Shown: one piece after another, positions 1 to 64,000 of the stretch
How positions within the stretch are numbered: position 1 is the stretch's first letter
Layout of the letters: each line of letters starts with the position of its first letter
Assembly: GCF_900107535.1 (NCBI RefSeq)
Contig: NZ_FNRA01000001.1
Span: forward strand, 496,001 to 560,000
Source: Pedobacter hartonius
GTDB taxonomy: Bacteria > Bacteroidota > Bacteroidia > Sphingobacteriales > Sphingobacteriaceae
Direction of reading: 5' to 3'
DNA: 64,000 nucleotides
Position numbers and translations under genes: made by a program
Notes under the pieces: model-generated
Database searches by the model: none
What the model saw: the letters and a program-made list of their open reading frames with translations, nothing else
What the model was told of the DNA's origin: nothing

Positions 1-641
1 TACCTGCCCATATCAATTCCCATTTCCTCATATACTCTAACGAAAGGAAGTATACTATGGTGTACGAGTATCCGTTTTTCTGGACAGTGGTCACTGATCA
101 GGCGGATCAAACGCTGGCTCTTGCCCAGGGCATAGGCCCCCAGCATAATGTTGCTCTGTGTAGAGTTCAGTTTCTGAATCTCCGTCACCGCATCCGGGTG
201 ACTGGTGTCTGGATTAGCAAAGGTAGTCTCTGTAATCAGTACATCGGCCTGTACAAATTCTATCGGCTCACAGGTATCATCCGGCTGCAGCTTATAATCC
301 CCTGTATACAGATACCGTATACCCTTGTATTCCATTAATACCAGGGCAGAACCAAGCATATGCCCCGCAGGTACGAAACTAATCTTTACATCATTCAACG
401 TAAACGGCATATGAAAAGACCGGATATGAAATTCACCGCCAGCAAATTTCTTGTAACGCTGTTTCATAAATAACGAGGTAGCCTGTGTACAATAAACATT
501 CAGGTTCCCGCTGATGGCATGATCTCCGTGTGCATGTGAGATCACCGCATCCTTCACTATTTCCTTTGGATCCAGGTAAAAATTTCCATAGGCGCAAAAC
601 AGCCCTATTTTGGTTGGAACCAAAAAATCATCTAATATCAT
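1..641 (-). CDS. MBL-fold exonuclease-like protein, 3' end outside window
   Basis: The first 213 codons are present and the C-terminus lies beyond the left edge. The metallo-beta-lactamase signature SHAHGDH is near residues 35-41 and is followed by AGHMLGS and TGDY, which are further metal-site landmarks of the beta-CASP/exonuclease branch of the fold. The opening pattern, GLFCAYGNFYLDP followed by the His cluster, resembles the ligase-associated DNA exonuclease group. This is inferred from memory of the family, not from a search. The ATG at 641 is the only start because an in-frame TAA lies just upstream at 651-653. It begins 13 bases after coaE ends, so it is probably the last or a late gene of the coaE transcript. 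RNA processing (YSH1-like) is an alternative role. Confidence 0.75.
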   Translation of the reverse strand, partial: MILDDFLVPTKIGLFCAYGNFYLDPKEIVKDAVISHAHGDHAISGNLNVYCTQATSLFMKQRYKKFAGGEFHIRSFHMPFTLNDVKISFVPAGHMLGSALVLMEYKGIRYLYTGDYKLQPDDTCEPIEFVQADVLITETTFANPDTSHPDAVTEIQKLNSTQSNIMLGAYALGKSQRLIRLISDHCPEKRILVHHSILPFVRVYEEMGIDMGR

Positions 642-654
642 CTGGTATGTTTAT

Positions 655-1239
655 CTATATAAATTGGTGATGCAGCTCCATCACCTGGAGTATAACCGAC
701 TGACTTTCGTCATTCCTGATCAGGAAATCAGCCATTTTCAATTTTTCATCGTCGCTCCACTGCTTACTCATCCGTGCCAGTACCTGCTCTTCTGTTGCCC
801 CGTCCCGTTCCATTACCCGTCTTAAACGCGTTTCCAACGGCGAGGTGACCAGCACGGTTTTGTCACAGGCCTGGTAAGAACCGCTTTCAAACAGTAAGGC
901 GGCCTCTTTGAGTACATAGGGTACATTCGCCGGTAATGCCTCCAGCCACAGGTCAAAAGCCCTGAAGACTGCCGGATGGACCAGTGCATTGAGCCTGGCC
1001 AGCTCAGTACTGTTGTTAAAAACGATGCCTGCTATATGTTTGTTATTTAACCTGCCTGCCGCATCATAACTTTCGGCACCGAAAGCCTCCATGACACCCG
1101 CTGTAAGCACAGGGTCAGTAACCATAATCTCTTTTGCGACCGTATCAGCATAAAATACAGGAATACCCAAATGCTCAAACACATAGCAGACAGTGCTTTT
1201 CCCGCTTCCTATTCCACCGGTGATACCAATCTTCATCAT
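655..1239 (-). CDS. coaE: Dephospho-CoA kinase
   Basis: CoaE phosphorylates the 3'-hydroxyl of dephospho-CoA with ATP, the last step of coenzyme A synthesis in the cytosol. The protein has 194 residues, normal for the family. It opens with the P-loop GITGGIGSGKST (residues 5-16), and the family elements VHPAV and KEAALLFESG follow, with a LID-like basic stretch (ETRLRRVMERDG) further on. Two adjacent ATGs (1239 and 1236) are possible starts. The start overlaps the stop of the upstream YbbR-like gene by four bases, which suggests translational coupling. It is essential in most bacteria and is embedded in a conserved Bacteroidota housekeeping run. Confidence 0.96.
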   Translation of the reverse strand: MMKIGITGGIGSGKSTVCYVFEHLGIPVFYADTVAKEIMVTDPVLTAGVMEAFGAESYDAAGRLNNKHIAGIVFNNSTELARLNALVHPAVFRAFDLWLEALPANVPYVLKEAALLFESGSYQACDKTVLVTSPLETRLRRVMERDGATEEQVLARMSKQWSDDEKLKMADFLIRNDESQSVILQVMELHHQFI

Positions 1240-2186
1240 TGCTTTTCAATAATAAAATCAACCTTTTCCGGAACCAGCTTCACTTTCTTACAATAGTCCG
1301 GAAAGCGGGTCAGCTTAATGCTCAGCTGGTCATGCTTTTGCAGCTTCCATTCATTCAGGTCAACTGCGGCTTCAATAAAATCTTCATTTACCTGCTGATA
1401 GCTGGACAGCGCCACCATAAACGTGATTTTCACCTTCTTGGGGTACAGCTTTACGTTATAATATTCGCCGTTATTTAATATTTTTAAAGGTACTTCCAGC
1501 GTTTTCTCTGTAAACTCATCCACGGGCAGCTTTACTTCTATGGTAGAAGGAAATATATTCACATTCTTCTGCAGGTTTGGCCTCATGGCTATCCGGGAAA
1601 CGGAAGGACCCTGGATATCACGCATTTTCAAGGTATCCGTTTTCCACTCCCTGATCTTTTCCAGCTCCTCCTGCGGGCCCGATACAGTTACATAGTCAGG
1701 ACTGAACTCTATATCATCAGAAACACCATATTGCTTGGCAAAAGTTAAATTGGAGACCAGCCTCACCGGCACCCTTTTCACGGTTCTTTTGGAGAAATCA
1801 AAATAAAGTGTGTCAGGGCGTACAGAAATGATCTTTTGTGAGGTTTCCAGCTGGTTATTCACACTGTACAACTGCTCCGAAAAAAGTATATAATTTCTGT
1901 TATTCAGTTTATCGAGACTGATGTTTATGGAGGGAGGACTCACGCGCAGGCGTGCAAACAGCAGCTGCCAGCCGGTTCCTTCTACCAAAAGGTCAACCGT
2001 GTCTGACTGTAATGGGTGAAAAGCTTTTTTTTGAGGAAAATTCTTATACACCAGTACCGTTTTTGCGGTATAAACGTACTTATTGTTCAACGCCAGAAAA
2101 AGCCATCCTGCAATAGCCAGCAGGATACAGGTGATCAATACCAAAAAGCGCTTTCGCTCAATTTTTGTAAGTCTAATAAAAGGCAT
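1236..2186 (-). CDS. YbbR/CdaR-like domain protein
   Basis: This is a 316-residue protein with one N-terminal membrane helix (about residues 14-34, rich in Leu, Ile and Ala), followed by an extracytoplasmic region with repeated YbbR-like beta modules. In Firmicutes, YbbR (CdaR) regulates the cyclic-di-AMP synthase CdaA. In Bacteroidota the YbbR-like gene usually sits beside coaE and yajC, as here, and its role there is not established. A longer frame starts at 2231, but that extension runs into the terminator hairpin behind yajC. I therefore chose the ATG at 2186 (MPFIRL). Its end overlaps coaE by four bases. Confidence 0.8.
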   Translation of the reverse strand: MPFIRLTKIERKRFLVLITCILLAIAGWLFLALNNKYVYTAKTVLVYKNFPQKKAFHPLQSDTVDLLVEGTGWQLLFARLRVSPPSINISLDKLNNRNYILFSEQLYSVNNQLETSQKIISVRPDTLYFDFSKRTVKRVPVRLVSNLTFAKQYGVSDDIEFSPDYVTVSGPQEELEKIREWKTDTLKMRDIQGPSVSRIAMRPNLQKNVNIFPSTIEVKLPVDEFTEKTLEVPLKILNNGEYYNVKLYPKKVKITFMVALSSYQQVNEDFIEAAVDLNEWKLQKHDQLSIKLTRFPDYCKKVKLVPEKVDFIIEKQ

Positions 2187-2214
2187 GGCTGTAAAGTAAA
2201 CAAATTTAATAAAA

Positions 2215-2247
2215 CAAAAAAGCCGCACCAAATTAAGGAGCGGCTTT
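2215..2247 (-). terminator. Intrinsic terminator of the nusB-DUF1573-yajC unit
   Basis: An 8-base stem (AAAGCCGC at 2219-2226 with GCGGCTTT at 2240-2247) has a 13-base loop. It is followed in the minus direction by a T-rich run (2215-2221). It lies between yajC and the YbbR-like gene, so the latter and coaE need their own promoter or read-through. Confidence 0.75.
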
Positions 2248-2264
2248 ATTTGTAAATCAATAGA

Positions 2265-2585
2265 TTAAGCTTTAGGCAATTCCGTAGAGGCTTTTGTGGC
2301 ATCTAAAGAAATAGCACTTTTATCGAAACGGATCTTTGTACCACCTTCAACTTCAATCAGAAAGGTAAGTTCGTTCATATCAACAATTCTTCCGTGAATA
2401 CCAGCCGTAGTAACGATCTTATCACCTTTTTTTAGATCAGCAACAAGTTTCTTGTGATCTTTTGCTTTTTTAACCTGTGGCCTGATCATGAAGAAGTAAA
2501 AAACTACCATGATCAATACCATTGGAACCAATGTACTTAACATACTGCTTCCGCCGGCTGCCTGTAAAATTACTGTAGATGTCAT
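2265..2585 (-). CDS. yajC: Preprotein translocase subunit YajC
   Basis: YajC is a small inner-membrane protein that associates with SecDF and the SecYEG translocon. The 106-residue product has a single membrane helix (about residues 16-34, ending in FFMIRPQ). The FxxRPQ motif is diagnostic of YajC. The cytosolic domain that follows carries the typical GDKIVTTAGIHGRI segment. Length and architecture match the family. It lies downstream of the DUF1573 lipoprotein gene with a 26-base gap and is closed by a terminator at 2215-2247. Confidence 0.95.
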   Translation of the reverse strand: MTSTVILQAAGGSSMLSTLVPMVLIMVVFYFFMIRPQVKKAKDHKKLVADLKKGDKIVTTAGIHGRIVDMNELTFLIEVEGGTKIRFDKSAISLDATKASTELPKA

Positions 2586-2611
2586 ATTATTTGTTTGTGT
2601 ATTATTATCAA

Positions 2612-3055
2612 TTATAGTGCAGCATTTTCGTTTACTTCACCGATCAGGTGCACCTCAGTTGTAGCGGGGTTACCGTTAGAAGTGATCGTCACGATCTTGT
2701 CCTGCATTCCTGATTTACCTGCACTGTTAAAAACAACTTTGATCACGCCGGCTTCACCTGGTTTGATCGGTGCTTTCGGAATGCCAGGAGTAGTACAACC
2801 GCAGGTAGCAGTGGCATTGGTAATGATCAGTGGGCTTTTTCCTGTATTTTTAAACTTGAACTCATGGTTCACTTTTTCACCCTGCCTGATTTTGCCAAAG
2901 TTGTACATGCCACTTTCAAAGCTGATCACAGCTGCGTTTGCAGCGGCAACCGGAGGCATTGTAGCCACAGTACTGTCTGCAGAACCTGCAGATTTGGATT
3001 GCTGACAGGCACTCAATGAAGCTGCAGCCAAAAACAGTATAAATAATTTCCTCAT
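2612..3055 (-). CDS. DUF1573 lipoprotein
   Basis: This 147-residue protein has a lipoprotein signal peptide (lipobox LSAC, Cys at residue 17) and a DUF1573 domain of Ig-like (ASH/MSP) fold. Family landmarks are NFGKIRQGEKVNHEFKFKNTG and the CGCTTP loop. DUF1573 proteins are very common in Bacteroidota and their function is unknown. The lipobox has no Asp at +2, and the residues after Cys are QQSKS, so outer-membrane transfer is possible. The gene starts two bases after nusB ends and is clearly co-transcribed with nusB and yajC. Confidence 0.88.
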   Translation of the reverse strand: MRKLFILFLAAASLSACQQSKSAGSADSTVATMPPVAAANAAVISFESGMYNFGKIRQGEKVNHEFKFKNTGKSPLIITNATATCGCTTPGIPKAPIKPGEAGVIKVVFNSAGKSGMQDKIVTITSNGNPATTEVHLIGEVNENAAL

Positions 3056-3057
3056 GT

Positions 3058-4008
3058 TTATTCTTCTATTAATCCGCGACCTATTTTCTTGATACTGTTG
3101 GTACGTTTTAAGTCGCTCAAAATTTTGTCTAATATACCGTTAATAAATGAATTACTTTTCGGGGTACTGTAATCTTTCGACAAGTCAAGATACTCGTTTA
3201 TAGTTACTTTGACCGGAATGGACGGAAAGTTCATCAGTTCACAAATGGCCATCTTCATTAAGATCGTATCCATCAGTGCAATCCTTTCAGATTCCCAGTT
3301 CTTGGTACGTTCAGCGATCAGTGCCTGGTACTCATTGTTGTTTTTCAGGGTATATACAAACAGGTCTTCCACAAATTTACCATCCTCTTTCCAGTCTGCA
3401 CTGATTGGGGTAAGTTTGTTTTTGAAGGGATCTTCCGAGGTAAAGTTCTTTAAGGTCTTTGCTACCATTCCCTGCATCACTTCCTTATCTACCGACCAGT
3501 TGATAAACTTATCTTCAAAAGCCTGGATGATGTTCTGGCTTTTAAGTATGACCTTTCTGAAAATGAATTTGATAATTTCTTTTGATCCCTCCAGGCTCTC
3601 ATCCGAATCATTCAGATAAGCCATATACTCGGGAGTAGACTTTAACTTGTTGTAGATAGTTTTGATAAACTCAGGATCGGCATGCCAGTTGATCTGGTAT
3701 TTGTTTACTGCAGCCTTAAACTCCGGGTTCTGCTGTAACAATACAATAAACCTGTTGGTCAGCAGCTTCTTATTAGGATTCAGATCTTCTGCCGTTGGAA
3801 AGTGCTTGTTTGCTCTTTCTATTGCGTCAATTTCAGTATATTCGGTAATCTCAGAAAGTAATGCCAGCATTCTGACATACATTTCATAAACATTATCGAT
3901 ACTGAGCATCAGTTCCTTCTTTGCGGAAGTCAGATCCTTCTTTTCAGTCATTTGCCATGCAAAAATGTTTTGCAGAGCTTTAATTCTTAAGTGCCTTCTA
4001 TTTAACAT
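3058..4008 (-). CDS. nusB: Transcription antitermination factor NusB (long Bacteroidota form)
   Basis: NusB binds boxA RNA with NusE (ribosomal protein S10) and promotes antitermination in rRNA operons. At 316 residues it is about twice the size of the E. coli protein, which is normal for Bacteroidota. The N-terminal motif MLNRRHLRIKALQNIFAW corresponds to the RNA-binding arginine-rich start, and the conserved NusB core lies in the C-terminal half (ILMKMAICELMNFPSIPVKVTINEYLDLSKDYS, NGILDKI). It heads the run nusB, DUF1573, yajC on the minus strand and follows leucine dehydrogenase by 33 bases. Confidence 0.93.
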   Translation of the reverse strand: MLNRRHLRIKALQNIFAWQMTEKKDLTSAKKELMLSIDNVYEMYVRMLALLSEITEYTEIDAIERANKHFPTAEDLNPNKKLLTNRFIVLLQQNPEFKAAVNKYQINWHADPEFIKTIYNKLKSTPEYMAYLNDSDESLEGSKEIIKFIFRKVILKSQNIIQAFEDKFINWSVDKEVMQGMVAKTLKNFTSEDPFKNKLTPISADWKEDGKFVEDLFVYTLKNNNEYQALIAERTKNWESERIALMDTILMKMAICELMNFPSIPVKVTINEYLDLSKDYSTPKSNSFINGILDKILSDLKRTNSIKKIGRGLIEE

Positions 4009-4041
4009 GAATGTAAGAACGAGTTGGTAATTTACCGGTTA

Positions 4042-5130
4042 TTAATATGATGATTTTATCTTCTTGATATCAATTATTCTTTGTTCAACGATCCTGTTTG
4101 CCGCCAGGATAGTTGGGATATTATCTGCCTTCGACAGTTTAATGACGTTGCGCGTAGCATCATAGATATTTTCTGTCAGCTGCATCGTTCGTTTTTTACC
4201 ATAACCCGTCAGCTCAGAGTAACAGTTGATGAGCCCTCCTGCATTGATCAGGTAATCCGGAGCAAACAAAATGTTTTTTTCCAGCAGCAGCGCACCATGT
4301 ACCTGCTCATCTGCCAGCTGGTTATTGGCCGAGCCGGCAATAATGGCAAACTTCATCTTCGGAATGGTCTTGTCATTCACCGTTGCCCCCAATGCACATG
4401 GGGCGTAGATATCTACATCCAGTCCAAAGATCTTATCGGCCTCCACAGGTTTTGCTTTATATTTCCGCGCCACCTGGTGTAAACGTTCTTCATTGATGTC
4501 ACTGATAAAGACCTCTACATTTTCTTTCCTCAACAGCTCTACCAGATGCTCGCCCACATTACCTATTCCCTGCACCACCACCGAGCGGCCGGCCATCATG
4601 TCGGTTCCGAATACTTCTTTAACACAAGCTTTCATCCCCAGGAAAATACCTTTTGCCGTTGTCGGAGATGGATCTCCCATACCGCCAATCGACTCAGGAA
4701 CACCTGTAACATGTGTAGTTTCCATGCTGATGTATTCCATGTCCTTCGTCGTTGTACCTACGTCCTCGGCGGTGATAAATTCCCCGTTGAGGTTTTTAAT
4801 AAAACGGCCAAAACTGCGCATCATTGCCTCAGATTTTCCTTTTCTGGAATCGCCGATAATAACAGCTTTTCCGCCACCAAGGTTTAACCCAGTAATGGCA
4901 GCTTTATAGGTCATACTTCTGGACAGGCGAAGAACATCTTCCAGCGCCTCTGTTTCGGTAGCATAATTCCACATACGTGTACCACCCAAAGCAGGACCGA
5001 GTGTGGTGTCGTGAATAGCAATAATGGCTTTTAAACCTGTATCGGGATCACTACAATACACTACTTTTTTATGTCCTAATGCACTTAGTTGATCTAAAAT
5101 TGAGGTTACCACAGAACTCTTAACAGACAT
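4042..5130 (-). CDS. Leucine/Glu/Phe/Val dehydrogenase family amino acid dehydrogenase
   Basis: It catalyses NAD-dependent oxidative deamination of a branched-chain or related amino acid to the 2-oxo acid plus ammonia. The protein has 362 residues, typical of leucine dehydrogenases. It shows GPALGGTRMW (residues 45-54) and the catalytic lysine region YKAAITGLNLGGGKAV, with Lys76 and Lys88 the likely substrate-binding and catalytic lysines. The NAD-binding Rossmann motif GIGNVGEHL is near residue 190. The lack of the longer glutamate dehydrogenase architecture favours leucine or valine as substrate, but specificity cannot be fixed from sequence. A -7-like TAGTTTTG sits upstream of the start on the minus strand. 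Confidence 0.92.
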   Translation of the reverse strand: MSVKSSVVTSILDQLSALGHKKVVYCSDPDTGLKAIIAIHDTTLGPALGGTRMWNYATETEALEDVLRLSRSMTYKAAITGLNLGGGKAVIIGDSRKGKSEAMMRSFGRFIKNLNGEFITAEDVGTTTKDMEYISMETTHVTGVPESIGGMGDPSPTTAKGIFLGMKACVKEVFGTDMMAGRSVVVQGIGNVGEHLVELLRKENVEVFISDINEERLHQVARKYKAKPVEADKIFGLDVDIYAPCALGATVNDKTIPKMKFAIIAGSANNQLADEQVHGALLLEKNILFAPDYLINAGGLINCYSELTGYGKKRTMQLTENIYDATRNVIKLSKADNIPTILAANRIVEQRIIDIKKIKSSY

Positions 5131-5227
5131 ATGATTTCGTTTATCAGACAGTTCGCAAAACTAATGATAAAAAAGATTAATTACATTGTTTTAACGAAAC
5201 AGTTTTCAAAAACCCTTATCAATTGGC

Positions 5228-5242
5228 TAACTTTGCCCCCAC
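5228..5242 (+). promoter_or_regulatory. TAnnTTTG promoter element abutting the ABC exporter start
   Basis: A perfect Bacteroidota -7 element, TAACTTTG (5228-5235), ends seven bases before the ATG at 5243. A TTTTC that could serve as -33 lies about 20 bases upstream. With transcription beginning about five bases after the element, the leader would be only a few bases long, so the mRNA may be leaderless. Confidence 0.6.
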
Positions 5243-7033
5243 ATGAAGCACCTTCTTTTCTTAAATAAATACTTTTATAAATATAAATGGTGGATTGTGC
5301 CGGGGGTGTTTTTCGTCATCATTTCCAACATATCCGGGGTAATTCCCGCACAGGTGATTGGCCATGCATTTAACCTGATCACAGAAAACATAGAGATCTA
5401 TAGATTATTTGATGGTTTCGAAAGGCAGCAGGTCATCTATGACATCTTTAGCTATAGCCTGTTCTATTTCGGTACACTGGTGCTCATCCTTTACCTGATC
5501 AGGGGGCTGTTTCTCTTTTTCATGAGGCAGACACTCATACTGATGTCAAGGCATATTGAATTTGACATGAAAAACGAGATCTATGCCCATTACCAGGAGC
5601 TGAGCCTTGGCTTTTACCGACGTAACAATACCGGCGACCTGATGAACAGGGCAACGGAAGACGTGAACAGGGTAAGGATGTATGTAGGCCCTGCAATTAT
5701 GTATGCCATCAATACACTGGTCCTCTTCCTGCTGATCGTGAGTTCCATGTATTCCGTAAATCCAAAACTTGCAACATTCTGCCTTTTGCCATTACCGGTG
5801 ATGGTGATCATCATTTATTATGTGAATACCCAGATCAATAATAAGAGCGAGCAGATTCAGGAACAGCTTTCGCGCCTTTCCAGCTTTGTACAGGAAAGGT
5901 TTTCGGGCATCAGGGTAATAAAATCCTATGTACGCGAAGATTATACAAGAAAAATATTTGCCGGGGAAAGTGACGACTATAAGTCGAATGCCATGAGCCT
6001 TGTCCGCGTACAGGCACTCTTCTACCCTACCATGCTGCTTTTAGTGGGACTGAGTACAATCCTCACTGTTTATGTAGGGGGTGAACAGGTACTCGAAGGC
6101 TCAATTACGGCTGGCAACATTGCTGAGTTTATCGTTTATGTGAACCAGCTTACCTTTCCCGTTACCATGCTGGGCTGGGTAACCACGCTGATCCAGCGGG
6201 CAGCCGCTTCACAGAAAAGAATCAATGAGTTCCTTGAACTTCAACCAGATATCCGTTCGGGAAACATCTCACTGGGAGAACTCAGTGGAAATATAAATTT
6301 CGATAAAGTAAGTTTTACTTACCAGGATACAGGCATCGAGGCGCTGAAAGATATATCCTTTGACATCGGAGCCGGTCAGTTTGTAGCGATCATTGGCCGT
6401 ACCGGATCGGGAAAATCCACACTTGCCAACCTGATCATGCGAATGTATGATGCAGATAGAGGACAGATCTCCATTGACGGAGAGCCGCTGCCCGGAATAA
6501 ACCTGAATTCTTTCAGGAACCAGGTAGGTTTTGTACCGCAGGAAGTTTTTCTCTTTTCAGATAATATCAGGAATAATATTGCCTTTGGCCTGGACAAAGT
6601 TACAGATGCGGAGATTGAAACAGCTGCACGAAATGCAGCCGTTTACCACAACATCATGGATTTCGAGCTGAAGTTTGACACCATGTTAGGAGAACGGGGA
6701 ATTACACTTTCCGGTGGACAAAAACAGCGTGTATCTATTGCCAGAGCCTTAATTAAGGAACCTAAGATTCTGATATTTGACGATTGCCTGTCAGCAGTAG
6801 ACACCAGAACGGAAGAAGAAATACTGAATAACCTGGGCAACGTGATGAAGGGAAAGACCAGTATACTCATCGCGCACAGGATTTCCACGATCAGAAAGGC
6901 CGATAAGATCATTGTTTTAGAGGACGGTAAAATCACAGAACAGGGTACACACGACGAACTTATAGAGCTCCACGGCATCTATGAGGAAATGTTTCAGAAC
7001 CAGTTATTGGAAGAAGAAAATAAATCTCTTTAA
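5243..7033 (+). CDS. ABC exporter, fused membrane and ATPase domains
   Basis: This 596-residue homodimer-type exporter has an N-terminal six-helix transmembrane domain (about residues 15-320) and a C-terminal nucleotide-binding domain (about 345-585). Walker A is GRTGSGKST, the signature is LSGGQKQR, Walker B is ILIFDD, and the switch region is LIAHRIST. It belongs to the MsbA/multidrug exporter class (type IV ABC fold). The substrate cannot be inferred; lipids and hydrophobic drugs are usual for the class. The start has almost no leader (see the promoter at 5228-5242). It is transcribed divergently from leucine dehydrogenase. Confidence 0.93.
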   Translation: MKHLLFLNKYFYKYKWWIVPGVFFVIISNISGVIPAQVIGHAFNLITENIEIYRLFDGFERQQVIYDIFSYSLFYFGTLVLILYLIRGLFLFFMRQTLILMSRHIEFDMKNEIYAHYQELSLGFYRRNNTGDLMNRATEDVNRVRMYVGPAIMYAINTLVLFLLIVSSMYSVNPKLATFCLLPLPVMVIIIYYVNTQINNKSEQIQEQLSRLSSFVQERFSGIRVIKSYVREDYTRKIFAGESDDYKSNAMSLVRVQALFYPTMLLLVGLSTILTVYVGGEQVLEGSITAGNIAEFIVYVNQLTFPVTMLGWVTTLIQRAAASQKRINEFLELQPDIRSGNISLGELSGNINFDKVSFTYQDTGIEALKDISFDIGAGQFVAIIGRTGSGKSTLANLIMRMYDADRGQISIDGEPLPGINLNSFRNQVGFVPQEVFLFSDNIRNNIAFGLDKVTDAEIETAARNAAVYHNIMDFELKFDTMLGERGITLSGGQKQRVSIARALIKEPKILIFDDCLSAVDTRTEEEILNNLGNVMKGKTSILIAHRISTIRKADKIIVLEDGKITEQGTHDELIELHGIYEEMFQNQLLEEENKSL

Positions 7034-7102
7034 TTTCTATTTTGATCTTTACTGATTAATAGTTTATATTTACCCGAACCAAAACCAACAGTAATACCAA
7101 AC

Positions 7103-7429
7103 ATGGGAGAATTTGACAACAAAGAGAGAGAAGAGGTTTTTTCTAAGAAAGTAAGGGCCGGTAAGAGAACATATTTTTTCGACGTTAAAGCTACTCGCTC
7201 AGGCGATTATTATTTAACCCTGACTGAAAGCAAGAAAAGACTGGAAGACGGTGTATTTGTAAAACATAAGATTTTCCTTTATAAAGAGGATTTCGAAAAG
7301 TTTGCGGAAGGTTTAAACGAAACGGTAGATTACATTAAGACTCATCAGGAAGTAGTTGAAAAGCGCTACGAATATTCTGAGAACCACGAAGCGGCCGGCA
7401 AAAGCCAAAATGACGACTTCTCTTTTTAG
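7103..7429 (+). CDS. DUF3276 / PUR-alpha-like nucleic-acid-binding protein
   Basis: The 108-residue protein has a KVRAGKRTYFFDVKATRSGDYYLTLTESKK core, which is the PUR repeat seen in DUF3276. Bacteroidota and Borrelia members of this family bind single-stranded or structured nucleic acid and some repress transcription. The acidic, flexible tail (residues 90-108) ends in DDFSF. A weak -33/-7 pair (TTTTG and TATATTTA) lies within 60 bases upstream. A strong hairpin terminator immediately follows (7449-7472). The target RNA or DNA is unknown. Confidence 0.85.
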   Translation: MGEFDNKEREEVFSKKVRAGKRTYFFDVKATRSGDYYLTLTESKKRLEDGVFVKHKIFLYKEDFEKFAEGLNETVDYIKTHQEVVEKRYEYSENHEAAGKSQNDDFSF

Positions 7430-7448
7430 AAATTAAAAATCCTTTTAG

Positions 7449-7472
7449 AAGCTCCGTTGGGGCTTTTTTTTT
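7449..7472 (+). terminator. Intrinsic terminator of the DUF3276 gene
   Basis: A seven-pair stem (AAGCTCC with GGGGCTT, one G-U pair) has a three-base loop at 7456-7458. Nine T's at 7464-7472 follow. The T tract shares its last bases with the stop codon (7471-7473) of the convergent hypothetical gene. Confidence 0.85.
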
Positions 7473-7887
7473 AGTTTTCCTTGATAGCGCATTCCTTTAC
7501 CACAGCTTCACTGACCGTGATCCAGTTCTCTTCTTCAGAGACATTGGTACCCAATACGATCTGTTTGCTTTGATGTAACTGCTCTTCGATCTGCGTCAGC
7601 ATTTCGTTGGAAATTACCTTATTCAGGATCCTCACAGGTTCATCCAGTGCATCGGTTTTAATTTCGAGGTCATAAATTCCTGATACCAGCGTGCGGCAAA
7701 TGATCAGCTCTACCCTGCTGTTTTGCGCCACATTCTTCAATGCCCCGAAAGCATTGATTACCTGATCAGCATTCCCGGCTTTGAATCCAAGTACAATCGA
7801 CGGGTTTAACTCCGGGTTCTGACTGTCATTTGAAAAATATATTTCATCAACATCAGCCAATATTGATTCTATTATCAATCTGTCCAT
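7471..7887 (-). CDS. Hypothetical protein, 138 aa
   Basis: I do not recognise a family. The product is acidic, soluble and mixed alpha/beta, without a signal peptide or membrane segment. Conserved-looking features are an N-terminal DRLIIESILADVDEIYF segment and an ICRTLVSGIYDLEI strand-helix pair. It converges on DUF3276 and its stop codon lies inside the terminator T tract of that gene. Normal codon use and an ATG start support a real gene. Confidence 0.6.
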   Translation of the reverse strand: MDRLIIESILADVDEIYFSNDSQNPELNPSIVLGFKAGNADQVINAFGALKNVAQNSRVELIICRTLVSGIYDLEIKTDALDEPVRILNKVISNEMLTQIEEQLHQSKQIVLGTNVSEEENWITVSEAVVKECAIKEN

Positions 7888-8033
7888 AATTTACTTCTTT
7901 AGAAATCTATACTGTAAAAAGGAATGAAAGCCTGTATTGTTTGGTTAAAGATTAAAATTTAAAGTTGGTTTCATCATTTAATCTATATATTCATCTTAAA
8001 GAGGGCTTCATCACCCCGCAAAAAAACAAACCT

Positions 8034-8159
8034 ATGAGCACATTCCTTTTTATGGTAGGTGGCGTCAACGTTGGCGCTTCCGAAATTATGATCGTCATGC
8101 TGGCCGCCTTCGTCGTTTTCCTTATTGTAAGAAACATGATCTACCAGCCCAAGGAATAA
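8034..8159 (+). CDS. Small single-pass membrane protein, 41 aa
   Basis: Starting at the ATG at 8034 gives a 41-residue peptide: a short polar head, one hydrophobic helix (about residues 14-33, SEIMIVMLAAFVVFLIV) and a basic/polar end (RNMIYQPKE). A Ser-Glu-Ile entry into a helix is reminiscent of TatA/TatE. However, the Phe-Gly hinge and amphipathic helix of TatA are missing, so I do not call it Tat. The longer frame from 7965 has no sensible start. It could be a small regulatory membrane peptide. Confidence 0.45.
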   Translation: MSTFLFMVGGVNVGASEIMIVMLAAFVVFLIVRNMIYQPKE

Positions 8160-8257
8160 ATTTTGCAGCTTTAGAACACTATTGTATTTCTTGAAGATCA
8201 AACATTTTCACATTTATTGTGTAATATAATAGAGATTCATTATAATACAATCCGTTT

Positions 8258-8863
8258 ATGCCAGAATTTGAAGAAACAAAGAAATTACTCGACGATTCTA
8301 CTATGTATTATTTAATAAGCGTAGGTATGGACAGCAAATATTCTTATGTCAATAAAAGGTATCAACAGGTTTTTAACAATATTCACGGCAACCTTGTAGG
8401 TCAACATTATTCGGTTACAATACATCCTGATGACACCTGGGTTTGTCAGTCAGTATCTGAACTTGCTTTTTCAAATCCTGACAAAGTCTTTCCTGCCATC
8501 ATCAGGAAACACGACGGACATGGAGGATACGTGGTCACAAAGTGGGAATACAAAGCCATGTTTGACGACCATAACATACCGGCCGGAATGTTTTGTGTCG
8601 GACATGACATCACCGAACTGGTCCTCAATAGCAACGAGCTGAAGGACACGAAGGAGTCGTTGACAAAAACACAGTATAACCTGGCCCAGATCAATTATAT
8701 ACAATCTCACGTGGTGAGAAAACCAATAGCAAATATCATGGGGCTCAGTGTCCTGCTCGAATCAATGGATGTCAATCCTGAGCTGAAAGATATGATCAAT
8801 ATGATCAATGAAAGTGCAAAGGAACTTGACCAGGTAATCCGCAACATGGCGGCAATGGAATAG
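8258..8863 (+). CDS. PAS domain protein with orphan histidine-kinase H-box helix
   Basis: The 201-residue protein has a PAS domain (about residues 12-120; GMDSKYSYVNKRYQQVF, IHPDD, GHDITE). A linker coiled coil (122-145) follows, then a DHp-like helical hairpin (146-200) containing SHVVRKP with His151 at the phospho-acceptor position. The protein ends there: no HATPase domain follows. The acidic residue that normally follows the His is Val. It may accept or buffer phosphate, dimerise with a full kinase, or be a decayed kinase. The stop codon overlaps the first palindrome of the repeat array at 8862. Confidence 0.75.
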   Translation: MPEFEETKKLLDDSTMYYLISVGMDSKYSYVNKRYQQVFNNIHGNLVGQHYSVTIHPDDTWVCQSVSELAFSNPDKVFPAIIRKHDGHGGYVVTKWEYKAMFDDHNIPAGMFCVGHDITELVLNSNELKDTKESLTKTQYNLAQINYIQSHVVRKPIANIMGLSVLLESMDVNPELKDMINMINESAKELDQVIRNMAAME

Positions 8864-8909
8864 ATCATCTGTAGCATTGTTGTTGATTACCGGAGATGAT
8901 CTAATTTTG

Positions 8910-8995
8910 AAAAAGGAGTTATGCTCAATTCCTGCTGCATTAATTCGCTGCGCGAAAGAACAACTAAGCAGGAATTGAGCATAACTCTTTTTTTT
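8910..8995. terminator. Long perfect hairpin 1, bidirectional terminator
   Basis: A perfect 21-base-pair stem (8916-8936 with 8967-8987) has a 30-base loop. The loop itself can pair as TTCGC-TGC-GCGAA. The stem is preceded by a run of A and followed by eight T's (8988-8995). It could terminate transcripts from either side. Confidence 0.8.
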
Positions 8996-9085
8996 AGAAA
9001 TTACAGGAGATCATCTATAACCACCGCGCTACAGATGATCTGAGATTAAGAAGATCCATAAACACTGCGCTACAGATAATCTTTT

Positions 9086-9163
9086 AAAAAAAAGAATACC
9101 TCTTTCGATGCCTTCTGCTGCGCTTCAGCAGCATACAGCATCGAAAGAGGTATTCTTTTTTTT
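9086..9163. terminator. Long perfect hairpin 2, bidirectional terminator
   Basis: A perfect 26-base-pair inverted repeat (9086-9111 with 9138-9163) begins with eight A's and ends with eight T's. The 26-base loop contains a six-pair inner hairpin (CTGCTG 9115-9120 with CAGCAG 9126-9131). It is much longer than an intrinsic terminator needs to be. Confidence 0.82.
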
Positions 9164-9261
9164 CAGCGAAGCCAGATGATCCTTAGACTTTATGCTATAG
9201 ATGACCTAAGATAATCCTTTTTTAGCAAGGATTTTCAACACCGCATCATGTTCCATAGGTA

Positions 9262-9678
9262 TTATACCAATTTTGCGTCCAGCGTTATATCCAGATTATA
9301 AGCTTTACTTACCGGACAGTTTGCTTTTGCTCCTGCTGTAATTTCCCTGAATTGTTCTTCAGTGATATCAGGAATACTTGCTGTAAGTACAAGGTTAGAC
9401 GTAGTGATCGTTCCTGTGTTGGTATCTAAAGTGATCGTAGCTTTAGTTTCCAATGAAGTAGGATTAAAACCAGCTTCGGTCAGGTCAAGACTTAGCTTCA
9501 TGGTAAAACAGCCTGCATGGGCAGCTGCCATTAATTCTTCAGGATTGGTACCGATTCCATCAGCAAAACGGCTGGCGAATGAATATTGTGTCTGGTTCAG
9601 TACAGTACTGTCTGTAGTTAAATGACCTTTACCTTCTTTGATCGTGCCATTCCAAACGGCTGTTGCATTACGTTTCAT
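9262..9678 (-). CDS. OsmC-type thiol peroxidase
   Basis: OsmC/Ohr proteins reduce organic hydroperoxides with a reactive cysteine. The 138-residue length and the motif GIGTNPEELMAAAHAGCF with the peroxidatic Cys57, together with the resolving Cys121 in ANCPVSKA, fit the OsmC branch rather than Ohr. Arg37 and Glu48 or nearby acids likely complete the active site. It is cytosolic and stands alone between the hairpin array and an MFS gene. Reductant and inducer are unknown. Confidence 0.92.
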   Translation of the reverse strand: MKRNATAVWNGTIKEGKGHLTTDSTVLNQTQYSFASRFADGIGTNPEELMAAAHAGCFTMKLSLDLTEAGFNPTSLETKATITLDTNTGTITTSNLVLTASIPDITEEQFREITAGAKANCPVSKAYNLDITLDAKLV

Positions 9679-9744
9679 ATTGTTTTTTTTATGGTTGTGA
9701 GCTTTTGTTCGTATTCAGTTGATAACATCGCTTTACAGCAAAAT

Positions 9745-10950
9745 TTAGTCCATATTCCTGCCAAGAAGTTTAAATCCCCATGCACATACCAGCAGCAGTA
9801 CGATCAGCCCGGTCCATAGCCAGTTATAGCCATACATTTCTGCCAGATAAAAACCTGCAGACGGACCGATCACCTGTGAGATGGACCAGCTCATAGTATA
9901 ACCCGCAGCATATTGTCCTCTGTTATGGTCATTGGTACGGCTCATCACAAAAGTGTTGATAAAAGGTAAAGCCAGCATTTCGCCAATGGTAAATACAATG
10001 ATGGCCAGTATAGCCGCAACTATCGGTGTGATTCCGGGCAGCAGCAAGATGCAATAGGCAACAGCAATCAATAACACACCCATGATGATATATTGGATCG
10101 GTGACCGTTTATTTTCAATTTTGCTGACCATCACCATCTCAAAAAGTGCAATGATCAGTCCGTTTAAGCCTAGGATAAGACCTATCCAGAATTCATCAAT
10201 ATGCCATATTTCTTTATAAAAAAGAGGCGCAACCCTGAACATCAGGAAGAAACAGATTGTCAGCATGATATTCAGCAGCAGGAATTTAACGAACAGCACA
10301 TCTTTCCAGGGTTTGAGCACCGCAGAGTTTCTAATCTTCTCGGCCACCGTTTTAGGAAGGACATGAAGAACAGGCAGAAAGAACAACAATGCTATTCCCG
10401 CCAGAATACTTACGCTGCCGTCTACAATAAACAGCATCGGGTAACTAAAAGATGCCACGATACCTCCTATGGCACTGCCAATGGCAAACCCCATATTATT
10501 TGCCAGCCTGTTCAGCGAAAAAGAACGCGTTTCGGTACCCGGAGCAGCGTAACTGGTGATTGCAGCATAGTTTGCGGGTTTGAAGGCCTCAGAAAAGAAA
10601 CTGATCAGCAGGGTGAACAGGCAGAGGATATTAAATTGGGTAATGGTTGAATATAAAATAAAAAACACCCCTCCTATGACAGAAGAATAGATCTGTACCG
10701 ATCTGAAGCCTATTACATCAGTCAGTTTTCCTCCTACCGTAGCCCCGGCAATAGAACCCAGCCCAAACAGCGTGATGATCAGCCCCGCATCAGAAGGAGC
10801 TCTGTGCAGATATTGCGTCATGTATAAGCTCATGAAGGGTACGGCCATACTGCTGCTCCGGTTGATGAACATTACAATACTCAACACCCATGTTTCGCGG
10901 CTTAATCCAGAAAATGACTGTTTATAGGTAGCGGTTACTTTTTTTATCAT
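9745..10950 (-). CDS. MFS transporter
   Basis: This 401-residue, 12-helix major facilitator protein has the motif-A-like loop GKLTDVIGFRS after helix 2. It lies directly behind the S9 peptidase gene: its ATG shares one base with the TAA of that gene, so the two are coupled. A peptide or amino acid efflux or uptake role is an inference from the neighbour only. The sequence most resembles multidrug/sugar-efflux type MFS proteins, and the substrate is unknown. Confidence 0.85.
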   Translation of the reverse strand: MIKKVTATYKQSFSGLSRETWVLSIVMFINRSSSMAVPFMSLYMTQYLHRAPSDAGLIITLFGLGSIAGATVGGKLTDVIGFRSVQIYSSVIGGVFFILYSTITQFNILCLFTLLISFFSEAFKPANYAAITSYAAPGTETRSFSLNRLANNMGFAIGSAIGGIVASFSYPMLFIVDGSVSILAGIALLFFLPVLHVLPKTVAEKIRNSAVLKPWKDVLFVKFLLLNIMLTICFFLMFRVAPLFYKEIWHIDEFWIGLILGLNGLIIALFEMVMVSKIENKRSPIQYIIMGVLLIAVAYCILLLPGITPIVAAILAIIVFTIGEMLALPFINTFVMSRTNDHNRGQYAAGYTMSWSISQVIGPSAGFYLAEMYGYNWLWTGLIVLLLVCAWGFKLLGRNMD

Positions 10951-13091
10951 TATTTATACCGTTCGAAGAACTCCATGGTTCTCAACATCTGATCAACACG
11001 CTGCCTGTTATTTCCCGAACGTGTCAGTTCGTGTGTAGCTCCGGGATGCCTTACATACTCTACATCCCTGCCCAATACCTTTAAGGCCTTGTACATCATT
11101 TCGGATTGGATCACTCCTGTTCTGAGGTCAGTTTCTCCATGAAAGATAATGACCGGTGTATGGATCTTGTCAACATAGGTAAATGGCGATTGTGCTTTAA
11201 GCAGTGCAGCAGCACTACTGTCCCAGGGGTATCCCCCGAAATAATTAGGCACCAGCCGCCACGCATTGCCTTCGCCAAAGAAGGTGGTCAGGTCATATAC
11301 CCCACGCTGCGCGCATGCTGCCCTGAACCTGTTTGTATGCCCAACTATCCATGCAGTAAGATAACCGGCATATGATCCGCCGGTGATGAATTGCCTGGTT
11401 GTATCTGCCCAGCCCTCGGCGATGGTCAGGTCCAGTGCCTTCAGCACATCCCGTGTTGGCCCCTCAGCCCAGTCCTTCACGTTCCCGCGCAGAAATGCTT
11501 CGCTATATCCTCCCGATCCGCGGGGGTTGCTGTACACTACACCGTAACCCAGGCCGGTATAATATTGAAATTCATGCCACATGCTCGCTTCTCCCGGCCC
11601 CCACATTGCTGCCGGGCCACCATGGATTTCCAGCATGATGGGATATTTCTTGCCGCTCTCCATTCCGGAGGGTTTCATCACCCAGTATTCTACCTGCATT
11701 CCAAGCTCATTGGTAAAGGCCTTTTTTACAGGATAACTCAGCTGCCTTGCTGCAAGCCATCCTGTATTCAGCTTACTGATCACTTTAGGAGATTTATTCT
11801 GCAAATCTGCAACATATACTTCTGAAGGATCAGACACATTGAGTTTTACATAGGCCAGCCGGGATCTGCTGACATCAAATGAGACAATGCCACTATCAAA
11901 GTCTGACAGGCGTATTGCCCGCTTGCCGGAAAGGTTATACCTGTACAATACACTTCCACCGTTAGACTGGGCAAGAAAATACAAAAACTTGCTGTCCCCG
12001 CTCCAGGTAAGGGCGTTGGCATTACGTTCAATCGGAACATCTGCCCTTTCTTTGGTAGTAAAATTATAAATAAATGTCCTGCTCAGGTTTACTCCCTTTG
12101 ATGACTGCACCTGGCAGCTCAACCATTTTCCGTCCGGCGAGATACTCTCCGCAGAAAAGCGCTGATCCGGTCCGCGTAAAATCAATTCCGGCGTTCCCCC
12201 GGTAATCGATAGTCGGTAAATCGCAGATTCCTGAGACCTGTCCGGGTGCTGAGAGGGGTTCAGATCTGCATTGATCAGCAGGAATTTGCCATCGGGACTG
12301 ATGTCTGCAAGACTATAACTGTAAAATCCGGTGGTCAGTGCTACCGGAGCTGCATCCGTTTTTGACAATGATAAGGTAAACAACTGCATGTACTTCAGCT
12401 CAGGGTTTGTAGCCGCTTCTCCCTGAAAGTTAAGGCGGTTAAAAACCTTGGCTTTTTTATCTTTCTCATTCTGCTGCAGGTATGCCCTGATCTCCTCCAG
12501 GCTGCCATCGGCATTTCCTTTTGCATGATTTTGATATACCGCAGGGGTATTCATACCCGGCTTCTCCAGATTCCACGAAGGTAAAGCCTTACCAGTATTC
12601 AATACTGAATCCCTCAGCAGCTCGTCGGTATTGAGAGCGGCTGAAAAAATAAGGGTTTTGCCGTCCGGGCTTATTTTAGGATTGGTGGCACCATAGCGGA
12701 AATCTGTCAATTGTGTTGCTTCTCCCCCATTCATCGCGAGACTAAACACCTGCGGTTTCTCTTTCACCAGCCTCGTAAAAAACAGCTGCCTGCCGTCGGC
12801 AGACCAGCATGCTCCGGCGGTCATCTCTTTAGCATCGGTGATGGCGCGTGGCGGGGAGCTCAGATCCGAGGGTGCCAGGAACCACTGCGTGCGATAATCG
12901 TATTCTCCATTTTTGGTATCATTTTCAACAATGGACTGCACACTGTAGATATACCATTTTCCATCAGGTGAAAATTTTATGTTAGAGGCAGTTTTGATCT
13001 GGTACAGGTCGCTCACCAGAATCCGTCCCTTTTGCTGGGCGAAGGAACTGAGTGTAAATAGCCATAAAATGAGGACGCAACGTAATTTCAT
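10950..13091 (-). CDS. S9 family prolyl-oligopeptidase-type peptidase
   Basis: This is a 713-residue exported peptidase. It has an N-terminal signal peptide (about residues 1-18), a seven-bladed propeller of WD-like repeats (ISPDGKWLS-type strands, about 30-440) and a C-terminal alpha/beta hydrolase. The catalytic triad is visible: Ser573 in GGSYAGY, Asp655 in HGETDLRTG and His687 in GATHEL. It probably acts as an acylaminoacyl- or dipeptidyl-peptidase in the periplasm and releases dipeptides from oligopeptides. It is translationally coupled to the MFS gene downstream. Confidence 0.93.
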   Translation of the reverse strand: MKLRCVLILWLFTLSSFAQQKGRILVSDLYQIKTASNIKFSPDGKWYIYSVQSIVENDTKNGEYDYRTQWFLAPSDLSSPPRAITDAKEMTAGACWSADGRQLFFTRLVKEKPQVFSLAMNGGEATQLTDFRYGATNPKISPDGKTLIFSAALNTDELLRDSVLNTGKALPSWNLEKPGMNTPAVYQNHAKGNADGSLEEIRAYLQQNEKDKKAKVFNRLNFQGEAATNPELKYMQLFTLSLSKTDAAPVALTTGFYSYSLADISPDGKFLLINADLNPSQHPDRSQESAIYRLSITGGTPELILRGPDQRFSAESISPDGKWLSCQVQSSKGVNLSRTFIYNFTTKERADVPIERNANALTWSGDSKFLYFLAQSNGGSVLYRYNLSGKRAIRLSDFDSGIVSFDVSRSRLAYVKLNVSDPSEVYVADLQNKSPKVISKLNTGWLAARQLSYPVKKAFTNELGMQVEYWVMKPSGMESGKKYPIMLEIHGGPAAMWGPGEASMWHEFQYYTGLGYGVVYSNPRGSGGYSEAFLRGNVKDWAEGPTRDVLKALDLTIAEGWADTTRQFITGGSYAGYLTAWIVGHTNRFRAACAQRGVYDLTTFFGEGNAWRLVPNYFGGYPWDSSAAALLKAQSPFTYVDKIHTPVIIFHGETDLRTGVIQSEMMYKALKVLGRDVEYVRHPGATHELTRSGNNRQRVDQMLRTMEFFERYK

Positions 13092-13219
13092 ATCTCGCGA
13101 AAGTTAATTCCTAAATTAATAAACATTACCGGAAATTAAACCATTAAATCAAAAAACACCTTTTCATGAAATGAAAACCGCTTTCGCCCTTTGTTAACCG
13201 CATAGTTAAATTATGAGGT

Positions 13220-13400
13220 ATGAGTGGCGGCGGTATGGATGGAGGAGGGGGAATGTCACCATGGTGGTGATCGTGGAAGACATGGCGGTGGTATGCGTGG
13301 CGGCATGGGAGGTGACAGTACCGGTGGCAGCGCAAAGTCCTCTGATTTTTGGATCAGATATGAACTGGCCAAACCCACAGCTTCCTTCCGCGCAAATTAA
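13220..13400 (+). pseudogene. Gly/His-rich small protein, apparently frameshifted
   Basis: Frame A starts at ATG 13220 and reads MSGGGMDGGGGMS before hitting TGA. The next frame reads HGGDRGRHGGGMRGGMGG and then a sensible C-terminus (SDFWIRYELAKP...) to TAA 13398-13400. The two Gly-rich halves join across a G5 run at 13247-13251, which suggests a one-base indel in a Gly-rich gene. Alternatively the real gene is the 53-codon frame from ATG 13239. A terminator follows at 13476, which supports transcription. No function is recognised. It fills most of the 454-base gap between the S9 peptidase and 13546. Confidence 0.4.
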
Positions 13401-13475
13401 TTATTGAAATTTATTTCGGGCACATACAATAAACAGAATTTTTAAGCGTCTTATATCCGAGAGCGTTAATTAGAT

Positions 13476-13515
13476 AACGGGGAGCATCCGCCTGGATGTT
13501 CCCCGTTTCATTTTT
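13476..13515 (+). terminator. Strong hairpin terminator
   Basis: A 14-pair stem (13476-13489 with 13494-13507, one G-U pair) has a GCCT tetraloop and a T-rich tail at 13511-13515. It lies downstream of the Gly-rich frame and converges on the 61-residue membrane protein gene. Confidence 0.82.
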
Positions 13516-13545
13516 ACAGCATACCGGTATCATCTTAAATTTGTT

Positions 13546-13731
13546 TTATCCTATTTTCCTGCTTTCGATAGCTGGTACAGATTTTTGCAGTAATACTGAG
13601 CGTTGCGGTGTTCTGCTGCACTGTCCGAGGGCTACATAGATCAGTACGAAGATCAATATGGTAGATAAGCAGCCGCCACCTAATTTTTTAGCTCCCCAGC
13701 CGGCAATGATTGTTTTGAAGAAAGAGTTCAT
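13546..13731 (-). CDS. Small membrane protein, 61 aa
   Basis: The N-terminus is amphipathic and Gly-rich (FFKTIIAGWGAKKLGGGC). One membrane helix follows (about residues 22-36, LSTILIFVLIYVALG), then a Cys and a basic tail. The pattern looks like a conserved short Bacteroidota membrane protein of unknown function. Cys21 just before the helix is not in a lipobox. It is monocistronic between a terminator and the Nudix gene. Confidence 0.6.
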   Translation of the reverse strand: MNSFFKTIIAGWGAKKLGGGCLSTILIFVLIYVALGQCSRTPQRSVLLQKSVPAIESRKIG

Positions 13732-13786
13732 AATTTAAATTTTAGGAACAACACTACTTTGATCAATAAGTTTTGATAGCAGAACA

Positions 13787-14170
13787 TTATGTTCCTTTAA
13801 GGCCGTCAAGATATTGCTGAACAACGGGAATGTCAGCCTCTGCCCAATCAACCGTATTCATCTCATCAGGTCCCAGCCAGCGGAAGGCAGCATGTTCAGC
13901 CAGCTTTATTTCCCCCAATCTGATCACACAAACAAAGGGGATCAGACGTATTTCAGCATGCTCATGAGGAGCCATTGCCTTTACGATTTCCACAACCACA
14001 CCCAATTCTTCAGCGAGCTCCCGCAGAAGGCATTCTTCAGGTGTTTCACCAGGCTCAACTTTACCGCCCGGAAACTCCCATTTTAAAGGCAGCCGCATTA
14101 CAGAACTTCGCTGGGCAACTAAAACTTTCCCATTGTGGCCTGTAATCAGTGCGCAGGATACGTCAATCAT
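13787..14170 (-). CDS. Nudix hydrolase, MutT-like 8-oxo-dGTP diphosphatase
   Basis: A 127-residue Nudix protein with a complete Nudix box, GX5EX7REUXEEXGU (Gly36 to Gly57: Glu42, Arg50, Glu51, Glu54, Glu55). FPGGKVE before the box and the DEMNTVDWAEADIPVV end (residues about 108-121) match the MutT/NUDT1 group, which removes 8-oxo-dGTP from the nucleotide pool. Other small Nudix substrates are possible. It is monocistronic and cytosolic. Confidence 0.9.
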   Translation of the reverse strand: MIDVSCALITGHNGKVLVAQRSSVMRLPLKWEFPGGKVEPGETPEECLLRELAEELGVVVEIVKAMAPHEHAEIRLIPFVCVIRLGEIKLAEHAAFRWLGPDEMNTVDWAEADIPVVQQYLDGLKGT

Positions 14171-14358
14171 GGCGCTAAATTATTAAAATCAATTCATTAA
14201 TTAACATTTCCGCTTTTCTGACGTCGATACAAACCAACCTGCTGGCGACAAGAGTACGGTGTTGGTCGGCACATACACCCTTTCCACACCTCAGATCACC
14301 CGCAATCCATTTTCCGGCATATCGTTTGGAATAACCACTACAACTAACAAACACACAA

Positions 14359-14913
14359 ATGAAAAGAATTATTTTAGCTGTCATCTTCGGAGTAGCTTCG
14401 TTAAGCAGCATAAGCACAAAAGCACAGGTAAGCGTGAATATCAATATCGGTTCACAGCCACAATGGGGCCCTACAGGATATGATCATGTAGACTACTATT
14501 ACCTGCCGGATGTGGATGCCTATTATAATGTACCAGCAAAACAATATGTTTATTTAAATAATGGAAGCTGGGTATGGAGAAATAGCCTGCCCTCAAAATA
14601 CAGCGGATATGATCTGTACAACTCTTACAAAGTAGTGATGAACACTCCAAAACCTTATTTATCTCACCAGACACATGTGAAAGAATATAGTAAATACAGA
14701 AACTATAATGGAAAACAGGGTAACATCAGGGATAGCAAGGATTCGAGATACGCAAATGCAAGAAACAGCAGACCAACTAATGTCAGGAATAACAGCGGTA
14801 CTCAAAGACCTGGCACAACTGATAATAACCGTAATAACAATAAAGGCAATAACAATGGCCATGGTAACGGAAAAGGCAACAATCAGGGCCAAAAAGGTGG
14901 AAGAGGCCGTTAA
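14359..14913 (+). CDS. Secreted hypothetical protein with Asn/Gly/Lys-rich tail
   Basis: The 184-residue product has a signal peptide (about residues 1-22, ending TKAQ). A compact Tyr/Trp-rich domain of about 85 residues follows (YYYLPDVDAYYNVPAKQYVYLNNGSWVW). From about residue 110 the tail is low-complexity, rich in Asn, Gly, Arg and Lys, and probably disordered. Proteins of this layout are common in Bacteroidota, and the folded part is likely beta-structured in the periplasm or at the surface. No enzymatic motif is visible. A terminator follows at 14941. Confidence 0.75.
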   Translation: MKRIILAVIFGVASLSSISTKAQVSVNINIGSQPQWGPTGYDHVDYYYLPDVDAYYNVPAKQYVYLNNGSWVWRNSLPSKYSGYDLYNSYKVVMNTPKPYLSHQTHVKEYSKYRNYNGKQGNIRDSKDSRYANARNSRPTNVRNNSGTQRPGTTDNNRNNNKGNNNGHGNGKGNNQGQKGGRGR

Positions 14914-14940
14914 TAACAAATCATACACACACTGGTAAAC

Positions 14941-14968
14941 ACGCCGGTCCGTAAATGGACCGGCGTTT
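14941..14968 (+). terminator. Intrinsic terminator
   Basis: A perfect ten-pair GC-rich stem (ACGCCGGTCC with GGACCGGCGT) has a six-base loop and is followed by T's. It terminates the secreted-protein gene ending at 14913. Confidence 0.88.
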
Positions 14969-15032
14969 TGCTTTGCATGATCCTTTCCCCACTGATCGTA
15001 ATCAACATATACTAACAGGTGGTTACCGAAAA

Positions 15033-15313
15033 TGTGAATAAGATGTCAATAAGAATTGTTCGCCAGTAGGGCCGGCACCTTAATACCCGCATTCCGGCTG
15101 GTTGACTAACAGCAATTCACAATCTGAGCATGCCTGCCAACAAGTTATCAACAATCAATGCGGAGAATTTCAGTAGAAAATGAAACCAACACCAGACCTG
15201 TTACGATCTCAATGTGTTAATGGTCGTTTCCCAATTTGTCTGCAACTTTATACACACTACAATAAACTGTATAATAAGCTATTACAATAGTTATCCACAA
15301 AAAATGTTAATAA
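15033..15313. other. Candidate replication origin: cluster of DnaA-box-like sites
   Basis: In the 475-base non-coding gap (14914-15388) three perfect TTATNCACA boxes occur: TGTGAATAA (15033-15041, minus), TTATACACA (15248-15256) and TTATCCACA (15291-15299). Three one-mismatch copies are also present at 15044-15052 (minus), 15145-15153 and 15305-15313 (minus). The stretch 15241-15335 is AT-rich and could be the unwinding element. dnaA, dnaN and other usual origin neighbours are not in the window, but Bacteroidota origins are often not beside dnaA. This is an inference. Outside these sites I see nothing coding in the gap. Confidence 0.45.
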
Positions 15314-15331
15314 AAGCCATAGCCTGTATAT

Positions 15332-15357
15332 AAAAAAAGCCGGATAAATCCGGCTTT
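15332..15357 (-). terminator. Intrinsic terminator
   Basis: A nine-pair stem (AAAGCCGGA 15336-15344 with TCCGGCTTT 15349-15357) has a four-base loop and a seven-T tail in the minus direction (15332-15338). It ends the transcript of the 15389-15700 gene. Confidence 0.88.
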
Positions 15358-15388
15358 CTCTTATTATATGAAATGGTTGATATAAGGC

Positions 15389-15700
15389 TTATTGAACTAC
15401 TACTCCATCTTTATTGATTTTGATAAAAGCTACTTCTGTACCTTTTTTAACATCAATATGATAGTAGGTAGTTTTATCAGCATTGGTTACTAAAAATGCT
15501 GCTGTCGGAGCCCATTCTTTATAAGCATCGGCTTTTAGAGTTGTAGTTACTGGAGCAGGAAGTTCTTCAAGTTTAACAGGTACTTTTTGAGTGCTATCCT
15601 GTTGTACGGAAATTGCTGTTGGAGCTTTAATTTCTGATGCTTTTACTGTTGATATTCCTGCGAAGGCTAATACTGTTGCTGTTAAAATGAAATTTTTCAT
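15389..15700 (-). CDS. Small exported protein, PepSY-like
   Basis: A 103-residue protein with a signal peptide (about residues 1-21, ending VKA). The mature part (VKLEELPAPVTTTLKADAYKEWAP...YYHIDVKKGTEVAFIKINKDGVVVQ) resembles the PepSY-like (BLIP-related) small periplasmic proteins of Bacteroidota, which often have unknown function. No catalytic residues are seen. It is monocistronic, with a clear terminator behind it and a 220-base gap upstream. That gap holds nothing recognisable beyond AT-rich promoter-like sequence. Confidence 0.7.
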   Translation of the reverse strand: MKNFILTATVLAFAGISTVKASEIKAPTAISVQQDSTQKVPVKLEELPAPVTTTLKADAYKEWAPTAAFLVTNADKTTYYHIDVKKGTEVAFIKINKDGVVVQ

Positions 15701-15920
15701 AATGATTTGTTTTTATATTAGCCGGGAACTGATTAGAGTTTCCGGCAAACCCGTTTAATTCATTTGTTTAATTCGCATAGGGTTGTTTCATAATGATGCC
15801 ATAGTTGGCACGAAAAACAAGCAACTGATTATCAGTATATTAATAATATTACATTCAAAAAACCCTGTAGAATATATCCACAATTTGCCGAAATAAGTAT
15901 CAAAGTATATATTTACCGCC

Positions 15921-16562
15921 ATGGAAAACTCTTCTTCTCTACTTGTTCTGAACGCCCCTGAACAGCGCGTCCTGGGCGCACTCATAGAAAAAAGCAGAAC
16001 TACGCCGGATTATTACCCTATGACGATCTCTGCATTAGCCAATGCCTGTAATCAAAAAACATCGAGGAATCCGGTAGTAAACTATGACGAGGAGACGATC
16101 ACACTTACCTTAAACGCCCTGAAGATTAAAGGGCTGACCAGCACCGCTACCGGAGGAAGCAGCCGCGCCATCAAGTACAAGCATAACCTGGCAATTGTTT
16201 ATCCTTTGGTACCAGCCGAACTGGCTGTAATTTGTCTGCTGCTTTTACGCGGCCCTTTAACCCCGGGTGAAATCAATACCAACTCGGCACGCCTTTATGA
16301 ATTTGGAACGATTGAAGAAATCCAGGAGATCCTGCATAAACTTTCGTCAGATACCCCCGCCTTTGTCAGGCAGCTGGATAAAAAACCCGGACAAAAGGAA
16401 GCCCGGTTTCAGCACCTTTTAGGTCCGGCAGTAATTGAAGACGAAATCCCGGAGCCTGAAATCACCGCCCCTATTTCCACAGATCTTGAACAAAGAGTAC
16501 TAAAACTGGAACAGGAACTCGACGAAGTGAAAGAAATGCTGAACCTGCTGATGAACCAGTAA
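15921..16562 (+). CDS. YceH family (DUF480) winged-helix protein
   Basis: This 213-residue protein belongs to the YceH/DUF480 family: two tandem winged-helix domains. The diagnostic N-terminus is LNAPEQRVLGALIEKSRTTPDYYPMTISALANACNQKTSRNPV. A C-terminal coiled coil (about residues 185-213) may mediate oligomerisation. The family is widespread, but its function is not well defined. A nucleic-acid-binding role is likely from the fold. The gene converges on 16566-16946 with a three-base gap. Confidence 0.92.
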   Translation: MENSSSLLVLNAPEQRVLGALIEKSRTTPDYYPMTISALANACNQKTSRNPVVNYDEETITLTLNALKIKGLTSTATGGSSRAIKYKHNLAIVYPLVPAELAVICLLLLRGPLTPGEINTNSARLYEFGTIEEIQEILHKLSSDTPAFVRQLDKKPGQKEARFQHLLGPAVIEDEIPEPEITAPISTDLEQRVLKLEQELDEVKEMLNLLMNQ

Positions 16563-16565
16563 TAC

Positions 16566-16946
16566 TTAATCCAGTGAAACGAACAATTCCGAACGTGTAA
16601 GCCAATTGCCATTTACTTTGCGCCACATTGCCGAATAGTTGCCCCTGGCCTGCGCATTCTCGTATGCCCAGCTACCTGTTTCCCAAGCCAGAATACCACT
16701 TTCAGCAATTTTAATTTCTGAAGGGACCCGTTCAAAGACCAGCGGGTCTTTCTCTGCAAACATCTCTGTAAAGACAGCTATCAGAGCATTTTTTCCAACA
16801 TATTGACCACCTTCTCCAGATATAACGATCATTTCATCCAGCCAATACTTTGCTACACCCGCCACATTGTGCTCACGGATAGCTGCATTCGAATTTTCCC
16901 GTGCCCGGCGGATATTTTCCACCGCTTCTTTGTCCTGCTGATTCAT
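16566..16946 (-). CDS. SnoaL/DUF4440-like NTF2-fold protein
   Basis: This 126-residue cytosolic protein has the cone-shaped NTF2 fold expected of SnoaL/DUF4440 proteins. It starts with a helical RRARENSNAAIREHNVAGVAKYW, followed by strands with GSWAYENAQARGNYSAMWRKVNGNWLTRSELF. The ending, where a W(R/K)K...GxW motif is followed by an aromatic strand, is typical. Substrate and activity are unknown; many relatives are non-enzymatic or detoxification accessory proteins. Confidence 0.78.
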   Translation of the reverse strand: MNQQDKEAVENIRRARENSNAAIREHNVAGVAKYWLDEMIVISGEGGQYVGKNALIAVFTEMFAEKDPLVFERVPSEIKIAESGILAWETGSWAYENAQARGNYSAMWRKVNGNWLTRSELFVSLD

Positions 16947-17043
16947 ACTGATTTCTTAAACCATAGCAAAACTAATAAGAAATGTATCAAATGTTCATCC
17001 TTTATCAGCATAATTTCGGTAATTTGCTACATATTAAGATAAG

Positions 17044-18306
17044 ATGCTTATAGGAATTATTGGCCTGGGAGATATGGGCAAACTTTATGCGAAACGTTTT
17101 GCAAAAGCAGGATATCAGGTCTGCGGTTCAGATCTGCCGGAATTTTATGAAAAACTGGAAGAGGAACTTTCCCCTTTTGGGATTGAACTGATGGTGGATG
17201 GAAGTGCTGTATCAAGAAAGGCCGATATCATTTTTTACGCTGTTGAAGCTGAAAAAATTGCTGAAGTAGTACAAAGATATGGCGGATCAACAAAATATGG
17301 CGCCATTGTAGGCGGACAGACTTCTGTGAAACACCCTGAGATCGCCGCATTTGAAGCATACCTGCCAAAAGACGTCAATATCATCACCTGTCATTCGCTG
17401 CATGGCCCTGGTTTTGATACCAAAGACCAGACCCTCATTGTGATCCCCCACCGCTGTAACGCCGACGCCTATATGCGTATGGCAGATGTACTGTCTGCAC
17501 TGGAGTCTGAGCTTGTAGAGATGAACGATTTCCATACACACGACAAGATCGTAGCCGATACACAGGCCGTAACACATATGGGATTTGAAAGTATGGGTAC
17601 TGCATGGAAAAGTGCAGGATTTTTTCCCTGGGAGAATGCAGCTTACTTTGGTGGAATAGACAATGTGAAAATCCTGACCATGCTGAGGATATTCAGTTAT
17701 AAAGCCCATATCTATGCCGGACTGGCAATCATGAACCCTTATGCCCGCCAGCAGATCAAATCCTATGCGCAGTCAGAATCTGATCTCTTTAAAATGATGA
17801 TCACGGAAAATGAAACCGACTTCCGCGCAAGAATAAAAAAAGCAAAGAACTTTCTTTTTCCCGATAGCAAAGATTTCCTGCTGTTGGACAATGAGGTAAT
17901 GCAGGAGTTTTCTTTATCAGGCGGTGGAATACCGCGTACACCAAATTCGCACTTAAGCTTATTGAGTATGGCCGATGCATGGTATCAGCTGGGCATCAAC
18001 CCTTATGATAACCTGATCTGCCAGACACCGCCTTTCAGGCTGCGCCTTGGAATAGTAGAATACCTGTTCAGAGATGAAGAGCTGCTGGAAGAATCAATCA
18101 ATGCGGCTGTTTATAACAAACAGATCCGTACCGACGACCTGGAATTCCATTCAGCTGTGCGCGAATGGTCATCTATTATAGGTTATGGTGATATCAATGG
18201 ATATAAACATCATTTTAATGATGCGAAACTGTTTTTTGAAGACAGGCTGGAACATGGAAGACAACAAAGTTCAGAACTGATCAGCAGGTTAAACCGCAGC
18301 TACTGA
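17044..18306 (+). CDS. Prephenate dehydrogenase, fungal TYR1-like
   Basis: The 420-residue protein has an N-terminal Rossmann domain (GIIGLGDMG, residues 4-12), GGQTSVKHPEI (90-100), HSLHGPG (117-123) and DTQAVTHMGFESMGTAW (172-188). Long C-terminal helices include AGLAIMNPYARQQI, PNSHLSLLSMADAWYQLGI and DDLEFHSAVREWSS. These motifs and the length match, as far as I recall it, yeast Tyr1 (NADP-dependent prephenate dehydrogenase) more closely than bacterial TyrA. The reaction would be prephenate to 4-hydroxyphenylpyruvate. No aromatic pathway gene is nearby. Arogenate is an alternative substrate. Confidence 0.8.
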   Translation: MLIGIIGLGDMGKLYAKRFAKAGYQVCGSDLPEFYEKLEEELSPFGIELMVDGSAVSRKADIIFYAVEAEKIAEVVQRYGGSTKYGAIVGGQTSVKHPEIAAFEAYLPKDVNIITCHSLHGPGFDTKDQTLIVIPHRCNADAYMRMADVLSALESELVEMNDFHTHDKIVADTQAVTHMGFESMGTAWKSAGFFPWENAAYFGGIDNVKILTMLRIFSYKAHIYAGLAIMNPYARQQIKSYAQSESDLFKMMITENETDFRARIKKAKNFLFPDSKDFLLLDNEVMQEFSLSGGGIPRTPNSHLSLLSMADAWYQLGINPYDNLICQTPPFRLRLGIVEYLFRDEELLEESINAAVYNKQIRTDDLEFHSAVREWSSIIGYGDINGYKHHFNDAKLFFEDRLEHGRQQSSELISRLNRSY

Positions 18307-18325
18307 TCAGCTCTGCAATCATTTC

Positions 18326-18763
18326 TTATTCTGCTACAGGAGCATGAAATGCCCTTCTGGCAATCAGCTTCCATTCAGATTTGGTTTTCTTCCATACGAG
18401 AACGATGTTCAAATGAGGAGCCGCAGGTTTACCACCATCATTGGTAGTTGCATTTAACTGATGGCTTACAATAGCTATATCACCTGTAATGCTGATGCTC
18501 TGTTTGCTCAGTTCAATAGTTACAAAATCTGATTTCTTTGTGGAAATCTCCTCTACGAATACGGCTTTGCTCTGAATTTTTCCGCTGGAATGTGCATAAG
18601 TCAGATCATCAGATAACAGGCTTTCCAGGTCAGCTTTATTTCCGCTGATCATTGCTGCCCTGAGTTTTTCTACTTTTGCAGCAACAAGGGTTTCGTCTTT
18701 AGATTGGGCATTGGCGGCCAGACTACTGGCAAAGATTAAGAGTATCACTGATAGTTTCTTCAT
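18326..18763 (-). CDS. Exported DUF4440/NTF2-like protein
   Basis: A 145-residue protein with a signal peptide (about residues 1-19, ending ANA) and an NTF2-like domain. The helix KVEKLRAAMISGNKADLESLLSDDLTYAHSSG is the usual DUF4440 start, and LVWKKTKSEWKLIARRAFHAP is the usual end. It may bind a small hydrophobic ligand in the periplasm. No further function can be assigned. It converges on the TYR1-like gene with 19 bases between them. Confidence 0.8.
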   Translation of the reverse strand: MKKLSVILLIFASSLAANAQSKDETLVAAKVEKLRAAMISGNKADLESLLSDDLTYAHSSGKIQSKAVFVEEISTKKSDFVTIELSKQSISITGDIAIVSHQLNATTNDGGKPAAPHLNIVLVWKKTKSEWKLIARRAFHAPVAE

Positions 18764-18870
18764 AATTTATATTTGATTTCTAAAGTTATACATAAATTGG
18801 CTATTGCTGATAGTTAAGCCGATGTAATTTATCAGCTACAATGCCGCACTTTATGATTTAACCTTAGCCA

Positions 18871-19167
18871 CTAAATGTGCCTTTCGATGATACCCTGCAG
18901 CTGATTGGCAGGGATCACTCCGGACTGCCTCCATTTCACTTCTCCTCCTTTGAAGAGGATTAACGTAGGAACTCCCTGGATCTGATACTGACTGGAAACT
19001 GCCGGATTCTTGTCGACATCAATCTTTAGAATAGTTGCCTTCTCCCCTATCATTCCTTTCAGTTGTTTGAGGATTGGCGCCATCATTTTACATGGGCCAC
19101 ACCACTCAGCAGAAAAATCTACCAATACGGGTTTATCTGATTTGATGATTTCTGTGAAGTTTGACAT
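18871..19167 (-). CDS. trxA: Thioredoxin
   Basis: A 98-residue single-domain thioredoxin with the WCGPCK active site (Cys23, Cys26), buried Asp near residue 17 (VDFSAEW), cis-proline in GVPTLILF and a Gly-rich end ([12 protein letters not shown]). It reduces cytosolic protein disulfides with NADPH through thioredoxin reductase. It lacks a signal peptide. A paralogue is probable elsewhere, because stand-alone thioredoxins are usually multiple in this group. Confidence 0.93.
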
Positions 19168-19237
19168 GATCAGTGTATTTTAAGGAATTAACATATGCGG
19201 TTGCATATTGTTTTCGTACGGTAGTGCCTGCCTGAAT

Positions 19238-19275
19238 AAAAAGAAGCGGGGATACCACTTTCGCAATATCCCCGC
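19238..19275 (-). terminator. Intrinsic terminator of the MFS gene
   Basis: A nine-pair stem (GCGGGGATA 19246-19254 with TATCCCCGC 19267-19275) has a 12-base loop and is followed in the minus direction by TTCTTTTT. It lies about 105 bases past the MFS stop at 19382. Confidence 0.7.
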
Positions 19276-19381
19276 CATCTAAATTAACGCTCTCAGATAT
19301 ATAAACGTTAATAACCCTCAATATTATATAACCTGACAAATATTTTTTAAAATAATTTGATTTAAATCCACAATCAGGTTC

Positions 19382-20542
19382 CTAGGCCGCTTCAGCTTCC
19401 GTTTTTTTATATTTAAATACCAGCTGCGATATGGGAATAAGCATTAGTCCGCAAAATCCAAATACAATAAATGCGATTCTTAAACCAAATGCATGAGCCA
19501 GGTAACCAATAAGCGGGGGCCCTAAAAATGTCCCTGTGATATAATAGGTGGCGATAATAGAAATGGCCATACCTGCAGAATACTTTTTGGAATTCCCGGC
19601 CATGGAGTACGACATAGGGATGACCGAAGCCGTACCAAAACCTACCAGTGAGAAACCTATCATCGCAATCCAGAACTGGGGGATGATAATTGCCATTGCG
19701 ATACCGCAAATGATAAACAGGGCACTCATCAGATAGGTTGCGGCCATGCCTATCCTTCCTATGATGATATCAGAAATAAAACGGGACATTGCCATAAAGA
19801 GCATAAATATCAGGTATCCATAGGTGAAGATCTTTACATGCAGTACCTGCTGGAAATAGATGCCACTCCAGTCGAACATCCCTCCTTCACAAATGGCCGA
19901 GAGGAAGGCCACGATTCCCAGGCAAAGAATATAAGGATCCGGTTTCCCAATAATAATCTTATTTCCCGTTGCAGACCGGTCACCTTTCAACAGGAACCGG
20001 AACGAATAAGCTGCCATTAACAGCGTAATACAGGCCACAATCACGAAATGAACCTGTATGGATGCGTTTAAAGCGAGCAGCAATGTGGAAAAGGCTACGC
20101 CCGCAATTCCACCGGTGCTCCAGAAACCATGAAAAGAGCCATTGATCTTCTTCGTAAACAGTTTTTGCACGGTAATCGCCTGCGTATTCATCGAAATATT
20201 AAAGATCCTGGAAGTAAAAGCAAATAACACCACCGCCACTACCAATGCTACTGTATTATGTGTGAAGCCGATCAAAGCCATTGCCAGTGAATTTAAAGCA
20301 TAACCCACGGTCAGCGGAATACGGCTGTCATAGCGGGATACCAGCCAGCCTGTGATCGGCAGCCCGATCAGAGAACCCACCGGCATAGCCAGCAGGATAG
20401 ATCCCAGTTCAGCATCATTAAAACCATAGGCCATTTTAATGGTCGGAATCCTGGATGCCCATGTAGCAAAGCTGAAGCCAGACATGAAGAAAAAGGTACT
20501 CAGGAATATTCTGTGCGTGTTTTTTGATATAATGTCGTTCAT
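19382..20542 (-). CDS. MFS transporter, FucP/YfkF-like group
   Basis: This 386-residue protein has 12 predicted helices and the motif LVSRYDSRIPL after helix 2. The start THRIFLSTFFFMSGFSFATWASRIPTIK is typical of the bacterial MFS branch that carries ASRIP (MFS_1, YbjJ-like). The substrate is unknown; sugar or drug export has been proposed for relatives. It stands alone, 45 bases from the glycosylase gene on the same strand, so the two could share a transcript. Confidence 0.85.
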   Translation of the reverse strand: MNDIISKNTHRIFLSTFFFMSGFSFATWASRIPTIKMAYGFNDAELGSILLAMPVGSLIGLPITGWLVSRYDSRIPLTVGYALNSLAMALIGFTHNTVALVVAVVLFAFTSRIFNISMNTQAITVQKLFTKKINGSFHGFWSTGGIAGVAFSTLLLALNASIQVHFVIVACITLLMAAYSFRFLLKGDRSATGNKIIIGKPDPYILCLGIVAFLSAICEGGMFDWSGIYFQQVLHVKIFTYGYLIFMLFMAMSRFISDIIIGRIGMAATYLMSALFIICGIAMAIIIPQFWIAMIGFSLVGFGTASVIPMSYSMAGNSKKYSAGMAISIIATYYITGTFLGPPLIGYLAHAFGLRIAFIVFGFCGLMLIPISQLVFKYKKTEAEAA

Positions 20543-20586
20543 TTATGCGGCAAAGATAAGCATCCTGAATGATTGATTAATACGTT

Positions 20587-21099
20587 TTATCCTTTTACAT
20601 AGAGCAGCAGTTCCCTCCAGGCATCCAGTTTTTGCTCAAAGGATTTTGAGGCATTGGCACGGCTCGGCGAAGGCAGTAAATGATAGATCTTATCAGGGCT
20701 CTTTTTCACATACCGCAGGTAAAACTCCTCAGCCTTACGGCTATCGAAAAAGACATGATCAATCTTTGGATACCGGGCGTAAAAGGCGGAAAAATCATTC
20801 ACCACCTCGTTTTTAATATTACTGTCCAAACTTCCCTCGCAGGTACAGGACTCCAATACATCCCATAATGCAATATGATGATCGAGCAAAAACGATTTCC
20901 TGGCTTGATAATCGGGCTCAAGGGGCTGATCAAAAAGGGTATAGATCAGTTTCCAGAAATGATTTCCTGCATGTCCGTAATATTGCTGAAGCCTCAGCGA
21001 CCTGTCGCCGGGCATGGTACCTAACAAAAGCACCGTACACTGCTCGTCTGCAATTGGAGGAAAAGCTGTTTTAATGGGATTGATGTCTGAAATATTCAT
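20587..21099 (-). CDS. Hypoxanthine/uracil-DNA glycosylase family protein
   Basis: The 170-residue protein belongs to the UDG superfamily, in the DNA-deoxyinosine glycosylase group. The first motif is LLLGTMPGDRSLRLQQYYGHAGNHFWK (residues about 24-50), IALWDVLESCTCEGSLDSNI carries the base-recognition residues, and LLPSPSRAN is the C-terminal DNA-intercalating loop. It removes deaminated bases (hypoxanthine or uracil) to start base-excision repair. Substrate preference is inferred from family membership. Confidence 0.85.
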   Translation of the reverse strand: MNISDINPIKTAFPPIADEQCTVLLLGTMPGDRSLRLQQYYGHAGNHFWKLIYTLFDQPLEPDYQARKSFLLDHHIALWDVLESCTCEGSLDSNIKNEVVNDFSAFYARYPKIDHVFFDSRKAEEFYLRYVKKSPDKIYHLLPSPSRANASKSFEQKLDAWRELLLYVKG

Positions 21100-21242
21100 T
21101 GATACAAGTATAACTCATTAACGTTAATCAGCAAAAGATGTTCACAGAATTTCAATATAATGGGTTTTGCAGAAAAAACTTAATGTCCTATGGGGGTAAA
21201 CCCGGCTACAGTAGTCCTATGTATAAATCAAAATACATAAAA

Positions 21243-21836
21243 ATGAAAAGATTCTTTTACCTTGCTGTACTTACACTTATTACACAGCTTACGCAATTAC
21301 ATGCACAAACGCCCGGTTCCCCGGGCAAGGATTCAGGAACAGCAGGCAGAATACCAGCTCCGAACTCAGCCGGCAAATCAGATCAGCGCGGACCGTGGCA
21401 ACTGAACGGATCACTCAACCCGGGAATAACCCTCCGTGAGCCCCGTTTCGTAATCGGTGCCGACCTGCAGCTTGAACGTTATGTTTCCAGCGATCTCGCG
21501 TTAACGCTGAGCGCAGGGTATACACACATAACCAATAAGACCGGAACGATTAACTATACCTTTCCTGATGCAGCCCCTGTAAGCATTAAATATAATACTG
21601 ACCGGAACATGATCCCCCTTAAGCTCGGAATAAAAGTCTTTCCGGCTGAAAAAATATACCTGCATGGAGCTGGCGGCATTGCAATAGACATCAACGGAAA
21701 CTCATCATTCGTATGGTCTGCAACAGCCGGAATAAAACTGGGTAGCAGGTACGATCTGGGGCTGAAATACGAAAATTACACAGATTTCTCCTGGTCCAAT
21801 CAGCTTTCCGTAAGGCTCGGGTACAGGATATTTTAA
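21243..21836 (+). CDS. Outer-membrane beta-barrel protein
   Basis: Starting at the ATG at 21243 gives 197 residues with a signal peptide (ending LHAQ, about residue 21). A short Pro/Gly/Ser linker follows, then alternating-hydrophobicity strands typical of an eight-stranded OmpA/OmpW-like barrel (YVSSDLALTLSAGYTHI, IYLHGAGGIAIDI, YDLGLKYENYTDF, LSVRLGYRIF). The terminal Phe is a usual BAM signal. The longer frame from 21138 adds 35 residues that would bury the signal peptide and is rejected. Confidence 0.75.
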   Translation: MKRFFYLAVLTLITQLTQLHAQTPGSPGKDSGTAGRIPAPNSAGKSDQRGPWQLNGSLNPGITLREPRFVIGADLQLERYVSSDLALTLSAGYTHITNKTGTINYTFPDAAPVSIKYNTDRNMIPLKLGIKVFPAEKIYLHGAGGIAIDINGNSSFVWSATAGIKLGSRYDLGLKYENYTDFSWSNQLSVRLGYRIF

Positions 21837-21885
21837 ACACGGATCAGCATATATTTCCACAATTTTTAAAAAGGATATTTTATCA

Positions 21886-21918
21886 TTGTCAGTTCCTGTT
21901 CCGATATTGCTACCTTTG
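21886..21918 (+). promoter_or_regulatory. Promoter of the CvfB-like gene
   Basis: A -33-like TTG (21886-21888) is followed 22 bases later by a perfect -7 TACCTTTG (21911-21918). Transcription would start near 21923, giving a 20-base leader before the ATG at 21943. Confidence 0.6.
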
Positions 21919-21942
21919 CAGATTGAATAACGGTAAACACCA

Positions 21943-22776
21943 ATGATACAAATAGGACAATACAACGAACTCAGAATTATAAATAAGACAGAAACAGGGC
22001 TGATACTGTCAGACGGCGATAAAGAAGCGCTCTTACCCTATAACCACGTTCCTAAGGATGCGGAAGTAGGCGAGAATATCAATGTTTTTGTATACATGCA
22101 TAAGGATGGGAAATTGCATGCCACAACACAGAAACCTTTGGCCTGTGTGGGCGACTTTGCCTATCTGACCGTTGTAGAAGACGGTGAAAACGGGGTTTTT
22201 ATGGATATCGGGATAGATAAAGACGTTTATGTACCGGAAAAGGAACAGAAACGCCCGATGTTTAAGGGAGATAAACATGTTGTGTACGTATTCCTGGATG
22301 ACAGTAATGACCGTATGGTGGCTTCTTCAAGGTTAACCAATTACGTAGAGGAAGATGACATCAACTTTGAGGAAGGTGACGAAGTGAGCCTGTTAATTGC
22401 TGACCGCAGTGACCTGGGTTACAATGCGATCATTGACAATAAATATATCGGGTTGCTGTACACGAATGAATTGTTCGACCAGCTGAATCCTGGTGAAATC
22501 AGAAAAGGATGGATCAAAAAAGTGCGTGTTGAGGGCAAAATTGACCTGAGCCTGCAACCTATGGGTTATGGCCACATCCTCGACATGAAAGAGGTGCTGA
22601 TCAAGATGCTGGAAGAAAATCAGGGTACTTTACCCATTGGTGATAAAAGCACCCCGGATGATATTTACGAACTGCTGAAAGTCAGCAAAAAGGCATTTAA
22701 GAAAACAACAGGTGCATTATACAAAGAACGCCTGATCACCATTGGTGACCATGAGATCAGGTTGCTGTCTGAATAA
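21943..22776 (+). CDS. S1-domain RNA-binding protein, CvfB family
   Basis: This 277-residue protein consists of S1-like OB domains and a C-terminal winged helix, as in S. aureus CvfB, which affects virulence gene expression through RNA binding. Recognisable parts are an N-terminal GQYNELRIINKTETGLILSD, the S1 segment GVFMDIGIDKDVYVP (about residues 85-100), and the end DDIYELLKVSKKAFKKTTGALYKERLI (winged-helix). RNA targets are unknown. It ends at a perfect 18-pair palindrome (22778-22816). Confidence 0.88.
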   Translation: MIQIGQYNELRIINKTETGLILSDGDKEALLPYNHVPKDAEVGENINVFVYMHKDGKLHATTQKPLACVGDFAYLTVVEDGENGVFMDIGIDKDVYVPEKEQKRPMFKGDKHVVYVFLDDSNDRMVASSRLTNYVEEDDINFEEGDEVSLLIADRSDLGYNAIIDNKYIGLLYTNELFDQLNPGEIRKGWIKKVRVEGKIDLSLQPMGYGHILDMKEVLIKMLEENQGTLPIGDKSTPDDIYELLKVSKKAFKKTTGALYKERLITIGDHEIRLLSE

Positions 22777-22777
22777 A

Positions 22778-22816
22778 ATAGAACAGGTTCTTTCCGATGG
22801 AAAGAACCTGTTCTAT
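22778..22816. terminator. Perfect 18-pair hairpin between convergent genes
   Basis: The arms 22778-22795 and 22799-22816 are perfectly complementary around a GAT loop. There is no long T tract, so it may act as a bidirectional 3'-end stabiliser or terminator. It begins two bases after the CvfB-like stop and ends seven bases before the DUF3050 stop. Confidence 0.7.
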
Positions 22817-22822
22817 GAAATA

Positions 22823-23602
22823 TTAAGCTTTTATACCAACGATCTCGTTATATACCCCATTCCAGAGATTGATCCGTTGCTGAAGTGACGCTACCGTGAT
22901 CTCCTCAGCAGCTTTCCAGTAGGCTTCACTGTCACCGCAAAGTTCTGCCGTCATTTCCAAAGCCAGGTGACTGTGATGATCGCCATCCACTTCAATGTGG
23001 CGTTCCAGGTAATATTTGATCAGCGAGAGCTGGTCCGGAAACTTTTGATTGAGATCTCTTACAATGGAAATGAACATATTCGGAATAAGATCTTCCCTGC
23101 CGAAAGTAAAGGCGGCAGACTGTAAATGGGATTGTTTACCGTTGATCACCTGAAAAGTAAAGTCCATAAATTCACGTGCTTCCTTTGGCACATCAGCCTC
23201 TGTATATGCTTTAAAAAAGGAACCTGTTTCTTTTAATATTGCTGCAAACTGCTGAATAGGCGTGGTATCTGCTCCGCATTGCTCCATCGCTTCGAGGTAC
23301 ATCTCATAATGGCTTTTACGGACGCCTTCCTTATCCACATCAGATTCTTCACCCGTAACAATTTCGTTGATCAGGTATCTTGTATTCGCATTGCCCACCG
23401 GGAACCAGGGCGTGGTGGTACTGGTTAACCCAATCTGCAGTGACTTTAACAGGGACATAAAATCCCACACTGCATATACATGGTATTGCATAAATACTTT
23501 CAGGTCATCTATATCATTGATAACTGAATATACCTTATGGTTTATGATTTCCTCTCTTAATGGTTCTATTACCGACTGTATCCTTGCGATCTGAAGTTTC
23601 AT
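22823..23602 (-). CDS. DUF3050 protein, heme-oxygenase-like fold
   Basis: This is a 259-residue DUF3050 protein. The start (PLREEIINHKVYSVINDIDDLKVFMQYHVYAVWDFM) and the later HIEVDGDHHSHLA are the family landmarks. His and Glu/Asp residues in these two segments could build a diiron-type metal site, as in the heme-oxygenase-like diiron oxidase (HDO) superfamily. The chemistry is unknown, and an oxygenase or redox function is inferred from fold only. It is monocistronic, with a palindrome behind it. Confidence 0.82.
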   Translation of the reverse strand: MKLQIARIQSVIEPLREEIINHKVYSVINDIDDLKVFMQYHVYAVWDFMSLLKSLQIGLTSTTTPWFPVGNANTRYLINEIVTGEESDVDKEGVRKSHYEMYLEAMEQCGADTTPIQQFAAILKETGSFFKAYTEADVPKEAREFMDFTFQVINGKQSHLQSAAFTFGREDLIPNMFISIVRDLNQKFPDQLSLIKYYLERHIEVDGDHHSHLALEMTAELCGDSEAYWKAAEEITVASLQQRINLWNGVYNEIVGIKA

Positions 23603-23733
23603 CTTGCTTTCTCTTTTATATTACGGCGGCAAAGGTATTGGTAATTGAAGCTTTTACACTAAGAGACAATTCGTTTTTTTAAGAGGAAGCCGTAAAATTA
23701 CTTTTCAAAGAAGAATTACAACTATAGCGCATA

Positions 23734-24495
23734 TTATAGCTTCCATAACCTGTACTGCCTGAATAACTGGTTCCTGCGTAAGCCCTGCAGTGCCGAAAGG
23801 ATATCAGGATAACCGGCAGCATCATAGTGATGATCGCCCGGTAAAACCCTCAGGGAGAAATTCCTTTTTTGGATTGCTTCCATAGGTTTAGGATTCTCCT
23901 GTTCACCATAAAAGCAGAAAACCGGGATCTTTATGGCTTCAACTTCGGGCTGAACCTTATAAGGTTTATCATCACCCGCAATATTTAAGAGATCGGAAGT
24001 ATGCACCATAAAATCAGACGAGGCAAAAGGAGAGAGCAACTCGATAGCTACCACCTTATTCTTCATTGACGGCACCAGACGGTTATAGACAAAGGGTACA
24101 ATATCAGCACCAAAAGAATATCCGCATAAATAGATCCTGTTCGTTTTATAAAGTGCCGAATATTTACTGATCAGCAGCATTACATCATCTGCCGTTTGCT
24201 GTGGTGTCCTGCCGCTCCAGAAGTAGGTCCTTGAGTTAAATCCTATAGTTTCGAATCCTTCAGCAGCAAATCCAGTACCCAACTGATCTTCAAAATCGAG
24301 CCAGCCCCCGTCACCGGAAAAAAGGATCAGCAGCTTTTTAGATGTAGCATCTACGCTGGGATAGGTGATTACGGGCAGATTAAAATCATGCGTTTCCAGA
24401 CCATGATGATTGATTTGCCTTGTCCGCATTAAGATACCGCAACCGGAAAAAAGAAAAATAGAAATAAGGCAGAACCCCAGTTGCCAGCGCTTCAT
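23734..24495 (-). CDS. AcvB/VirJ-like alpha/beta hydrolase lipoprotein
   Basis: This 253-residue protein has a lipoprotein signal (LFSGCG, Cys about residue 19) and an alpha/beta hydrolase domain. The family landmarks are LFSGDGGW (residues about 57-64), the nucleophile elbow GYSFGADIVPF (Ser near 126), YGEQEN and LPGDHHYD with the catalytic His. AcvB/VirJ enzymes hydrolyse lysyl-phosphatidylglycerol in the periplasm of Agrobacterium and relatives. The same activity here is plausible but no mprF-type synthase is in the window. Confidence 0.82.
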   Translation of the reverse strand: MKRWQLGFCLISIFLFSGCGILMRTRQINHHGLETHDFNLPVITYPSVDATSKKLLILFSGDGGWLDFEDQLGTGFAAEGFETIGFNSRTYFWSGRTPQQTADDVMLLISKYSALYKTNRIYLCGYSFGADIVPFVYNRLVPSMKNKVVAIELLSPFASSDFMVHTSDLLNIAGDDKPYKVQPEVEAIKIPVFCFYGEQENPKPMEAIQKRNFSLRVLPGDHHYDAAGYPDILSALQGLRRNQLFRQYRLWKL

Positions 24496-24589
24496 GAATT
24501 GGAATTAAAGATTCAGGTGATTCATAATCTGTGCCAAGATCGTAAACGGCACAGGGCAAGCCACGGAATTAGCAGAAATAATACATTAT

Positions 24590-26020
24590 TTACTCCACAA
24601 CTATCGTAGAGATAGAGTGAGGCAGGCTGGTAGTTTCAGCTGCTTTTCCACCTATCCATAAATAGTATGGTAATTTATCATTTGTTTTATTCATCACTAC
24701 CACGGCCATTTTGCCGTCAGTATTGATAAAGGCAGTGGTGATCAGTTTATCACGGTTTGAAGAACTCACGATCCTCTTTGCTCCCGGACGGATGAATTTA
24801 GAGAACTGCCCCATGTAATAGTAAGAATTGGTATAGATCAGCTTGCCTGTTTTTGTATCCGCATGTACCGGGGCAAAGCAGAAGTTACCCACGTGATTCG
24901 GACCGCCTTTTTCATCCAGAAGCATATTCCAGTCTGTCCAGGCTGCAGTGCCGCTGTTAAAGTCATTGATCATCGAGTAGCCATATCTTTCACCCAGAGC
25001 CCAGCTGCCGATACTATCGAGGTTGAATTTCTCCACACAACCTTCGGTGAAGATCAGTTCTTTATCAGGAAAGGATTGTTTCACGAGCTTCTCATTGTCA
25101 AACAACATTCCGCTGCCTGTCCAGGTTTCATACCAGTGGTAACCTATTCCCCATACATATTTAGCGGCTTCAGGATCACTTAAGATCGTACTTGCACGCT
25201 GGTACATCTGATCGCGGTTATGATCCCATGCAATCAGTTTCTTGTCTGACAGGCCATCCTTCTGTAAGGTTGGGCCTAAATATCCTTTAATAAAATCACG
25301 TTCGTCTTCTGCAGTAAATACACATGATTCCCAGGTTTGCGTAGCCATAGGCTCATTTTGCACGGTGAGGCCCCAGATCGGCATTCCTTTAGCCTCATAG
25401 GTTTTGATAAACTTAGCGTAATAGTTTGCCCAGTTTTGTCTGAATTCAGGTTTTAACTTCCCTCCTTTTAACATACTGTCATTGGTTTTCATCCATGCCG
25501 GCGGGCTCCAGGGGCTTACAAACATCGTTAATTTTCCGCCAGCCGCCTGAATAGACTGTTTGATCAGCGGAATACGGTATTTCTCATCATGTTTTACGTC
25601 AAAAGATTTCAGCTCTGCATCGTTATCTTTTACATAGGTATAACTGTCACTTGAAAAGTCTGTACTGTGGATACTTGTTCTGGCCAGCGTAAAGCCAATT
25701 CCGTTCTCCTGATCATAATAGGCCTTAAGATATTCCTGTTGTGCTGCTTTCGGCAGTTTAGCATAGGTTTCAGCTGTAGCATCAGTAATTGCGCCGCCGA
25801 TCCCTACCAGGGTCTGGAATGTTTTTGCAGGATCTACAAAGATACATACCTGGGTTTCCAGGGGCTGTTTAAGGTCGGTAAAACTTAATGTGCCTGTCTT
25901 CGATATTTTGAGATCGGATCCCTGAGCAGTGGTGTACACCGTTGCCGAAGGTTGTTTTTGTTGTGCCATCAGCCCTGTTCCAAAAGGAAAAAGCAATGCG
26001 ATTAAATAAATTTTATTCAT
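24590..26020 (-). CDS. GH30 glycosidase, glucosylceramidase type
   Basis: An exported 476-residue glycoside hydrolase family 30 enzyme with signal peptide (ending LMAQ, about residue 20). The general acid/base is Glu223 in TVQNEPM and the nucleophile Glu326 in FTEGC. An (alpha/beta)8 barrel spans about 60-400 and the side beta-domain ends the protein (AVVVMNKTND...). Substrates of the family include glucosylceramide, beta-1,6-glucans and xylans. The Bacteroidota members of this type are often beta-glucosidases or beta-1,6-glucanases. It stands alone and not in a PUL. Confidence 0.9.
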   Translation of the reverse strand: MNKIYLIALLFPFGTGLMAQQKQPSATVYTTAQGSDLKISKTGTLSFTDLKQPLETQVCIFVDPAKTFQTLVGIGGAITDATAETYAKLPKAAQQEYLKAYYDQENGIGFTLARTSIHSTDFSSDSYTYVKDNDAELKSFDVKHDEKYRIPLIKQSIQAAGGKLTMFVSPWSPPAWMKTNDSMLKGGKLKPEFRQNWANYYAKFIKTYEAKGMPIWGLTVQNEPMATQTWESCVFTAEDERDFIKGYLGPTLQKDGLSDKKLIAWDHNRDQMYQRASTILSDPEAAKYVWGIGYHWYETWTGSGMLFDNEKLVKQSFPDKELIFTEGCVEKFNLDSIGSWALGERYGYSMINDFNSGTAAWTDWNMLLDEKGGPNHVGNFCFAPVHADTKTGKLIYTNSYYYMGQFSKFIRPGAKRIVSSSNRDKLITTAFINTDGKMAVVVMNKTNDKLPYYLWIGGKAAETTSLPHSISTIVVE

Positions 26021-26105
26021 TTGCTGTTTATCATTATATCCTGAAGGTTTACCGGAGAGGCAACGAAACAGGGCAGTTTAATTTTTTAAATATATAAAAT
26101 AAAGA

Positions 26106-27308
26106 CTAAAATAGATCGAGTTGTCCGCCCTTTGGGGGCTTTGCATTACCAAAAATCGTTTTACCGCCATATTTCCATGATTCAGTTCGTTCTCTCTCAA
26201 TAAGTTCCTCAAAATTATCATTTGGCGTAAAATCTTTTTCTGCCTGCCGGGAAAGTTCTCCCAGTGTTTGAATGGCCTGCAGCTTGTCGCCCTGCCCTAT
26301 CTTAGCCTTTTCAATAGCCTTAGAAAGTACGCTGAGCGTCTCATCATAAACTTTTAGTGGTACAGGAAAGGGATGACCGTCCTTCCCTCCATTGGCAAAA
26401 GAGAAACGTGCAGGATCTTTAAACCTGGATGGTGTACCGTAGATCACCTCACTGACGAGTGCCATAGACTGTAAAGTGCGCGGCCCCATGCCCTGCAGCA
26501 GCAGGAGGTCTTCAAAGTCAGCCGGTTGTTTTTCATGAGTGAGCCATAACATGGCGCCAAGGCGCTTCAGGTCTATATCTTTAGCCCTCACATCGTGGTG
26601 GCGCGGCATCACCAGCTGCTGCACTTCAGCAATCATGCGGGAAGGGTTTTCCATGGTCATAGCTAAAATAGCCTCACGGGATGGCAGTGCTTCTTTAGCC
26701 ACCATGTTGAGGATCGGTCCCTGGTTCTTACCACAAACGGCAGTATGCGGATCTTCTACAAAAGACTGCATGGTACCGGAATGCCAGTGATACCGTCTTG
26801 CGGTAGAGCTTCCGTCCTGCATGCCCTGCTGTACAACTGTCCATAAACCTTCGGTATTAACCACGAAGCTGTGCATATATAATTGAAATCCGTCCTGCAC
26901 AGCAGTATTATCCACTTTTGCACTGAGCTTGCTGCAGCGCACCAGTTCGGTACCATTCAGGCCATTACGGTCGCTGTAGTACAATAGCTCCTGCGGAGTA
27001 TTTTTAGAAGACCGGCCTTTGCCGCCGCAAATGTAAATGCCCAGTTCCTTGGACAGCGGGTTGACGGAACTTTTTAAAGCACCCATCACCGAGGTGGTGA
27101 TGCCCGAAGAATGCCAGTCCATTCCCATTACGGCACCGAGGCTCTGGAACCAGAAAGGATCACTTAAGCGCCTCAGCACTTCGGCAGTTCCATACTCCGC
27201 AATGATTGCTTCCGTAATCGCCAGCCCGAGCCTGGACATACGTTCAGCAAGCCATTTTGGAATATGGCCATAATGCAAAGGCATATCTGCTGTTCCGGAT
27301 CTTTTCAT
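26106..27308 (-). CDS. DUF763 protein
   Basis: This 400-residue protein matches DUF763, an uncharacterised family found in bacteria and archaea. It begins RSGTADMPLHYGHIPKWLAERMSRLG, has GMDWHSSGITTSV and CGGKGRSSKNTP early on, and RHHDVRAKDIDLKRLGAMLWLTHEKQPADFEDLLLLQGMGPRTLQSMALVSEVIYG with a helix-hairpin-helix-like GMGPRTLQSMALV (about residues 255-267). A nucleic-acid-related role is possible. It starts three bases behind the stop of a 34-codon HAD fragment and may be translationally coupled to it. Confidence 0.82.
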   Translation of the reverse strand: MKRSGTADMPLHYGHIPKWLAERMSRLGLAITEAIIAEYGTAEVLRRLSDPFWFQSLGAVMGMDWHSSGITTSVMGALKSSVNPLSKELGIYICGGKGRSSKNTPQELLYYSDRNGLNGTELVRCSKLSAKVDNTAVQDGFQLYMHSFVVNTEGLWTVVQQGMQDGSSTARRYHWHSGTMQSFVEDPHTAVCGKNQGPILNMVAKEALPSREAILAMTMENPSRMIAEVQQLVMPRHHDVRAKDIDLKRLGAMLWLTHEKQPADFEDLLLLQGMGPRTLQSMALVSEVIYGTPSRFKDPARFSFANGGKDGHPFPVPLKVYDETLSVLSKAIEKAKIGQGDKLQAIQTLGELSRQAEKDFTPNDNFEELIERERTESWKYGGKTIFGNAKPPKGGQLDLF

Positions 27309-27311
27309 GGG

Positions 27312-27416
27312 TTAGCCAGGCATATTATCTGCAAGAGTACCGTCACAGTCATACAAAAATGCCTCGTACTCGCCTTCCGACAATTGACTGAGTTTTGAAA
27401 AATCAGATTTTTCCAT
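27312..27416 (-). pseudogene. N-terminal fragment of a HAD-family phosphatase
   Basis: From ATG 27416 to TAA 27312-27314 there are 34 codons. Residues 20-30, FLYDCDGTLAD, are the HAD motif I with nucleophile Asp23 and acid/base Asp25. The frame stops six residues later, where an intact beta-phosphoglucomutase-like HAD would continue for about 190 more. It appears to be a deletion remnant that now acts as a leader in front of the DUF763 gene three bases downstream. It lies in the gap behind cydB on the same strand. Confidence 0.65.
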
Positions 27417-27513
27417 AAAGTATTTCGCTTAAATAATGCAATTTAACTAATTCCTGCCGATACAATGGAACAGATCATCCGGAATACGCAATTGTGAGCC
27501 CGGGCTGATATGT

Positions 27514-28533
27514 CTAATGATCAGCTATCTCATCCGTTTTTTTCTGAAAACTGTAGATCAGATATCCCAGCGCAGGCAAAATGAACACACTTCCAATTAG
27601 CAGCGCATAACCCAGCGCCTCCATTGTTTTAGCCTCGCCCTGGTTTTCCAGCAGCGAAAGGTTTTGTCCGCCCTTGAGCAGCACAATATCCGGAAAATGG
27701 CTGTACGTTGCCGCAAAGAGGATCATGGACACCTGAAAGCCGGCCAGGATCCTGAGCATTACAGGTTTGTTCCTGTTTAAAAAATAAAACATAATGATCA
27801 GGGAGATCGTAGCCAGTATGATTGCGATAATCCCGGGAACATCACTAAAGATCCAGTACAATAAAGGGATATTTTCAATCCAGGCGGCAATAAACACCAG
27901 CGCCCCGGCACCCATTACCACAAAGATCAGATAAGTGGCTTTCCGGGTAAAACGTTTGCGGTCTGCCTCATCATCGGCCTGCCCAATGATAAATACAGCG
28001 GCGAGATAGGCACATATCGTCACGGTAAATATGCCTACCGCTACAGTGAAAAAGTTCAGCCAGCTCAGGATGTAGGCAGAAAAGAAATCACCGGCCTGCA
28101 GATCGATTCTTGAAGAAACCACGCTGGCCGCAATAATGCCCAGGAAAAATGGCGTCAGTACACTTGAAAGAATGAATATTCTGGTATACACTTTCTGCAT
28201 ATCGTCCTTTACCGCGTCATAATTTCTAAACACAAAGGCCGTCCCCCGGGCTATAATACCCAGAAGCATACAGACCAGCGGAATATGCAGGTAGATGGAT
28301 ACGGTAGTGTAGATCTTCGGGAAACCCACAAAAAGAATAACGATCACAATGATCAGCCACATGTGGTTGGCCTCCCAAACGGGTCCTATTGCCTCGTACA
28401 TATTCTTTCGGGTACGGTGCCTGTTGGCCCTGGAGGTAAACAGCTCAATAATTCCGGCGCCGAAATCAGCTCCTCCCAGTAACAGGTATAAAAGAATGGC
28501 TGTCCAGAGGAAAATTATTACTACGTATACCAT
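27514..28533 (-). CDS. cydB: Cytochrome bd oxidase subunit II
   Basis: CydB is the second membrane subunit of the bd quinol oxidase, which reduces oxygen to water with high affinity and without proton pumping. The 339-residue length and GADFGAGIIELF near the N-terminus are typical, and about eight or nine helices are visible, including WEANHMWLIIVIVILFVGFP. It begins three bases after cydA ends, so the two are co-transcribed. A CydX-like micro-subunit was not found downstream. Confidence 0.93.
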   Translation of the reverse strand: MVYVVIIFLWTAILLYLLLGGADFGAGIIELFTSRANRHRTRKNMYEAIGPVWEANHMWLIIVIVILFVGFPKIYTTVSIYLHIPLVCMLLGIIARGTAFVFRNYDAVKDDMQKVYTRIFILSSVLTPFFLGIIAASVVSSRIDLQAGDFFSAYILSWLNFFTVAVGIFTVTICAYLAAVFIIGQADDEADRKRFTRKATYLIFVVMGAGALVFIAAWIENIPLLYWIFSDVPGIIAIILATISLIIMFYFLNRNKPVMLRILAGFQVSMILFAATYSHFPDIVLLKGGQNLSLLENQGEAKTMEALGYALLIGSVFILPALGYLIYSFQKKTDEIADH

Positions 28534-28536
28534 GGT

Positions 28537-29865
28537 CTATCGAGTTTTGTGATCAGTGGATGAATCGTATAATGTATTTACCATTTTAATCTGCCTGAAT
28601 AATAAAAAGCTTACAATTACGGCCAGAGAAATATACACAGCCGTAAAAAGATAAAAGGAATAGGCAATACCCGGCATTGGCGTCACTGCATCTGCTGTAC
28701 GCATCACTCCATAAATGATCCAGGGCTGTCGCCCGACTTCAGTTACCGTCCATCCCGCCTCCAGCGCCAGGTAGCCCAGCGGTGTGGCAATCACAAACAG
28801 TTTCAGCAGCCACCTGCTTTCAGACCAGCTTTTTTTCTTGAACAGGGCGATGAAATAGAGCAAGGCAAGCCCCAGCATTGCCATTCCGAGACCCACCATG
28901 ATCTGGAAAGCAAAATGGGTGACCAGAATTGGCGGATGGTCTATTTTTGGAAAACTGTCCAGTCCCTTTACTTCTGCATTAAAATCATTAGTGGCCATAA
29001 AACTGAGGAGCTTAGGGATCTTCAGGGCGTAGTTCACCGTTTGAGTGGCCGTGTCAGGAATCCCCCCGACAATCAGTGGAGCCCCTTTTTCGGTATGGAA
29101 GTGTGCTTCCATGGCAGCAAGTTTTGCAGGCTGCCTTTTGGCAACATCCTTAGCAGAAATATCACCGCTCAGCGGCTGCAGGCAGGCGGCCACAGTAGCA
29201 AAAATAGCTGCAATCCGGAAGGCCTTGCTATGGAAATTTACGTTTTTCCCTTTCAGAATCATCAGGGCATGTACACCAGCCACGGCAAACCCTGTAGACA
29301 CAAAAGCGGCTACACACATATGCAGTGCCTGGGAGAACCATGCCGCATTAAACATCGCCTTCATTGGATCTATGTTCAGATACTGCCCATTCACAAAGTC
29401 AAAGCCCGAAGGGCTGTTCATCCATGAATTTGCGGCTACAACAAGAATTCCGGACAAGAGCCCGGTGATGCCTACCACAACACCCGTCAGCCAATGGAAC
29501 CAGGGATGAAACCGGTTCCAGCCATACAGGTAAAATCCGAGCGCTATTGCTTCAATAAAAAAGGCTGTCCCTTCCAGAGAAAAGGGCATCCCGAAGATCG
29601 GGCCTGCATGCTCCATAAATCGGGGCCACAACAGCCCCAGTTCAAAAGACAATACCGTTCCTGAAACAGCACCAGTGGCAAAAAATATGGCCACGCCTTT
29701 ACTCCAGGCCTTGGTGACGTCGAGATATACGGCCTCCTTTTTCTTTATCCAGAGATAATGGGCGGTAGACATAAAGAAGGGCATTACCATACCTATACAA
29801 GAGAAAACGATATGGAAGCCTAACGAAAAGGCCATCTGGAGCCGGGCAGCGAAAAAATCATCCAT
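28537..29865 (-). CDS. cydA: Cytochrome bd oxidase subunit I
   Basis: CydA carries hemes b558, b595 and d and oxidises quinol. The 442-residue protein has the N-terminal ARLQMAFSLGFHIVFSCIGMVMPF with a heme-ligand His at residue 18. Other elements are the helix GAVSGTVLSFELGLLWPRFM, GWTVTEVGRQPWIIYGVMRT and a short Q-loop, typical of Bacteroidota. A promoter element TATTTTTG ends four bases before the ATG, so the message is probably leaderless. The gene heads the cydAB operon. Confidence 0.94.
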   Translation of the reverse strand: MDDFFAARLQMAFSLGFHIVFSCIGMVMPFFMSTAHYLWIKKKEAVYLDVTKAWSKGVAIFFATGAVSGTVLSFELGLLWPRFMEHAGPIFGMPFSLEGTAFFIEAIALGFYLYGWNRFHPWFHWLTGVVVGITGLLSGILVVAANSWMNSPSGFDFVNGQYLNIDPMKAMFNAAWFSQALHMCVAAFVSTGFAVAGVHALMILKGKNVNFHSKAFRIAAIFATVAACLQPLSGDISAKDVAKRQPAKLAAMEAHFHTEKGAPLIVGGIPDTATQTVNYALKIPKLLSFMATNDFNAEVKGLDSFPKIDHPPILVTHFAFQIMVGLGMAMLGLALLYFIALFKKKSWSESRWLLKLFVIATPLGYLALEAGWTVTEVGRQPWIIYGVMRTADAVTPMPGIAYSFYLFTAVYISLAVIVSFLLFRQIKMVNTLYDSSTDHKTR

Positions 29866-29869
29866 TCTG

Positions 29870-29892
29870 CAAAAATAGGTGTATTCACTATT
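29870..29892 (-). promoter_or_regulatory. cydA promoter with almost no leader
   Basis: On the minus strand a perfect -7 element TATTTTTG (29877 to 29870) is followed by only four bases (CAGA) before the ATG at 29865. A TTG lies about 16 bases upstream. No TGA-N6-TCA site was found at the distance used by the cco/hem promoters, so cyd appears to be outside that regulon. Confidence 0.6.
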
Positions 29893-29983
29893 GCAAGATA
29901 GCTTTAGATCCTATTCTTTTGCTTTGTTAATGTAATAATTTTCCGCCTCCTTTCAGATGGCCTTTGGAACGATTTAAACGAGT

Positions 29984-31291
29984 TTAAACCTCTTTACTGG
30001 ATTGAACGTCTTCTGATTTAAATTTGCTGGCCGGTCTTACGATCATCCTTAAGGACTGGTCATTGGTCAGATACGCTACTCCCCAGTTATATAATGTCCT
30101 GATCCTGTTTCTGTAATTGATTAAGGATAACAGGTGAATGAACAGCCACATAAACAGGGCGATCACACCGCTGAAAAACAACTTAGGTTTTGGCAGGTCG
30201 GCCACAGCCTTGTTCTTTCCGATAATGGCCATTGAACCTTTATCATAATAACCAAAGGGTTTTAACGCTTTGCCGGACAATGCTTTGATCAGATTTTTCC
30301 CGAGGTTCTGTCCCTGCTGAATCGCTACCTGGGCAACCTGAGGGTGTCCCTGAGAGAAATTCGGATCAGTAACCTGGATACAGGTATCTCCGATAGCATA
30401 TACATCTTCCAGTCCCTGCACCTTGTTAAATTCATCTACGATCATTCTTTTTCCCCTGCCATAACAAGCTTCGGGTATTCCCTTGAAAACGATTGCCGTT
30501 ACACCGGCAGCCCAGATCAGGTTTTTAGACACAATCGTATCGCCATTTGCAAAATAAACCACGTCATCCGTAAAATCTTTCACCATTGCGTTTAAACGCA
30601 CTTTCACACCATTTTTGGTCAGCGTATCGTATGCGTATTTCTGTGATTTTTCGCTCATTGGGGTAAGCAGCGCTTTCAGTCCGTCAACCAGGTAGATCTC
30701 CCCGCTGGCACCTGCCAGTTCAGGATAATCTTTTGCAATGATAGTCCTTTTCATTTCTGCGAACATCCCTGAGATCTCCACTCCCGTAGGCCCGCCGCCT
30801 GCAACAACTACCGTTAAAAGCTTTCTTTTCAGTTCAGGATCAGTTTCACGGGAGGCCTGTTCCAGTCTTTCCAACAGCGTATTACGCATCTGAAGGGCAT
30901 CAGATATGGTTTTCATGGGAATGGAGTTTTTCTCCACGCTTTCCATGCCAAAATAATTCGTCACACAGCCTGTTGAAAATACCAGATAATCATAACTGAT
31001 CTCACCTGTTGACAGGATCAGCTTCTTTGTTGCCGGTAAAACCTCCTCTAATTCGCCCAGTCTGAATGAAAAATTCTTTTTGCCTCTGAAAAGTTTACGG
31101 AACGGATAGGAAATATTGGAGGTTTCAAGGTAACCGGTAGCTACCTGATAGATTAAAGGAGGAAAAAAGTTGTAATTATTCTTATCGACTAAGACAACGT
31201 CAAAGGATTCATGGTCGGCAAGGTGTTTTGCAAGGTTTACGCCTGCAAATCCTCCGCCCACAATGACTATCTTTTTTGGAGTATGATTCAT
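29984..31291 (-). CDS. Type II NADH dehydrogenase (NDH-2) like flavoprotein
   Basis: Starting at ATG 31291 the protein has 435 residues. Two Rossmann motifs are visible: GGGFAGVNLAKHLAD near the N-terminus for FAD, and VVAGGGPTGVEISGMFAE near residue 170 for NADH. WAAGVTAIVFKGIPE and EDVYAIGDTCI follow, and C-terminal membrane-associated helices (IALFMWLFIHLLSLINYRNR) resemble NDH-2. It transfers electrons from NADH to quinone without pumping protons, feeding cytochrome bd or a quinol-oxidising chain. The longer frame from 31330 is not needed. Confidence 0.9.
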   Translation of the reverse strand: MNHTPKKIVIVGGGFAGVNLAKHLADHESFDVVLVDKNNYNFFPPLIYQVATGYLETSNISYPFRKLFRGKKNFSFRLGELEEVLPATKKLILSTGEISYDYLVFSTGCVTNYFGMESVEKNSIPMKTISDALQMRNTLLERLEQASRETDPELKRKLLTVVVAGGGPTGVEISGMFAEMKRTIIAKDYPELAGASGEIYLVDGLKALLTPMSEKSQKYAYDTLTKNGVKVRLNAMVKDFTDDVVYFANGDTIVSKNLIWAAGVTAIVFKGIPEACYGRGKRMIVDEFNKVQGLEDVYAIGDTCIQVTDPNFSQGHPQVAQVAIQQGQNLGKNLIKALSGKALKPFGYYDKGSMAIIGKNKAVADLPKPKLFFSGVIALFMWLFIHLLSLINYRNRIRTLYNWGVAYLTNDQSLRMIVRPASKFKSEDVQSSKEV

Positions 31292-31445
31292 TTTAACGGC
31301 TATTGATAATTTATAGCCCGTTAACAACAATAAATGTGCTAAGTTTTATAAATCCTAACATTATATTGTCATGTTCAGAATGAATATTTTAGCCCGGCAA
31401 TGATTTCAATCACAATTTAAGTAATTTTACAAAAACACCATTCAG

Positions 31446-31961
31446 ATGTCTACTTTCAGTCAAGAATCAGCCTCAAAAAAAACACAATTGCTCCAAAAAG
31501 GCAAATATGTATTCACAGATGAGTTAAAAGAAGAATTAACTGAAGGCCTCAGTGTTCCTTTTTTTACTGCCAAAGCTATTGTGATTAAAGAAAACGCGGC
31601 TGAATTTAGCGGGGATATTGCTGTATTCAATATCAGTGACCTGATCTTAAGGCAGTCTACCTATATCGATGAAAACGGAAAAATGACCGAAGCGCATAAA
31701 CTCTATATCTGGCCGCACAACCTTGGCAGCACCGCACAATGGACGGCCGCCAAGCAAGAATTCCTGAACCAGTACATCTTAAACTTCCCTATCGAAATAT
31801 TGTCGCTGCAGGAGTCGAACGGCGTAACATGGAAGTTCATCAGCCCCGAGAATTTTAAGAAAATACCGGCAAGCATACAGGCTTCTCCGGAATTCCGGGA
31901 CTTTGCGGATCATCAGGAAGAGTATATTTTTCTTCGCCGTCCGCTGAATGAACCTAAATAA
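31446..31961 (+). CDS. Hypothetical protein, 171 aa
   Basis: I do not recognise a family. The product is soluble, without a signal or membrane helix. A beta-rich core is suggested by KYVFTDELKEEL, AIVIKENAAEFSGDIAVFNISDLIL and a LYIWPHNLGSTAQWTAAKQEFLNQYI helix. The ATG is preceded by a CAGATG context with a weak RBS. It is convergent with the glycoside hydrolase (three bases between stops). Real-gene status is supported by codon use and absence of a better frame. Confidence 0.6.
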   Translation: MSTFSQESASKKTQLLQKGKYVFTDELKEELTEGLSVPFFTAKAIVIKENAAEFSGDIAVFNISDLILRQSTYIDENGKMTEAHKLYIWPHNLGSTAQWTAAKQEFLNQYILNFPIEILSLQESNGVTWKFISPENFKKIPASIQASPEFRDFADHQEEYIFLRRPLNEPK

Positions 31962-31964
31962 ATA

Positions 31965-34655
31965 CTAATTCAGCCTGATCACGCGCAGATAATCCAGCAT
32001 CGCCTGGTTCACTTCCCCGTTCATATTCTCGTTCCAATGCTCAAAAGACAGCTGCAGCTGATGACTTCCGCTGGTTAATTCCAGCCGAAGGCTATTGCTG
32101 AAACCCCAGTCAGACCACTGGTCTCTGCCACGCTGAGGAAATACAAAAGTCCCTGCAAATACGTCATCAATGCTGATAGTCCTGATCGCACACTTATTTT
32201 CTGTATTGGTAGGCCCGTTTCCATTGGAGTACCTGAAATCCAGCGCATACACACCCTGCTCAGGTACGTCTACCGTTACCATAAGGCTCCTGTTCTTTGT
32301 TTTGCTGATCTCCACAAATCCGCCCCCGCAAAATCCCCGGTAAGGAAGGGATGATTTTTCCGCAATCAGGCTGAGGTCAATGATCTTTATTTTTTGCGGC
32401 GGATAGATCAGTACAGGCTCGCTGGCAAATGACGGAATCCCTGCTGCGTCTGCGGCAATCACCTGGTACTCCCCGTTTCCATCTGCTGTATAACTCTGGC
32501 CGGTGGTTTTCGCTATTTCTTTCCCGTTATGGATGATCGTGTAACTTACAGCATTGTCTATCTTTTCCCAGGAAATCAGATCATCGTTATGTTTCAATAC
32601 CGGGGCAGCTACAGAGAACTGGTCTTTAACTAATCCGATACTCCCTTTTTCCAGCGCATTATTTGCAAGAAAGATCTGTATCTGGTGGGTACCTGACAAG
32701 TCTGCCGGAACAGTGGCAGAAGTCAGCTCTTTACCATCCATCATAATGGACCTGATCTGATTGCCATGACCGGTCATGGTAATATCAAGTATGGCATTTC
32801 TGTATTTGAAATGACTGAGCTTACGCCTGCCCTGCAGCCTCTCCGGAACAAAAGGCTTAAACACCAGAGAATTTTCACGAATATCCATACCAAATAAAAC
32901 CTTATAGATCATACTGATATTGCCCGACAAGCTCCATAACATATTACTTGAATTGACCTGTGTACCGGCAAAGTCCCCGGTAGAGGAAACGAAGTTTTCC
33001 TTGTTGGTCAGGAACAATGCCGCCGGGCGGTAAATGGCGCTCATGCTTTGAACCAAGGCTTCGGCATTGCCGGTTTTTGCTGCAGCGAGCGACCAGTAAG
33101 ACTGTACAAATGGCCATACGGCATCATTATGGTACGGAGGTATATTCGGAATCTGCGGATAGATACACGGAATGCCAAAATTAGTGACCGGCGTACGTGC
33201 AACCACAGATTGCTGACGTGCTTCATCGGCAATATCAAATAATACGGTCAATGCTTCTCCCAAAGCTTCTGAACGGGGCGACAATAACATGAACTGCCTG
33301 CCGTACAGGTACTGCCCGTAATAGCCCTTTTCAGGTATCCACAGATGGTTGTTTATCCCTGTTTTGATCTGCTCCGCTATCTTTGTATATTTCTCTGCGG
33401 CTTGTTTATCCTTCATCAGTACCGACATTTGCGCCAACACCTTATTAGTTTGGTAATGAACGGCGTTGGTACCCAAATTTTCAGAGGAGTAGATATCGGC
33501 AGACTGCATCCATTTAGGATAGGTCTGGTCGCGCCAGTCGAGGAAAGAAGATTCCCCCCGTACCAGTCCGGTCCGGCTGTCATATACATTTTTCAGGTCA
33601 TCTTCCACGGAATTTTTAATGATCTGGTAAGCTTTCGCCAGCCAGTCCTGATCTCCGGTAGTTTTATAAACCTCCCAGGCGGCTACTGCCCAGATCATCC
33701 GATCTGATGAAACCGGCCAGGAGCCGCCCGTTCCTGTATCCTGAATCACCCGGTTGTTTTTCACTTTTCTCAGCAGGCTATACTCTGCCACATTAGGCTG
33801 TAAAGTTGCCATGGACAGGATGATGCTGTAGCTGATGTCCCTGGTCCACACCCCCGCCCATTCCTTTCCGGTTCTGAATGTGCTGTCAGGTTCCACTGCA
33901 TTCACCATCTCTTCCAGCGCCAGGTTATAGAGCGCATCCATCACCGGAATATCCGAGTGATATTGCGGGAAGGCAGAGATATCTTTTGATAAATGCCAGG
34001 CAGAAGCAGTCGTCTTTTGTTCCTGTGGCTTGTTCATTTCAAGGCTGATGGTATAGATCCCATCGCCGTCACTATCCTGCAGCTGCAGTTCTTTGTGGTT
34101 AGCTAAATTATCGAAATCCCAGATCAGCGGACTGACGCTGCCTGCAACAAAAACACCTTTAAAGTCTGACTGGTAGATCTTTGTCCCGTCATAAGCGGTA
34201 TAAAATCCCTTTTCCTTAAAGTCAGCCAATACACTTCGCATGTCTAAACGGATAGTGAATTTTGTATCAGGCTGAAGGAAAACCCCGTTTGCCGGAACGG
34301 TGCGGTCTACATATTGCTGACCAAACCTGATCAGCGGGCTCTCAAATGATCCGCTCTCCGCAATGATGTTCAGCAGGTGGTTCTTACCGGAAGCCATCTC
34401 ATTGTCTTTACCGTTAAGACTAAACTTAAAGGCCAGCGCAGGGCTGATCTCCCGGTTCACCGGGCTCTTGTAACTGGAACTCAATTCTGTTGGGGAGAGG
34501 GCTACCGCTTCAAAGTTGCCCTGGGTAACTTTATTCTTCGATAAACTATAAAAATCAGACTGATAGATCTTGTCCATTGGTTTTCGCGACTTACATCCCG
34601 GCAGGGATAACAGTAAAAGAGAAGAAACAATTATATATAGGGGTATAGGCTTCAT
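31965..34655 (-). CDS. Large six-hairpin (MGH1-like) glycoside hydrolase, lipoprotein
   Basis: From the ATG at 34655 the protein has 896 residues. It has a lipoprotein signal peptide (LSLPGC) and an N-terminal beta-sandwich region up to about residue 235. The central (alpha/alpha)6 barrel (about 240-580) includes WTRDISYSIILSM, SSDRMIWAVAAWEVY, LDWRDQTYPKWM and HNDAVWPFVQSYW. C-terminal beta domains are carbohydrate-binding-like (about 590-896). Catalytic residues are probably among the Asp/Glu in the WTRD and LDWRD segments. Substrate is unknown; relatives act on alpha-linked oligosaccharides. Confidence 0.75.
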   Translation of the reverse strand: MKPIPLYIIVSSLLLLSLPGCKSRKPMDKIYQSDFYSLSKNKVTQGNFEAVALSPTELSSSYKSPVNREISPALAFKFSLNGKDNEMASGKNHLLNIIAESGSFESPLIRFGQQYVDRTVPANGVFLQPDTKFTIRLDMRSVLADFKEKGFYTAYDGTKIYQSDFKGVFVAGSVSPLIWDFDNLANHKELQLQDSDGDGIYTISLEMNKPQEQKTTASAWHLSKDISAFPQYHSDIPVMDALYNLALEEMVNAVEPDSTFRTGKEWAGVWTRDISYSIILSMATLQPNVAEYSLLRKVKNNRVIQDTGTGGSWPVSSDRMIWAVAAWEVYKTTGDQDWLAKAYQIIKNSVEDDLKNVYDSRTGLVRGESSFLDWRDQTYPKWMQSADIYSSENLGTNAVHYQTNKVLAQMSVLMKDKQAAEKYTKIAEQIKTGINNHLWIPEKGYYGQYLYGRQFMLLSPRSEALGEALTVLFDIADEARQQSVVARTPVTNFGIPCIYPQIPNIPPYHNDAVWPFVQSYWSLAAAKTGNAEALVQSMSAIYRPAALFLTNKENFVSSTGDFAGTQVNSSNMLWSLSGNISMIYKVLFGMDIRENSLVFKPFVPERLQGRRKLSHFKYRNAILDITMTGHGNQIRSIMMDGKELTSATVPADLSGTHQIQIFLANNALEKGSIGLVKDQFSVAAPVLKHNDDLISWEKIDNAVSYTIIHNGKEIAKTTGQSYTADGNGEYQVIAADAAGIPSFASEPVLIYPPQKIKIIDLSLIAEKSSLPYRGFCGGGFVEISKTKNRSLMVTVDVPEQGVYALDFRYSNGNGPTNTENKCAIRTISIDDVFAGTFVFPQRGRDQWSDWGFSNSLRLELTSGSHQLQLSFEHWNENMNGEVNQAMLDYLRVIRLN

Positions 34656-34725
34656 TTGATGCTGGTAATACAATTACAAACATATTCGAATAGCGCTATC
34701 CAATCAAACATTATATGAATAATCC

Positions 34726-35469
34726 TTAAAAAAACTTTTCAAAGGAAAGGCCATAAGTAAACAGCAGGTTTTCGCGGTCAGTTCTGGACACGCGGTTGTA
34801 ATTGAGGGCTGTTGTTAAACTCAGCCATTTGCTGACTTTGAAAGAAAGTGCAGAATTGGACCTGAAGTTATAATCGTCAGCCCTTTTGAGCGAGGGCTGG
34901 AAAAAAGTCGAGTTATCCAGTACAATATACTCCCTGATCACAAACTTAAACACTACCCGAAGGGAGTTCCTGTAGGTTTGGTAAACGTCCCTGAAATCTC
35001 CTTTAAGCAGCAGGTCACTGCTGTCAAACAAAAATCCGTCACTGATATTCAGATAGGCATCTTTGCGGTCATATATACTATAGGCAACACCTGCCCCGGT
35101 AAGCAGCTGGTTATTGATCTGCAGTGATTTGCTGGTATTGTAATTGGCAAGGCCCCAGTAAAAGAAATGCGGCACTGAACTGTATAAATTGAAGTCTAAC
35201 GATGAGGAAAAATCATTATTCGTCAACTGACGGTCCTGTTTTCCATAAACCCAGCTGTTGCTGAAATTCAAACTGAATGCTTTCTTTTTAATTCCAAACT
35301 TTGCGGCGTTATTTAACAGGTACGTTTGCCCGTCATTCGTTTTATTGATCGATCCGGCTGTGGCATAGTTCACTGAATAATGTATGCTGTCTGTAAATTG
35401 GGCGGCAGCGTTAACCGGCAGCAGGAAAAAGGATAAGATCAGGTAAAAATAATCGGGTTTTACTGGCAT
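34726..35469 (-). CDS. DUF481 outer-membrane barrel protein
   Basis: From ATG 35469 the product has 247 residues with a signal peptide (ending NAAAQ) and a beta-barrel layout of the DUF481 (YdiY) family: LNFSNSWVYGKQDRQLTNNDFSSSLDFNLY, RKDAYLNISDG, FRSNSALSFKVSKWLSLTTALNYNRVS. It terminates in Phe-Phe, an outer-membrane assembly signal. Function is unknown. The alternative start at 35505 adds 12 residues that weaken the signal peptide. Confidence 0.75.
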   Translation of the reverse strand: MPVKPDYFYLILSFFLLPVNAAAQFTDSIHYSVNYATAGSINKTNDGQTYLLNNAAKFGIKKKAFSLNFSNSWVYGKQDRQLTNNDFSSSLDFNLYSSVPHFFYWGLANYNTSKSLQINNQLLTGAGVAYSIYDRKDAYLNISDGFLFDSSDLLLKGDFRDVYQTYRNSLRVVFKFVIREYIVLDNSTFFQPSLKRADDYNFRSNSALSFKVSKWLSLTTALNYNRVSRTDRENLLFTYGLSFEKFF

Positions 35470-35590
35470 ATGCACAACAATTTTAAATAGGCTAACACAG
35501 CCCATTTAAAATTTGTTTGATCCGCCGGATGAATGCGGCTTCAGCTTCTAAGTTCTGGAGCTGTGCTTCGGCCTGCAAACCGGCAGACAA

Positions 35591-36706
35591 TTATGCCAGG
35601 CTGCTATCCCAGTCCTTCCATACAGGTTCATATCCCTGTTTCCTCAGCATTTCCGCAATTTTCGCAGGGCTGCGCTCATCAGAAATCTCAAACTGCTCGA
35701 GTGATTCCGGTTCAACCGCATAACCTCCCGGATTTGTCTTCGAACCGGCACTGATGGCCGTAATTCCCAGATTAACGATATGGTCACGGAACACCGTAGA
35801 CTCCCGCGTGGAAATGGACAGCTCCACCTCTTCATTCAGCAGCCGGTAAGCACAGATCAACTGTACCAGTTCACGGTCGGTCATTTCCACTTTGGGTTCC
35901 AGTCCCCCGCTAAAGGGGCGCAGCCGTGGGAAAGACAGGCTGTATTTGCTTTTCCAGTACTTCTTTTCCAGGTAACCAAGATGGAGGGCCGTGAAAAAAG
36001 AATCGGTGCGCCAGTCTTCCAGACCGATCAGTACACCGAGCCCCATCTTGTGGATACCTGCCGCGCCGAGCCTGTCCGGCGTTTCCAGCCTGTATTCGAA
36101 GTTCGATTTTTTTCCTTTGGGGTGGTGTTTCCTGTAATCCTCCCGGTGGTAGGTCTCCTGGTATACCAGTACGGTGTTCAGCCCGAAGGGGATCAGCTCC
36201 CGGTAATCTTCCAGGTCCATGGGTTGTACTTCCATAGAAATATGGGAGAAATGCGGGCCGATCAGTTCCAGTACCTTTTTAAAATAAGCTGTATGCACCG
36301 TCTGGTTGGCTTCTCCCGTTACCAGCAATACATGATCATAGCCCATGTCCTTGATCACCGCTACTTCCTGCATGATCTCCATGGGTGATAATGTTTTACG
36401 CCTCACTTTGTTGTCAAAACTAAAGCCGCAGTAGGTACAGATATTGTTGCATTCATTGGAAAGGTACAGCGGTACATACAGCTGCATCACTTTACCAAAT
36501 CTTTTCAGCGTGAGTTTTCTGCTCAACTGCGCCATTTGTTCCAGATAAGGGGCAGCCGCCGGTGAGATCAGTGCCTTAAAGTCTTCGAGTGTCCTTTTAC
36601 TTTTGTTCAATGCGGTCTCCACATCCAAAGCAGTTTTGGCATAAATGCTTTTGCTGGTCTCGTCCCAGCTATAGGTTTCAAAAAGCTCGTTGAAGGTGTT
36701 AGTCAT
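35591..36706 (-). CDS. thiH: 2-iminoacetate synthase ThiH
   Basis: ThiH is a radical-SAM tyrosine lyase that supplies dehydroglycine for thiazole formation. The 371-residue protein has the CxxxCxxC motif at Cys86, Cys90, Cys93 ([12 protein letters not shown]), a (beta/alpha)6 barrel, and a C-terminal [32 protein letters not shown] segment typical of ThiH. Its start overlaps thiG by eight bases. It is the last recognisable gene of the thiamine operon. Directly after its stop the frame stays open for 32 codons without a start, described under findings. Confidence 0.96.
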
Positions 36707-37463
36707 CCAGAAATGAAGTTAAGGGACTGCTTGCCGCAGCCAGTGAACTGATAGAACCCAATTTTGCTTCAAAGGCCATTCTGCCTGCAATGACAGCGAT
36801 CTTAAAAGCCTCAGCCATCCTTGCCGGATCACCTGAAACAGCTATTGCTGTATTTACCAATACGGCGTCTGCTCCTATTTCCATTGCTTTAGCTGCATCT
36901 GAAGGGGCTCCGATCCCTGCATCTATGATCACCGGAACGTTACTCTGGCTGATGATCATTTCCAGGAAATCGATCGTTTTTAAACCTTTGTTGCTGCCAA
37001 TGGCAGAGCCTAAGGGCATTACTGCAGCCGTTCCGGCGTCTTCCAGCCGCTTGCACAATACTGGGTCTGCATGGATGTAGGGCAATACGATAAAGCCCAG
37101 CTTTGCCAGTTCCTCGGTAGCCTTCAGCGTTTCTATCGGGTCTGGCATGAGGTATTTCGGATCGGGATGGATCTCCAGTTTCAGCCAGTTGGTTTCCAGT
37201 GCTTCCCTAGCCAGCTGGGCTGCAAACACAGCCTCTTTGGCATTCCTCACGCCCGATGTATTGGGCAGCAGGCTGATATGTGAATGGCGCAGGTGACTGA
37301 GGATATCATCATCCTGGCCTTTCAGGTCTACCCTTTTCAAAGCTACGGTGACCAGTTCAGAACCGGAGGCCAGCAGTGCGGCTTCCATTTGTCCTGCTGA
37401 ATTAAATTTACCTGTTCCCGTTAGTAAACGGGATCCAAATACCTTATCTGCTATAGTGAACAT
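36699..37463 (-). CDS. thiG: Thiazole synthase ThiG
   Basis: ThiG condenses deoxyxylulose-5-phosphate, dehydroglycine and ThiS-thiocarboxylate to thiazole phosphate. The 254-residue barrel carries the Schiff-base lysine candidate in [32 protein letters not shown] (residues 67-87) and [31 protein letters not shown] (about 183-213). It overlaps thiE by 20 bases and thiH by eight, which suggests a tightly coupled operon. Length is normal. Confidence 0.96.
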
Positions 37464-38064
37464 AAAATTCCTCGTTTAAGTCATTACTTCTTGTTAATAA
37501 TCCTGATACTGCAATGCCATGAATGCCGGTTGAAAGTATAGGATCGATGTCCGCCCGCTCTATCCCTCCGATTGCAATTACCGGTATCTTAATCCCCGCT
37601 TCGCGGATCTGCCCCATGATGCGGATATATCCTTCCAGACCCAGTGTGGGGCTCAGGTTTTTCTTCGTGGTTGTAAAATGGTATGGTCCGAGCCCGATGT
37701 AATCCACCCCCTCATCTGCCCTCCTCAGCACATCTTCGAAGGTATTGGCGGTACCGCCGATACATCTTTCTGCACCCAGTATCATCCTGGCTTCAGGAAC
37801 GGGCATATCGTCCAGTCCGAGATGCACACCATATGCACCGGATTGAAGGGCTATTCGGGGATAGTCGTTCACGATCAGCCTGGCCTGGTATTTCAGGCAC
37901 AGCAGATTTGCTTGCTCTGCAAGTGCCAGGACATTATCTTCATGTTGTTCCTTTACGCGTAACTGTATCCACTTCCCGCCGGAGCGCAAAACCTTCTCTA
38001 TGGCCGTCAGATGTGAACCTTCTTCGGGCGCCTGTGAAATATAATGCAGTTTATCTATCATCAT
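37444..38064 (-). CDS. thiE: Thiamine phosphate synthase ThiE
   Basis: ThiE joins hydroxymethylpyrimidine diphosphate and thiazole phosphate. The 206-residue barrel shows the family elements [29 protein letters not shown] and the phosphate-binding loop [12 protein letters not shown] with TxTK signature. [11 protein letters not shown] is near the end. Two starts are possible (38064 and 38061). It is the more canonical of two ThiE-fold proteins in the operon. Confidence 0.92.
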
Positions 38065-38663
38065 TACTGTATCTTATTTATTGCTTTCATGATATTCTTT
38101 AATTCGGTTAAGGGAGAAACTGTCTGGTGCCAAAGGCTTCCCAGTACCGCTGCCCCATCGAAGTTCATCTGTTTCAATTGTGCCAGGCGGTTTGCCCTGA
38201 CACCTCCTATGGCAAACACTTTCAACACATGCGGAGCTAAGGTAAATTCATCACCCAGCGCACTTTCATAGCCTTTTTTGGATATGCTGTTAAACACAGG
38301 GCCAAAAAAAACATAATCAAACTCCGTCAGTTCCTGAATTGTATGCGGATCATGCACGGAACTGCTCAAATGAAATCCATCAGCTGTTAAACCGGCAAAA
38401 TCACCTGCTGCCCGCGCTTTCCGCTGCTGCTCTGTAAAATGCAGCCGCTTTAGGGAAAACTCCTCCGCAAACTCATGGTGCTGATGGATCGCGATGCGGG
38501 GGTAATGCTGCTCAGCAATTCCCTGCATCAGCTTCCTGAATTTCTCCGGATCGTCAACCGGTTTCCTGATATGGAGCAAATGTAGCCCCTCTTCAAAAAA
38601 CCGGTTGATCAGTGCGGCCTCCCCTTCAAAATAATCCGGTGGTGTAACTACTATCAATTCCAT
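38064..38663 (-). CDS. TenI-like/ThiE-paralogous protein
   Basis: A 199-residue ThiE-fold protein. Recognisable elements are LHLLHIRKP, RIAIHQHHEFAEEFSLKRLHF, FFGPVFNSISKKGY and VFAIGGVRANRLAQL. The loop lacks the TxTK signature of ThiE and instead ends in KKGY, like thiazole tautomerase TenI, which aromatises the ThiG product. TenI activity is the best inference. It shares one base between its stop and the thiE start, and starts 10 bases downstream of thiC. Confidence 0.8.
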   Translation of the reverse strand: MELIVVTPPDYFEGEAALINRFFEEGLHLLHIRKPVDDPEKFRKLMQGIAEQHYPRIAIHQHHEFAEEFSLKRLHFTEQQRKARAAGDFAGLTADGFHLSSSVHDPHTIQELTEFDYVFFGPVFNSISKKGYESALGDEFTLAPHVLKVFAIGGVRANRLAQLKQMNFDGAAVLGSLWHQTVSPLTELKNIMKAINKIQ

Positions 38664-38673
38664 CCCCCCTTAA

Positions 38674-40599
<1,926 letters not shown>

Positions 40600-40633
40600 T
40601 CACGTATGATAAATTGTTCTTTATGTTCAGAGA

Positions 40634-40837
40634 TCAGCCGCCCTGGGTGGCTTTGATGAGCACAACCTGGTCGCCCGGCTGAAGAAGATGATCGGCCCAG
40701 TCAGATTTTGAAACGATAGCCTGATTGACGGCTATTGCAATTCCGGTTCCCGGGACCTGTAAAACAGCAGACAATAACTGGGCTACAGATGAAGGGGCAC
40801 TAAGCTTGAAGGGTTGATTGTTTACGGTAATTTCCAT
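40634..40837 (-). CDS. thiS: Sulfur carrier protein ThiS
   Basis: ThiS is the ubiquitin-fold sulfur carrier for thiazole synthesis. The 67-residue protein ends in Gly-Gly (KATQGG), the residue that is thiocarboxylated. Normally ThiF adenylates this glycine, but no thiF is present in the window. It is the first gene of the operon and starts about 50 bases behind the riboswitch. Confidence 0.94.
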   Translation of the reverse strand: MEITVNNQPFKLSAPSSVAQLLSAVLQVPGTGIAIAVNQAIVSKSDWADHLLQPGDQVVLIKATQGG

Positions 40838-40887
40838 CTTATTGTTTTTTTAAAACGATAGGAAATGACCTGTAACGGGGGGATGAA

Positions 40888-40980
40888 AAGACAACCGCAA
40901 AGTTGTCTTACTTTTCCCTTCGGCAGTACTAACTGCATCAGGTTCAAAGGGTATATCTCAGCACAAGGCACCCCTAAAGT
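40888..40980 (-). promoter_or_regulatory. TPP riboswitch upstream of thiS
   Basis: Reading the minus strand from 40980, the thi-box elements appear in order: GGGGTGCC, CTGAGATATACCC, GAACCTGAT, CAGTTAGTACTGCCGAAGGGA. A short stem (40888-40895 with 40902-40909) follows, which may be the expression platform. It has no strong T tract, so translational control is as likely as termination. Control by thiamine diphosphate of the whole thiS-thiH operon is expected. Confidence 0.95.
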
Positions 40981-41062
40981 TTTTTGTAAACGTATAAATT
41001 ATATCTTGTAAAAAGAAAATTATTAAAAAAAGAATCTCATGATATTGTCACATTCTCCATAG

Positions 41063-41146
41063 AAACATCAGATGTTTAAATATAAAATACATCTTTGAAA
41101 CATCAGATGTTTAACTATCATAAACATCATTAAACATCTGACGTTT
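41063..41146 (+). promoter_or_regulatory. Three operator palindromes before the GntR gene
   Basis: The 15-base palindrome AAACATC-N-GATGTTT occurs at 41063-41077 and 41098-41112 and with one change at 41132-41146 (AAACATCTGACGTTT). They are spaced 35 and 34 bases, about three to three and a half helical turns. A lone half site AAACATC lies at 41122-41128. The last site ends 14 bases before the GntR start, so autorepression is likely. This covers most of the 323-base gap together with the riboswitch. Confidence 0.85.
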
Positions 41147-41160
41147 AAAACAAATAAAAA

Positions 41161-41799
41161 ATGAAACTTTCAGATCAGGTCATCATCGCGATAAAAAAAG
41201 ATATCGCCGCCGGGAAGCTCAAAAAGGGCGGGAAGATACCTGCAGAACCGGAACTTATGGAAATTTACCAGGTTGGCCGTTCAACCATCAGGGAGGCCAT
41301 CAAAACGCTCGCCATCTCCGGTATCCTAAAAGTGCAGCAGGGATCCGGAACCTATGTAGCCTCAAAGATTAAAGACGAATCACTGAGCCAGCGCTTAAAG
41401 CGGGCGGATTTTGATGAAGTAAATACTGTCCGTCTGATACTTGAAAAAGAAATGGTAAAACTTGCCTGCAGCAACCGGACGGAAGCCGATCTGGAAAAGA
41501 TGCAGGCATTGCTGCAGCAGCGGAAAAATGCAATCGAGGCAGGACAGCAAAAAAAATGTGCCGATGCTGACGTTGCTTTTCACATCAGTATTGCAAAGGC
41601 ATCCGGAAACCAGGTATTGTCAGATCTCTATGAGAATTTCAGCCTGGTGCTGCGTGATTTCTTCTCTAAGCGGGAGGAAAATATCGATCATTTCAGCCGA
41701 AGCCAGGAATCGCACGAAAAACTTGTCGACGCCATAACGGATCAGGACCAAAAATCGGCAGAACAATTTTTAACAAGTATATTACACAACAATTATTAA
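41161..41799 (+). CDS. FadR-type GntR transcription regulator
   Basis: A 212-residue repressor with an N-terminal winged helix-turn-helix (GGKIPAEPELMEIYQVGRSTIREAIKTLAISGILKVQQGSGTYV, residues 22-65) and a C-terminal FCD-like all-helical ligand domain (about 80-212). Residues such as the Asp, His and His of the FCD metal site may bind a carboxylate effector. It heads a unit with the TauE/SafE transporter (four bases later) and DUF1634. The three palindromes upstream are the probable operators. The effector is probably the exported or imported sulfonate or small acid. Confidence 0.92.
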   Translation: MKLSDQVIIAIKKDIAAGKLKKGGKIPAEPELMEIYQVGRSTIREAIKTLAISGILKVQQGSGTYVASKIKDESLSQRLKRADFDEVNTVRLILEKEMVKLACSNRTEADLEKMQALLQQRKNAIEAGQQKKCADADVAFHISIAKASGNQVLSDLYENFSLVLRDFFSKREENIDHFSRSQESHEKLVDAITDQDQKSAEQFLTSILHNNY

Positions 41800-41803
41800 T
41801 ATC

Positions 41804-42640
41804 ATGATGACCATCTTTACTTTTACCCTGATCTTATTACTGGGCGCCTATCTTGCAGGACTTGCCGGCTCGCTCACCGGCCTTGGAGGCGGCGTAGTGA
41901 TCATCCCGTTACTCACCCTGTTTTTCCATGTTGATATCCGCTATGCCATCGGGGCGGCACTCGTGGCCTCTATTGCCACTTCTTCCGGCTCCGCAAGCGC
42001 CTATGTAAAGGAAGGAATTACCAATGTTCGTTTGGGGATGTTCCTTGAAATTGCAACAACTGCCGGTGCGGTGATGGGGGCTATACTTGCCATTTATACC
42101 CCTGTGAATATCGTGGCCATCTTATTTGGTGTGATGCTGATCTTTTCAGCAGCCATGACACTCAGAAAGAAAAGTGAAGCCGCATTAACTGTAGGCAGCA
42201 AATTATCATACACACTAAAGTTAAATAGCAGTTATCCGTCAAAAAACGGCCCTATAGCGTATAAACTCAATAATGTTGGTGCAGGATTTTCTATCATGAC
42301 CATTGCAGGCATACTTTCGGGATTGCTGGGCATAGGTTCGGGCGCCTTAAAGGTACTGGCCATGGATACCGCAATGAAAGTTCCGTTCAGGGTAAGCACC
42401 ACCACCAGTAACTTCATGGTAGGCGTAACGGCTGCAGCCAGTGCAGTGGTGTACCTGCAAAGGGGATATATCGATCCGGGAATTGCGTTCCCTGTGATCA
42501 TTGGCGTACTCGCCGGGGCATTTACAGGCTCCAAACTGCTGATGAAGATCAATGTCAATTCACTCAAACTGATCTTCAGCATTGCCATCACGCTCATTGC
42601 CCTGAATATGATCTACAATGGTTTTAACCATAAATTCTAA
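41804..42640 (+). CDS. TauE/SafE family sulfite or sulfonate transporter (TSUP)
   Basis: A 278-residue inner-membrane protein with eight or so helices and the two TSUP repeats: LGAYLAGLAGSLTGLGGGVVIIPLLT at the N-terminus and MTIAGILSGLLGIGSGALKVLAM in the middle. TSUP members move sulfite, sulfonates or other small organic anions. It starts four bases after the GntR gene and is followed by DUF1634, a common partner of TSUP proteins in Bacteroidota. Substrate is not known. Confidence 0.9.
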   Translation: MMTIFTFTLILLLGAYLAGLAGSLTGLGGGVVIIPLLTLFFHVDIRYAIGAALVASIATSSGSASAYVKEGITNVRLGMFLEIATTAGAVMGAILAIYTPVNIVAILFGVMLIFSAAMTLRKKSEAALTVGSKLSYTLKLNSSYPSKNGPIAYKLNNVGAGFSIMTIAGILSGLLGIGSGALKVLAMDTAMKVPFRVSTTTSNFMVGVTAAASAVVYLQRGYIDPGIAFPVIIGVLAGAFTGSKLLMKINVNSLKLIFSIAITLIALNMIYNGFNHKF

Positions 42641-42645
42641 ACAAG

Positions 42646-43041
42646 ATGACTACGAAAGAAAATAAAAAAATGAACGATTACGATATGGAACAGCTGATTG
42701 GCCAGGTATTACGGTACGGGGTACTGATCTCAGGCAGCATAGCGATCATCGGTGGGATATGGTATCTGTACCAGCAGGGTTCAGGCACTCCGAATTACAC
42801 TACATTTAATGGAGAACCTGCCGGATATACGAGCCTTACCGGCATCCTGAAGGGCTTGGCACAGGGCAGCGCCTCTGAGATTATTCAGCTTGGCGTGCTT
42901 ATCCTGATCGCTACGCCGATCATCCGGATATTTTTCTCCCTGGTATCCTTCATCATTGAGAAAGACAGGCTCTATATAGTAATTACCTCTATCGTATTGT
43001 TCATTATCCTCTTCAGCATGTTCGCAGGACTGAAGGTATAA
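42646..43041 (+). CDS. DUF1634 membrane protein
   Basis: A 131-residue protein with three membrane helices (about residues 22-40, 87-107 and 112-131). The N-terminal DMEQLIGQVLRYGVLISG and IQLGVLILIATPIIRIFFSL match DUF1634. The family occurs almost only beside TSUP transporters and is presumed to be an accessory subunit. It starts five bases behind the TSUP gene. A second ATG at 42670 is also possible. Confidence 0.85.
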   Translation: MTTKENKKMNDYDMEQLIGQVLRYGVLISGSIAIIGGIWYLYQQGSGTPNYTTFNGEPAGYTSLTGILKGLAQGSASEIIQLGVLILIATPIIRIFFSLVSFIIEKDRLYIVITSIVLFIILFSMFAGLKV

Positions 43042-43042
43042 T

Positions 43043-44257
43043 TTACGCTGTTTTAACTGCCACTTCCCTGCTTTTGTAATACACAAACAGGCAGGTGGCG
43101 GTTAAACCGATCAGCCCCTCGATCAGAACTGCAGGTCTGGGGCCCATTAAATTGGCCAGCCATCCGATCAGCAAACTACCCACCGGGATCAGCCCCTGGT
43201 AGGCCATGATATAATAACTGATTGCCCTGCCCCTCATTTCAGGAATAGCATGAGTTTGGATGTAGGTATTGATCGCTGAACTTTGTCCCATCATACCTAC
43301 CCCGGCCAGTGTCATGAACAGTAAGGCAATTGGGAGTTGCGGTGAGTAGGATAACAGCAATAAACTAAACCCCAGTACCCCTCCGGCAATCATGATCAGC
43401 TTCATCAGCGTATCGCTGTTCTTTAAATTCGCCAGGTAAATAGCGCTCACGATAGAGCCTAAGCCCGCAGCGCTTTCAAACCAGCTGAACGTCTTTGCAT
43501 CACCGTGAAAAAGATCCTTGGCAAAAATTGGCATCAGCGTATTGAATGGCATTACAAAAAGGCTGCTGATACCGATCATCATAATTACGCTGCTCAGTTC
43601 TTTATCGCCTGATACATATTTAAATCCTTCATGGAGTTCAGCCCAGATGCTTTTCAGCGGTTTTTCAATAACCGGGGTATGTAAATTCATCATAAAAAGA
43701 CAGATCAGTACAGGGATATAACTGAGAAAGTTCCCGATAAAACAAACATCTGTTCCAAAGGTGCTCAGGATGATCCCCGCCACTGCAGGCCCGGCGATAC
43801 GTGCAAAATTCGTCATGGTGGAATTCAGGGCTATTGCATTCGGAAGATCATTTTTATCATCTACCATTTCTACCATCAGCGATTGCCTGCAGGTCACGTC
43901 AAAAGCATTGATAATCCCCTGTAAAAGGCTTAAACCGATGATAAAGATGATATTGTTGTATCCAAAAAAGATCATCCCTGCCAGTGCCCCTGCCTGGATC
44001 ATGGATACCACCTGTGTGATCACCATGATACGGTAACGGTCCTGCCTGTCTACCAGGCTTCCTGCATAGGGGGATAAAATCAGGGAGGGGATCAGGCTCA
44101 CAAAACCAACCACGCCCAACAGCAACGCAGATCCCGTGATCTGATAAACCAACCAGCTTACCGCTGTCTTCTGCATCCAGGTCCCGATCAGGGAGATAGA
44201 CTGTCCATAAAAAAAGAGTTTGAAATTCCGTGATTTGAGGGATCTGAAAACTGTCAT
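43043..44257 (-). CDS. MFS transporter, DHA3-like exporter
   Basis: From ATG 44257 the product has 404 residues and 10-12 helices. MTVFRSLKSRNFKLFFYGQSISLIGTWMQKTAVSWLVYQITGSALLLGVVG is the usual start of the DHA3/EntS-like group, and YAGSLVDRQDRYRIM is motif A. It would export drugs or siderophores. The gene is divergent from a LysR regulator, which suggests LysR control. The 111-base longer frame (44368) runs over the LysR promoter and start and is rejected. Confidence 0.87.
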   Translation of the reverse strand: MTVFRSLKSRNFKLFFYGQSISLIGTWMQKTAVSWLVYQITGSALLLGVVGFVSLIPSLILSPYAGSLVDRQDRYRIMVITQVVSMIQAGALAGMIFFGYNNIIFIIGLSLLQGIINAFDVTCRQSLMVEMVDDKNDLPNAIALNSTMTNFARIAGPAVAGIILSTFGTDVCFIGNFLSYIPVLICLFMMNLHTPVIEKPLKSIWAELHEGFKYVSGDKELSSVIMMIGISSLFVMPFNTLMPIFAKDLFHGDAKTFSWFESAAGLGSIVSAIYLANLKNSDTLMKLIMIAGGVLGFSLLLLSYSPQLPIALLFMTLAGVGMMGQSSAINTYIQTHAIPEMRGRAISYYIMAYQGLIPVGSLLIGWLANLMGPRPAVLIEGLIGLTATCLFVYYKSREVAVKTA

Positions 44258-44353
44258 TGTTAGTGTGTGTGTTACACCAACAAATTTCGGCAATAGGAAT
44301 CTATTTATAAAATTGATTGTTTTAATGATTTTGATTAGTTTTAACGATCGGTT

Positions 44354-45226
44354 ATGGAGATCAGGCAACTCAATTATTTCATCAAAGCGGCAGAGCTGCT
44401 ACACTTTACCGATGCGGCGGCGGCATCATTCGTAACGCAATCCACACTTTCACAGCAGATCAAACAGCTGGAAGGGGAACTGGGCACGCTCCTGTTTGAC
44501 AGGATAGGCAAGCAGGTTCGCCTTACAGAAGCGGGCCATGTTTTCCTGATCCATGCACAAAAGATCATCCTGGATATCAAGAAATCCAAGCAGGCATTAT
44601 TTGAATATGCCAACATGTTGAACGGAGAACTCAAGATCGGGGTTACCTATTCCTTCAGCTCCCTGCTCCTGCCGGCCCTCACCCCGTTTTCGGAAAAATA
44701 TCCCGGAATAACCATTCACGTAGAATCTGGGGCAGCGCTGGAACTGGAGAATAAGCTCAGGGTGGCAGACCTGGATATTGTTCTTGCCTTTCATGAACAG
44801 ACAGAGGGTGACGGACTGGAGATGCAGCATCTGTTTTCTTCAAGGGTGATGATGGTAGTGTCAAAAAATAACCCGCTCGCAAAACTCCCCAAAATCAGCT
44901 TAAAGGAAATCGGTAAAACCGATCTTATCTTACAGAGTAACGGCTACAGTTCGCGGGATGTGCTCAATGAGATCTTTAAAAAGAACCGGATCTCCCCAAC
45001 TATAAAGATTGAGATCAATGATGTCCATTCCCTGCTTTCCATGGTAGAAGCCGGTAACTGGGTAACTATCATCAATGAGAAAGCGATCAGTACCTGGGAC
45101 GGGCTGGTTGCGGTGCCAATTTCCGGAAAAGAACTGTACCGGCAGGCATCTATCCTCTGGCAGCAGGGAGTTTACCGGAAACGGTCAGCCGTCTTGTTTA
45201 TGGAAGAACTGATGAAGGTTGTATAG
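44354..45226 (+). CDS. LysR-type transcription regulator
   Basis: A 290-residue LysR protein: winged HTH at residues 1-60 (MEIRQLNYFIKAAELLHFTDAAAASFVTQSTLSQQIKQLE), linker helix and two-lobed substrate-binding domain (about 92-290). ELKIGVTYSFSSLLLPAL is the start of lobe one. It is divergent from the MFS exporter with a 96-base shared promoter that is AT-rich. The inducer is unknown, possibly the exporter's substrate. Confidence 0.92.
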   Translation: MEIRQLNYFIKAAELLHFTDAAAASFVTQSTLSQQIKQLEGELGTLLFDRIGKQVRLTEAGHVFLIHAQKIILDIKKSKQALFEYANMLNGELKIGVTYSFSSLLLPALTPFSEKYPGITIHVESGAALELENKLRVADLDIVLAFHEQTEGDGLEMQHLFSSRVMMVVSKNNPLAKLPKISLKEIGKTDLILQSNGYSSRDVLNEIFKKNRISPTIKIEINDVHSLLSMVEAGNWVTIINEKAISTWDGLVAVPISGKELYRQASILWQQGVYRKRSAVLFMEELMKVV

Positions 45227-45270
45227 CAGCAGTTAAAATGCGAGTGCTTATACAACAGCTTTTACAGTAA

Positions 45271-45921
45271 TTATTCCTGCAGTGATAACCTGTACTGGAA
45301 GATATCTTCAATAGAAACTACCGTACTGCGCTGTTCTCCGGCAAAAACCGTGATCTCAGGCAAACGTGCCATTGTGCCGTCTTCATTTGTCAATTCACAC
45401 AATACCGCAACAGGTTTTAATCCTGCAAGTACCATCAGATCGATGCTGCCTTCGGTATGGCCGCGTCTTCCAAATACCCCATCGGCATTTGCCCTCAGCG
45501 GAAAAACATGCCCTGGTCTGGACAGGTGTTCCGGTTTGGCCTGGTCGGCAACGGCAGTCCTGATCGTGTGTATCCTGTCAGCCGCAGAAACGCCTGTAGT
45601 TACACCTTCTTTGGCTTCAATGGTAACTGTAAAAGGCGTATGGTATTTACTCGTGTTCACATGCACCATCGGCGGCAGATCCAGCAGATCTGCCCTGTCA
45701 GGAGTAAGGCAGAGGCAAACAATGCCGCTGCAGGTCCGGATCATTAACGCCATATTCTCTACAGTCATTGTTGCTGCCGGGAAGATCAGGTCCCCTTCAT
45801 TTTCCCTGCTTTCGTCATCCACCACCAATACGCCCTTGCCATCCTTTAGGCAATTGAGCGCATTTTCTACCCTTTCCTTAAAGTCTTTTCCGAAACGCGA
45901 CAGCTCATTCTGATCTTCCAT
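45271..45921 (-). CDS. ribB: 3,4-dihydroxy-2-butanone-4-phosphate synthase
   Basis: RibB makes the four-carbon unit of riboflavin from ribulose 5-phosphate. The 216-residue protein is the stand-alone form (no GTP cyclohydrolase II domain). The acidic metal/substrate segment [15 protein letters not shown] is at residues 37-51; [10 protein letters not shown] and [11 protein letters not shown] are the other signatures. A near -7 CACCTTTG precedes the start. It is on the same strand as the upstream kinase, with a 54-base gap. Confidence 0.96.
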
Positions 45922-45975
45922 AGTACGCTATATTTTTAATGCTGCAAAGGTGTACAATTAACGGCTGAATTCAAA

Positions 45976-47289
45976 TTAGATAAATGCCTGATTAAGGTCT
46001 TTAGCCAGCTTTAAGCTGATAAAGAAGGTTGTTCCCATACCTGAGATGCTTTCCACCCATATCTTACCCTGCTGCAAAAGGATGAATTCTTTACACAGCA
46101 CCAGTCCCAGCCCAACTCCTTTTTCGTTATTCGTACCATAGGTACTCTCAGACTGCAGCGAAAAAATATTCCGTTCATTTTTTTCGGTAATGCCCACGCC
46201 ATTGTCCTGCACCTTGATCCAGCATTCCTCTCCATGGTCTTCGGAACAGATATTGATCTCGCCGTCAGCATCAGTGAACTTAATGGCATTGTTGATCAGG
46301 TTACGGATCACCAGCTCCAGCATATTATGGTCAGCGATCACATAAATGCCCTTCAAAATCAGGTTATTGATCACTATACCTTTCTCTTCGGCCAGGTTTG
46401 CCTGCATCATTATGGTAGATTCCAGTGTTTCTTCGAGGTCCAGCCTGACCATGTTCACCGTTACCCCATCCATTTGGGTCTTGCTCCAGGAAAGCAGATT
46501 GACCAGCATTTGCCTGGTATACCGGGTTTCCCTGAGCAGGCTCGAGTGAATGATCTTTCTTTCGTCTGCATTGAGCTGTTCATCCAGTGAAAGCTCCAGG
46601 AAGCTCTGTATGGAATTTAGGGGAGACCGCAGGTCATGGGCCAGTATCGAGAACAATTTATTTTTCGACTGGTTGGACAATTCCAGCAGTTCTGCACGGT
46701 TTTCGGCCAGTGTTCTTTCCCTGTTATAGCTGTTGATGATACTGGTAATGATAAAATATACAATAAGCAGCGTAAAGAAATAGACATAGGCAAAATCCAG
46801 AGACCTGCTTAATCCATCCCTGTGTTTTAAGGGCACGGCCTCAGGATACCTGTACTGGTAGCTAATCAGCAAAATTGCCACAGTGATATTTACCCCTACC
46901 CATATCAAACGCTGGTTGACTGGCACAATGCTCATGACCAGGAAAAAGAACAGCACATAAATGACCAGGCTTGGGCCGTTAATCCCGGAATTGTTCAGAA
47001 AAAATATAATGAACACGATATTACCAAGGATACAAAAGACCAGTACGGCAAGACTATGCTGATGCCTGAACTTGGATAAGTAATACAAACCGCAAGCCGC
47101 AAATACAGATGGAATAAGCAGCAGGGAGAGCGAATATAAACCTATAAGATAATTAAAAAATATGCTACAGGTAAAAAGAAGAATAGTGAAGATGCAGGTA
47201 ATATGAAATATTCTGGCTTCTAATTTATGCGTGTCAGGATTGCCGGTAAGTCTTACCCAGCTTGACTTCATACTGTTTTTCATGATCAT
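45976..47289 (-). CDS. Membrane sensor histidine kinase
   Basis: This 437-residue kinase has six or so N-terminal membrane helices (about residues 28-200) without a large periplasmic domain. A coiled linker, a DHp domain with AHDLRSPLNSIQ (His about 213) and a complete HATPase (N box NLINNAIKFTDADG, G1 DNGVGI, G2 GVGLGLVLC) follow. No response regulator gene is adjacent. Two ATGs, 47289 and 47283, are possible. It is divergent from ccoI and shares its 186-base promoter region. Confidence 0.88.
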   Translation of the reverse strand: MIMKNSMKSSWVRLTGNPDTHKLEARIFHITCIFTILLFTCSIFFNYLIGLYSLSLLLIPSVFAACGLYYLSKFRHQHSLAVLVFCILGNIVFIIFFLNNSGINGPSLVIYVLFFFLVMSIVPVNQRLIWVGVNITVAILLISYQYRYPEAVPLKHRDGLSRSLDFAYVYFFTLLIVYFIITSIINSYNRERTLAENRAELLELSNQSKNKLFSILAHDLRSPLNSIQSFLELSLDEQLNADERKIIHSSLLRETRYTRQMLVNLLSWSKTQMDGVTVNMVRLDLEETLESTIMMQANLAEEKGIVINNLILKGIYVIADHNMLELVIRNLINNAIKFTDADGEINICSEDHGEECWIKVQDNGVGITEKNERNIFSLQSESTYGTNNEKGVGLGLVLCKEFILLQQGKIWVESISGMGTTFFISLKLAKDLNQAFI

Positions 47290-47411
47290 AAGGGAGCGGC
47301 ACTATAGGGCTTCTTAGCTTTACTGGCTTCGAACAACACATATTTATGTTAACAAATTAACAAATAATATATAATAATAAGAAATATATCCCAAAAACGC
47401 GAAAGAAATAA

Positions 47412-47476
47412 TGACCTCCGTCACCTTTTAACATTTCTTCAATCATTTTATGAATGCGTTATACCATATATTTTTG
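47412..47476 (+). promoter_or_regulatory. Crp/Fnr-type site and promoter of ccoI
   Basis: TGACCTCCGTCA (47412-47423) is a TGA-N6-TCA palindrome. A perfect -7 TATTTTTG lies at 47469-47476. The centre of the site is 58.5 bases from the last base of the -7 element, two helical turns more than at the hemN-type promoters. Class I activation near -63.5 is inferred. The protein start is at 47494. Confidence 0.65.
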
Positions 47477-47493
47477 TGGTAAAAAAACGCAGG

Positions 47494-49887
47494 ATGAAAG
47501 AGCAAATAACCCTGGCCATTGATACATTATGTTACCATTGCGGAGACAGTCTTCCGGCTGTCCCATTTTCCTCAGACGATAAACAATTCTGTTGTGCCGG
47601 ATGTAAAAGTGTGTACCTTATTCTCTCCAGCCATAACCTGACCAGCTACTATGCTTACAATGATATTCCCGGAGCCTCACAAAAAAAAGCTGCAGAGCAT
47701 TTCGATTATCTCGATGAACCGGCTATAGCAGCGGAACTTGTAGATTATATGGATGATCAGACTACAGTGATTACCCTTTTCATTCCGGCTGTTCACTGCA
47801 GTTCCTGCATCTGGCTGCTGGAAAACCTGTACAAGGTTAATCCTGACATTTCCAATTCACGTATCGACTTCCCCAAAAAGCAGGTCAGCATTACTTTCAA
47901 AAATCAGCTGATCTCGCTGCGCAAGGTAGTAGAACTGCTGGCTTCGGTAGGTTACGAACCGCAGATCAGCCTTCAGGATGTAGTCAAGAAACAACAGTCT
48001 GATCACTCAGAGCGCAACCTGATCAGCAAAATTGCCGTTGCAGGGTTTTGCTTCGGCAATGTGATGCTGCTCAGCTTTCCTGATTATTTCGGACTCAGTA
48101 GTTTTGAACATAGTTTCCAATCCTTTTTTGGATGGGTAAACCTCGCTTTTGCCATACCTGTACTGTTATACAGCGGGCGCGACTATTTTATATCTGCCTG
48201 GACAAATCTCAGGAATGGGGTGCTCAACCTCGACTTTCCCCTGGCTTTGGGAATTGCCGTCATGTTCATCCGCTCCGCAGCAGAGATCATCAGCCATACC
48301 GGCGCCGGCTTTATAGATACCTTATGTTCACTGGTATTCTTTCTCCTCATCGGAAAATGGATGCAGCAGCGAACCTACCATTACCTTTCATTTGAACGTG
48401 ATTACCGTTCCTATTTTCCCGTGGCAGTTACCCGGCTCACCAAAGGCAATACACAGCCCGTGCCATTGGATGAACTGAAAACAGGCGACAGGATCCTGAT
48501 CCGCAGCAATGAGATCATCCCCGCAGATGCGATCTTACTGAAAGGAGAAGCAAAACTTGATTTTAGCTTTGTCACCGGAGAATCTTTACCTGTTGCTAAA
48601 GTGCCGGGAGAAATTATCTACGCAGGTGGACGACAACTGAATGGTGCCATCGAACTGGAAGTGATCAAACCCGTTTCACAAAGTTACCTCACCAAATTAT
48701 GGAACAACGAAACCTTCGCCGGGCAAAAGGATCCGATCAAAACTTTCAGCGACAAAGCCAGTAAATATTTCAGTATTGTATTGCTGCTGATCGCACTTTC
48801 AGCAGGATTATTCTGGGTAAATACGGACCTGAACAGGGCAATAGCTTCTTTTACCGCCGTGTTGATCATCGCCTGCCCCTGTGCGCTTGCACTCAGTTCA
48901 CCCTTTACCCTGACAGCCGTGCTCAGCATTTTCGATAAAAATAAATTCTATCTGAAAAATACCGCCGTCATTGAAGAAATGGCGAGGATCAATACCATCG
49001 TTTTTGATAAGACAGGGACCATCACTAACCCAACGGCCAAAGGTTTTGAATTTACAGGCGGACTGAGCATTGAAGAACAGCAGCTCATCAATGACCTGGC
49101 CAGAAACTCCGGTCATCCGATGAGCAGGGAACTGGTGAAATCCCTTAACCTCGCCCCACTTTATCCGGTGGATAACTTCATGGAAAAAGTTGGCCGGGGA
49201 ATCAGTGGCACGGTAAACGGGCACAGTATAAAGATGGGCAGTGCCGCGTACCTGGGCTTAACGGCACAGGATAAGGGAAGCGTTGTACATATCTTGATTG
49301 ACGACCGTTATTGTGGTTATTTCCGTTCAGAGCAACGCTGGAGAACCGGATTTAAACAAACGGCCATCAAACTGGGCCAGGATCAGGACCTGCACCTGCT
49401 CTCCGGCGATCAGGATCACGACAGGGAGCTGTTAACCCCATTTTTTCCGAGAATGCAGCAGTTACATTTCCGGCAAAGCCCGCAGAATAAGCTGGACTAT
49501 ATCCTGGGCCTTCAGCAAAAGGGCAATACCAAAATTATGATGCTGGGAGACGGCCTCAATGATGCGGGTGCACTCAAACAAAGTAATATAGGAATTGCTG
49601 TAACGGACGATATCAATAATTTTTCTCCGGGTTGCGACGCCATACTGGACGGAGCGGCTTTCGAGAAGATCCCACAGTTCATCCGCCAGGCAAAGGACGC
49701 GGTAAAAGTAATCCACATGAGCTTTGCCATCTCGCTCACCTATAATGCAGTCGGACTGTTCTTTGCCGTTCAGGGAATATTGTCGCCCCTGATTGCAGCT
49801 ATTCTCATGCCCCTGAGCACCGTGACCATTATTTTATTCACCAGTCTTGCTGCAAGGCTCTATGCACATAAAAACAACTTATTATGA
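47494..49887 (+). CDS. ccoI: Copper-transporting P1B-type ATPase, CcoI
   Basis: CcoI is an inner-membrane Cu exporter needed for copper insertion into cbb3 oxidase. From ATG 47494 it has 797 residues. N-terminal metal sites are Cys13/Cys16 (CYHC) and CCAGC at 33-37, followed by HCSSCIW; then eight helices with CPC in ACPCALALSSP, phosphorylation motif DKTGT and hinge GDGLNDAGAL. The ATG at 47494 has an AGG nearby. It overlaps ccoS by four bases and leads a cbb3 gene set, which supports the CcoI role over general copper export. Confidence 0.94.
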   Translation: MKEQITLAIDTLCYHCGDSLPAVPFSSDDKQFCCAGCKSVYLILSSHNLTSYYAYNDIPGASQKKAAEHFDYLDEPAIAAELVDYMDDQTTVITLFIPAVHCSSCIWLLENLYKVNPDISNSRIDFPKKQVSITFKNQLISLRKVVELLASVGYEPQISLQDVVKKQQSDHSERNLISKIAVAGFCFGNVMLLSFPDYFGLSSFEHSFQSFFGWVNLAFAIPVLLYSGRDYFISAWTNLRNGVLNLDFPLALGIAVMFIRSAAEIISHTGAGFIDTLCSLVFFLLIGKWMQQRTYHYLSFERDYRSYFPVAVTRLTKGNTQPVPLDELKTGDRILIRSNEIIPADAILLKGEAKLDFSFVTGESLPVAKVPGEIIYAGGRQLNGAIELEVIKPVSQSYLTKLWNNETFAGQKDPIKTFSDKASKYFSIVLLLIALSAGLFWVNTDLNRAIASFTAVLIIACPCALALSSPFTLTAVLSIFDKNKFYLKNTAVIEEMARINTIVFDKTGTITNPTAKGFEFTGGLSIEEQQLINDLARNSGHPMSRELVKSLNLAPLYPVDNFMEKVGRGISGTVNGHSIKMGSAAYLGLTAQDKGSVVHILIDDRYCGYFRSEQRWRTGFKQTAIKLGQDQDLHLLSGDQDHDRELLTPFFPRMQQLHFRQSPQNKLDYILGLQQKGNTKIMMLGDGLNDAGALKQSNIGIAVTDDINNFSPGCDAILDGAAFEKIPQFIRQAKDAVKVIHMSFAISLTYNAVGLFFAVQGILSPLIAAILMPLSTVTIILFTSLAARLYAHKNNLL

Positions 49888-50072
49888 ACATCATATACAT
49901 GCTGATCGGATTCAGTATTCTGCTGGCCCTTGTCTTCCTGCTGGCCTTTTTCTGGGCAAGCCGGTCCGGCCAGAACGACGATCTCTACACGCCGGGTATA
50001 CGGATACTGTTTGATGATGACGCCCCTCCGGCAGATGAAAAAAAAAGTGATGAAGATCATCCACATCCATAG
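49884..50072 (+). CDS. ccoS: cbb3 oxidase maturation protein CcoS
   Basis: CcoS is a small single-pass membrane protein for cofactor insertion into cbb3 oxidase. The 62-residue product has one helix (about residues 5-26), then SGQNDDLYTPGIRILFDDD, the family's signature, and a His/Asp-rich tail. It overlaps ccoI by four bases. The last 25 bases of its reading frame contain the TGATGAAGATCA site that may regulate ccoN. Confidence 0.93.
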   Translation: MNIIYMLIGFSILLALVFLLAFFWASRSGQNDDLYTPGIRILFDDDAPPADEKKSDEDHPHP

Positions 50073-50112
50073 CTGGCATCACATCCCTACTTGATGCCAG
50101 CCCCTAATTTTA
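50048..50112 (+). promoter_or_regulatory. Crp/Fnr-type site and promoter of the ccoNO operon
   Basis: TGATGAAGATCA (50048-50059), an FNR-like TGAT-N4-ATCA palindrome, lies inside the ccoS end. A -7-like TAATTTTA (50105-50112, one mismatch) ends 58.5 bases from the site centre, exactly the spacing seen at ccoI. A hairpin (50072-50101) sits between them. This is inference based on spacing and motif. Confidence 0.5.
50072..50101. terminator. Hairpin behind ccoS
   Basis: The arms GCTGGCATCA and TGATGCCAGC (10 pairs) surround a ten-base loop. The T tract is weak. It may end or attenuate the ccoIS transcript before the ccoN promoter, or be a processing site. Confidence 0.5.
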
Positions 50113-50139
50113 CCACCATAAACATTACTCATTTTTCTC

Positions 50140-52251
50140 ATGACTGAAAAATTTTATTACGATAACAAGACCGTCAGAAATTTCGCTATCGCCACTATTG
50201 TCTGGGGAATAGTAGGAATGACGGTGGGACTGCTGATTGCCATGCAGCTCTTCAAACCTGCATTGAATATGGGCAACCAGTACACTACATTCGGACGTAT
50301 CCGGCCGTTACATACCAATGCAGTCATCTTTGCCTTTGTAGGTAACGCCATCTTCATGGGCGTCTATTACTCCTTGCAGCGGCTCCTTAAAGCAAGGATG
50401 TTCAGCGACGTCCTCAGCAATATTCATTTCTGGGGCTGGCAGCTGATTATTGTGGCTACAGCAATCACCCTTCCGCTGGGTTTCACCACCTCGCATGAAT
50501 ATGCCGAGATGGAATGGCCGATAGACATCGCCATCACAGTCATATGGGTAGTGTTTGGTATCAATATGTTTGGTACGATCATTAAAAGAAGGGAAAAACA
50601 TATGTATGTGGCCATCTGGTTCTACATCGCAACGTTTGTTACCGTAGCCGTGCTGCATATTGTAAATTCAATGGAATTGCCCATCTCGGCCTTTAAAAGC
50701 TATTACCTGTACGCCGGTGTACAGGATGCACTGGTACAATGGTGGTATGGCCATAATGCCGTAGCATTTTTCCTGACCACACCCTACCTCGGGATGATGT
50801 ATTACTACCTGCCAAAAATGGCAGATCGCCCGGTATATTCCTATAAATTGAGTATCCTTCATTTCTGGTCGCTCATTTTCATCTATATCTGGGCAGGCCC
50901 CCATCACCTGTTGTATACCTCGCTGCCAACCTGGGCACAATCTTTAGGGGTAGCTTTCTCAATCATGCTGATCGCACCAAGCTGGGGCGGTATGATCAAC
51001 GGCCTGCTTACGCTGCGCGGGGCCTGGGATAAAGTAAGAGAGGATCCAAGGCTGAAATTTATGGTAGTGGGGATCACCTGTTACGGTATGGCCACATTTG
51101 AAGGGCCAATGCTTGCCTTAAAACAGATCAATGCCATCGCACACTATACCGACTGGATAGTGGCACACGTACACGTAGGTGCCCTGGGCTGGAACGGATT
51201 CCTGACCTTTGCTATCCTGTACTGGCTGATACCAAGAATCTATAACACAACTCTATATTCCGTAAAACTGGCTTCCTTCCATTTCTGGATAGGCACCCTG
51301 GGAATTATCTTCTATGCAGTGCCACTTTACTTTTCAGGTTTCACACAGGGACTGATGTGGAAAGAATTTACCCCGGAAGGACTATTGAAATACCCGAACT
51401 TCCTGGAAACTGTCAGACAGATCATCCCGATGTATGTGATGAGAGCGATAGGAGGTGCATTATATCTTTCCGGTGTGTTGGTGATGGCCTATAACCTGAT
51501 CAAAACAATGGCTTCCGGTAGCCTGGTAGCAAATGAAGCTGCAGAGGCCAGCCCACTGCCAAAGGTGTACCTGGCGGAGGGTTCCGATAAAAAATGGCAC
51601 AGGGTGCTGGAACGCAAACCTATGCTTTTCATGGTGCTGTCGCTGATCGTGATCCTGATCGGGGGGATGATCGAGATGATGCCAACCTTTACCATCAAAT
51701 CCAACATTCCAACCATTGCAAGCGTAAAACCTTATTCACCGCTGGAACTGCAGGGGCGCGACCTGTATATCAGGGAGGGCTGTGTGAACTGCCACTCGCA
51801 GATGATCCGTCCGTTCCGTTCCGAAACAGAACGTTACGGTGAATACAGTAAAGCAGGTGAATTCGTTTACGACCACCCTTTTCTCTGGGGATCCAAACGT
51901 ACCGGCCCTGATCTGCAGCGCGAAGGCGGAAAGTATGGCAATGCCTGGCATTACAATCACCTGTTCGACCCGCAGACCATGTCGCCCGGCAGTATTATGC
52001 CTCCGTACGAATGGCTGATCAACCAGCAGCTGGATACTACCACCACCCGTTCAAAGATCAATGCCATGCGTTCCCTGGGTGTACCCTATGAAACCGGTTA
52101 CGAGCTGCTGGCAAATGCGGCATTGGAAAAACAGGCGAAAAGTATTGCGGCAGATCTGAAACAGAACAACATAAAGGTGAAAAGCGACAGGGAGATCGTA
52201 GCGATCATTGCCTACCTCCAGCGCCTGGGAACAGATATCAAAGCTAAATAA
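50140..52251 (+). CDS. cbb3-type cytochrome oxidase, fused subunits I and II (CcoN-CcoO)
   Basis: This 703-residue protein joins the CcoN heme-copper catalytic subunit (about residues 1-470, 12 helices; LHTNAVIFAFVGNAIF, HYTDWIVAHVHVGALGW and WWYGHNAVAFFL contain His ligands of hemes and CuB) to a CcoO-like mono-heme cytochrome c. The heme motif is CVNCH at Cys548, Cys551, His552, and a Met ligand is probably in SPGSIMPPY. The enzyme is a high-affinity terminal oxidase reducing oxygen with cytochrome c. The fusion is common in Bacteroidota. It is followed by ccoQ, ccoP and ccoG. Confidence 0.95.
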   Translation: MTEKFYYDNKTVRNFAIATIVWGIVGMTVGLLIAMQLFKPALNMGNQYTTFGRIRPLHTNAVIFAFVGNAIFMGVYYSLQRLLKARMFSDVLSNIHFWGWQLIIVATAITLPLGFTTSHEYAEMEWPIDIAITVIWVVFGINMFGTIIKRREKHMYVAIWFYIATFVTVAVLHIVNSMELPISAFKSYYLYAGVQDALVQWWYGHNAVAFFLTTPYLGMMYYYLPKMADRPVYSYKLSILHFWSLIFIYIWAGPHHLLYTSLPTWAQSLGVAFSIMLIAPSWGGMINGLLTLRGAWDKVREDPRLKFMVVGITCYGMATFEGPMLALKQINAIAHYTDWIVAHVHVGALGWNGFLTFAILYWLIPRIYNTTLYSVKLASFHFWIGTLGIIFYAVPLYFSGFTQGLMWKEFTPEGLLKYPNFLETVRQIIPMYVMRAIGGALYLSGVLVMAYNLIKTMASGSLVANEAAEASPLPKVYLAEGSDKKWHRVLERKPMLFMVLSLIVILIGGMIEMMPTFTIKSNIPTIASVKPYSPLELQGRDLYIREGCVNCHSQMIRPFRSETERYGEYSKAGEFVYDHPFLWGSKRTGPDLQREGGKYGNAWHYNHLFDPQTMSPGSIMPPYEWLINQQLDTTTTRSKINAMRSLGVPYETGYELLANAALEKQAKSIAADLKQNNIKVKSDREIVAIIAYLQRLGTDIKAK

Positions 52252-52267
52252 TATAACCAATCAAGAC

Positions 52268-52447
52268 ATGTTCAAGCAATTTTTAGATCATGCTGACGGA
52301 AACCAGGGGTATCTGCTCAGCTCACTCGGAGTCTTCATGTTATTTTTCATCCTCGTGGCGGTACTGCTGCTGACCATGAAAAAAGAAGATATCCAATATA
52401 TGAAAGAACTCCCATTAAAAGACGACGGCAATGAAAGAGGTAGTTAA
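52268..52447 (+). CDS. ccoQ: cbb3 oxidase subunit CcoQ-like
   Basis: From ATG 52268 the product has 59 residues with one membrane helix (about residues 16-35) and an acidic/basic tail (KKEDIQYMKELPLKDDGN). Position between ccoNO and ccoP and size fit CcoQ, which stabilises the complex. A longer frame from 52208 would lie within ccoNO and is rejected. Its last 17 bases overlap ccoP. Confidence 0.8.
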   Translation: MFKQFLDHADGNQGYLLSSLGVFMLFFILVAVLLLTMKKEDIQYMKELPLKDDGNERGS

Positions 52448-53267
52448 CAACAGCTGGTCTACAGGGAATACCTCTGCAGACATCGTGATTGTCCTGATGA
52501 TTATCACTTCCATCATGGTACTTGGCGTAGCTATCCTCATGCTGAAAGTGATCAAATTTTATGTAAAAGAGACCATTAATCCTGTTCCCTTTGCTACACC
52601 TGAAGAAAGAGAGATCAGAAAGCTTGAAGCAGAAGCCCTCAGGGCACTGGAGAAAAAGAAACCTACCATCTGGACCAAACTGATGCAGCTGAAACCCCTG
52701 GAGGAAGAAGGCTCGCTGGTCATGGAACACAAGTTTGACGGAATCTCGGAATTGAACAATCCTACTCCTGCCTGGTTCATGGTGCTTTTTTACGGTACGA
52801 TCATATTCGGGATCGGGTATTTCCTGAACTACCATGTATTTCATTATGGAAAGTTACAGGATGAGGAATATGTTGCGGAAATAGAAAAAGCTGCCGACGA
52901 TAAAGTTGCATTCCTGTCTAACCCGGTGAATTCAGCAAGTGCTGTAAATGAAAATAACATTGTACAGAGCAAAGATGCAGCAGTACTGAAAAATGGCCAG
53001 GCCTTATTTGCCACCCGCTGCCCGCCTTGTCATGGTGAACAGGGACAGGGATTGGTGGGGCCAAACCTGACAGATGAATACTGGCTGCATGGCGGAAAAA
53101 TAAAAGACGTATTTAAAACCATCAAATACGGTGTGCCTGAAAAAGGAATGATCTCCTGGGAGAAATCTATGAGTGCCCGGCAGATCGCAGACATTGCCAA
53201 TTACGTGCTGTCTATACAAGGAACGAAACCTGCCGACCCAAAAGCTCCACAGGGTAACAAAGAATAA
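52431..53267 (+). CDS. ccoP: cbb3 oxidase subunit III, mono-heme CcoP
   Basis: CcoP is the membrane-anchored cytochrome c that passes electrons to CcoO. The 278-residue protein has an N-terminal helix and a second helix near residue 110 (PTPAWFMVLFYGTIIFGIGYFLNYH). It has one heme c site, CPPCH at Cys197, Cys200, His201, with GMISWEKSM providing a Met ligand. Proteobacterial CcoP has two heme sites; a single one is usual in Bacteroidota. It overlaps ccoQ by 17 bases and is followed two bases later by ccoG. Confidence 0.92.
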   Translation: MKEVVNNSWSTGNTSADIVIVLMIITSIMVLGVAILMLKVIKFYVKETINPVPFATPEEREIRKLEAEALRALEKKKPTIWTKLMQLKPLEEEGSLVMEHKFDGISELNNPTPAWFMVLFYGTIIFGIGYFLNYHVFHYGKLQDEEYVAEIEKAADDKVAFLSNPVNSASAVNENNIVQSKDAAVLKNGQALFATRCPPCHGEQGQGLVGPNLTDEYWLHGGKIKDVFKTIKYGVPEKGMISWEKSMSARQIADIANYVLSIQGTKPADPKAPQGNKE

Positions 53268-53269
53268 AA

Positions 53270-54667
53270 ATGTCACAAAGTCCTGCGCATTTCAGAGACC
53301 AGACCGGTACGGTTACTGATGATGGAAAAAAAAGAAAATGGCTGTACCCCAAGCTGATCAGGGGTAAGTTGTATAAGTACCGCGCCGTGGTCAGCTATTT
53401 TTTTCTCATTTTACTATTTGCTGCGCCATTCATTAAACTCAATGGCGAGCAAGTGGTACTCTTAAATGTACTGGAACGAAAATTGGTGTTCTTTGGCCTG
53501 ATCTTCTGGCCGCAGGATTTTTATCTTTTTGTACTGGCACTGCTCACCTTCATTGTTTTTGTGGTGCTGTTTACCGTAGTTTTTGGCAGGGTCTTCTGCG
53601 GCTGGGTATGCCCTCAGACGATCTTCCTGGAAATGGTATTCCGAAGAATTGAAACCTGGATAGAGGGCGAACCTGCCAAACGGAAGAAACTGGATGAGCA
53701 AGCCCTGGATTTCGAGAAATTCTGGAAGAAAACCCTGAAACACAGCCTTTACCTGCTCGTATCCTTCCTGATCGCCAACATCTTCCTGTCCTACCTGATT
53801 GGCAGCGGCGGATTACTTGCAATTGTGGGGGAACCTGTGTCGATGCACCTGTCCGGATTCATTTCCATCTGTGTTTTTACTTTCGTTTTCTACCTGGTAT
53901 TTTCTAAAATGAGGGAGCTGGTTTGTACGGTGGCCTGTCCTTACGGGCGCCTGCAAGGAGTACTGCTGGATAATCAGAGTATCATTGTGGCGTATGACTA
54001 CAACCGTGGCGAACCCAGGGGGAAAAGGATTAAAGCACAGGAACAGCTTACGGGCGACTGCATCGATTGCGGCTTATGCGTACAGGTATGCCCTACCGGT
54101 ATTGACATCAGGAACGGCACCCAAATGGAATGCGTCAATTGTACCGCCTGCATTGATGCCTGTGACATGGTCATGGAGAAAATTCAACGCCCAACAAGGC
54201 TTATCGGGTTTAAGTCTGAAGATGAGATTCTGGCAAAAAAATCTTTTATACTGAACAAACGGATCTACGGGTATGCAGCAGTGCTGCTGCTCCTGATGGG
54301 CACACTAGCCTATTTGCTGGTCAGCCGGAGCGATGTAGAGACCACCATCCTCAGGGCAGGAGGAACACAGTATCAGCTGCGCGATAAGGAGCATACGGTG
54401 AGTAACCTGTACAATGCCGAACTGGTCAATAAAACCACCCGCCCGCTGCGTTTTGCTATCGTACCGGATAACCCCCTGGCGAAGATCCAGTACATCCAAA
54501 AGGAAGACCGCCTGGCCGTTGGCGGCAGTATAAAGATCACATTTTTTGTGATCCTGCCACAGGCTTCCATCCGTCAGTATAAATCGGCCATCGGCTTTAA
54601 ATTAATATCCGGCGGCAAACAGACCGCTCATTTTGAAACTACATTTATTGCACCTGCTAACGACTAA
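53270..54667 (+). CDS. ccoG: cbb3 oxidase accessory ferredoxin-like protein CcoG
   Basis: CcoG (FixG/RdxA) is a membrane-bound polyferredoxin thought to reduce copper for cbb3 assembly. The 465-residue protein has helices around residues 40-60, 85-105, 160-180, 195-215 and 340. Two cluster motifs are CIDCGLCVQVCP and CVNCTACIDACD, followed by an Ig-like C-terminal domain (about 360-465). FCGWVCPQTIF (about residues 108-118) is also conserved in the family. It lies two bases behind ccoP and three before ccoH. Confidence 0.95.
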   Translation: MSQSPAHFRDQTGTVTDDGKKRKWLYPKLIRGKLYKYRAVVSYFFLILLFAAPFIKLNGEQVVLLNVLERKLVFFGLIFWPQDFYLFVLALLTFIVFVVLFTVVFGRVFCGWVCPQTIFLEMVFRRIETWIEGEPAKRKKLDEQALDFEKFWKKTLKHSLYLLVSFLIANIFLSYLIGSGGLLAIVGEPVSMHLSGFISICVFTFVFYLVFSKMRELVCTVACPYGRLQGVLLDNQSIIVAYDYNRGEPRGKRIKAQEQLTGDCIDCGLCVQVCPTGIDIRNGTQMECVNCTACIDACDMVMEKIQRPTRLIGFKSEDEILAKKSFILNKRIYGYAAVLLLLMGTLAYLLVSRSDVETTILRAGGTQYQLRDKEHTVSNLYNAELVNKTTRPLRFAIVPDNPLAKIQYIQKEDRLAVGGSIKITFFVILPQASIRQYKSAIGFKLISGGKQTAHFETTFIAPAND

Positions 54668-54670
54668 ATT

Positions 54671-55093
54671 ATGAATTGGGGAACAAAAATAGTACTGGGA
54701 CTGGCCACGTTTATGATCTTTATCGTCGTATTAGGACTCATCATGTTCAACAGCAAAAAGGATGCGCTGGTTGATAACGACTATTACGAGAAAGGCATCA
54801 ATTACAACAAGGTATACAACCGCAAAGAACAAACGAATACCGACCATGCCAGGCCGGAAGTATCCGCAAATCAGGAGATGATCATTGTTAAGTTTGTGCA
54901 CAATGCCAAAGGAACAGCGAGGCTGATGCGCACATCCGATAAAGAGCTGGACAAGACCATCCCATTTGAAAGTAACATCAACCGTCAGCTGATCATTCCT
55001 GCCAGGAACCTTAAAAAAGGGTCATGGAGACTGATCATAGAGTGGGTCAGCGATGAGAAAAGTTATATGTACGAACAGGAAATCACTTTATAA
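54671..55093 (+). CDS. ccoH: FixH/CcoH family protein
   Basis: A 140-residue single-pass membrane protein with an N-terminal helix (about residues 6-27), DNDYYEKGINYNKVYNRKEQ, the FixH signature, and an Ig-like C-terminal domain. FixH is required for cbb3 assembly and copper delivery. The gene starts three bases after ccoG and is the next gene in the assembly operon. Confidence 0.88.
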   Translation: MNWGTKIVLGLATFMIFIVVLGLIMFNSKKDALVDNDYYEKGINYNKVYNRKEQTNTDHARPEVSANQEMIIVKFVHNAKGTARLMRTSDKELDKTIPFESNINRQLIIPARNLKKGSWRLIIEWVSDEKSYMYEQEITL

Positions 55094-55113
55094 GGGGTAA
55101 TCAATCAATTGTC

Positions 55114-55794
55114 ATGAGTTATCAAAACCTCGCCTTCATGATCGGCCTACTGGGTAGCCTACATTGTGTAGGCATGTGCGGCCCGCTGGCTTTTGCAGTT
55201 CCTTCCATGCGAAGCGGATGGGGATTCCTGGTATTCAACAAACTGAGTTACCAGGCCGGCAGGATCATTTCATATTGTCTATTGGGGGTGCTGACCGGCC
55301 TGGTAGGAAAGCAGATATGGCTCGCTGGCATACAACAGGGAGTAAGTATCCTGAGCGGGATGCTGATCCTCAGCGCAGCTGCCTCAAGATTGTTTAAATT
55401 CTCTGTCAGCAATCCAGATTCTATTTTTATCAAACCTTTTAACAAAGCCTTTGGATATGCCCTCAAACACAAGGCAAACCACCTGATCATCGGGATCATC
55501 AATGGCTTTTTGCCCTGTGGTTTTGTATACCTTGCCCTTGCGGGAGCCTTAAATACGGGGACAGTAAATTCTGCTGTGAGTTATATGTTCTGGTATGGGC
55601 TGGGTACCCTTCCACTGATGTTCCTCGCCGGGGTCAGTGCAGGTTTTACTACTGCTATCTTCAGGAGAAAGATCAACAGGATCGTACCCTATTTCATGGT
55701 TTTTCTGGGCGTTTGGTTTATTCTGCGGGGACTGGGACTCAACATTCCATATTTAAGCCCCGCTGCTGCCGGCACCATTGCGGATTGCCGGTAA
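55114..55794 (+). CDS. TauE/SafE-family (UreH/DsbD-like) membrane protein
   Basis: The 226-residue protein has six helices and the motif LGSLHCVGMCGPLAF (residues about 13-27) with two Cys, and FLPCGFVYLALAGAL in the middle. This pattern is shared by the heavy-metal/urease-accessory UreH-like and CcdA-like families often coded beside cbb3 assembly genes. It may move copper or reducing equivalents. It starts 21 bases after ccoH. The last 40 bases contain nested stems (55755-55762 with 55797-55804), probably the operon terminator. Confidence 0.82.
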   Translation: MSYQNLAFMIGLLGSLHCVGMCGPLAFAVPSMRSGWGFLVFNKLSYQAGRIISYCLLGVLTGLVGKQIWLAGIQQGVSILSGMLILSAAASRLFKFSVSNPDSIFIKPFNKAFGYALKHKANHLIIGIINGFLPCGFVYLALAGALNTGTVNSAVSYMFWYGLGTLPLMFLAGVSAGFTTAIFRRKINRIVPYFMVFLGVWFILRGLGLNIPYLSPAAAGTIADCR

Positions 55795-55827
55795 AACGGG
55801 GCTTGTATGCTTCTGCTCTTCTGTGTA

Positions 55828-57192
55828 TCAGCCGGCCATACTGAACAACTGCGTTTGCGGTTGATTGGCCCATAACCTGGAATCCAGCGCCATGCAGATA
55901 TTCCGCAGAAATCTTTTGCCCAATAAAGTGACACGGAGCTGATGGTCTTCAAGAATGACCAGCCCGTCATCAGCAATCAGTTTCATCCGCTCCAGGCCCT
56001 CCAGAAAAGCTTCGTTCCGTTCCTCGGGCAGAAACCACGAGGTCTCCCCTTTACACATCAGGTTCAGGATATGCCTTCTGAGCACCAGGTCTTCCCCGGT
56101 AAGGATATGTCCTTTAAAAACAGGAAGTTCCCCTGCATTTACCAGCTCCAGGTACTCTTCCACCTTTTTTACATTTTGTGCAAAGGCTGTCCAGCTGTCG
56201 CTGATGGAAGAAACGCCCAGACCAATCATCAGCTTGCTGTACTGATGGGTATAGCCCATAAAATTACGGTGCAGCCTGCCTTCTTTTTCAGCGGTGTATA
56301 AACTATCAGATTCCAATGTAAAATGGTCCATTCCGATCTCGGTATAACCTCCATTTTTCAACAGCTCGCGCCCAAGTTCATAGAGCTCCTGTTTCTGTCT
56401 GGCATCAGGAAGATCCTTTTCAGTATACCTGCGCTGTCCGGGTTTCACCCATGGCACATGGGCATAACTATAAAATGCAATGCGGTCAGGGCGCAGTGCC
56501 AAAACAGCGCTGATCGTTGCAGAAAGCCCTTCGGCATCCTGCAAGGGCAAGCCATAGATGAGGTCGTAGCTGACAGAGTTATAGCCTGTCGCACGTGCCT
56601 CTTCGGTTACCCGGGCAACCTCTTCAACGCTCTGGATCCTGTTGATCACCAGCTGTACCTTGGGATCAAAATCCTGGATTCCCAGGCTCAGCCGTTTAAA
56701 TCCCAGCCGGTACAGGGTAACCAGATGTTCCGCCGTCGTATTTCCGGGATGTGCTTCAAAACTAAATTCTGCTTCGGGGTGAACGGATGCCGGTGCAAGT
56801 ATACCACCGATCAGCAGGGCCAGGTTCTCAGGGTTAAAAAATGTGGGTGTTCCCCCGCCCAGATGCAGTTCCATGATCACTGGTTTCCCTCCGAAGATCT
56901 TCCGGTAGGTGTCCCACTCTTTCAGTACAGCCGCGATATAAGGCCGTTCAACCCCATGGTTGCGCGTGATACGCGTATTGCAGCCGCAATAGGTACACAG
57001 GCTCTCACAGAAAGGTAAATGGATATATAAGCTGATGCCATCAGTGGCATTGCTGTGGTTGAACGAACTGCGGACCTCCCGGATCCATCGCTCTTCGTCG
57101 AACCCTTCTTTGTCCCAGTAAGGAACGGTAGGGTAACTGGTATAGCGGGGTGCTGCCACATGATATCTGGCTACGAGATCTTTAATGCTCAT
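55828..57192 (-). CDS. hemN: Oxygen-independent coproporphyrinogen III oxidase
   Basis: HemN decarboxylates coproporphyrinogen III under low oxygen with S-adenosylmethionine. The 454-residue protein has the radical-SAM cluster motif CxxxCxxCxC at Cys62, Cys66, Cys69, Cys71 (FCESLCTYCGC), GGGTPTFF near 114, and a C-terminal HemN domain. It is co-transcribed with the LDH-like gene, overlapping it by 11 bases. Its promoter is the Crp/Fnr-type site at 57694-57705. Heme supply for the bd and cbb3 oxidases is the obvious role. Confidence 0.96.
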   Translation of the reverse strand: MSIKDLVARYHVAAPRYTSYPTVPYWDKEGFDEERWIREVRSSFNHSNATDGISLYIHLPFCESLCTYCGCNTRITRNHGVERPYIAAVLKEWDTYRKIFGGKPVIMELHLGGGTPTFFNPENLALLIGGILAPASVHPEAEFSFEAHPGNTTAEHLVTLYRLGFKRLSLGIQDFDPKVQLVINRIQSVEEVARVTEEARATGYNSVSYDLIYGLPLQDAEGLSATISAVLALRPDRIAFYSYAHVPWVKPGQRRYTEKDLPDARQKQELYELGRELLKNGGYTEIGMDHFTLESDSLYTAEKEGRLHRNFMGYTHQYSKLMIGLGVSSISDSWTAFAQNVKKVEEYLELVNAGELPVFKGHILTGEDLVLRRHILNLMCKGETSWFLPEERNEAFLEGLERMKLIADDGLVILEDHQLRVTLLGKRFLRNICMALDSRLWANQPQTQLFSMAG

Positions 57193-57640
57193 GATCCGGA
57201 GCTCCTTTCTTCACCTGGTCGCATGCTCCTGAACAAACACAAGCAGAGCCCAGGCAACGGTTCTCCTGCCATTTATCGAGGTTTAGTATCGTTTCTCTTG
57301 CAAGCGCAAGAGGCAGTTCTTCTACCGAAGCCGCTAACAGCGCCGCTGCGGGCACATTGGCAATTTTAATATCCCGGCTTGCTGCAGCATCCTGATCAAT
57401 ATGCAGGGTAACCGTTGACCGGGTGGCGATATATTTTACGCCAAGGTCTGCCAGCTTATGGATCACCGCACCGGTAACATCGTCATCTGTAAATACAATC
57501 ACCGCTTCCTTTCCCTCTGCATAACTCACAGTTTCGTTGCTCAGCGAATTTGATATTAAAGTAATATCATGCTTCTTATGGTTGGCTATCGCCAGTGGCT
57601 CTTTTTCAAAAGACTTTATACTGTAGGCTACTACTCTCAT
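57182..57640 (-). CDS. Stand-alone D-lactate dehydrogenase N-terminal domain with Cys-rich tail
   Basis: The 152-residue protein starts at ATG 57640; two codons earlier there is only a TTG. Residues 1-100 (VVAYSIKSFEKEPL, GKEAVIVFTDDDVTGAVIHKLADLGVKYIATRSTVTLHIDQDAAASRDIKIANVPA) resemble the N-terminal substrate-domain segment of D-lactate/2-hydroxyacid dehydrogenases. The NAD-binding Rossmann domain and catalytic Arg/Glu/His are missing, so dehydrogenase activity is not expected. The tail has Cys129, Cys134, Cys136, Cys140 (CxxxxCxCxGxC), a possible metal or cluster site, then an acidic His end. It precedes hemN and overlaps it. Confidence 0.75.
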   Translation of the reverse strand: MRVVAYSIKSFEKEPLAIANHKKHDITLISNSLSNETVSYAEGKEAVIVFTDDDVTGAVIHKLADLGVKYIATRSTVTLHIDQDAAASRDIKIANVPAAALLAASVEELPLALARETILNLDKWQENRCLGSACVCSGACDQVKKGAPDHEH

Positions 57641-57662
57641 CCGCAATTGATTTGTTAATGAT

Positions 57663-57705
57663 CAAAGTTAGCAGGATGGTGCCGGCCGGGGAATGAGATT
57701 AGTCA
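57663..57705 (-). promoter_or_regulatory. Crp/Fnr-type site and promoter of the LDH-like/hemN operon
   Basis: The site TGAGATTAGTCA (57694-57705; minus strand TGACTAATCTCA) lies 36.5 bases (centre to last base) from a perfect -7 element TAACTTTG (57670 to 57663). Transcription would start near 57658, which puts the site at -41.5, the classical class II position. It is located just after the RR-Crp gene. Confidence 0.7.
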
Positions 57706-57724
57706 GCCAGAAATATGATCCTGA

Positions 57725-58783
57725 TCAGTTTTTCATTTGCTGCAGTTTGGGATGGTCCAGAATGCCGATCTGGCTTCCCTTCCGCTCAATGATCCCTTCA
57801 TCCTTAAAATCACTCAGGATGCGGCTTACCGTTTCCGTTGCCATACCGGCCATTGCAGCGAGGTTATCTCTTGATATACGCAGGCTGATCTGCCCTTCCT
57901 GTTTCTCAAGCTTGCAGAGGCGGATCAGTACTTCGGCCATGCGTTTCCGTACGGAGTGATAGGCCAGCTGCAGCAGCTGTTCTTCTTTATCCAGCAGATT
58001 ATTGGAGAGGATGTGTATAAATTGTCTTGCCACATCCGGATAACGGTTCAGCAGTTCTTCCAGCATCTCCTTAGGGAGCTGGCATACCGTTGTATCTTCC
58101 AGTGCTTCTGCCGTTTCAGTATAAGGTTCGTTGAGCAGCAGTGCGGGGATGCCGAAGTATTCATCAGGGCCGTACATGCCTGTCAGCAGTTCTCTTCCAT
58201 CCTCGCTCAGCTTAATGGTTTTCACCTTTCCGCTCAGCACCAGGTAAATTCCCGAAACCATATCGCCTTCATAATAAATGATCTGTTTCTTCTTGATGCT
58301 GCGCACCTTCCGCTCCAGGATCATCTTATCCAGTTCCTTAATTCCCGCATTTCCCGCCGCCAGATGTGTGAGCTGTGCAATGGATTTGCTATAGAATTTT
58401 TCCTGCTTTTGTTTTTTATTCAGCCTGCTTTCAATAGCATTCAGCAGCTCTACATCATCAAAGGGTTTCACCAGGTAATCGTCGGCACCCATTTCCATGC
58501 CCTTACGCATGTCCATCCTTTCCGCCTTGGCGGTCAGAAAGATGAAGGGAGTTGCAGTGGTAGCCGGATTTTTATTCAGCAGGTACAGTACCCCGTACCC
58601 GTCCAGTTCCGGCATCATGATATCGCAAAGAATAAGATCGGGCAAATTTGCATTAGCCAGTTCCACCCCTGTTTTTCCGTTATTGGCCTGAAAGACCTCA
58701 TAATCGGCCAGATCGAGTATCTCGGCTATACTTTCCCTGATATCGTCATTGTCTTCAATCACCAGTATACGCTGTTTCTTCAT
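57725..58783 (-). CDS. Response regulator fused to Crp/Fnr DNA-binding protein (FixJ-FixK-like fusion)
   Basis: The 352-residue protein has an N-terminal receiver domain (residues 3-122; acidic pocket Glu10/Asp11, phospho-acceptor Asp54, Thr84, Lys106), a linker helix, a cyclic-nucleotide-like beta-roll (about 140-250) and a Crp-type winged helix (about 275-347). The recognition helix TETVSRIL has Glu317, Ser320 and Arg321, the E--SR pattern used by FNR to read TGAT-type half sites. No Fnr cluster cysteines are present. It ends seven bases after the kinase starts upstream and forms a two-component pair with it. Confidence 0.9.
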   Translation of the reverse strand: MKKQRILVIEDNDDIRESIAEILDLADYEVFQANNGKTGVELANANLPDLILCDIMMPELDGYGVLYLLNKNPATTATPFIFLTAKAERMDMRKGMEMGADDYLVKPFDDVELLNAIESRLNKKQKQEKFYSKSIAQLTHLAAGNAGIKELDKMILERKVRSIKKKQIIYYEGDMVSGIYLVLSGKVKTIKLSEDGRELLTGMYGPDEYFGIPALLLNEPYTETAEALEDTTVCQLPKEMLEELLNRYPDVARQFIHILSNNLLDKEEQLLQLAYHSVRKRMAEVLIRLCKLEKQEGQISLRISRDNLAAMAGMATETVSRILSDFKDEGIIERKGSQIGILDHPKLQQMKN

Positions 58784-58789
58784 AGCTGT

Positions 58790-59974
58790 TTATTTATTAA
58801 AAGAAAGAATAAATGTAGTACCCTTATTGATTTTACTTTCAAACTGCACTTCGCCGTTCATTAAACCCGCATAACGGAGCACTATGTTCAACCCCAGTCC
58901 TGTCCCCGGGATACTGCCGGTATTATGGGCCCTGAAAAATGGCTGGAACAGGTGTTTCTGGTCGGTATCAGGGATGCCGATGCCATTATCCTTGATCGTC
59001 ACGATACATTGCCGCTCATTGATCTCGGTATTGAACTCGATAAAAGTATTTTCCCCGGAATATTTGATCGCATTGTTGATCAGGTTGATCATACAGTTCT
59101 TCAGCAGGTTCTGGTCCAGCATGACCACGCTTTGCAATCCTGTATGCTGGTAGATGATATTCTGGTCCTGCTTGGCGATCATCTGCATTTCTTCAGTAAT
59201 CTCCTCGGCAAGTTTCACGAGGTCGAACTCATGAAATGCAGGCTCTACCCTGCCGGCTTCCAGTCTTTCCAGGGAAAGGAAATCATTCAGTATAGTCGTC
59301 AGGTTGCCAACTGCATTTTTTATCTTATGTACATGTTTTGCAATCTGCGGATTTTCATAAGGCTCAGCATATTTTTCGATGAGAGAAGCAGACAGCTGTA
59401 CAGAACTCAGGGGGGTGCGGAACTCATGTGAGGCCATCGATACGAACCGGCTCTTCATTTGGTTCAGCTCCTTTTCCTTTTCCAGCGAGAGGCTCACTTC
59501 TTCCTTGGCTTCGCGGAGTGCGGTAACCGTTTTCTTTAAGGATTTGGTGCGCTCCTCCACCAGGTTTTCCAGTTCGGCGGCATAATCCCTTAAACGTTCT
59601 TCAGCCTCTTTTTCCCTGGAAAGGTCGTGGATAAAGCCGGTATAGATCTTTCTGTCCTGGTATTGTACTTCACTCACTGCCAGTCGAAAGGGAAATGTAG
59701 AGCCATCTTTTCTGAGGCCTTTCACTTCCCTGCCTTTACCAATGATATGTTTTTCCCTGGTCTGCTGATAATGTTCCAGGTAATGGTCATGTGCAGACTG
59801 CTCAGGCTCGGGCATCAGCATGGAGATATTATGCCCCATTACCTCTTCTGCAGTATAACCAAAAAGTTTAAGTGCCGCAGGATTAATACTTTCCATCTTG
59901 CCCCTGCTGTCAATGGTAATGATACCATCTATTGCCGTCTCAATAATTGCATGTAATAATCTCGCGTTTTCCAT
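58790..59974 (-). CDS. Soluble PAS histidine kinase with FixL-type heme pocket
   Basis: From ATG 59974 (upstream in-frame start is only TTG) the protein has 394 residues: PAS (about 10-125), coiled linker, DHp with SHEFRTP (His183) and HATPase (NLINNAIKYSG, DNGIGIPD, GTGLGLNIV). The PAS segment contains AHDHY and HIIGKGR. His62, His76, Ile77 and Arg82 align with FixL residues His200 (heme ligand), His214, Ile215 and Arg220 (oxygen-sensing) at the same mutual spacing. No membrane helix is present. It probably senses oxygen and phosphorylates the adjacent RR-Crp protein. Confidence 0.82.
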   Translation of the reverse strand: MENARLLHAIIETAIDGIITIDSRGKMESINPAALKLFGYTAEEVMGHNISMLMPEPEQSAHDHYLEHYQQTREKHIIGKGREVKGLRKDGSTFPFRLAVSEVQYQDRKIYTGFIHDLSREKEAEERLRDYAAELENLVEERTKSLKKTVTALREAKEEVSLSLEKEKELNQMKSRFVSMASHEFRTPLSSVQLSASLIEKYAEPYENPQIAKHVHKIKNAVGNLTTILNDFLSLERLEAGRVEPAFHEFDLVKLAEEITEEMQMIAKQDQNIIYQHTGLQSVVMLDQNLLKNCMINLINNAIKYSGENTFIEFNTEINERQCIVTIKDNGIGIPDTDQKHLFQPFFRAHNTGSIPGTGLGLNIVLRYAGLMNGEVQFESKINKGTTFILSFNK

Positions 59975-59998
59975 TGATCGCCTTTTTGGCAAATATAG

Positions 59999-60325
59999 CT
60001 AAATACCAGCTACTGTAATGATCAGGATCAGGCAATGTACCAACAGGCTTAAACCGAAAAGAAAAATAGTGGATCTTGTGTTTGCGCCGCTCATATTAGC
60101 TACGATGTTGGCAAAAAAAATGACCATACTGGTTGCCAGACATGGGATCACGTAACCTCCCAATGAATACACCAGAATGAATGTGAGGGGTACAAGCACT
60201 GTGGCGTGCAAAATAAGGGAAACCAGGAACCAGGCTAACCGATTTTCTTTCTGACCATCGGCAAAGGTGATGTATTTTGTCCATAAAGAGATTGTAGGGT
60301 GGTTTGTTAATACTAAAGTTGCCAT
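59999..60325 (-). CDS. Small three- or four-helix membrane protein
   Basis: From ATG 60325 the product has 108 residues and three membrane helices (about 33-56, 60-80 and 87-108). No family was recognised; motifs are [31 protein letters not shown] and LIITVAG at the end. It is the first gene of the minus unit with the FixL-like kinase and RR-Crp and lies under a Crp/Fnr-type site. It could be a sensor accessory or an oxidase-related membrane protein. The earlier start at 60349 is inside the -7 region and is unlikely. Confidence 0.6.
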
Positions 60326-60346
60326 GATATAATGTTTTGATTGATA

Positions 60347-60389
60347 CAAATATGCGGGCTATGCCAGGCTTCAGCCATGATCGTGGTCA
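60347..60389 (-). promoter_or_regulatory. Crp/Fnr-type site and promoter of the kinase/RR-Crp operon
   Basis: TGATCGTGGTCA (60378-60389) is a TGA-N6-TCA palindrome. A -7-like CATATTTG (60354 to 60347, minus strand) ends 36.5 bases from its centre. The arrangement implies autoregulation of the membrane-protein/kinase/RR-Crp transcript. Confidence 0.6.
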
Positions 60390-60421
60390 TGTTTCAGCCA
60401 GATAGAGATCATCATAAAAAG

Positions 60422-60464
60422 TGATGCCTGTCATATTTTAAGTTGTGATTTCTGCGCTATTTTG
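60422..60464 (+). promoter_or_regulatory. Crp/Fnr-type site and promoter of the 602-residue gene
   Basis: TGATGCCTGTCA (60422-60433) is followed, 36.5 bases from its centre, by the last base of a weak -7 TATTTTG (60458-60464). The predicted start is near 60469, site at -41.5. It is the divergent partner of the site at 60378-60389. Confidence 0.6.
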
Positions 60465-60490
60465 CTAGCCTACAGATAAACCAAAATCGC

Positions 60491-62299
60491 ATGAACCATA
60501 CCTTTCACATTCCAGTTTTGGGATTAGGCTACTCGATCGATACCCCTTTAAAAGTTGCCAGATATGGTATCTCTTCAGTTCTCTCTATTACTGATGACGA
60601 GCTGTGTGAGCGCATGAGAAAGTTTCATGCAGCAGAGAACGGGCTTGTATATCAGCCTATACAAAAAGAAGAACAGGACGGACGGGCCAGGAGGATCACC
60701 GCCTATCTTAACCTGGTCAATCTGCTGGTAGACCAGCAGGTCAGCCGCATCAAAACGGAAAGTTTTGCTAAAGGCAATGATATCCACACTTACTTTGAAC
60801 TGCTTCCTGAACATTCGAGGCCAAAGATGATCTACAGGCATATGATGCAGATGGAAGAAGACGAAGAGAAGGAAGTCCTGCAAAAGGAACTGCGCTGGCA
60901 AATGACGCCAGGCCATATTGATGTCAACATCATGTCGAAAGTAGACAAAGCAAACTATAACGCTGACAAAGAAAACCTGGGCAACGATTATACTGATGCA
61001 GTAGCAGCAATGAGGGGATTTGCAAACAGCACATTACGCTCATCCGTAGTGATTTCTGCAGGCCTGAACCCGCGCCTGTATTCCTACATGGAGACCTGTA
61101 AAGACTTTTATCCGGATGTAACAGGTTTGATCAGGAAGCAGATCATCCTCAAAGTGAGCGACTTCAGGTCGGCCCTGATACAGGCAAAAATACTGGCTAA
61201 AAGAGGCTTATGGGTAACTGAATTCAGGGTAGAATCCGGATTGAACTGCGGCGGGCATGCCTTTGCCACAGAAGGCCTGCTGCTGGGCCCGATCCTGGAA
61301 GAATTCAAACAAAAAAGAACAGAACTGTCCAATGAGCTGTATGCCATTTATCATGCGGCCCTGGAAGCGAAAAACATCCTTCCGGGCAGCAGGCCAGCGT
61401 TGATGATCACCGCACAGGGCGGAATAGGAACTGCCGAGGAACACCGTTTTCTGATGAACTATTACCAGCTGGATGCCGCCGGATGGGGAAGCCCATTTCT
61501 ACTGGTCCCTGAAGTGACCAATGTTGACAAAGACACACTGGATGCGCTGGCTGCGGCAAGTACTGAAGACTATTATGTAAGCAATTCTTCTCCGCTGGGT
61601 GTTCTTTACAACAACTTCAAAAAAAGTACCATGGAAACACAGCGCTTACAGCGCATTGAAAAAGGCAGACCAGGAAGCCCCTGCAAGAAAAAGCTGTTGT
61701 CTACCAATACAGAGTTCACGGCACTGCCAATCTGCACCGCATCGAGAGCATATCAAAACCTGAAGATAAAGGAACTGGAAGCAACCGAAACGGAGCCTGC
61801 AGCCTTCCGCGAAAAGTTTGAGGCGATCACCGAAAAGATCTGTTTATGCGAAGGACTGTGCGCTTCTGCCTACCTGAAGAATAACATACTGAAACCGAGG
61901 GAAAATAAAGCGGTAAGTATCTGCCCCGGTCCAAACCTGGCTTATTTTTCAAAGACTTACTCGCTGAAGGAAATGGTAAACCATATTTACGGAAGGGAAG
62001 CGATCAGCTTTAAGATCAACCGTCCCAACCTGTTCATCAATGAGCTGAATCTATACGTGGACTACCTGAAAAAAGACCTGAATGCGCAGTTACACGACCT
62101 GAATGCTAAAAAGACGAAATACTTTGAGAAGTTCACGGAGCAGTTGTTCAATGGCATCAGCTATTACAGGAACATGATCCCGGAACTGAAATTCAGCACA
62201 GGCCCTGCAGCGCAGGAACTGCAGCAGCAGCTATTAAATGCGGAAGAGAAGTTAAAGTTTATTGCAAAAGACCTGAGTAGGTCTGTCGCCCAGGCTTAA
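60491..62299 (+). CDS. FMN-barrel-like protein with CxCxGxC motif, function unknown
   Basis: The 602-residue soluble protein has a middle part (about 185-420) resembling nitronate monooxygenase or enoyl reductase FMN barrels: SGLNCGGHAFATEGLLLGPILEEF (249-272), MITAQGGIGTAEEHRFLMNYYQLDAAGWGSPFL (305-337) and SNSSPLGVLYN. Cys451, Cys453 and Cys457 form CLCEGLC, with Cys398, Cys415 and Cys478 nearby, possible iron-sulfur or metal ligands. A helical C-terminus (about 510-602) ends it. No close family is recognised. It is under a Crp/Fnr-type promoter divergent from the FixL-like operon, so a low-oxygen role is likely. Confidence 0.7.
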   Translation: MNHTFHIPVLGLGYSIDTPLKVARYGISSVLSITDDELCERMRKFHAAENGLVYQPIQKEEQDGRARRITAYLNLVNLLVDQQVSRIKTESFAKGNDIHTYFELLPEHSRPKMIYRHMMQMEEDEEKEVLQKELRWQMTPGHIDVNIMSKVDKANYNADKENLGNDYTDAVAAMRGFANSTLRSSVVISAGLNPRLYSYMETCKDFYPDVTGLIRKQIILKVSDFRSALIQAKILAKRGLWVTEFRVESGLNCGGHAFATEGLLLGPILEEFKQKRTELSNELYAIYHAALEAKNILPGSRPALMITAQGGIGTAEEHRFLMNYYQLDAAGWGSPFLLVPEVTNVDKDTLDALAAASTEDYYVSNSSPLGVLYNNFKKSTMETQRLQRIEKGRPGSPCKKKLLSTNTEFTALPICTASRAYQNLKIKELEATETEPAAFREKFEAITEKICLCEGLCASAYLKNNILKPRENKAVSICPGPNLAYFSKTYSLKEMVNHIYGREAISFKINRPNLFINELNLYVDYLKKDLNAQLHDLNAKKTKYFEKFTEQLFNGISYYRNMIPELKFSTGPAAQELQQQLLNAEEKLKFIAKDLSRSVAQA

Positions 62300-62326
62300 G
62301 ATACCGGGCAGGTTTAAGCTATAAAA

Positions 62327-62355
62327 ACCGGAGGCCAGGATGTGTGGCCTCCGGT
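62327..62355. terminator. Bidirectional hairpin terminator
   Basis: A perfect 11-pair stem (ACCGGAGGCCA 62327-62337 with TGGCCTCCGGT 62345-62355) has a seven-base loop and A/T runs on both sides. It separates the convergent 60491 and 62363 genes. Confidence 0.85.
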
Positions 62356-62362
62356 CTAAAAA

Positions 62363-63019
62363 TTATTTCAGCCCGGCCTGTATGGCTTTCGCTTTTTCAA
62401 AATGTCCTGTAATTACGGGAATAGTTTTATTGGCAAAATCTTTCACCGCTTTATCCTGTGCCTGCGAACCGGTTTTAAACAGCGCAATCGTTTTGTCGTG
62501 GTCAGTAACCATCATGTCGATATAGTGTTTATCAAAATCCGCACCTTTCATATTTTTCATTGCTTCCAGGTGTGCTTTCTCCTCTGCAGGGTATTCAGCA
62601 GGAAGGATGATTTTTTTATTCAGTGCCAATGCCTTTAATTCTGCATTGGCTTTGGAATGATCTGCCACCATTTGTGCAGCAAATGCTTTCACCTTAGGAT
62701 TTGTAGATTTTAATGCCATTTTTCCTGCATCCACTTCCATCATTCCGCCAATTGCGGCCTTGGTCATGAAGGTAGCTTCGTCACCATCAACCTTCGATTG
62801 ATTGGTTACATCACCTGTTTTTGTGGCCATTCCGCCTGCATTGCTACTGTCACCCTGTTCAGGAGATGAGCCCATTGGTACTGCACCACCTGCTGTATCA
62901 GTTTTGCTGGAATCCTTCATCGCAGAATCACCACTGCCCGCACGGCTTTCCGGGCTGTGGCAGGCTTGTAATGTACAGGCACCGGCTATTAATAATCCGA
63001 ATAAATTTAATGTTTTCAT
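62363..63019 (-). CDS. DUF4142 lipoprotein
   Basis: From ATG 63019 it has 218 residues, with a lipoprotein signal (LQAC, Cys about residue 19), a Ser/Gly/Thr-rich linker and a C-terminal all-helical DUF4142 (ferritin-like fold) domain. Landmarks are FMTKAAIGGMMEVDAGKMALKSTNPKVKAFAAQMVADHSKANAELKALA and HYIDMMVTDHDKTIALFKTGSQAQDKAVKDFANKTIPVI. The family is related to DUF305-type or ferritin-like proteins and its role is unknown; no complete di-iron motif is evident. Confidence 0.88.
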   Translation of the reverse strand: MKTLNLFGLLIAGACTLQACHSPESRAGSGDSAMKDSSKTDTAGGAVPMGSSPEQGDSSNAGGMATKTGDVTNQSKVDGDEATFMTKAAIGGMMEVDAGKMALKSTNPKVKAFAAQMVADHSKANAELKALALNKKIILPAEYPAEEKAHLEAMKNMKGADFDKHYIDMMVTDHDKTIALFKTGSQAQDKAVKDFANKTIPVITGHFEKAKAIQAGLK

Positions 63020-63079
63020 AGGTAGGTTATATATGTTATATAAGCCCATAACAACATTCAGCAGAAAAGGTTTTGCAGG

Positions 63080-64000
63080 TTAAGCCTGTGCTTTTACGTT
63101 AGTCTTAAAAAACTGCTGCAGCAGCAGCGCGATCAGCACCACCAGCACACAGCCGATCAGATTGAGCCAGAGGTAGGCCACCAGCTTCTGCCATCCGCAG
63201 ATACAAACGATCACTTCAGTAATAATTGCCGCATAGAACACAGCTTTACCGTTGACATGTCTGATATAAAAGGCGACCAGGAATACGCCCAGGATCGTCC
63301 CGTAAATATATGATCCCAGGATGTTTACCGCTTCCAGCAGGTTGCCTATTTTACTGGCATAGAGCGCCATTGCGATACAGATGCAGCCCCATATTACCGT
63401 AGCCCAGCGGGATGCCTTCAGGTATTTTTCATCACCGGCTTCTTTATTCAGCAGCCGTTTGTAAATATCGATCACGCTGGTAGAAGCCAGGGAATTTAAT
63501 GCACTGGCCGTAGAGCCCATTGAGGCCAGGAAAATGATAGCGATCAGCAGTCCGATCAATCCCTTTGGCAGGTATTTGGTCACGAAACTGAGAAAGACAT
63601 AATTGTTATCATTGACATCCGCGTTTTTATCATTTTTCAGCATCAGTTCAGTCAGCTGTTTGCGTACAGCTTTAGTATGCCCGTCAGCCTGCTGCAAAAC
63701 AGTTCTTTGCTCGTCTATTGTTAACTTATCATTGATTTCCAGGGCCTTGCTGAGTTTATTCACTCCCAGCTGTTTTTCTTCAAATGCCTTTTCATACTCT
63801 TTCTGCAGTACTTTCAGCTGTGGATTGTAACTGCTTTTTTCCAGCTTGTTCAATTCAAAGCTATTGAAGAATACCGGCGGGCGGTTATACTGGTAAAAAG
63901 TAAACACCAGCACCCCGATCAGCAGGATCAGGAATTGCATGGGTATTTTAACCAGTCCGTTCATCAGTAAACCGAGTCTGCTCTGACTGACAGAGGCTCC
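63080..64000 (-). CDS. Sodium:solute symporter, N-terminus outside window
   Basis: The frame stays open through the right edge (upstream in-frame residues end SRLGLLMNGLVKIPMQF), so this is the C-terminal 306 codons of an SSS-family transporter. FLASMGSTASALNSLASTSVIDIYKRL (about residue 155 in the fragment) is the helix and loop with Na-site Ser/Thr residues. KYLKASRWATVIWGCICIAMALYASKIGNLLEAVNILGSYIYG is also typical. A large charged, helical insertion (NKLEKSSYNPQLKVLQKEYEKAFEEKQLGV...) lies in a loop. The substrate cannot be stated. Confidence 0.88.
   Translation of the reverse strand, partial: GASVSQSRLGLLMNGLVKIPMQFLILLIGVLVFTFYQYNRPPVFFNSFELNKLEKSSYNPQLKVLQKEYEKAFEEKQLGVNKLSKALEINDKLTIDEQRTVLQQADGHTKAVRKQLTELMLKNDKNADVNDNNYVFLSFVTKYLPKGLIGLLIAIIFLASMGSTASALNSLASTSVIDIYKRLLNKEAGDEKYLKASRWATVIWGCICIAMALYASKIGNLLEAVNILGSYIYGTILGVFLVAFYIRHVNGKAVFYAAIITEVIVCICGWQKLVAYLWLNLIGCVLVVLIALLLQQFFKTNVKAQA

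Follow-up and report, generated by a model that had tools for sequence, protein, structure and literature searches.

A soluble FixL-like PAS kinase paired with a REC-Crp regulator at the cbb3 oxidase locus of Pedobacter hartonius: a candidate oxygen-control circuit of Bacteroidota

The FixL-FixJ-FixK systems of S. meliloti and B. diazoefficiens combine a kinase carrying a FixL-type PAS domain, encoded by its regulator near ccoN, with an activator of the CRP/FNR class that acts last. FixJ is composed of a FixJ-type receiver (REC) and a GerE/LuxR output. In the hFixL-FxkR-FixK system of Rhizobium etli and R. leguminosarum the response regulator associated with a FixL-type sensor is no homologue of FixJ, and the target of FxkR is a K-box lying upstream of fixK, a separate gene, according to the sections of the reports that were consulted (PMC7888657, PMC4999443). 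The locus analysed here is found in a stretch of 64,000 nucleotides of the P. hartonius genome (contig NZ_FNRA01000001.1), referred to as the window. It shares with FixL-FixJ-FixK a FixL-type PAS kinase by a regulator near ccoN and a final activator of the CRP/FNR class. It differs in having one REC-Crp protein instead of FixJ and FixK and a kinase without membrane segment, while its kinase core, REC and Crp half belong to other subfamilies. The use of a FixL-type sensor with a non-FixJ response regulator is common to the window and to the hFixL system as presented in those sections (PMC7888657, PMC4999443), but in the window REC domain and Crp module form a single protein. The window regulator also has the effector fold, and would share the operator core, of the Fe-S protein FNR, a four-Cys homologue of which is often found beside ccoN in relatives; in contrast to FNR, fused regulators lack the cysteines and feature a REC domain instead. 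Since related genomes have FNR-type proteins at the same position, these make a more informative comparison than the rhizobial cascade does. Searches of open-access literature brought up neither a FixL-type kinase with a REC-Crp neighbour, nor a function for any REC-Crp/Fnr fusion, nor a study of cco regulation in the phylum. Surveys of response-regulator output domains may list the REC-Crp architecture.

Table 1. Features of the window discussed in the text (positions are those of the window; shuffle means come from the control described in the text)
Feature	Position	Strand	Basis or remark
Palindrome TGACCTCCGTCA upstream of ccoI-like ATPase gene	47412..47423		seen in the window's sequence
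Palindrome TGATGAAGATCA upstream of ccoNO	50048..50059		15/16 regions, shuffle mean 0.34; all 15 at -82 to -93
Fused ccoNO gene of the cbb3 oxidase; probable target	50140..52251	(+)	COX1 and FixO Pfam
ccoP, ccoG, ccoH, DsbD_2 gene	52431..55794	(+)	FixH and DsbD_2 by Pfam; ccoP and ccoG by eye (place, sequence)
hemN, oxygen-independent coproporphyrinogen III oxidase	55828..57192	(-)	TIGR00538 above cut-off
D-lactate dehydrogenase-derived protein without NAD domain, Cys-rich tail; putative target	57182..57646	(-)	domain searches
Palindrome TGATCCTGATCA upstream of truncated D-LDH gene, overlaps regulator stop codon	57716..57727		64/68 regions, shuffle mean 1.42
Response regulator, REC fused to Crp/Fnr module	57725..58783	(-)	Pfam, AF2
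Crp/Fnr module: beta-roll, dimer helix, HTH with E317-S320-R321	57725..58363	(-)	Pfam, AF2, conservation
REC domain, OmpR/PleD type, phospho-acceptor Asp54	58418..58783	(-)	structure comparison, conservation
Sensor histidine kinase, N-terminal FixL-type PAS, no membrane segment	58790..59974	(-)	ATG start, alternatively TTG at 59992
HK853-like DHp/CA core of the kinase, with His189 (from TTG) as phospho-acceptor	58790..59482	(-)	structure alignment
FixL-type PAS domain, residues 20-125 from TTG start	59618..59935	(-)	structure alignment, kept His/Arg
Palindrome TGATCAGGATCA upstream of kinase	60019..60030		57/77 regions, distance varies, shuffle mean 1.74
Palindrome between divergent genes 59999-60349(-) and 60491-62299(+)	60378..60389		
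Second palindrome, same divergent region	60422..60433		

The kinase and regulator genes, both on the minus strand, lie where the original prediction had placed them (Table 1). They are separated by 6 bases, the regulator lying downstream on the same strand, and the ATG of the kinase ORF is preceded by AAAAAGG. The kinase was expected to be soluble, in agreement with its highest 19-residue hydropathy mean of 1.05. Its PAS domain is 46.7% identical to that of S. meliloti FixL, with the heme-ligand His and the O2-pocket Arg both kept, and its best PDB sequence matches are FixL (8js5 and 1dp6; E about 1e-29). Comparison of the predicted structure, which had been proposed as a check, matched the B. 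japonicum FixL heme-domain fold (2vv6; VIA-align Z 19.2, rmsd 1.5 Å, 106/106 residues, 43% identity); the pLDDT of the heme-free kinase model is lowest (65-77) over residues 61-90, the stretch that holds the pocket residues. Four of these, His62, His76, Ile77 and Arg82, had been assigned to the pocket. Their numbering is right from the ATG start and becomes 68, 82, 83 and 88 from the TTG; they align with S. meliloti FixL H194, R208, I209 and R214. The assignment stands for three of them, which presumably have the roles of the B. japonicum proximal heme ligand His200, of Ile215 and of the O2-pocket Arg220: in 78 close kinases (at least 60% identity, the window's kinase included) the proximal His is found 78 times, the Ile 77 and the Arg 78. 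The second His is present in 47/78 and replaced by Arg in S. meliloti FixL, and the equivalent of His214 therefore carries no weight. By predicted fold and pocket residues the window's PAS is FixL-like and would bind heme. Partner PAS domains outside the window's clade keep the His in 47/49 cases, while Ile is often lost and R88 is found in 34/49, so neither heme binding nor O2 sensing need be a general trait.

The kinase core (residues 171-400) aligns with 5uht_A with a Z of 26.7. It is 22% identical to the S. meliloti FixL core, four kinases of the same genome score higher, and the NCBIfam FixL model gives 166.8 bits, below its cut-off of 850; identity, structure and this model thus revealed no FixL-type core in the window's kinase. 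H189 is conserved in 78/78 close kinases and in 49/49 partner kinases phylum-wide. The closest kinase of the genome (38% identity) adjoins the closest non-self REC (45%) at C19, a layout to be expected had kinase and REC diverged together as cognates.

The fusion of a receiver to a Crp/Fnr-type module beside the kinase was recovered as predicted, with the Pfam domains Response_reg (6-118), cNMP_binding (161-248) and HTH_Crp_2 (281-350) above their cut-offs. The AF2 model has a mean pLDDT of 87.6 and a pTM of 0.44, with a weak linker at 132-144. The 50 Foldseek matches listed for the regulator belong to the CRP/FNR family, with alignments some 200 columns long, and none of these 50 spans REC and Crp. 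Residues D54, K106, E317, S320 and R321 are kept in 81/81 close relatives; D11, D54, K106, E317 and R321 are each present in 56/56 phylum-wide loci, so that the receiver retains the acidic pocket, Asp and Lys typical of response regulators. Position 320 is Ser in 10/56 and Ile in 43/56 of the latter, which makes the E-S-R helix, described earlier as FNR-like, a feature of the clade. The conservation of kinase and fused regulator is far beyond chance. The Glu and Arg of the cyclic-nucleotide phosphate cassette of the cAMP receptor protein, which we take to correspond to positions 212 and 221 (assigned by eye), were not found in the fused regulator at any of the 56 loci.

Six other receivers encoded in the genome share 35-47% identity with the REC domain, S. 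meliloti FixJ 24.6%. For the Crp half, identity is 26.5% with the S. meliloti protein taken as FixK, 29-31% with two CRPs from the same genome and 33-36% with the four-Cys FNRs of the family, which are its closest stand-alone proteins by E-value. In a tree the fused Crp parts group together, with one long-branch intruder among them and away from FixK, itself insecurely placed; a derivation of the Crp half from four-Cys FNR, suggested by the E-values, was not retained because the tree does not decide it. With own-genome or family proteins closer to all three parts, the term FixJ-FixK fusion holds as an analogy and not by descent. Judging from the subfamilies of its parts, the pair appears to have been assembled independently around a FixL-like PAS and not to be a shortened rhizobial cascade.

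The pair is neither rare nor local, and is widespread in the family: the fused regulator is present in 117/151 genomes of the family and 59/392 of the phylum, counts from related genomes that are not independent. A survey of REC-Crp proteins beside PAS kinases, as had been suggested, found the kinase immediately upstream in 78/81 close loci (exceptions L025, whose regulator starts at the contig end, L078 and L082). Phylum-wide the figure is 49/56, for a partner ORF of at least 200 aa within -150 to +300 bases and with the kinase as best query (exceptions L160, L165, L166, L168, L174, L178 and L179); the 56 loci were taken from 65 places, leaving out G000, G261, G361, G382, G174, G314, G328, G222 and G025. 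Phylum-wide, ccoN occurs in 54/59 fusion-positive genomes (5/59 lack it) versus 207/333 others. None of the 59 lies outside the window's class, and inside the class the contrast is weak (54/59 versus 37/46, a hand count from listings), so this co-occurrence was discarded as support and the family table relied on instead: among the 151 genomes, 108 have regulator and ccoN, 9 the regulator only, 7 cco only and 27 neither. Among family genomes having both, 33 of the 40 with the highest scores have regulator and ccoN at most 20 kb apart.

A palindrome of CRP/FNR type, TGAY-N4-RTCA, is conserved upstream of ccoNO, of the kinase operon and of neighbouring genes (Table 1), including the divergent genes 59999-60349(-) and 60491-62299(+) (20/25 and 13/17 regions). 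It is rare upstream of hemN (3/47), ccoP (1/30), ccoG (3/38) and the regulator itself (7/79). These counts leave aside regions of at most 200 bases and matches of at most 35% identity (below 60% for kinase and regulator); the control shuffled single bases in blocks of 50. The base before TGA is variable and the motif is therefore given only in this form. The classical FNR box TTGAT-N4-ATCAA, searched as TTGA-N6-TCAA, does not occur in the window (0 matches), and with two mismatches allowed the number of matches stays at chance level (62 versus 54.8 expected). The conserved palindrome is new here but not unique to the fused regulator. Genomes without the fusion keep it upstream of ccoN in 7/7 cases in the family and 16/27 in the class, a set in which L209, L222 and L226 are perhaps wrongly oriented, and among the fusion-positive genomes checked 9/48 (class) and 4/13 (family) have no palindrome within 300 bases. 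It was thus rejected as a signature of the fused regulator, which it does not identify as the binder.

Family genomes with ccoN but without the fusion have, along with the palindrome, a four-Cys FNR. In the class sample (77 of 91 ccoN-positive genomes counted, FNR called at E<=1e-38) the fusion is found within 20 kb of ccoN in 21 genomes, an FNR homologue in 38 and both in 0; four Cys are present in all 26 homologues examined of these 38. In 29/50 genomes fusion and ccoN are over 20 kb apart or on separate contigs, and 15 of these genomes have an FNR homologue at ccoN. Both states, fusion or FNR at ccoN, occur within four families (f1, f2, f4 and f8). No FNR-like ORF besides the fusion was detected at E<=1e-6 in the 56 loci around it, and the window's own genome has no match to the cco-linked FNR at E<=1e-38. 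The four FNR Cys positions are occupied by Cys in 34/34 stand-alone proteins and in 0, 0, 2 and 9 of 57 fused regulators, none of which has three or more; the input of the fused regulators has to come from elsewhere. The chances appear even that a sensor swap took place, in which a four-Cys, predicted Fe-S FNR at the cbb3 genes was replaced in several Bacteroidota families by a PAS kinase and REC-Crp pair, in the window's clade with a FixL-type heme kinase, the same promoter class being read by a phosphorelay and not by a cluster.

The FixL-type pocket, the adjacency of REC-Crp and the link to cco by co-occurrence, proximity and palindrome make a kinase-to-Crp path without a separate FixJ step the best reading. 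The direct action on a Crp-type activator that had been foreseen is thereby kept, while the idea that it shortens the rhizobial cascade finds no support, the parts being from other subfamilies. Probably, the kinase phosphorylates REC-Crp when its heme is in the deoxy state and REC-Crp in turn is a direct activator of cco, the phosphorelay standing in place of the FNR cluster. The soluble kinase would bind heme in its PAS domain and, when O2 is scarce and the heme unliganded, autophosphorylate at His189. Asp54 of the neighbouring regulator would then receive the phosphoryl group, which would favour dimerization of the REC domain and set the Crp/Fnr module to bind TGAY-N4-RTCA, activating ccoNO, ccoP, ccoG, ccoH and neighbours with no intermediate regulator gene. 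At the cco locus of Bacteroidota the pair would then do the job of four-Cys FNR with a shared effector class and operator core and a different input.

Another CRP/FNR protein of the genome might control cco, leaving the heme-PAS pair to its neighbours or to itself. The genome has six Crp HTHs above the family cut-off, the fused regulator included, and two stand-alone CRPs in tandem at C15 carry N-terminal Cys clusters; the palindrome of fusion-free genomes and the 15 class genomes with a distant fusion and an FNR homologue near ccoN speak in the same sense. Such control is nevertheless unlikely, since the C15 CRPs are on a different contig from cco, the cco-linked FNR has no counterpart in this genome under the cut-off used, and a fusion near ccoN excludes FNR there throughout the class sample. 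Somewhat less probable still is that the PAS uses its heme to detect NO or CO, or that it responds to redox state or, given the hemN neighbour, to heme availability. FixL-type pockets bind several gases and distant homologues often keep the His alone, but the window's clade keeps His, Ile and Arg of the O2 pocket and the pair is linked to cbb3, a high-affinity oxidase and low-O2 enzyme.

A literal rhizobial-type fusion of FixJ and FixK, gained with fixL by gene transfer, is already disfavoured and appears highly improbable. S. meliloti pSymA has the same neighbourhood logic, with fixL, fixJ, fixT and a helix-turn-helix gene, presumably fixK, preceding ccoN. Against this, the REC, kinase core and Crp half are nearer to Bacteroidota proteins than to FixJ, the FixL kinase and FixK, and the tree, for all the uncertain position of FixK and the one intruder, sets the fused Crp parts apart from it.

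The kinase and REC-Crp pair provides a testable oxygen-control circuit in Bacteroidota, in which heme FixL and CRP/FNR, both well-known ways of sensing O2, would be joined in one short path. Related genomes offer a natural experiment: the same operator class is served by four-Cys FNR or by the kinase-regulator pair, so that direct sensing and phosphorelay can be compared. REC-Crp also raises the structural question of how a receiver can switch a Crp dimer in place of a ligand or a cluster.

A strict FixL pocket coincides with Ser320, found in 9/13 loci with such a pocket and in 1/43 others. These were not retained as linked traits, as a small number of changes on the tree (3 and 2) suffices and the association is mostly shared ancestry. 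L180, one of the 13 strict loci, is unconvincing by eye. Among the 30 plasmid matches listed, those more than 90% covered by one annotated regulator are from Hymenobacter, Spirosoma and Runella, and the records label REC-Crp fusions "response regulator" or "transcriptional regulator".

The genes of the FixL-type PAS histidine kinase and of the response regulator, in which a receiver (REC) is fused to a Crp/Fnr module, are separated by six bases on the minus strand. The kinase has PAS, HisKA and HATPase_c domains and the regulator Response_reg, cNMP_binding and HTH_Crp_2 domains (Pfam); no membrane segment was found in the full kinase sequence. The sequence AAAAAGG directly 5' of the ATG makes this codon the better start, so the kinase start and numbering of the original prediction are preferred. 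Kinase residue numbers used here count from the TTG and are six higher than those from the ATG.

Coordinates of the kinase/regulator pair and neighbouring genes in the window
Feature	Position	Strand	Basis
Kinase gene	59974 (ATG) or 59992 (TTG) to 58790	-	ORF
Regulator gene	58783 to 57725	-	ORF
D-LDH-like gene	57182-57646	-	
Gene of the 602-aa protein	60491-62299	+	

FixL is the nearest solved protein to the kinase PAS domain (E about 1e-29), which is 46.7% identical to S. meliloti FixL. The comparison with FixL proposed in the original prediction was made with an AlphaFold2 model (mean pLDDT 85.9, falling to 65-77 at residues 61-90), whose PAS domain superimposes on the B. japonicum FixL heme domain over 106/106 residues (Z 19.2, rmsd 1.5). 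Among the 78 kinases at least 60% identical to that of the window, itself included, the proximal His and the pocket Arg are invariant (78/78 each) and the Ile is found in 77/78; the fourth residue claimed for a FixL pocket, equivalent to B. japonicum His214, is His in only 47/78. The match to FixL in sequence and fold, together with the kept His, Arg and Ile, makes it very likely that the PAS domain binds heme. Judged by sequence, the pocket is less FixL-like beyond the window's clade: phylum-wide, the partner kinases have the His in 47/49 cases, the Arg in 34/49, and His, a hydrophobic residue and Arg together in 13/49 (script rule).

In the regulator, D54, K106, E317 and R321 are each present in 56/56 phylum-wide loci. 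The proposed phosphoacceptor Asp54 is thus fully kept, and of the FNR-like recognition helix E317 and R321 hold across the phylum, while Ser320 is general in close relatives (81/81) but occurs in only 10/56 phylum-wide loci. The model is confident for the REC and Crp domains and weak in the linker (132-144); the arrangement of the two domains relative to each other is uncertain (pTM 0.44). cAMP is an unlikely ligand because, at the positions that we assign to the cyclic-nucleotide phosphate cassette, neither the Glu nor the Arg was found in the 56 loci.

Other than the PAS domain, the parts do not appear to be FixLJK by descent, and in this sense the term FixJ-FixK-type fusion is not retained. 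The kinase core has an HK853-like structure (Z 26.7) and shares 22% identity with that of FixL. REC shares 24.6% identity with FixJ versus 35-47% with six receivers encoded in the same genome. For the Crp half, identity is 26.5% to an S. meliloti protein, annotated solely as helix-turn-helix protein, which we take to be FixK. Within the genome, the closest kinase (38%) adjoins the closest non-self REC (45%) at C19, an arrangement that suggests joint descent of kinase and REC as a pair. This nearest paralogous pair (C19:323393-325971; L002, L299) comprises a REC-HATPase-like protein of 390 aa and, after it, a 490-aa kinase in which two PAS-like repeats are seen by eye. In a tree, all 20 of 20 fused Crp parts group together, along with a single long-branch stand-alone protein, so the fusion probably arose once. 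S. meliloti pSymA (L113) has the order fixL, fixJ, fixT and a helix-turn-helix gene, presumably fixK, ahead of ccoN; the fused regulator aligns in one piece across fixT and the helix-turn-helix gene, which are annotated separately.

The survey of such fusions beside PAS kinases that had been proposed yielded at least 80 loci in a contig scan; the best 80 all carry the full fusion and belong to Pedobacter, Mucilaginibacter, Arcticibacter, Daejeonella, Chryseobacterium, Flavobacterium, Dyadobacter and other genera. With the window included, the kinase lies directly upstream in 78/81. The fusion was detected in 59/392 genomes of the phylum (38/178 genera; E<=1e-50), with a kinase in 49/56 fetched loci (by the rule applied), and in 117/151 genomes of the family. 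The pair also forms part of a low-oxygen module on Hymenobacter swuensis plasmid pHsw1 (L114), together with ccoS, ccoN, a P-type ATPase and group III truncated hemoglobins.

The anticipated link to the cbb3 oxidase is borne out in the family, where 108 of 151 genomes have both fusion and ccoN, 9 the fusion alone, 7 ccoN alone and 27 neither (Fisher p 6e-16, the genomes not being independent). The two lie within 20 kb in 33 of the 40 best-scoring family genomes having both. Phylum-wide, 19/56 loci have a structural or assembly gene of cco in the 18 kb fetched, and 25/56 do so when ccoI and hemN are counted too. In the class sample the fusion lies away from ccoN in 29/50 genomes, 15 of which have an FNR homologue there, so it must have other roles in these genomes.

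All seven family genomes with ccoN and no fusion encode a stand-alone CRP/FNR protein that has a Cys cluster at its N-terminus; in five its gene shares a contig with ccoN at a distance of about 3 kb, and in two (G408, G429) it is on other contigs of fragmented assemblies. Among the 108 with fusion and ccoN, FNR is detected at E<=1e-60 only in G413 and G436; G099 and G506 give weak matches. Four aligned Cys (C11, C14, C60 and C113 of the L333 protein, hence C-x2-C, C60, C113) occur in 34/34 stand-alone proteins examined (L333, L383, L388, L418-L437 and others), which mostly adjoin ccoN, 32 being within 20 kb; their spacing presumably differs from that of E. coli FNR. In 57 fused regulators the four positions have 0, 0, 2 and 9 Cys, and none has three or more. 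Across the 77 class-level genomes with a listed ccoN position, the fusion lies within 20 kb of ccoN in 21, an FNR homologue in 38, both in 0 and neither in 18 (Fisher p 2e-8, uncorrected for relatedness); all four Cys are present in the 26 examined of these 38 homologues. No further FNR-like ORF (E<=1e-6) was found around the fusion in 56 loci, and both states occur within families f1, f2, f4 and f8. At cco, a single class of operator thus appears to be read by either the fused regulator or four-Cys FNR. Two tandem stand-alone CRPs of the window's own genome (C15:173851-175237; L291/L292), beside a mobA-like gene by eye, have an N-terminal C-x4-C-x2-C and E-x-x-F-R recognition helices.

Because a FixL-type pocket is combined with such alternative readers at cco, the best explanation for the pair, whose anatomy, conservation and genomic association are directly observed, is an O2-controlled phosphorelay that would act on a Crp-type activator; binding of heme and of DNA, phosphotransfer and sign are predicted from the protein families. 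The nearest described systems are rhizobial FixL-FixJ-FixK and hFixL-FxkR-FixK (PMC4999443, PMC7888657); the term "receiver" is absent from the main text of PMC8510549 on CRP/FNR meta-regulons. The domains and logic are known, and the combination and its alternation with FNR are apparently undescribed: no account of a REC-Crp regulator beside a FixL-type kinase was found in searches of an open-access library.

The patterns brought out by a gapped-palindrome search included TGAT-4 and TGAC-4. TGAY-N4-RTCA is found upstream of ccoNO (15/16), the kinase (57/77), the D-LDH-like gene (64/68) and the genes at 60491 (20/25) and 59999 (13/17), in regions of related genomes that are not independent, against shuffle means of 0.3-1.7; control regions gave 3/47 (hemN), 1/30 (ccoP), 3/38 (ccoG) and 7/79 (regulator). 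The window has 14 sites versus 5.06 expected (attained in 0/100 shuffles), and the extended palindrome has 34 strand matches genome-wide versus 10 for a backwards control. Upstream of ccoN the palindrome occurs in 39/48 genomes of the class with the fusion and 16/27 without, in 0/15 more distant genomes and, in the family, in 7/7 fusion-negative ccoN-positive and 9/13 checked fusion-positive genomes. It is not assignable to the fused regulator by sequence alone, the genome having further CRPs.

The 602-aa protein, with two palindromes upstream, is kept at the same place in Pedobacter relatives and has no family match in Pfam or NCBIfam. The D-LDH-like protein is a D-lactate dehydrogenase that lacks its entire NAD-binding domain; what is kept of the enzyme is the first ~115 and the final ~30 residues, with the tail CLGSACVCSGAC. 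The 69 homologous ORFs, counting that of the window, fall into 41 short and 28 long ones, and the Cys tail (pattern match) occurs in 33 and 20 of them, respectively; some short ORFs without it are weak Chryseobacterium matches. The protein is possibly a metal- or redox-binding protein derived from the enzyme's outer domain.
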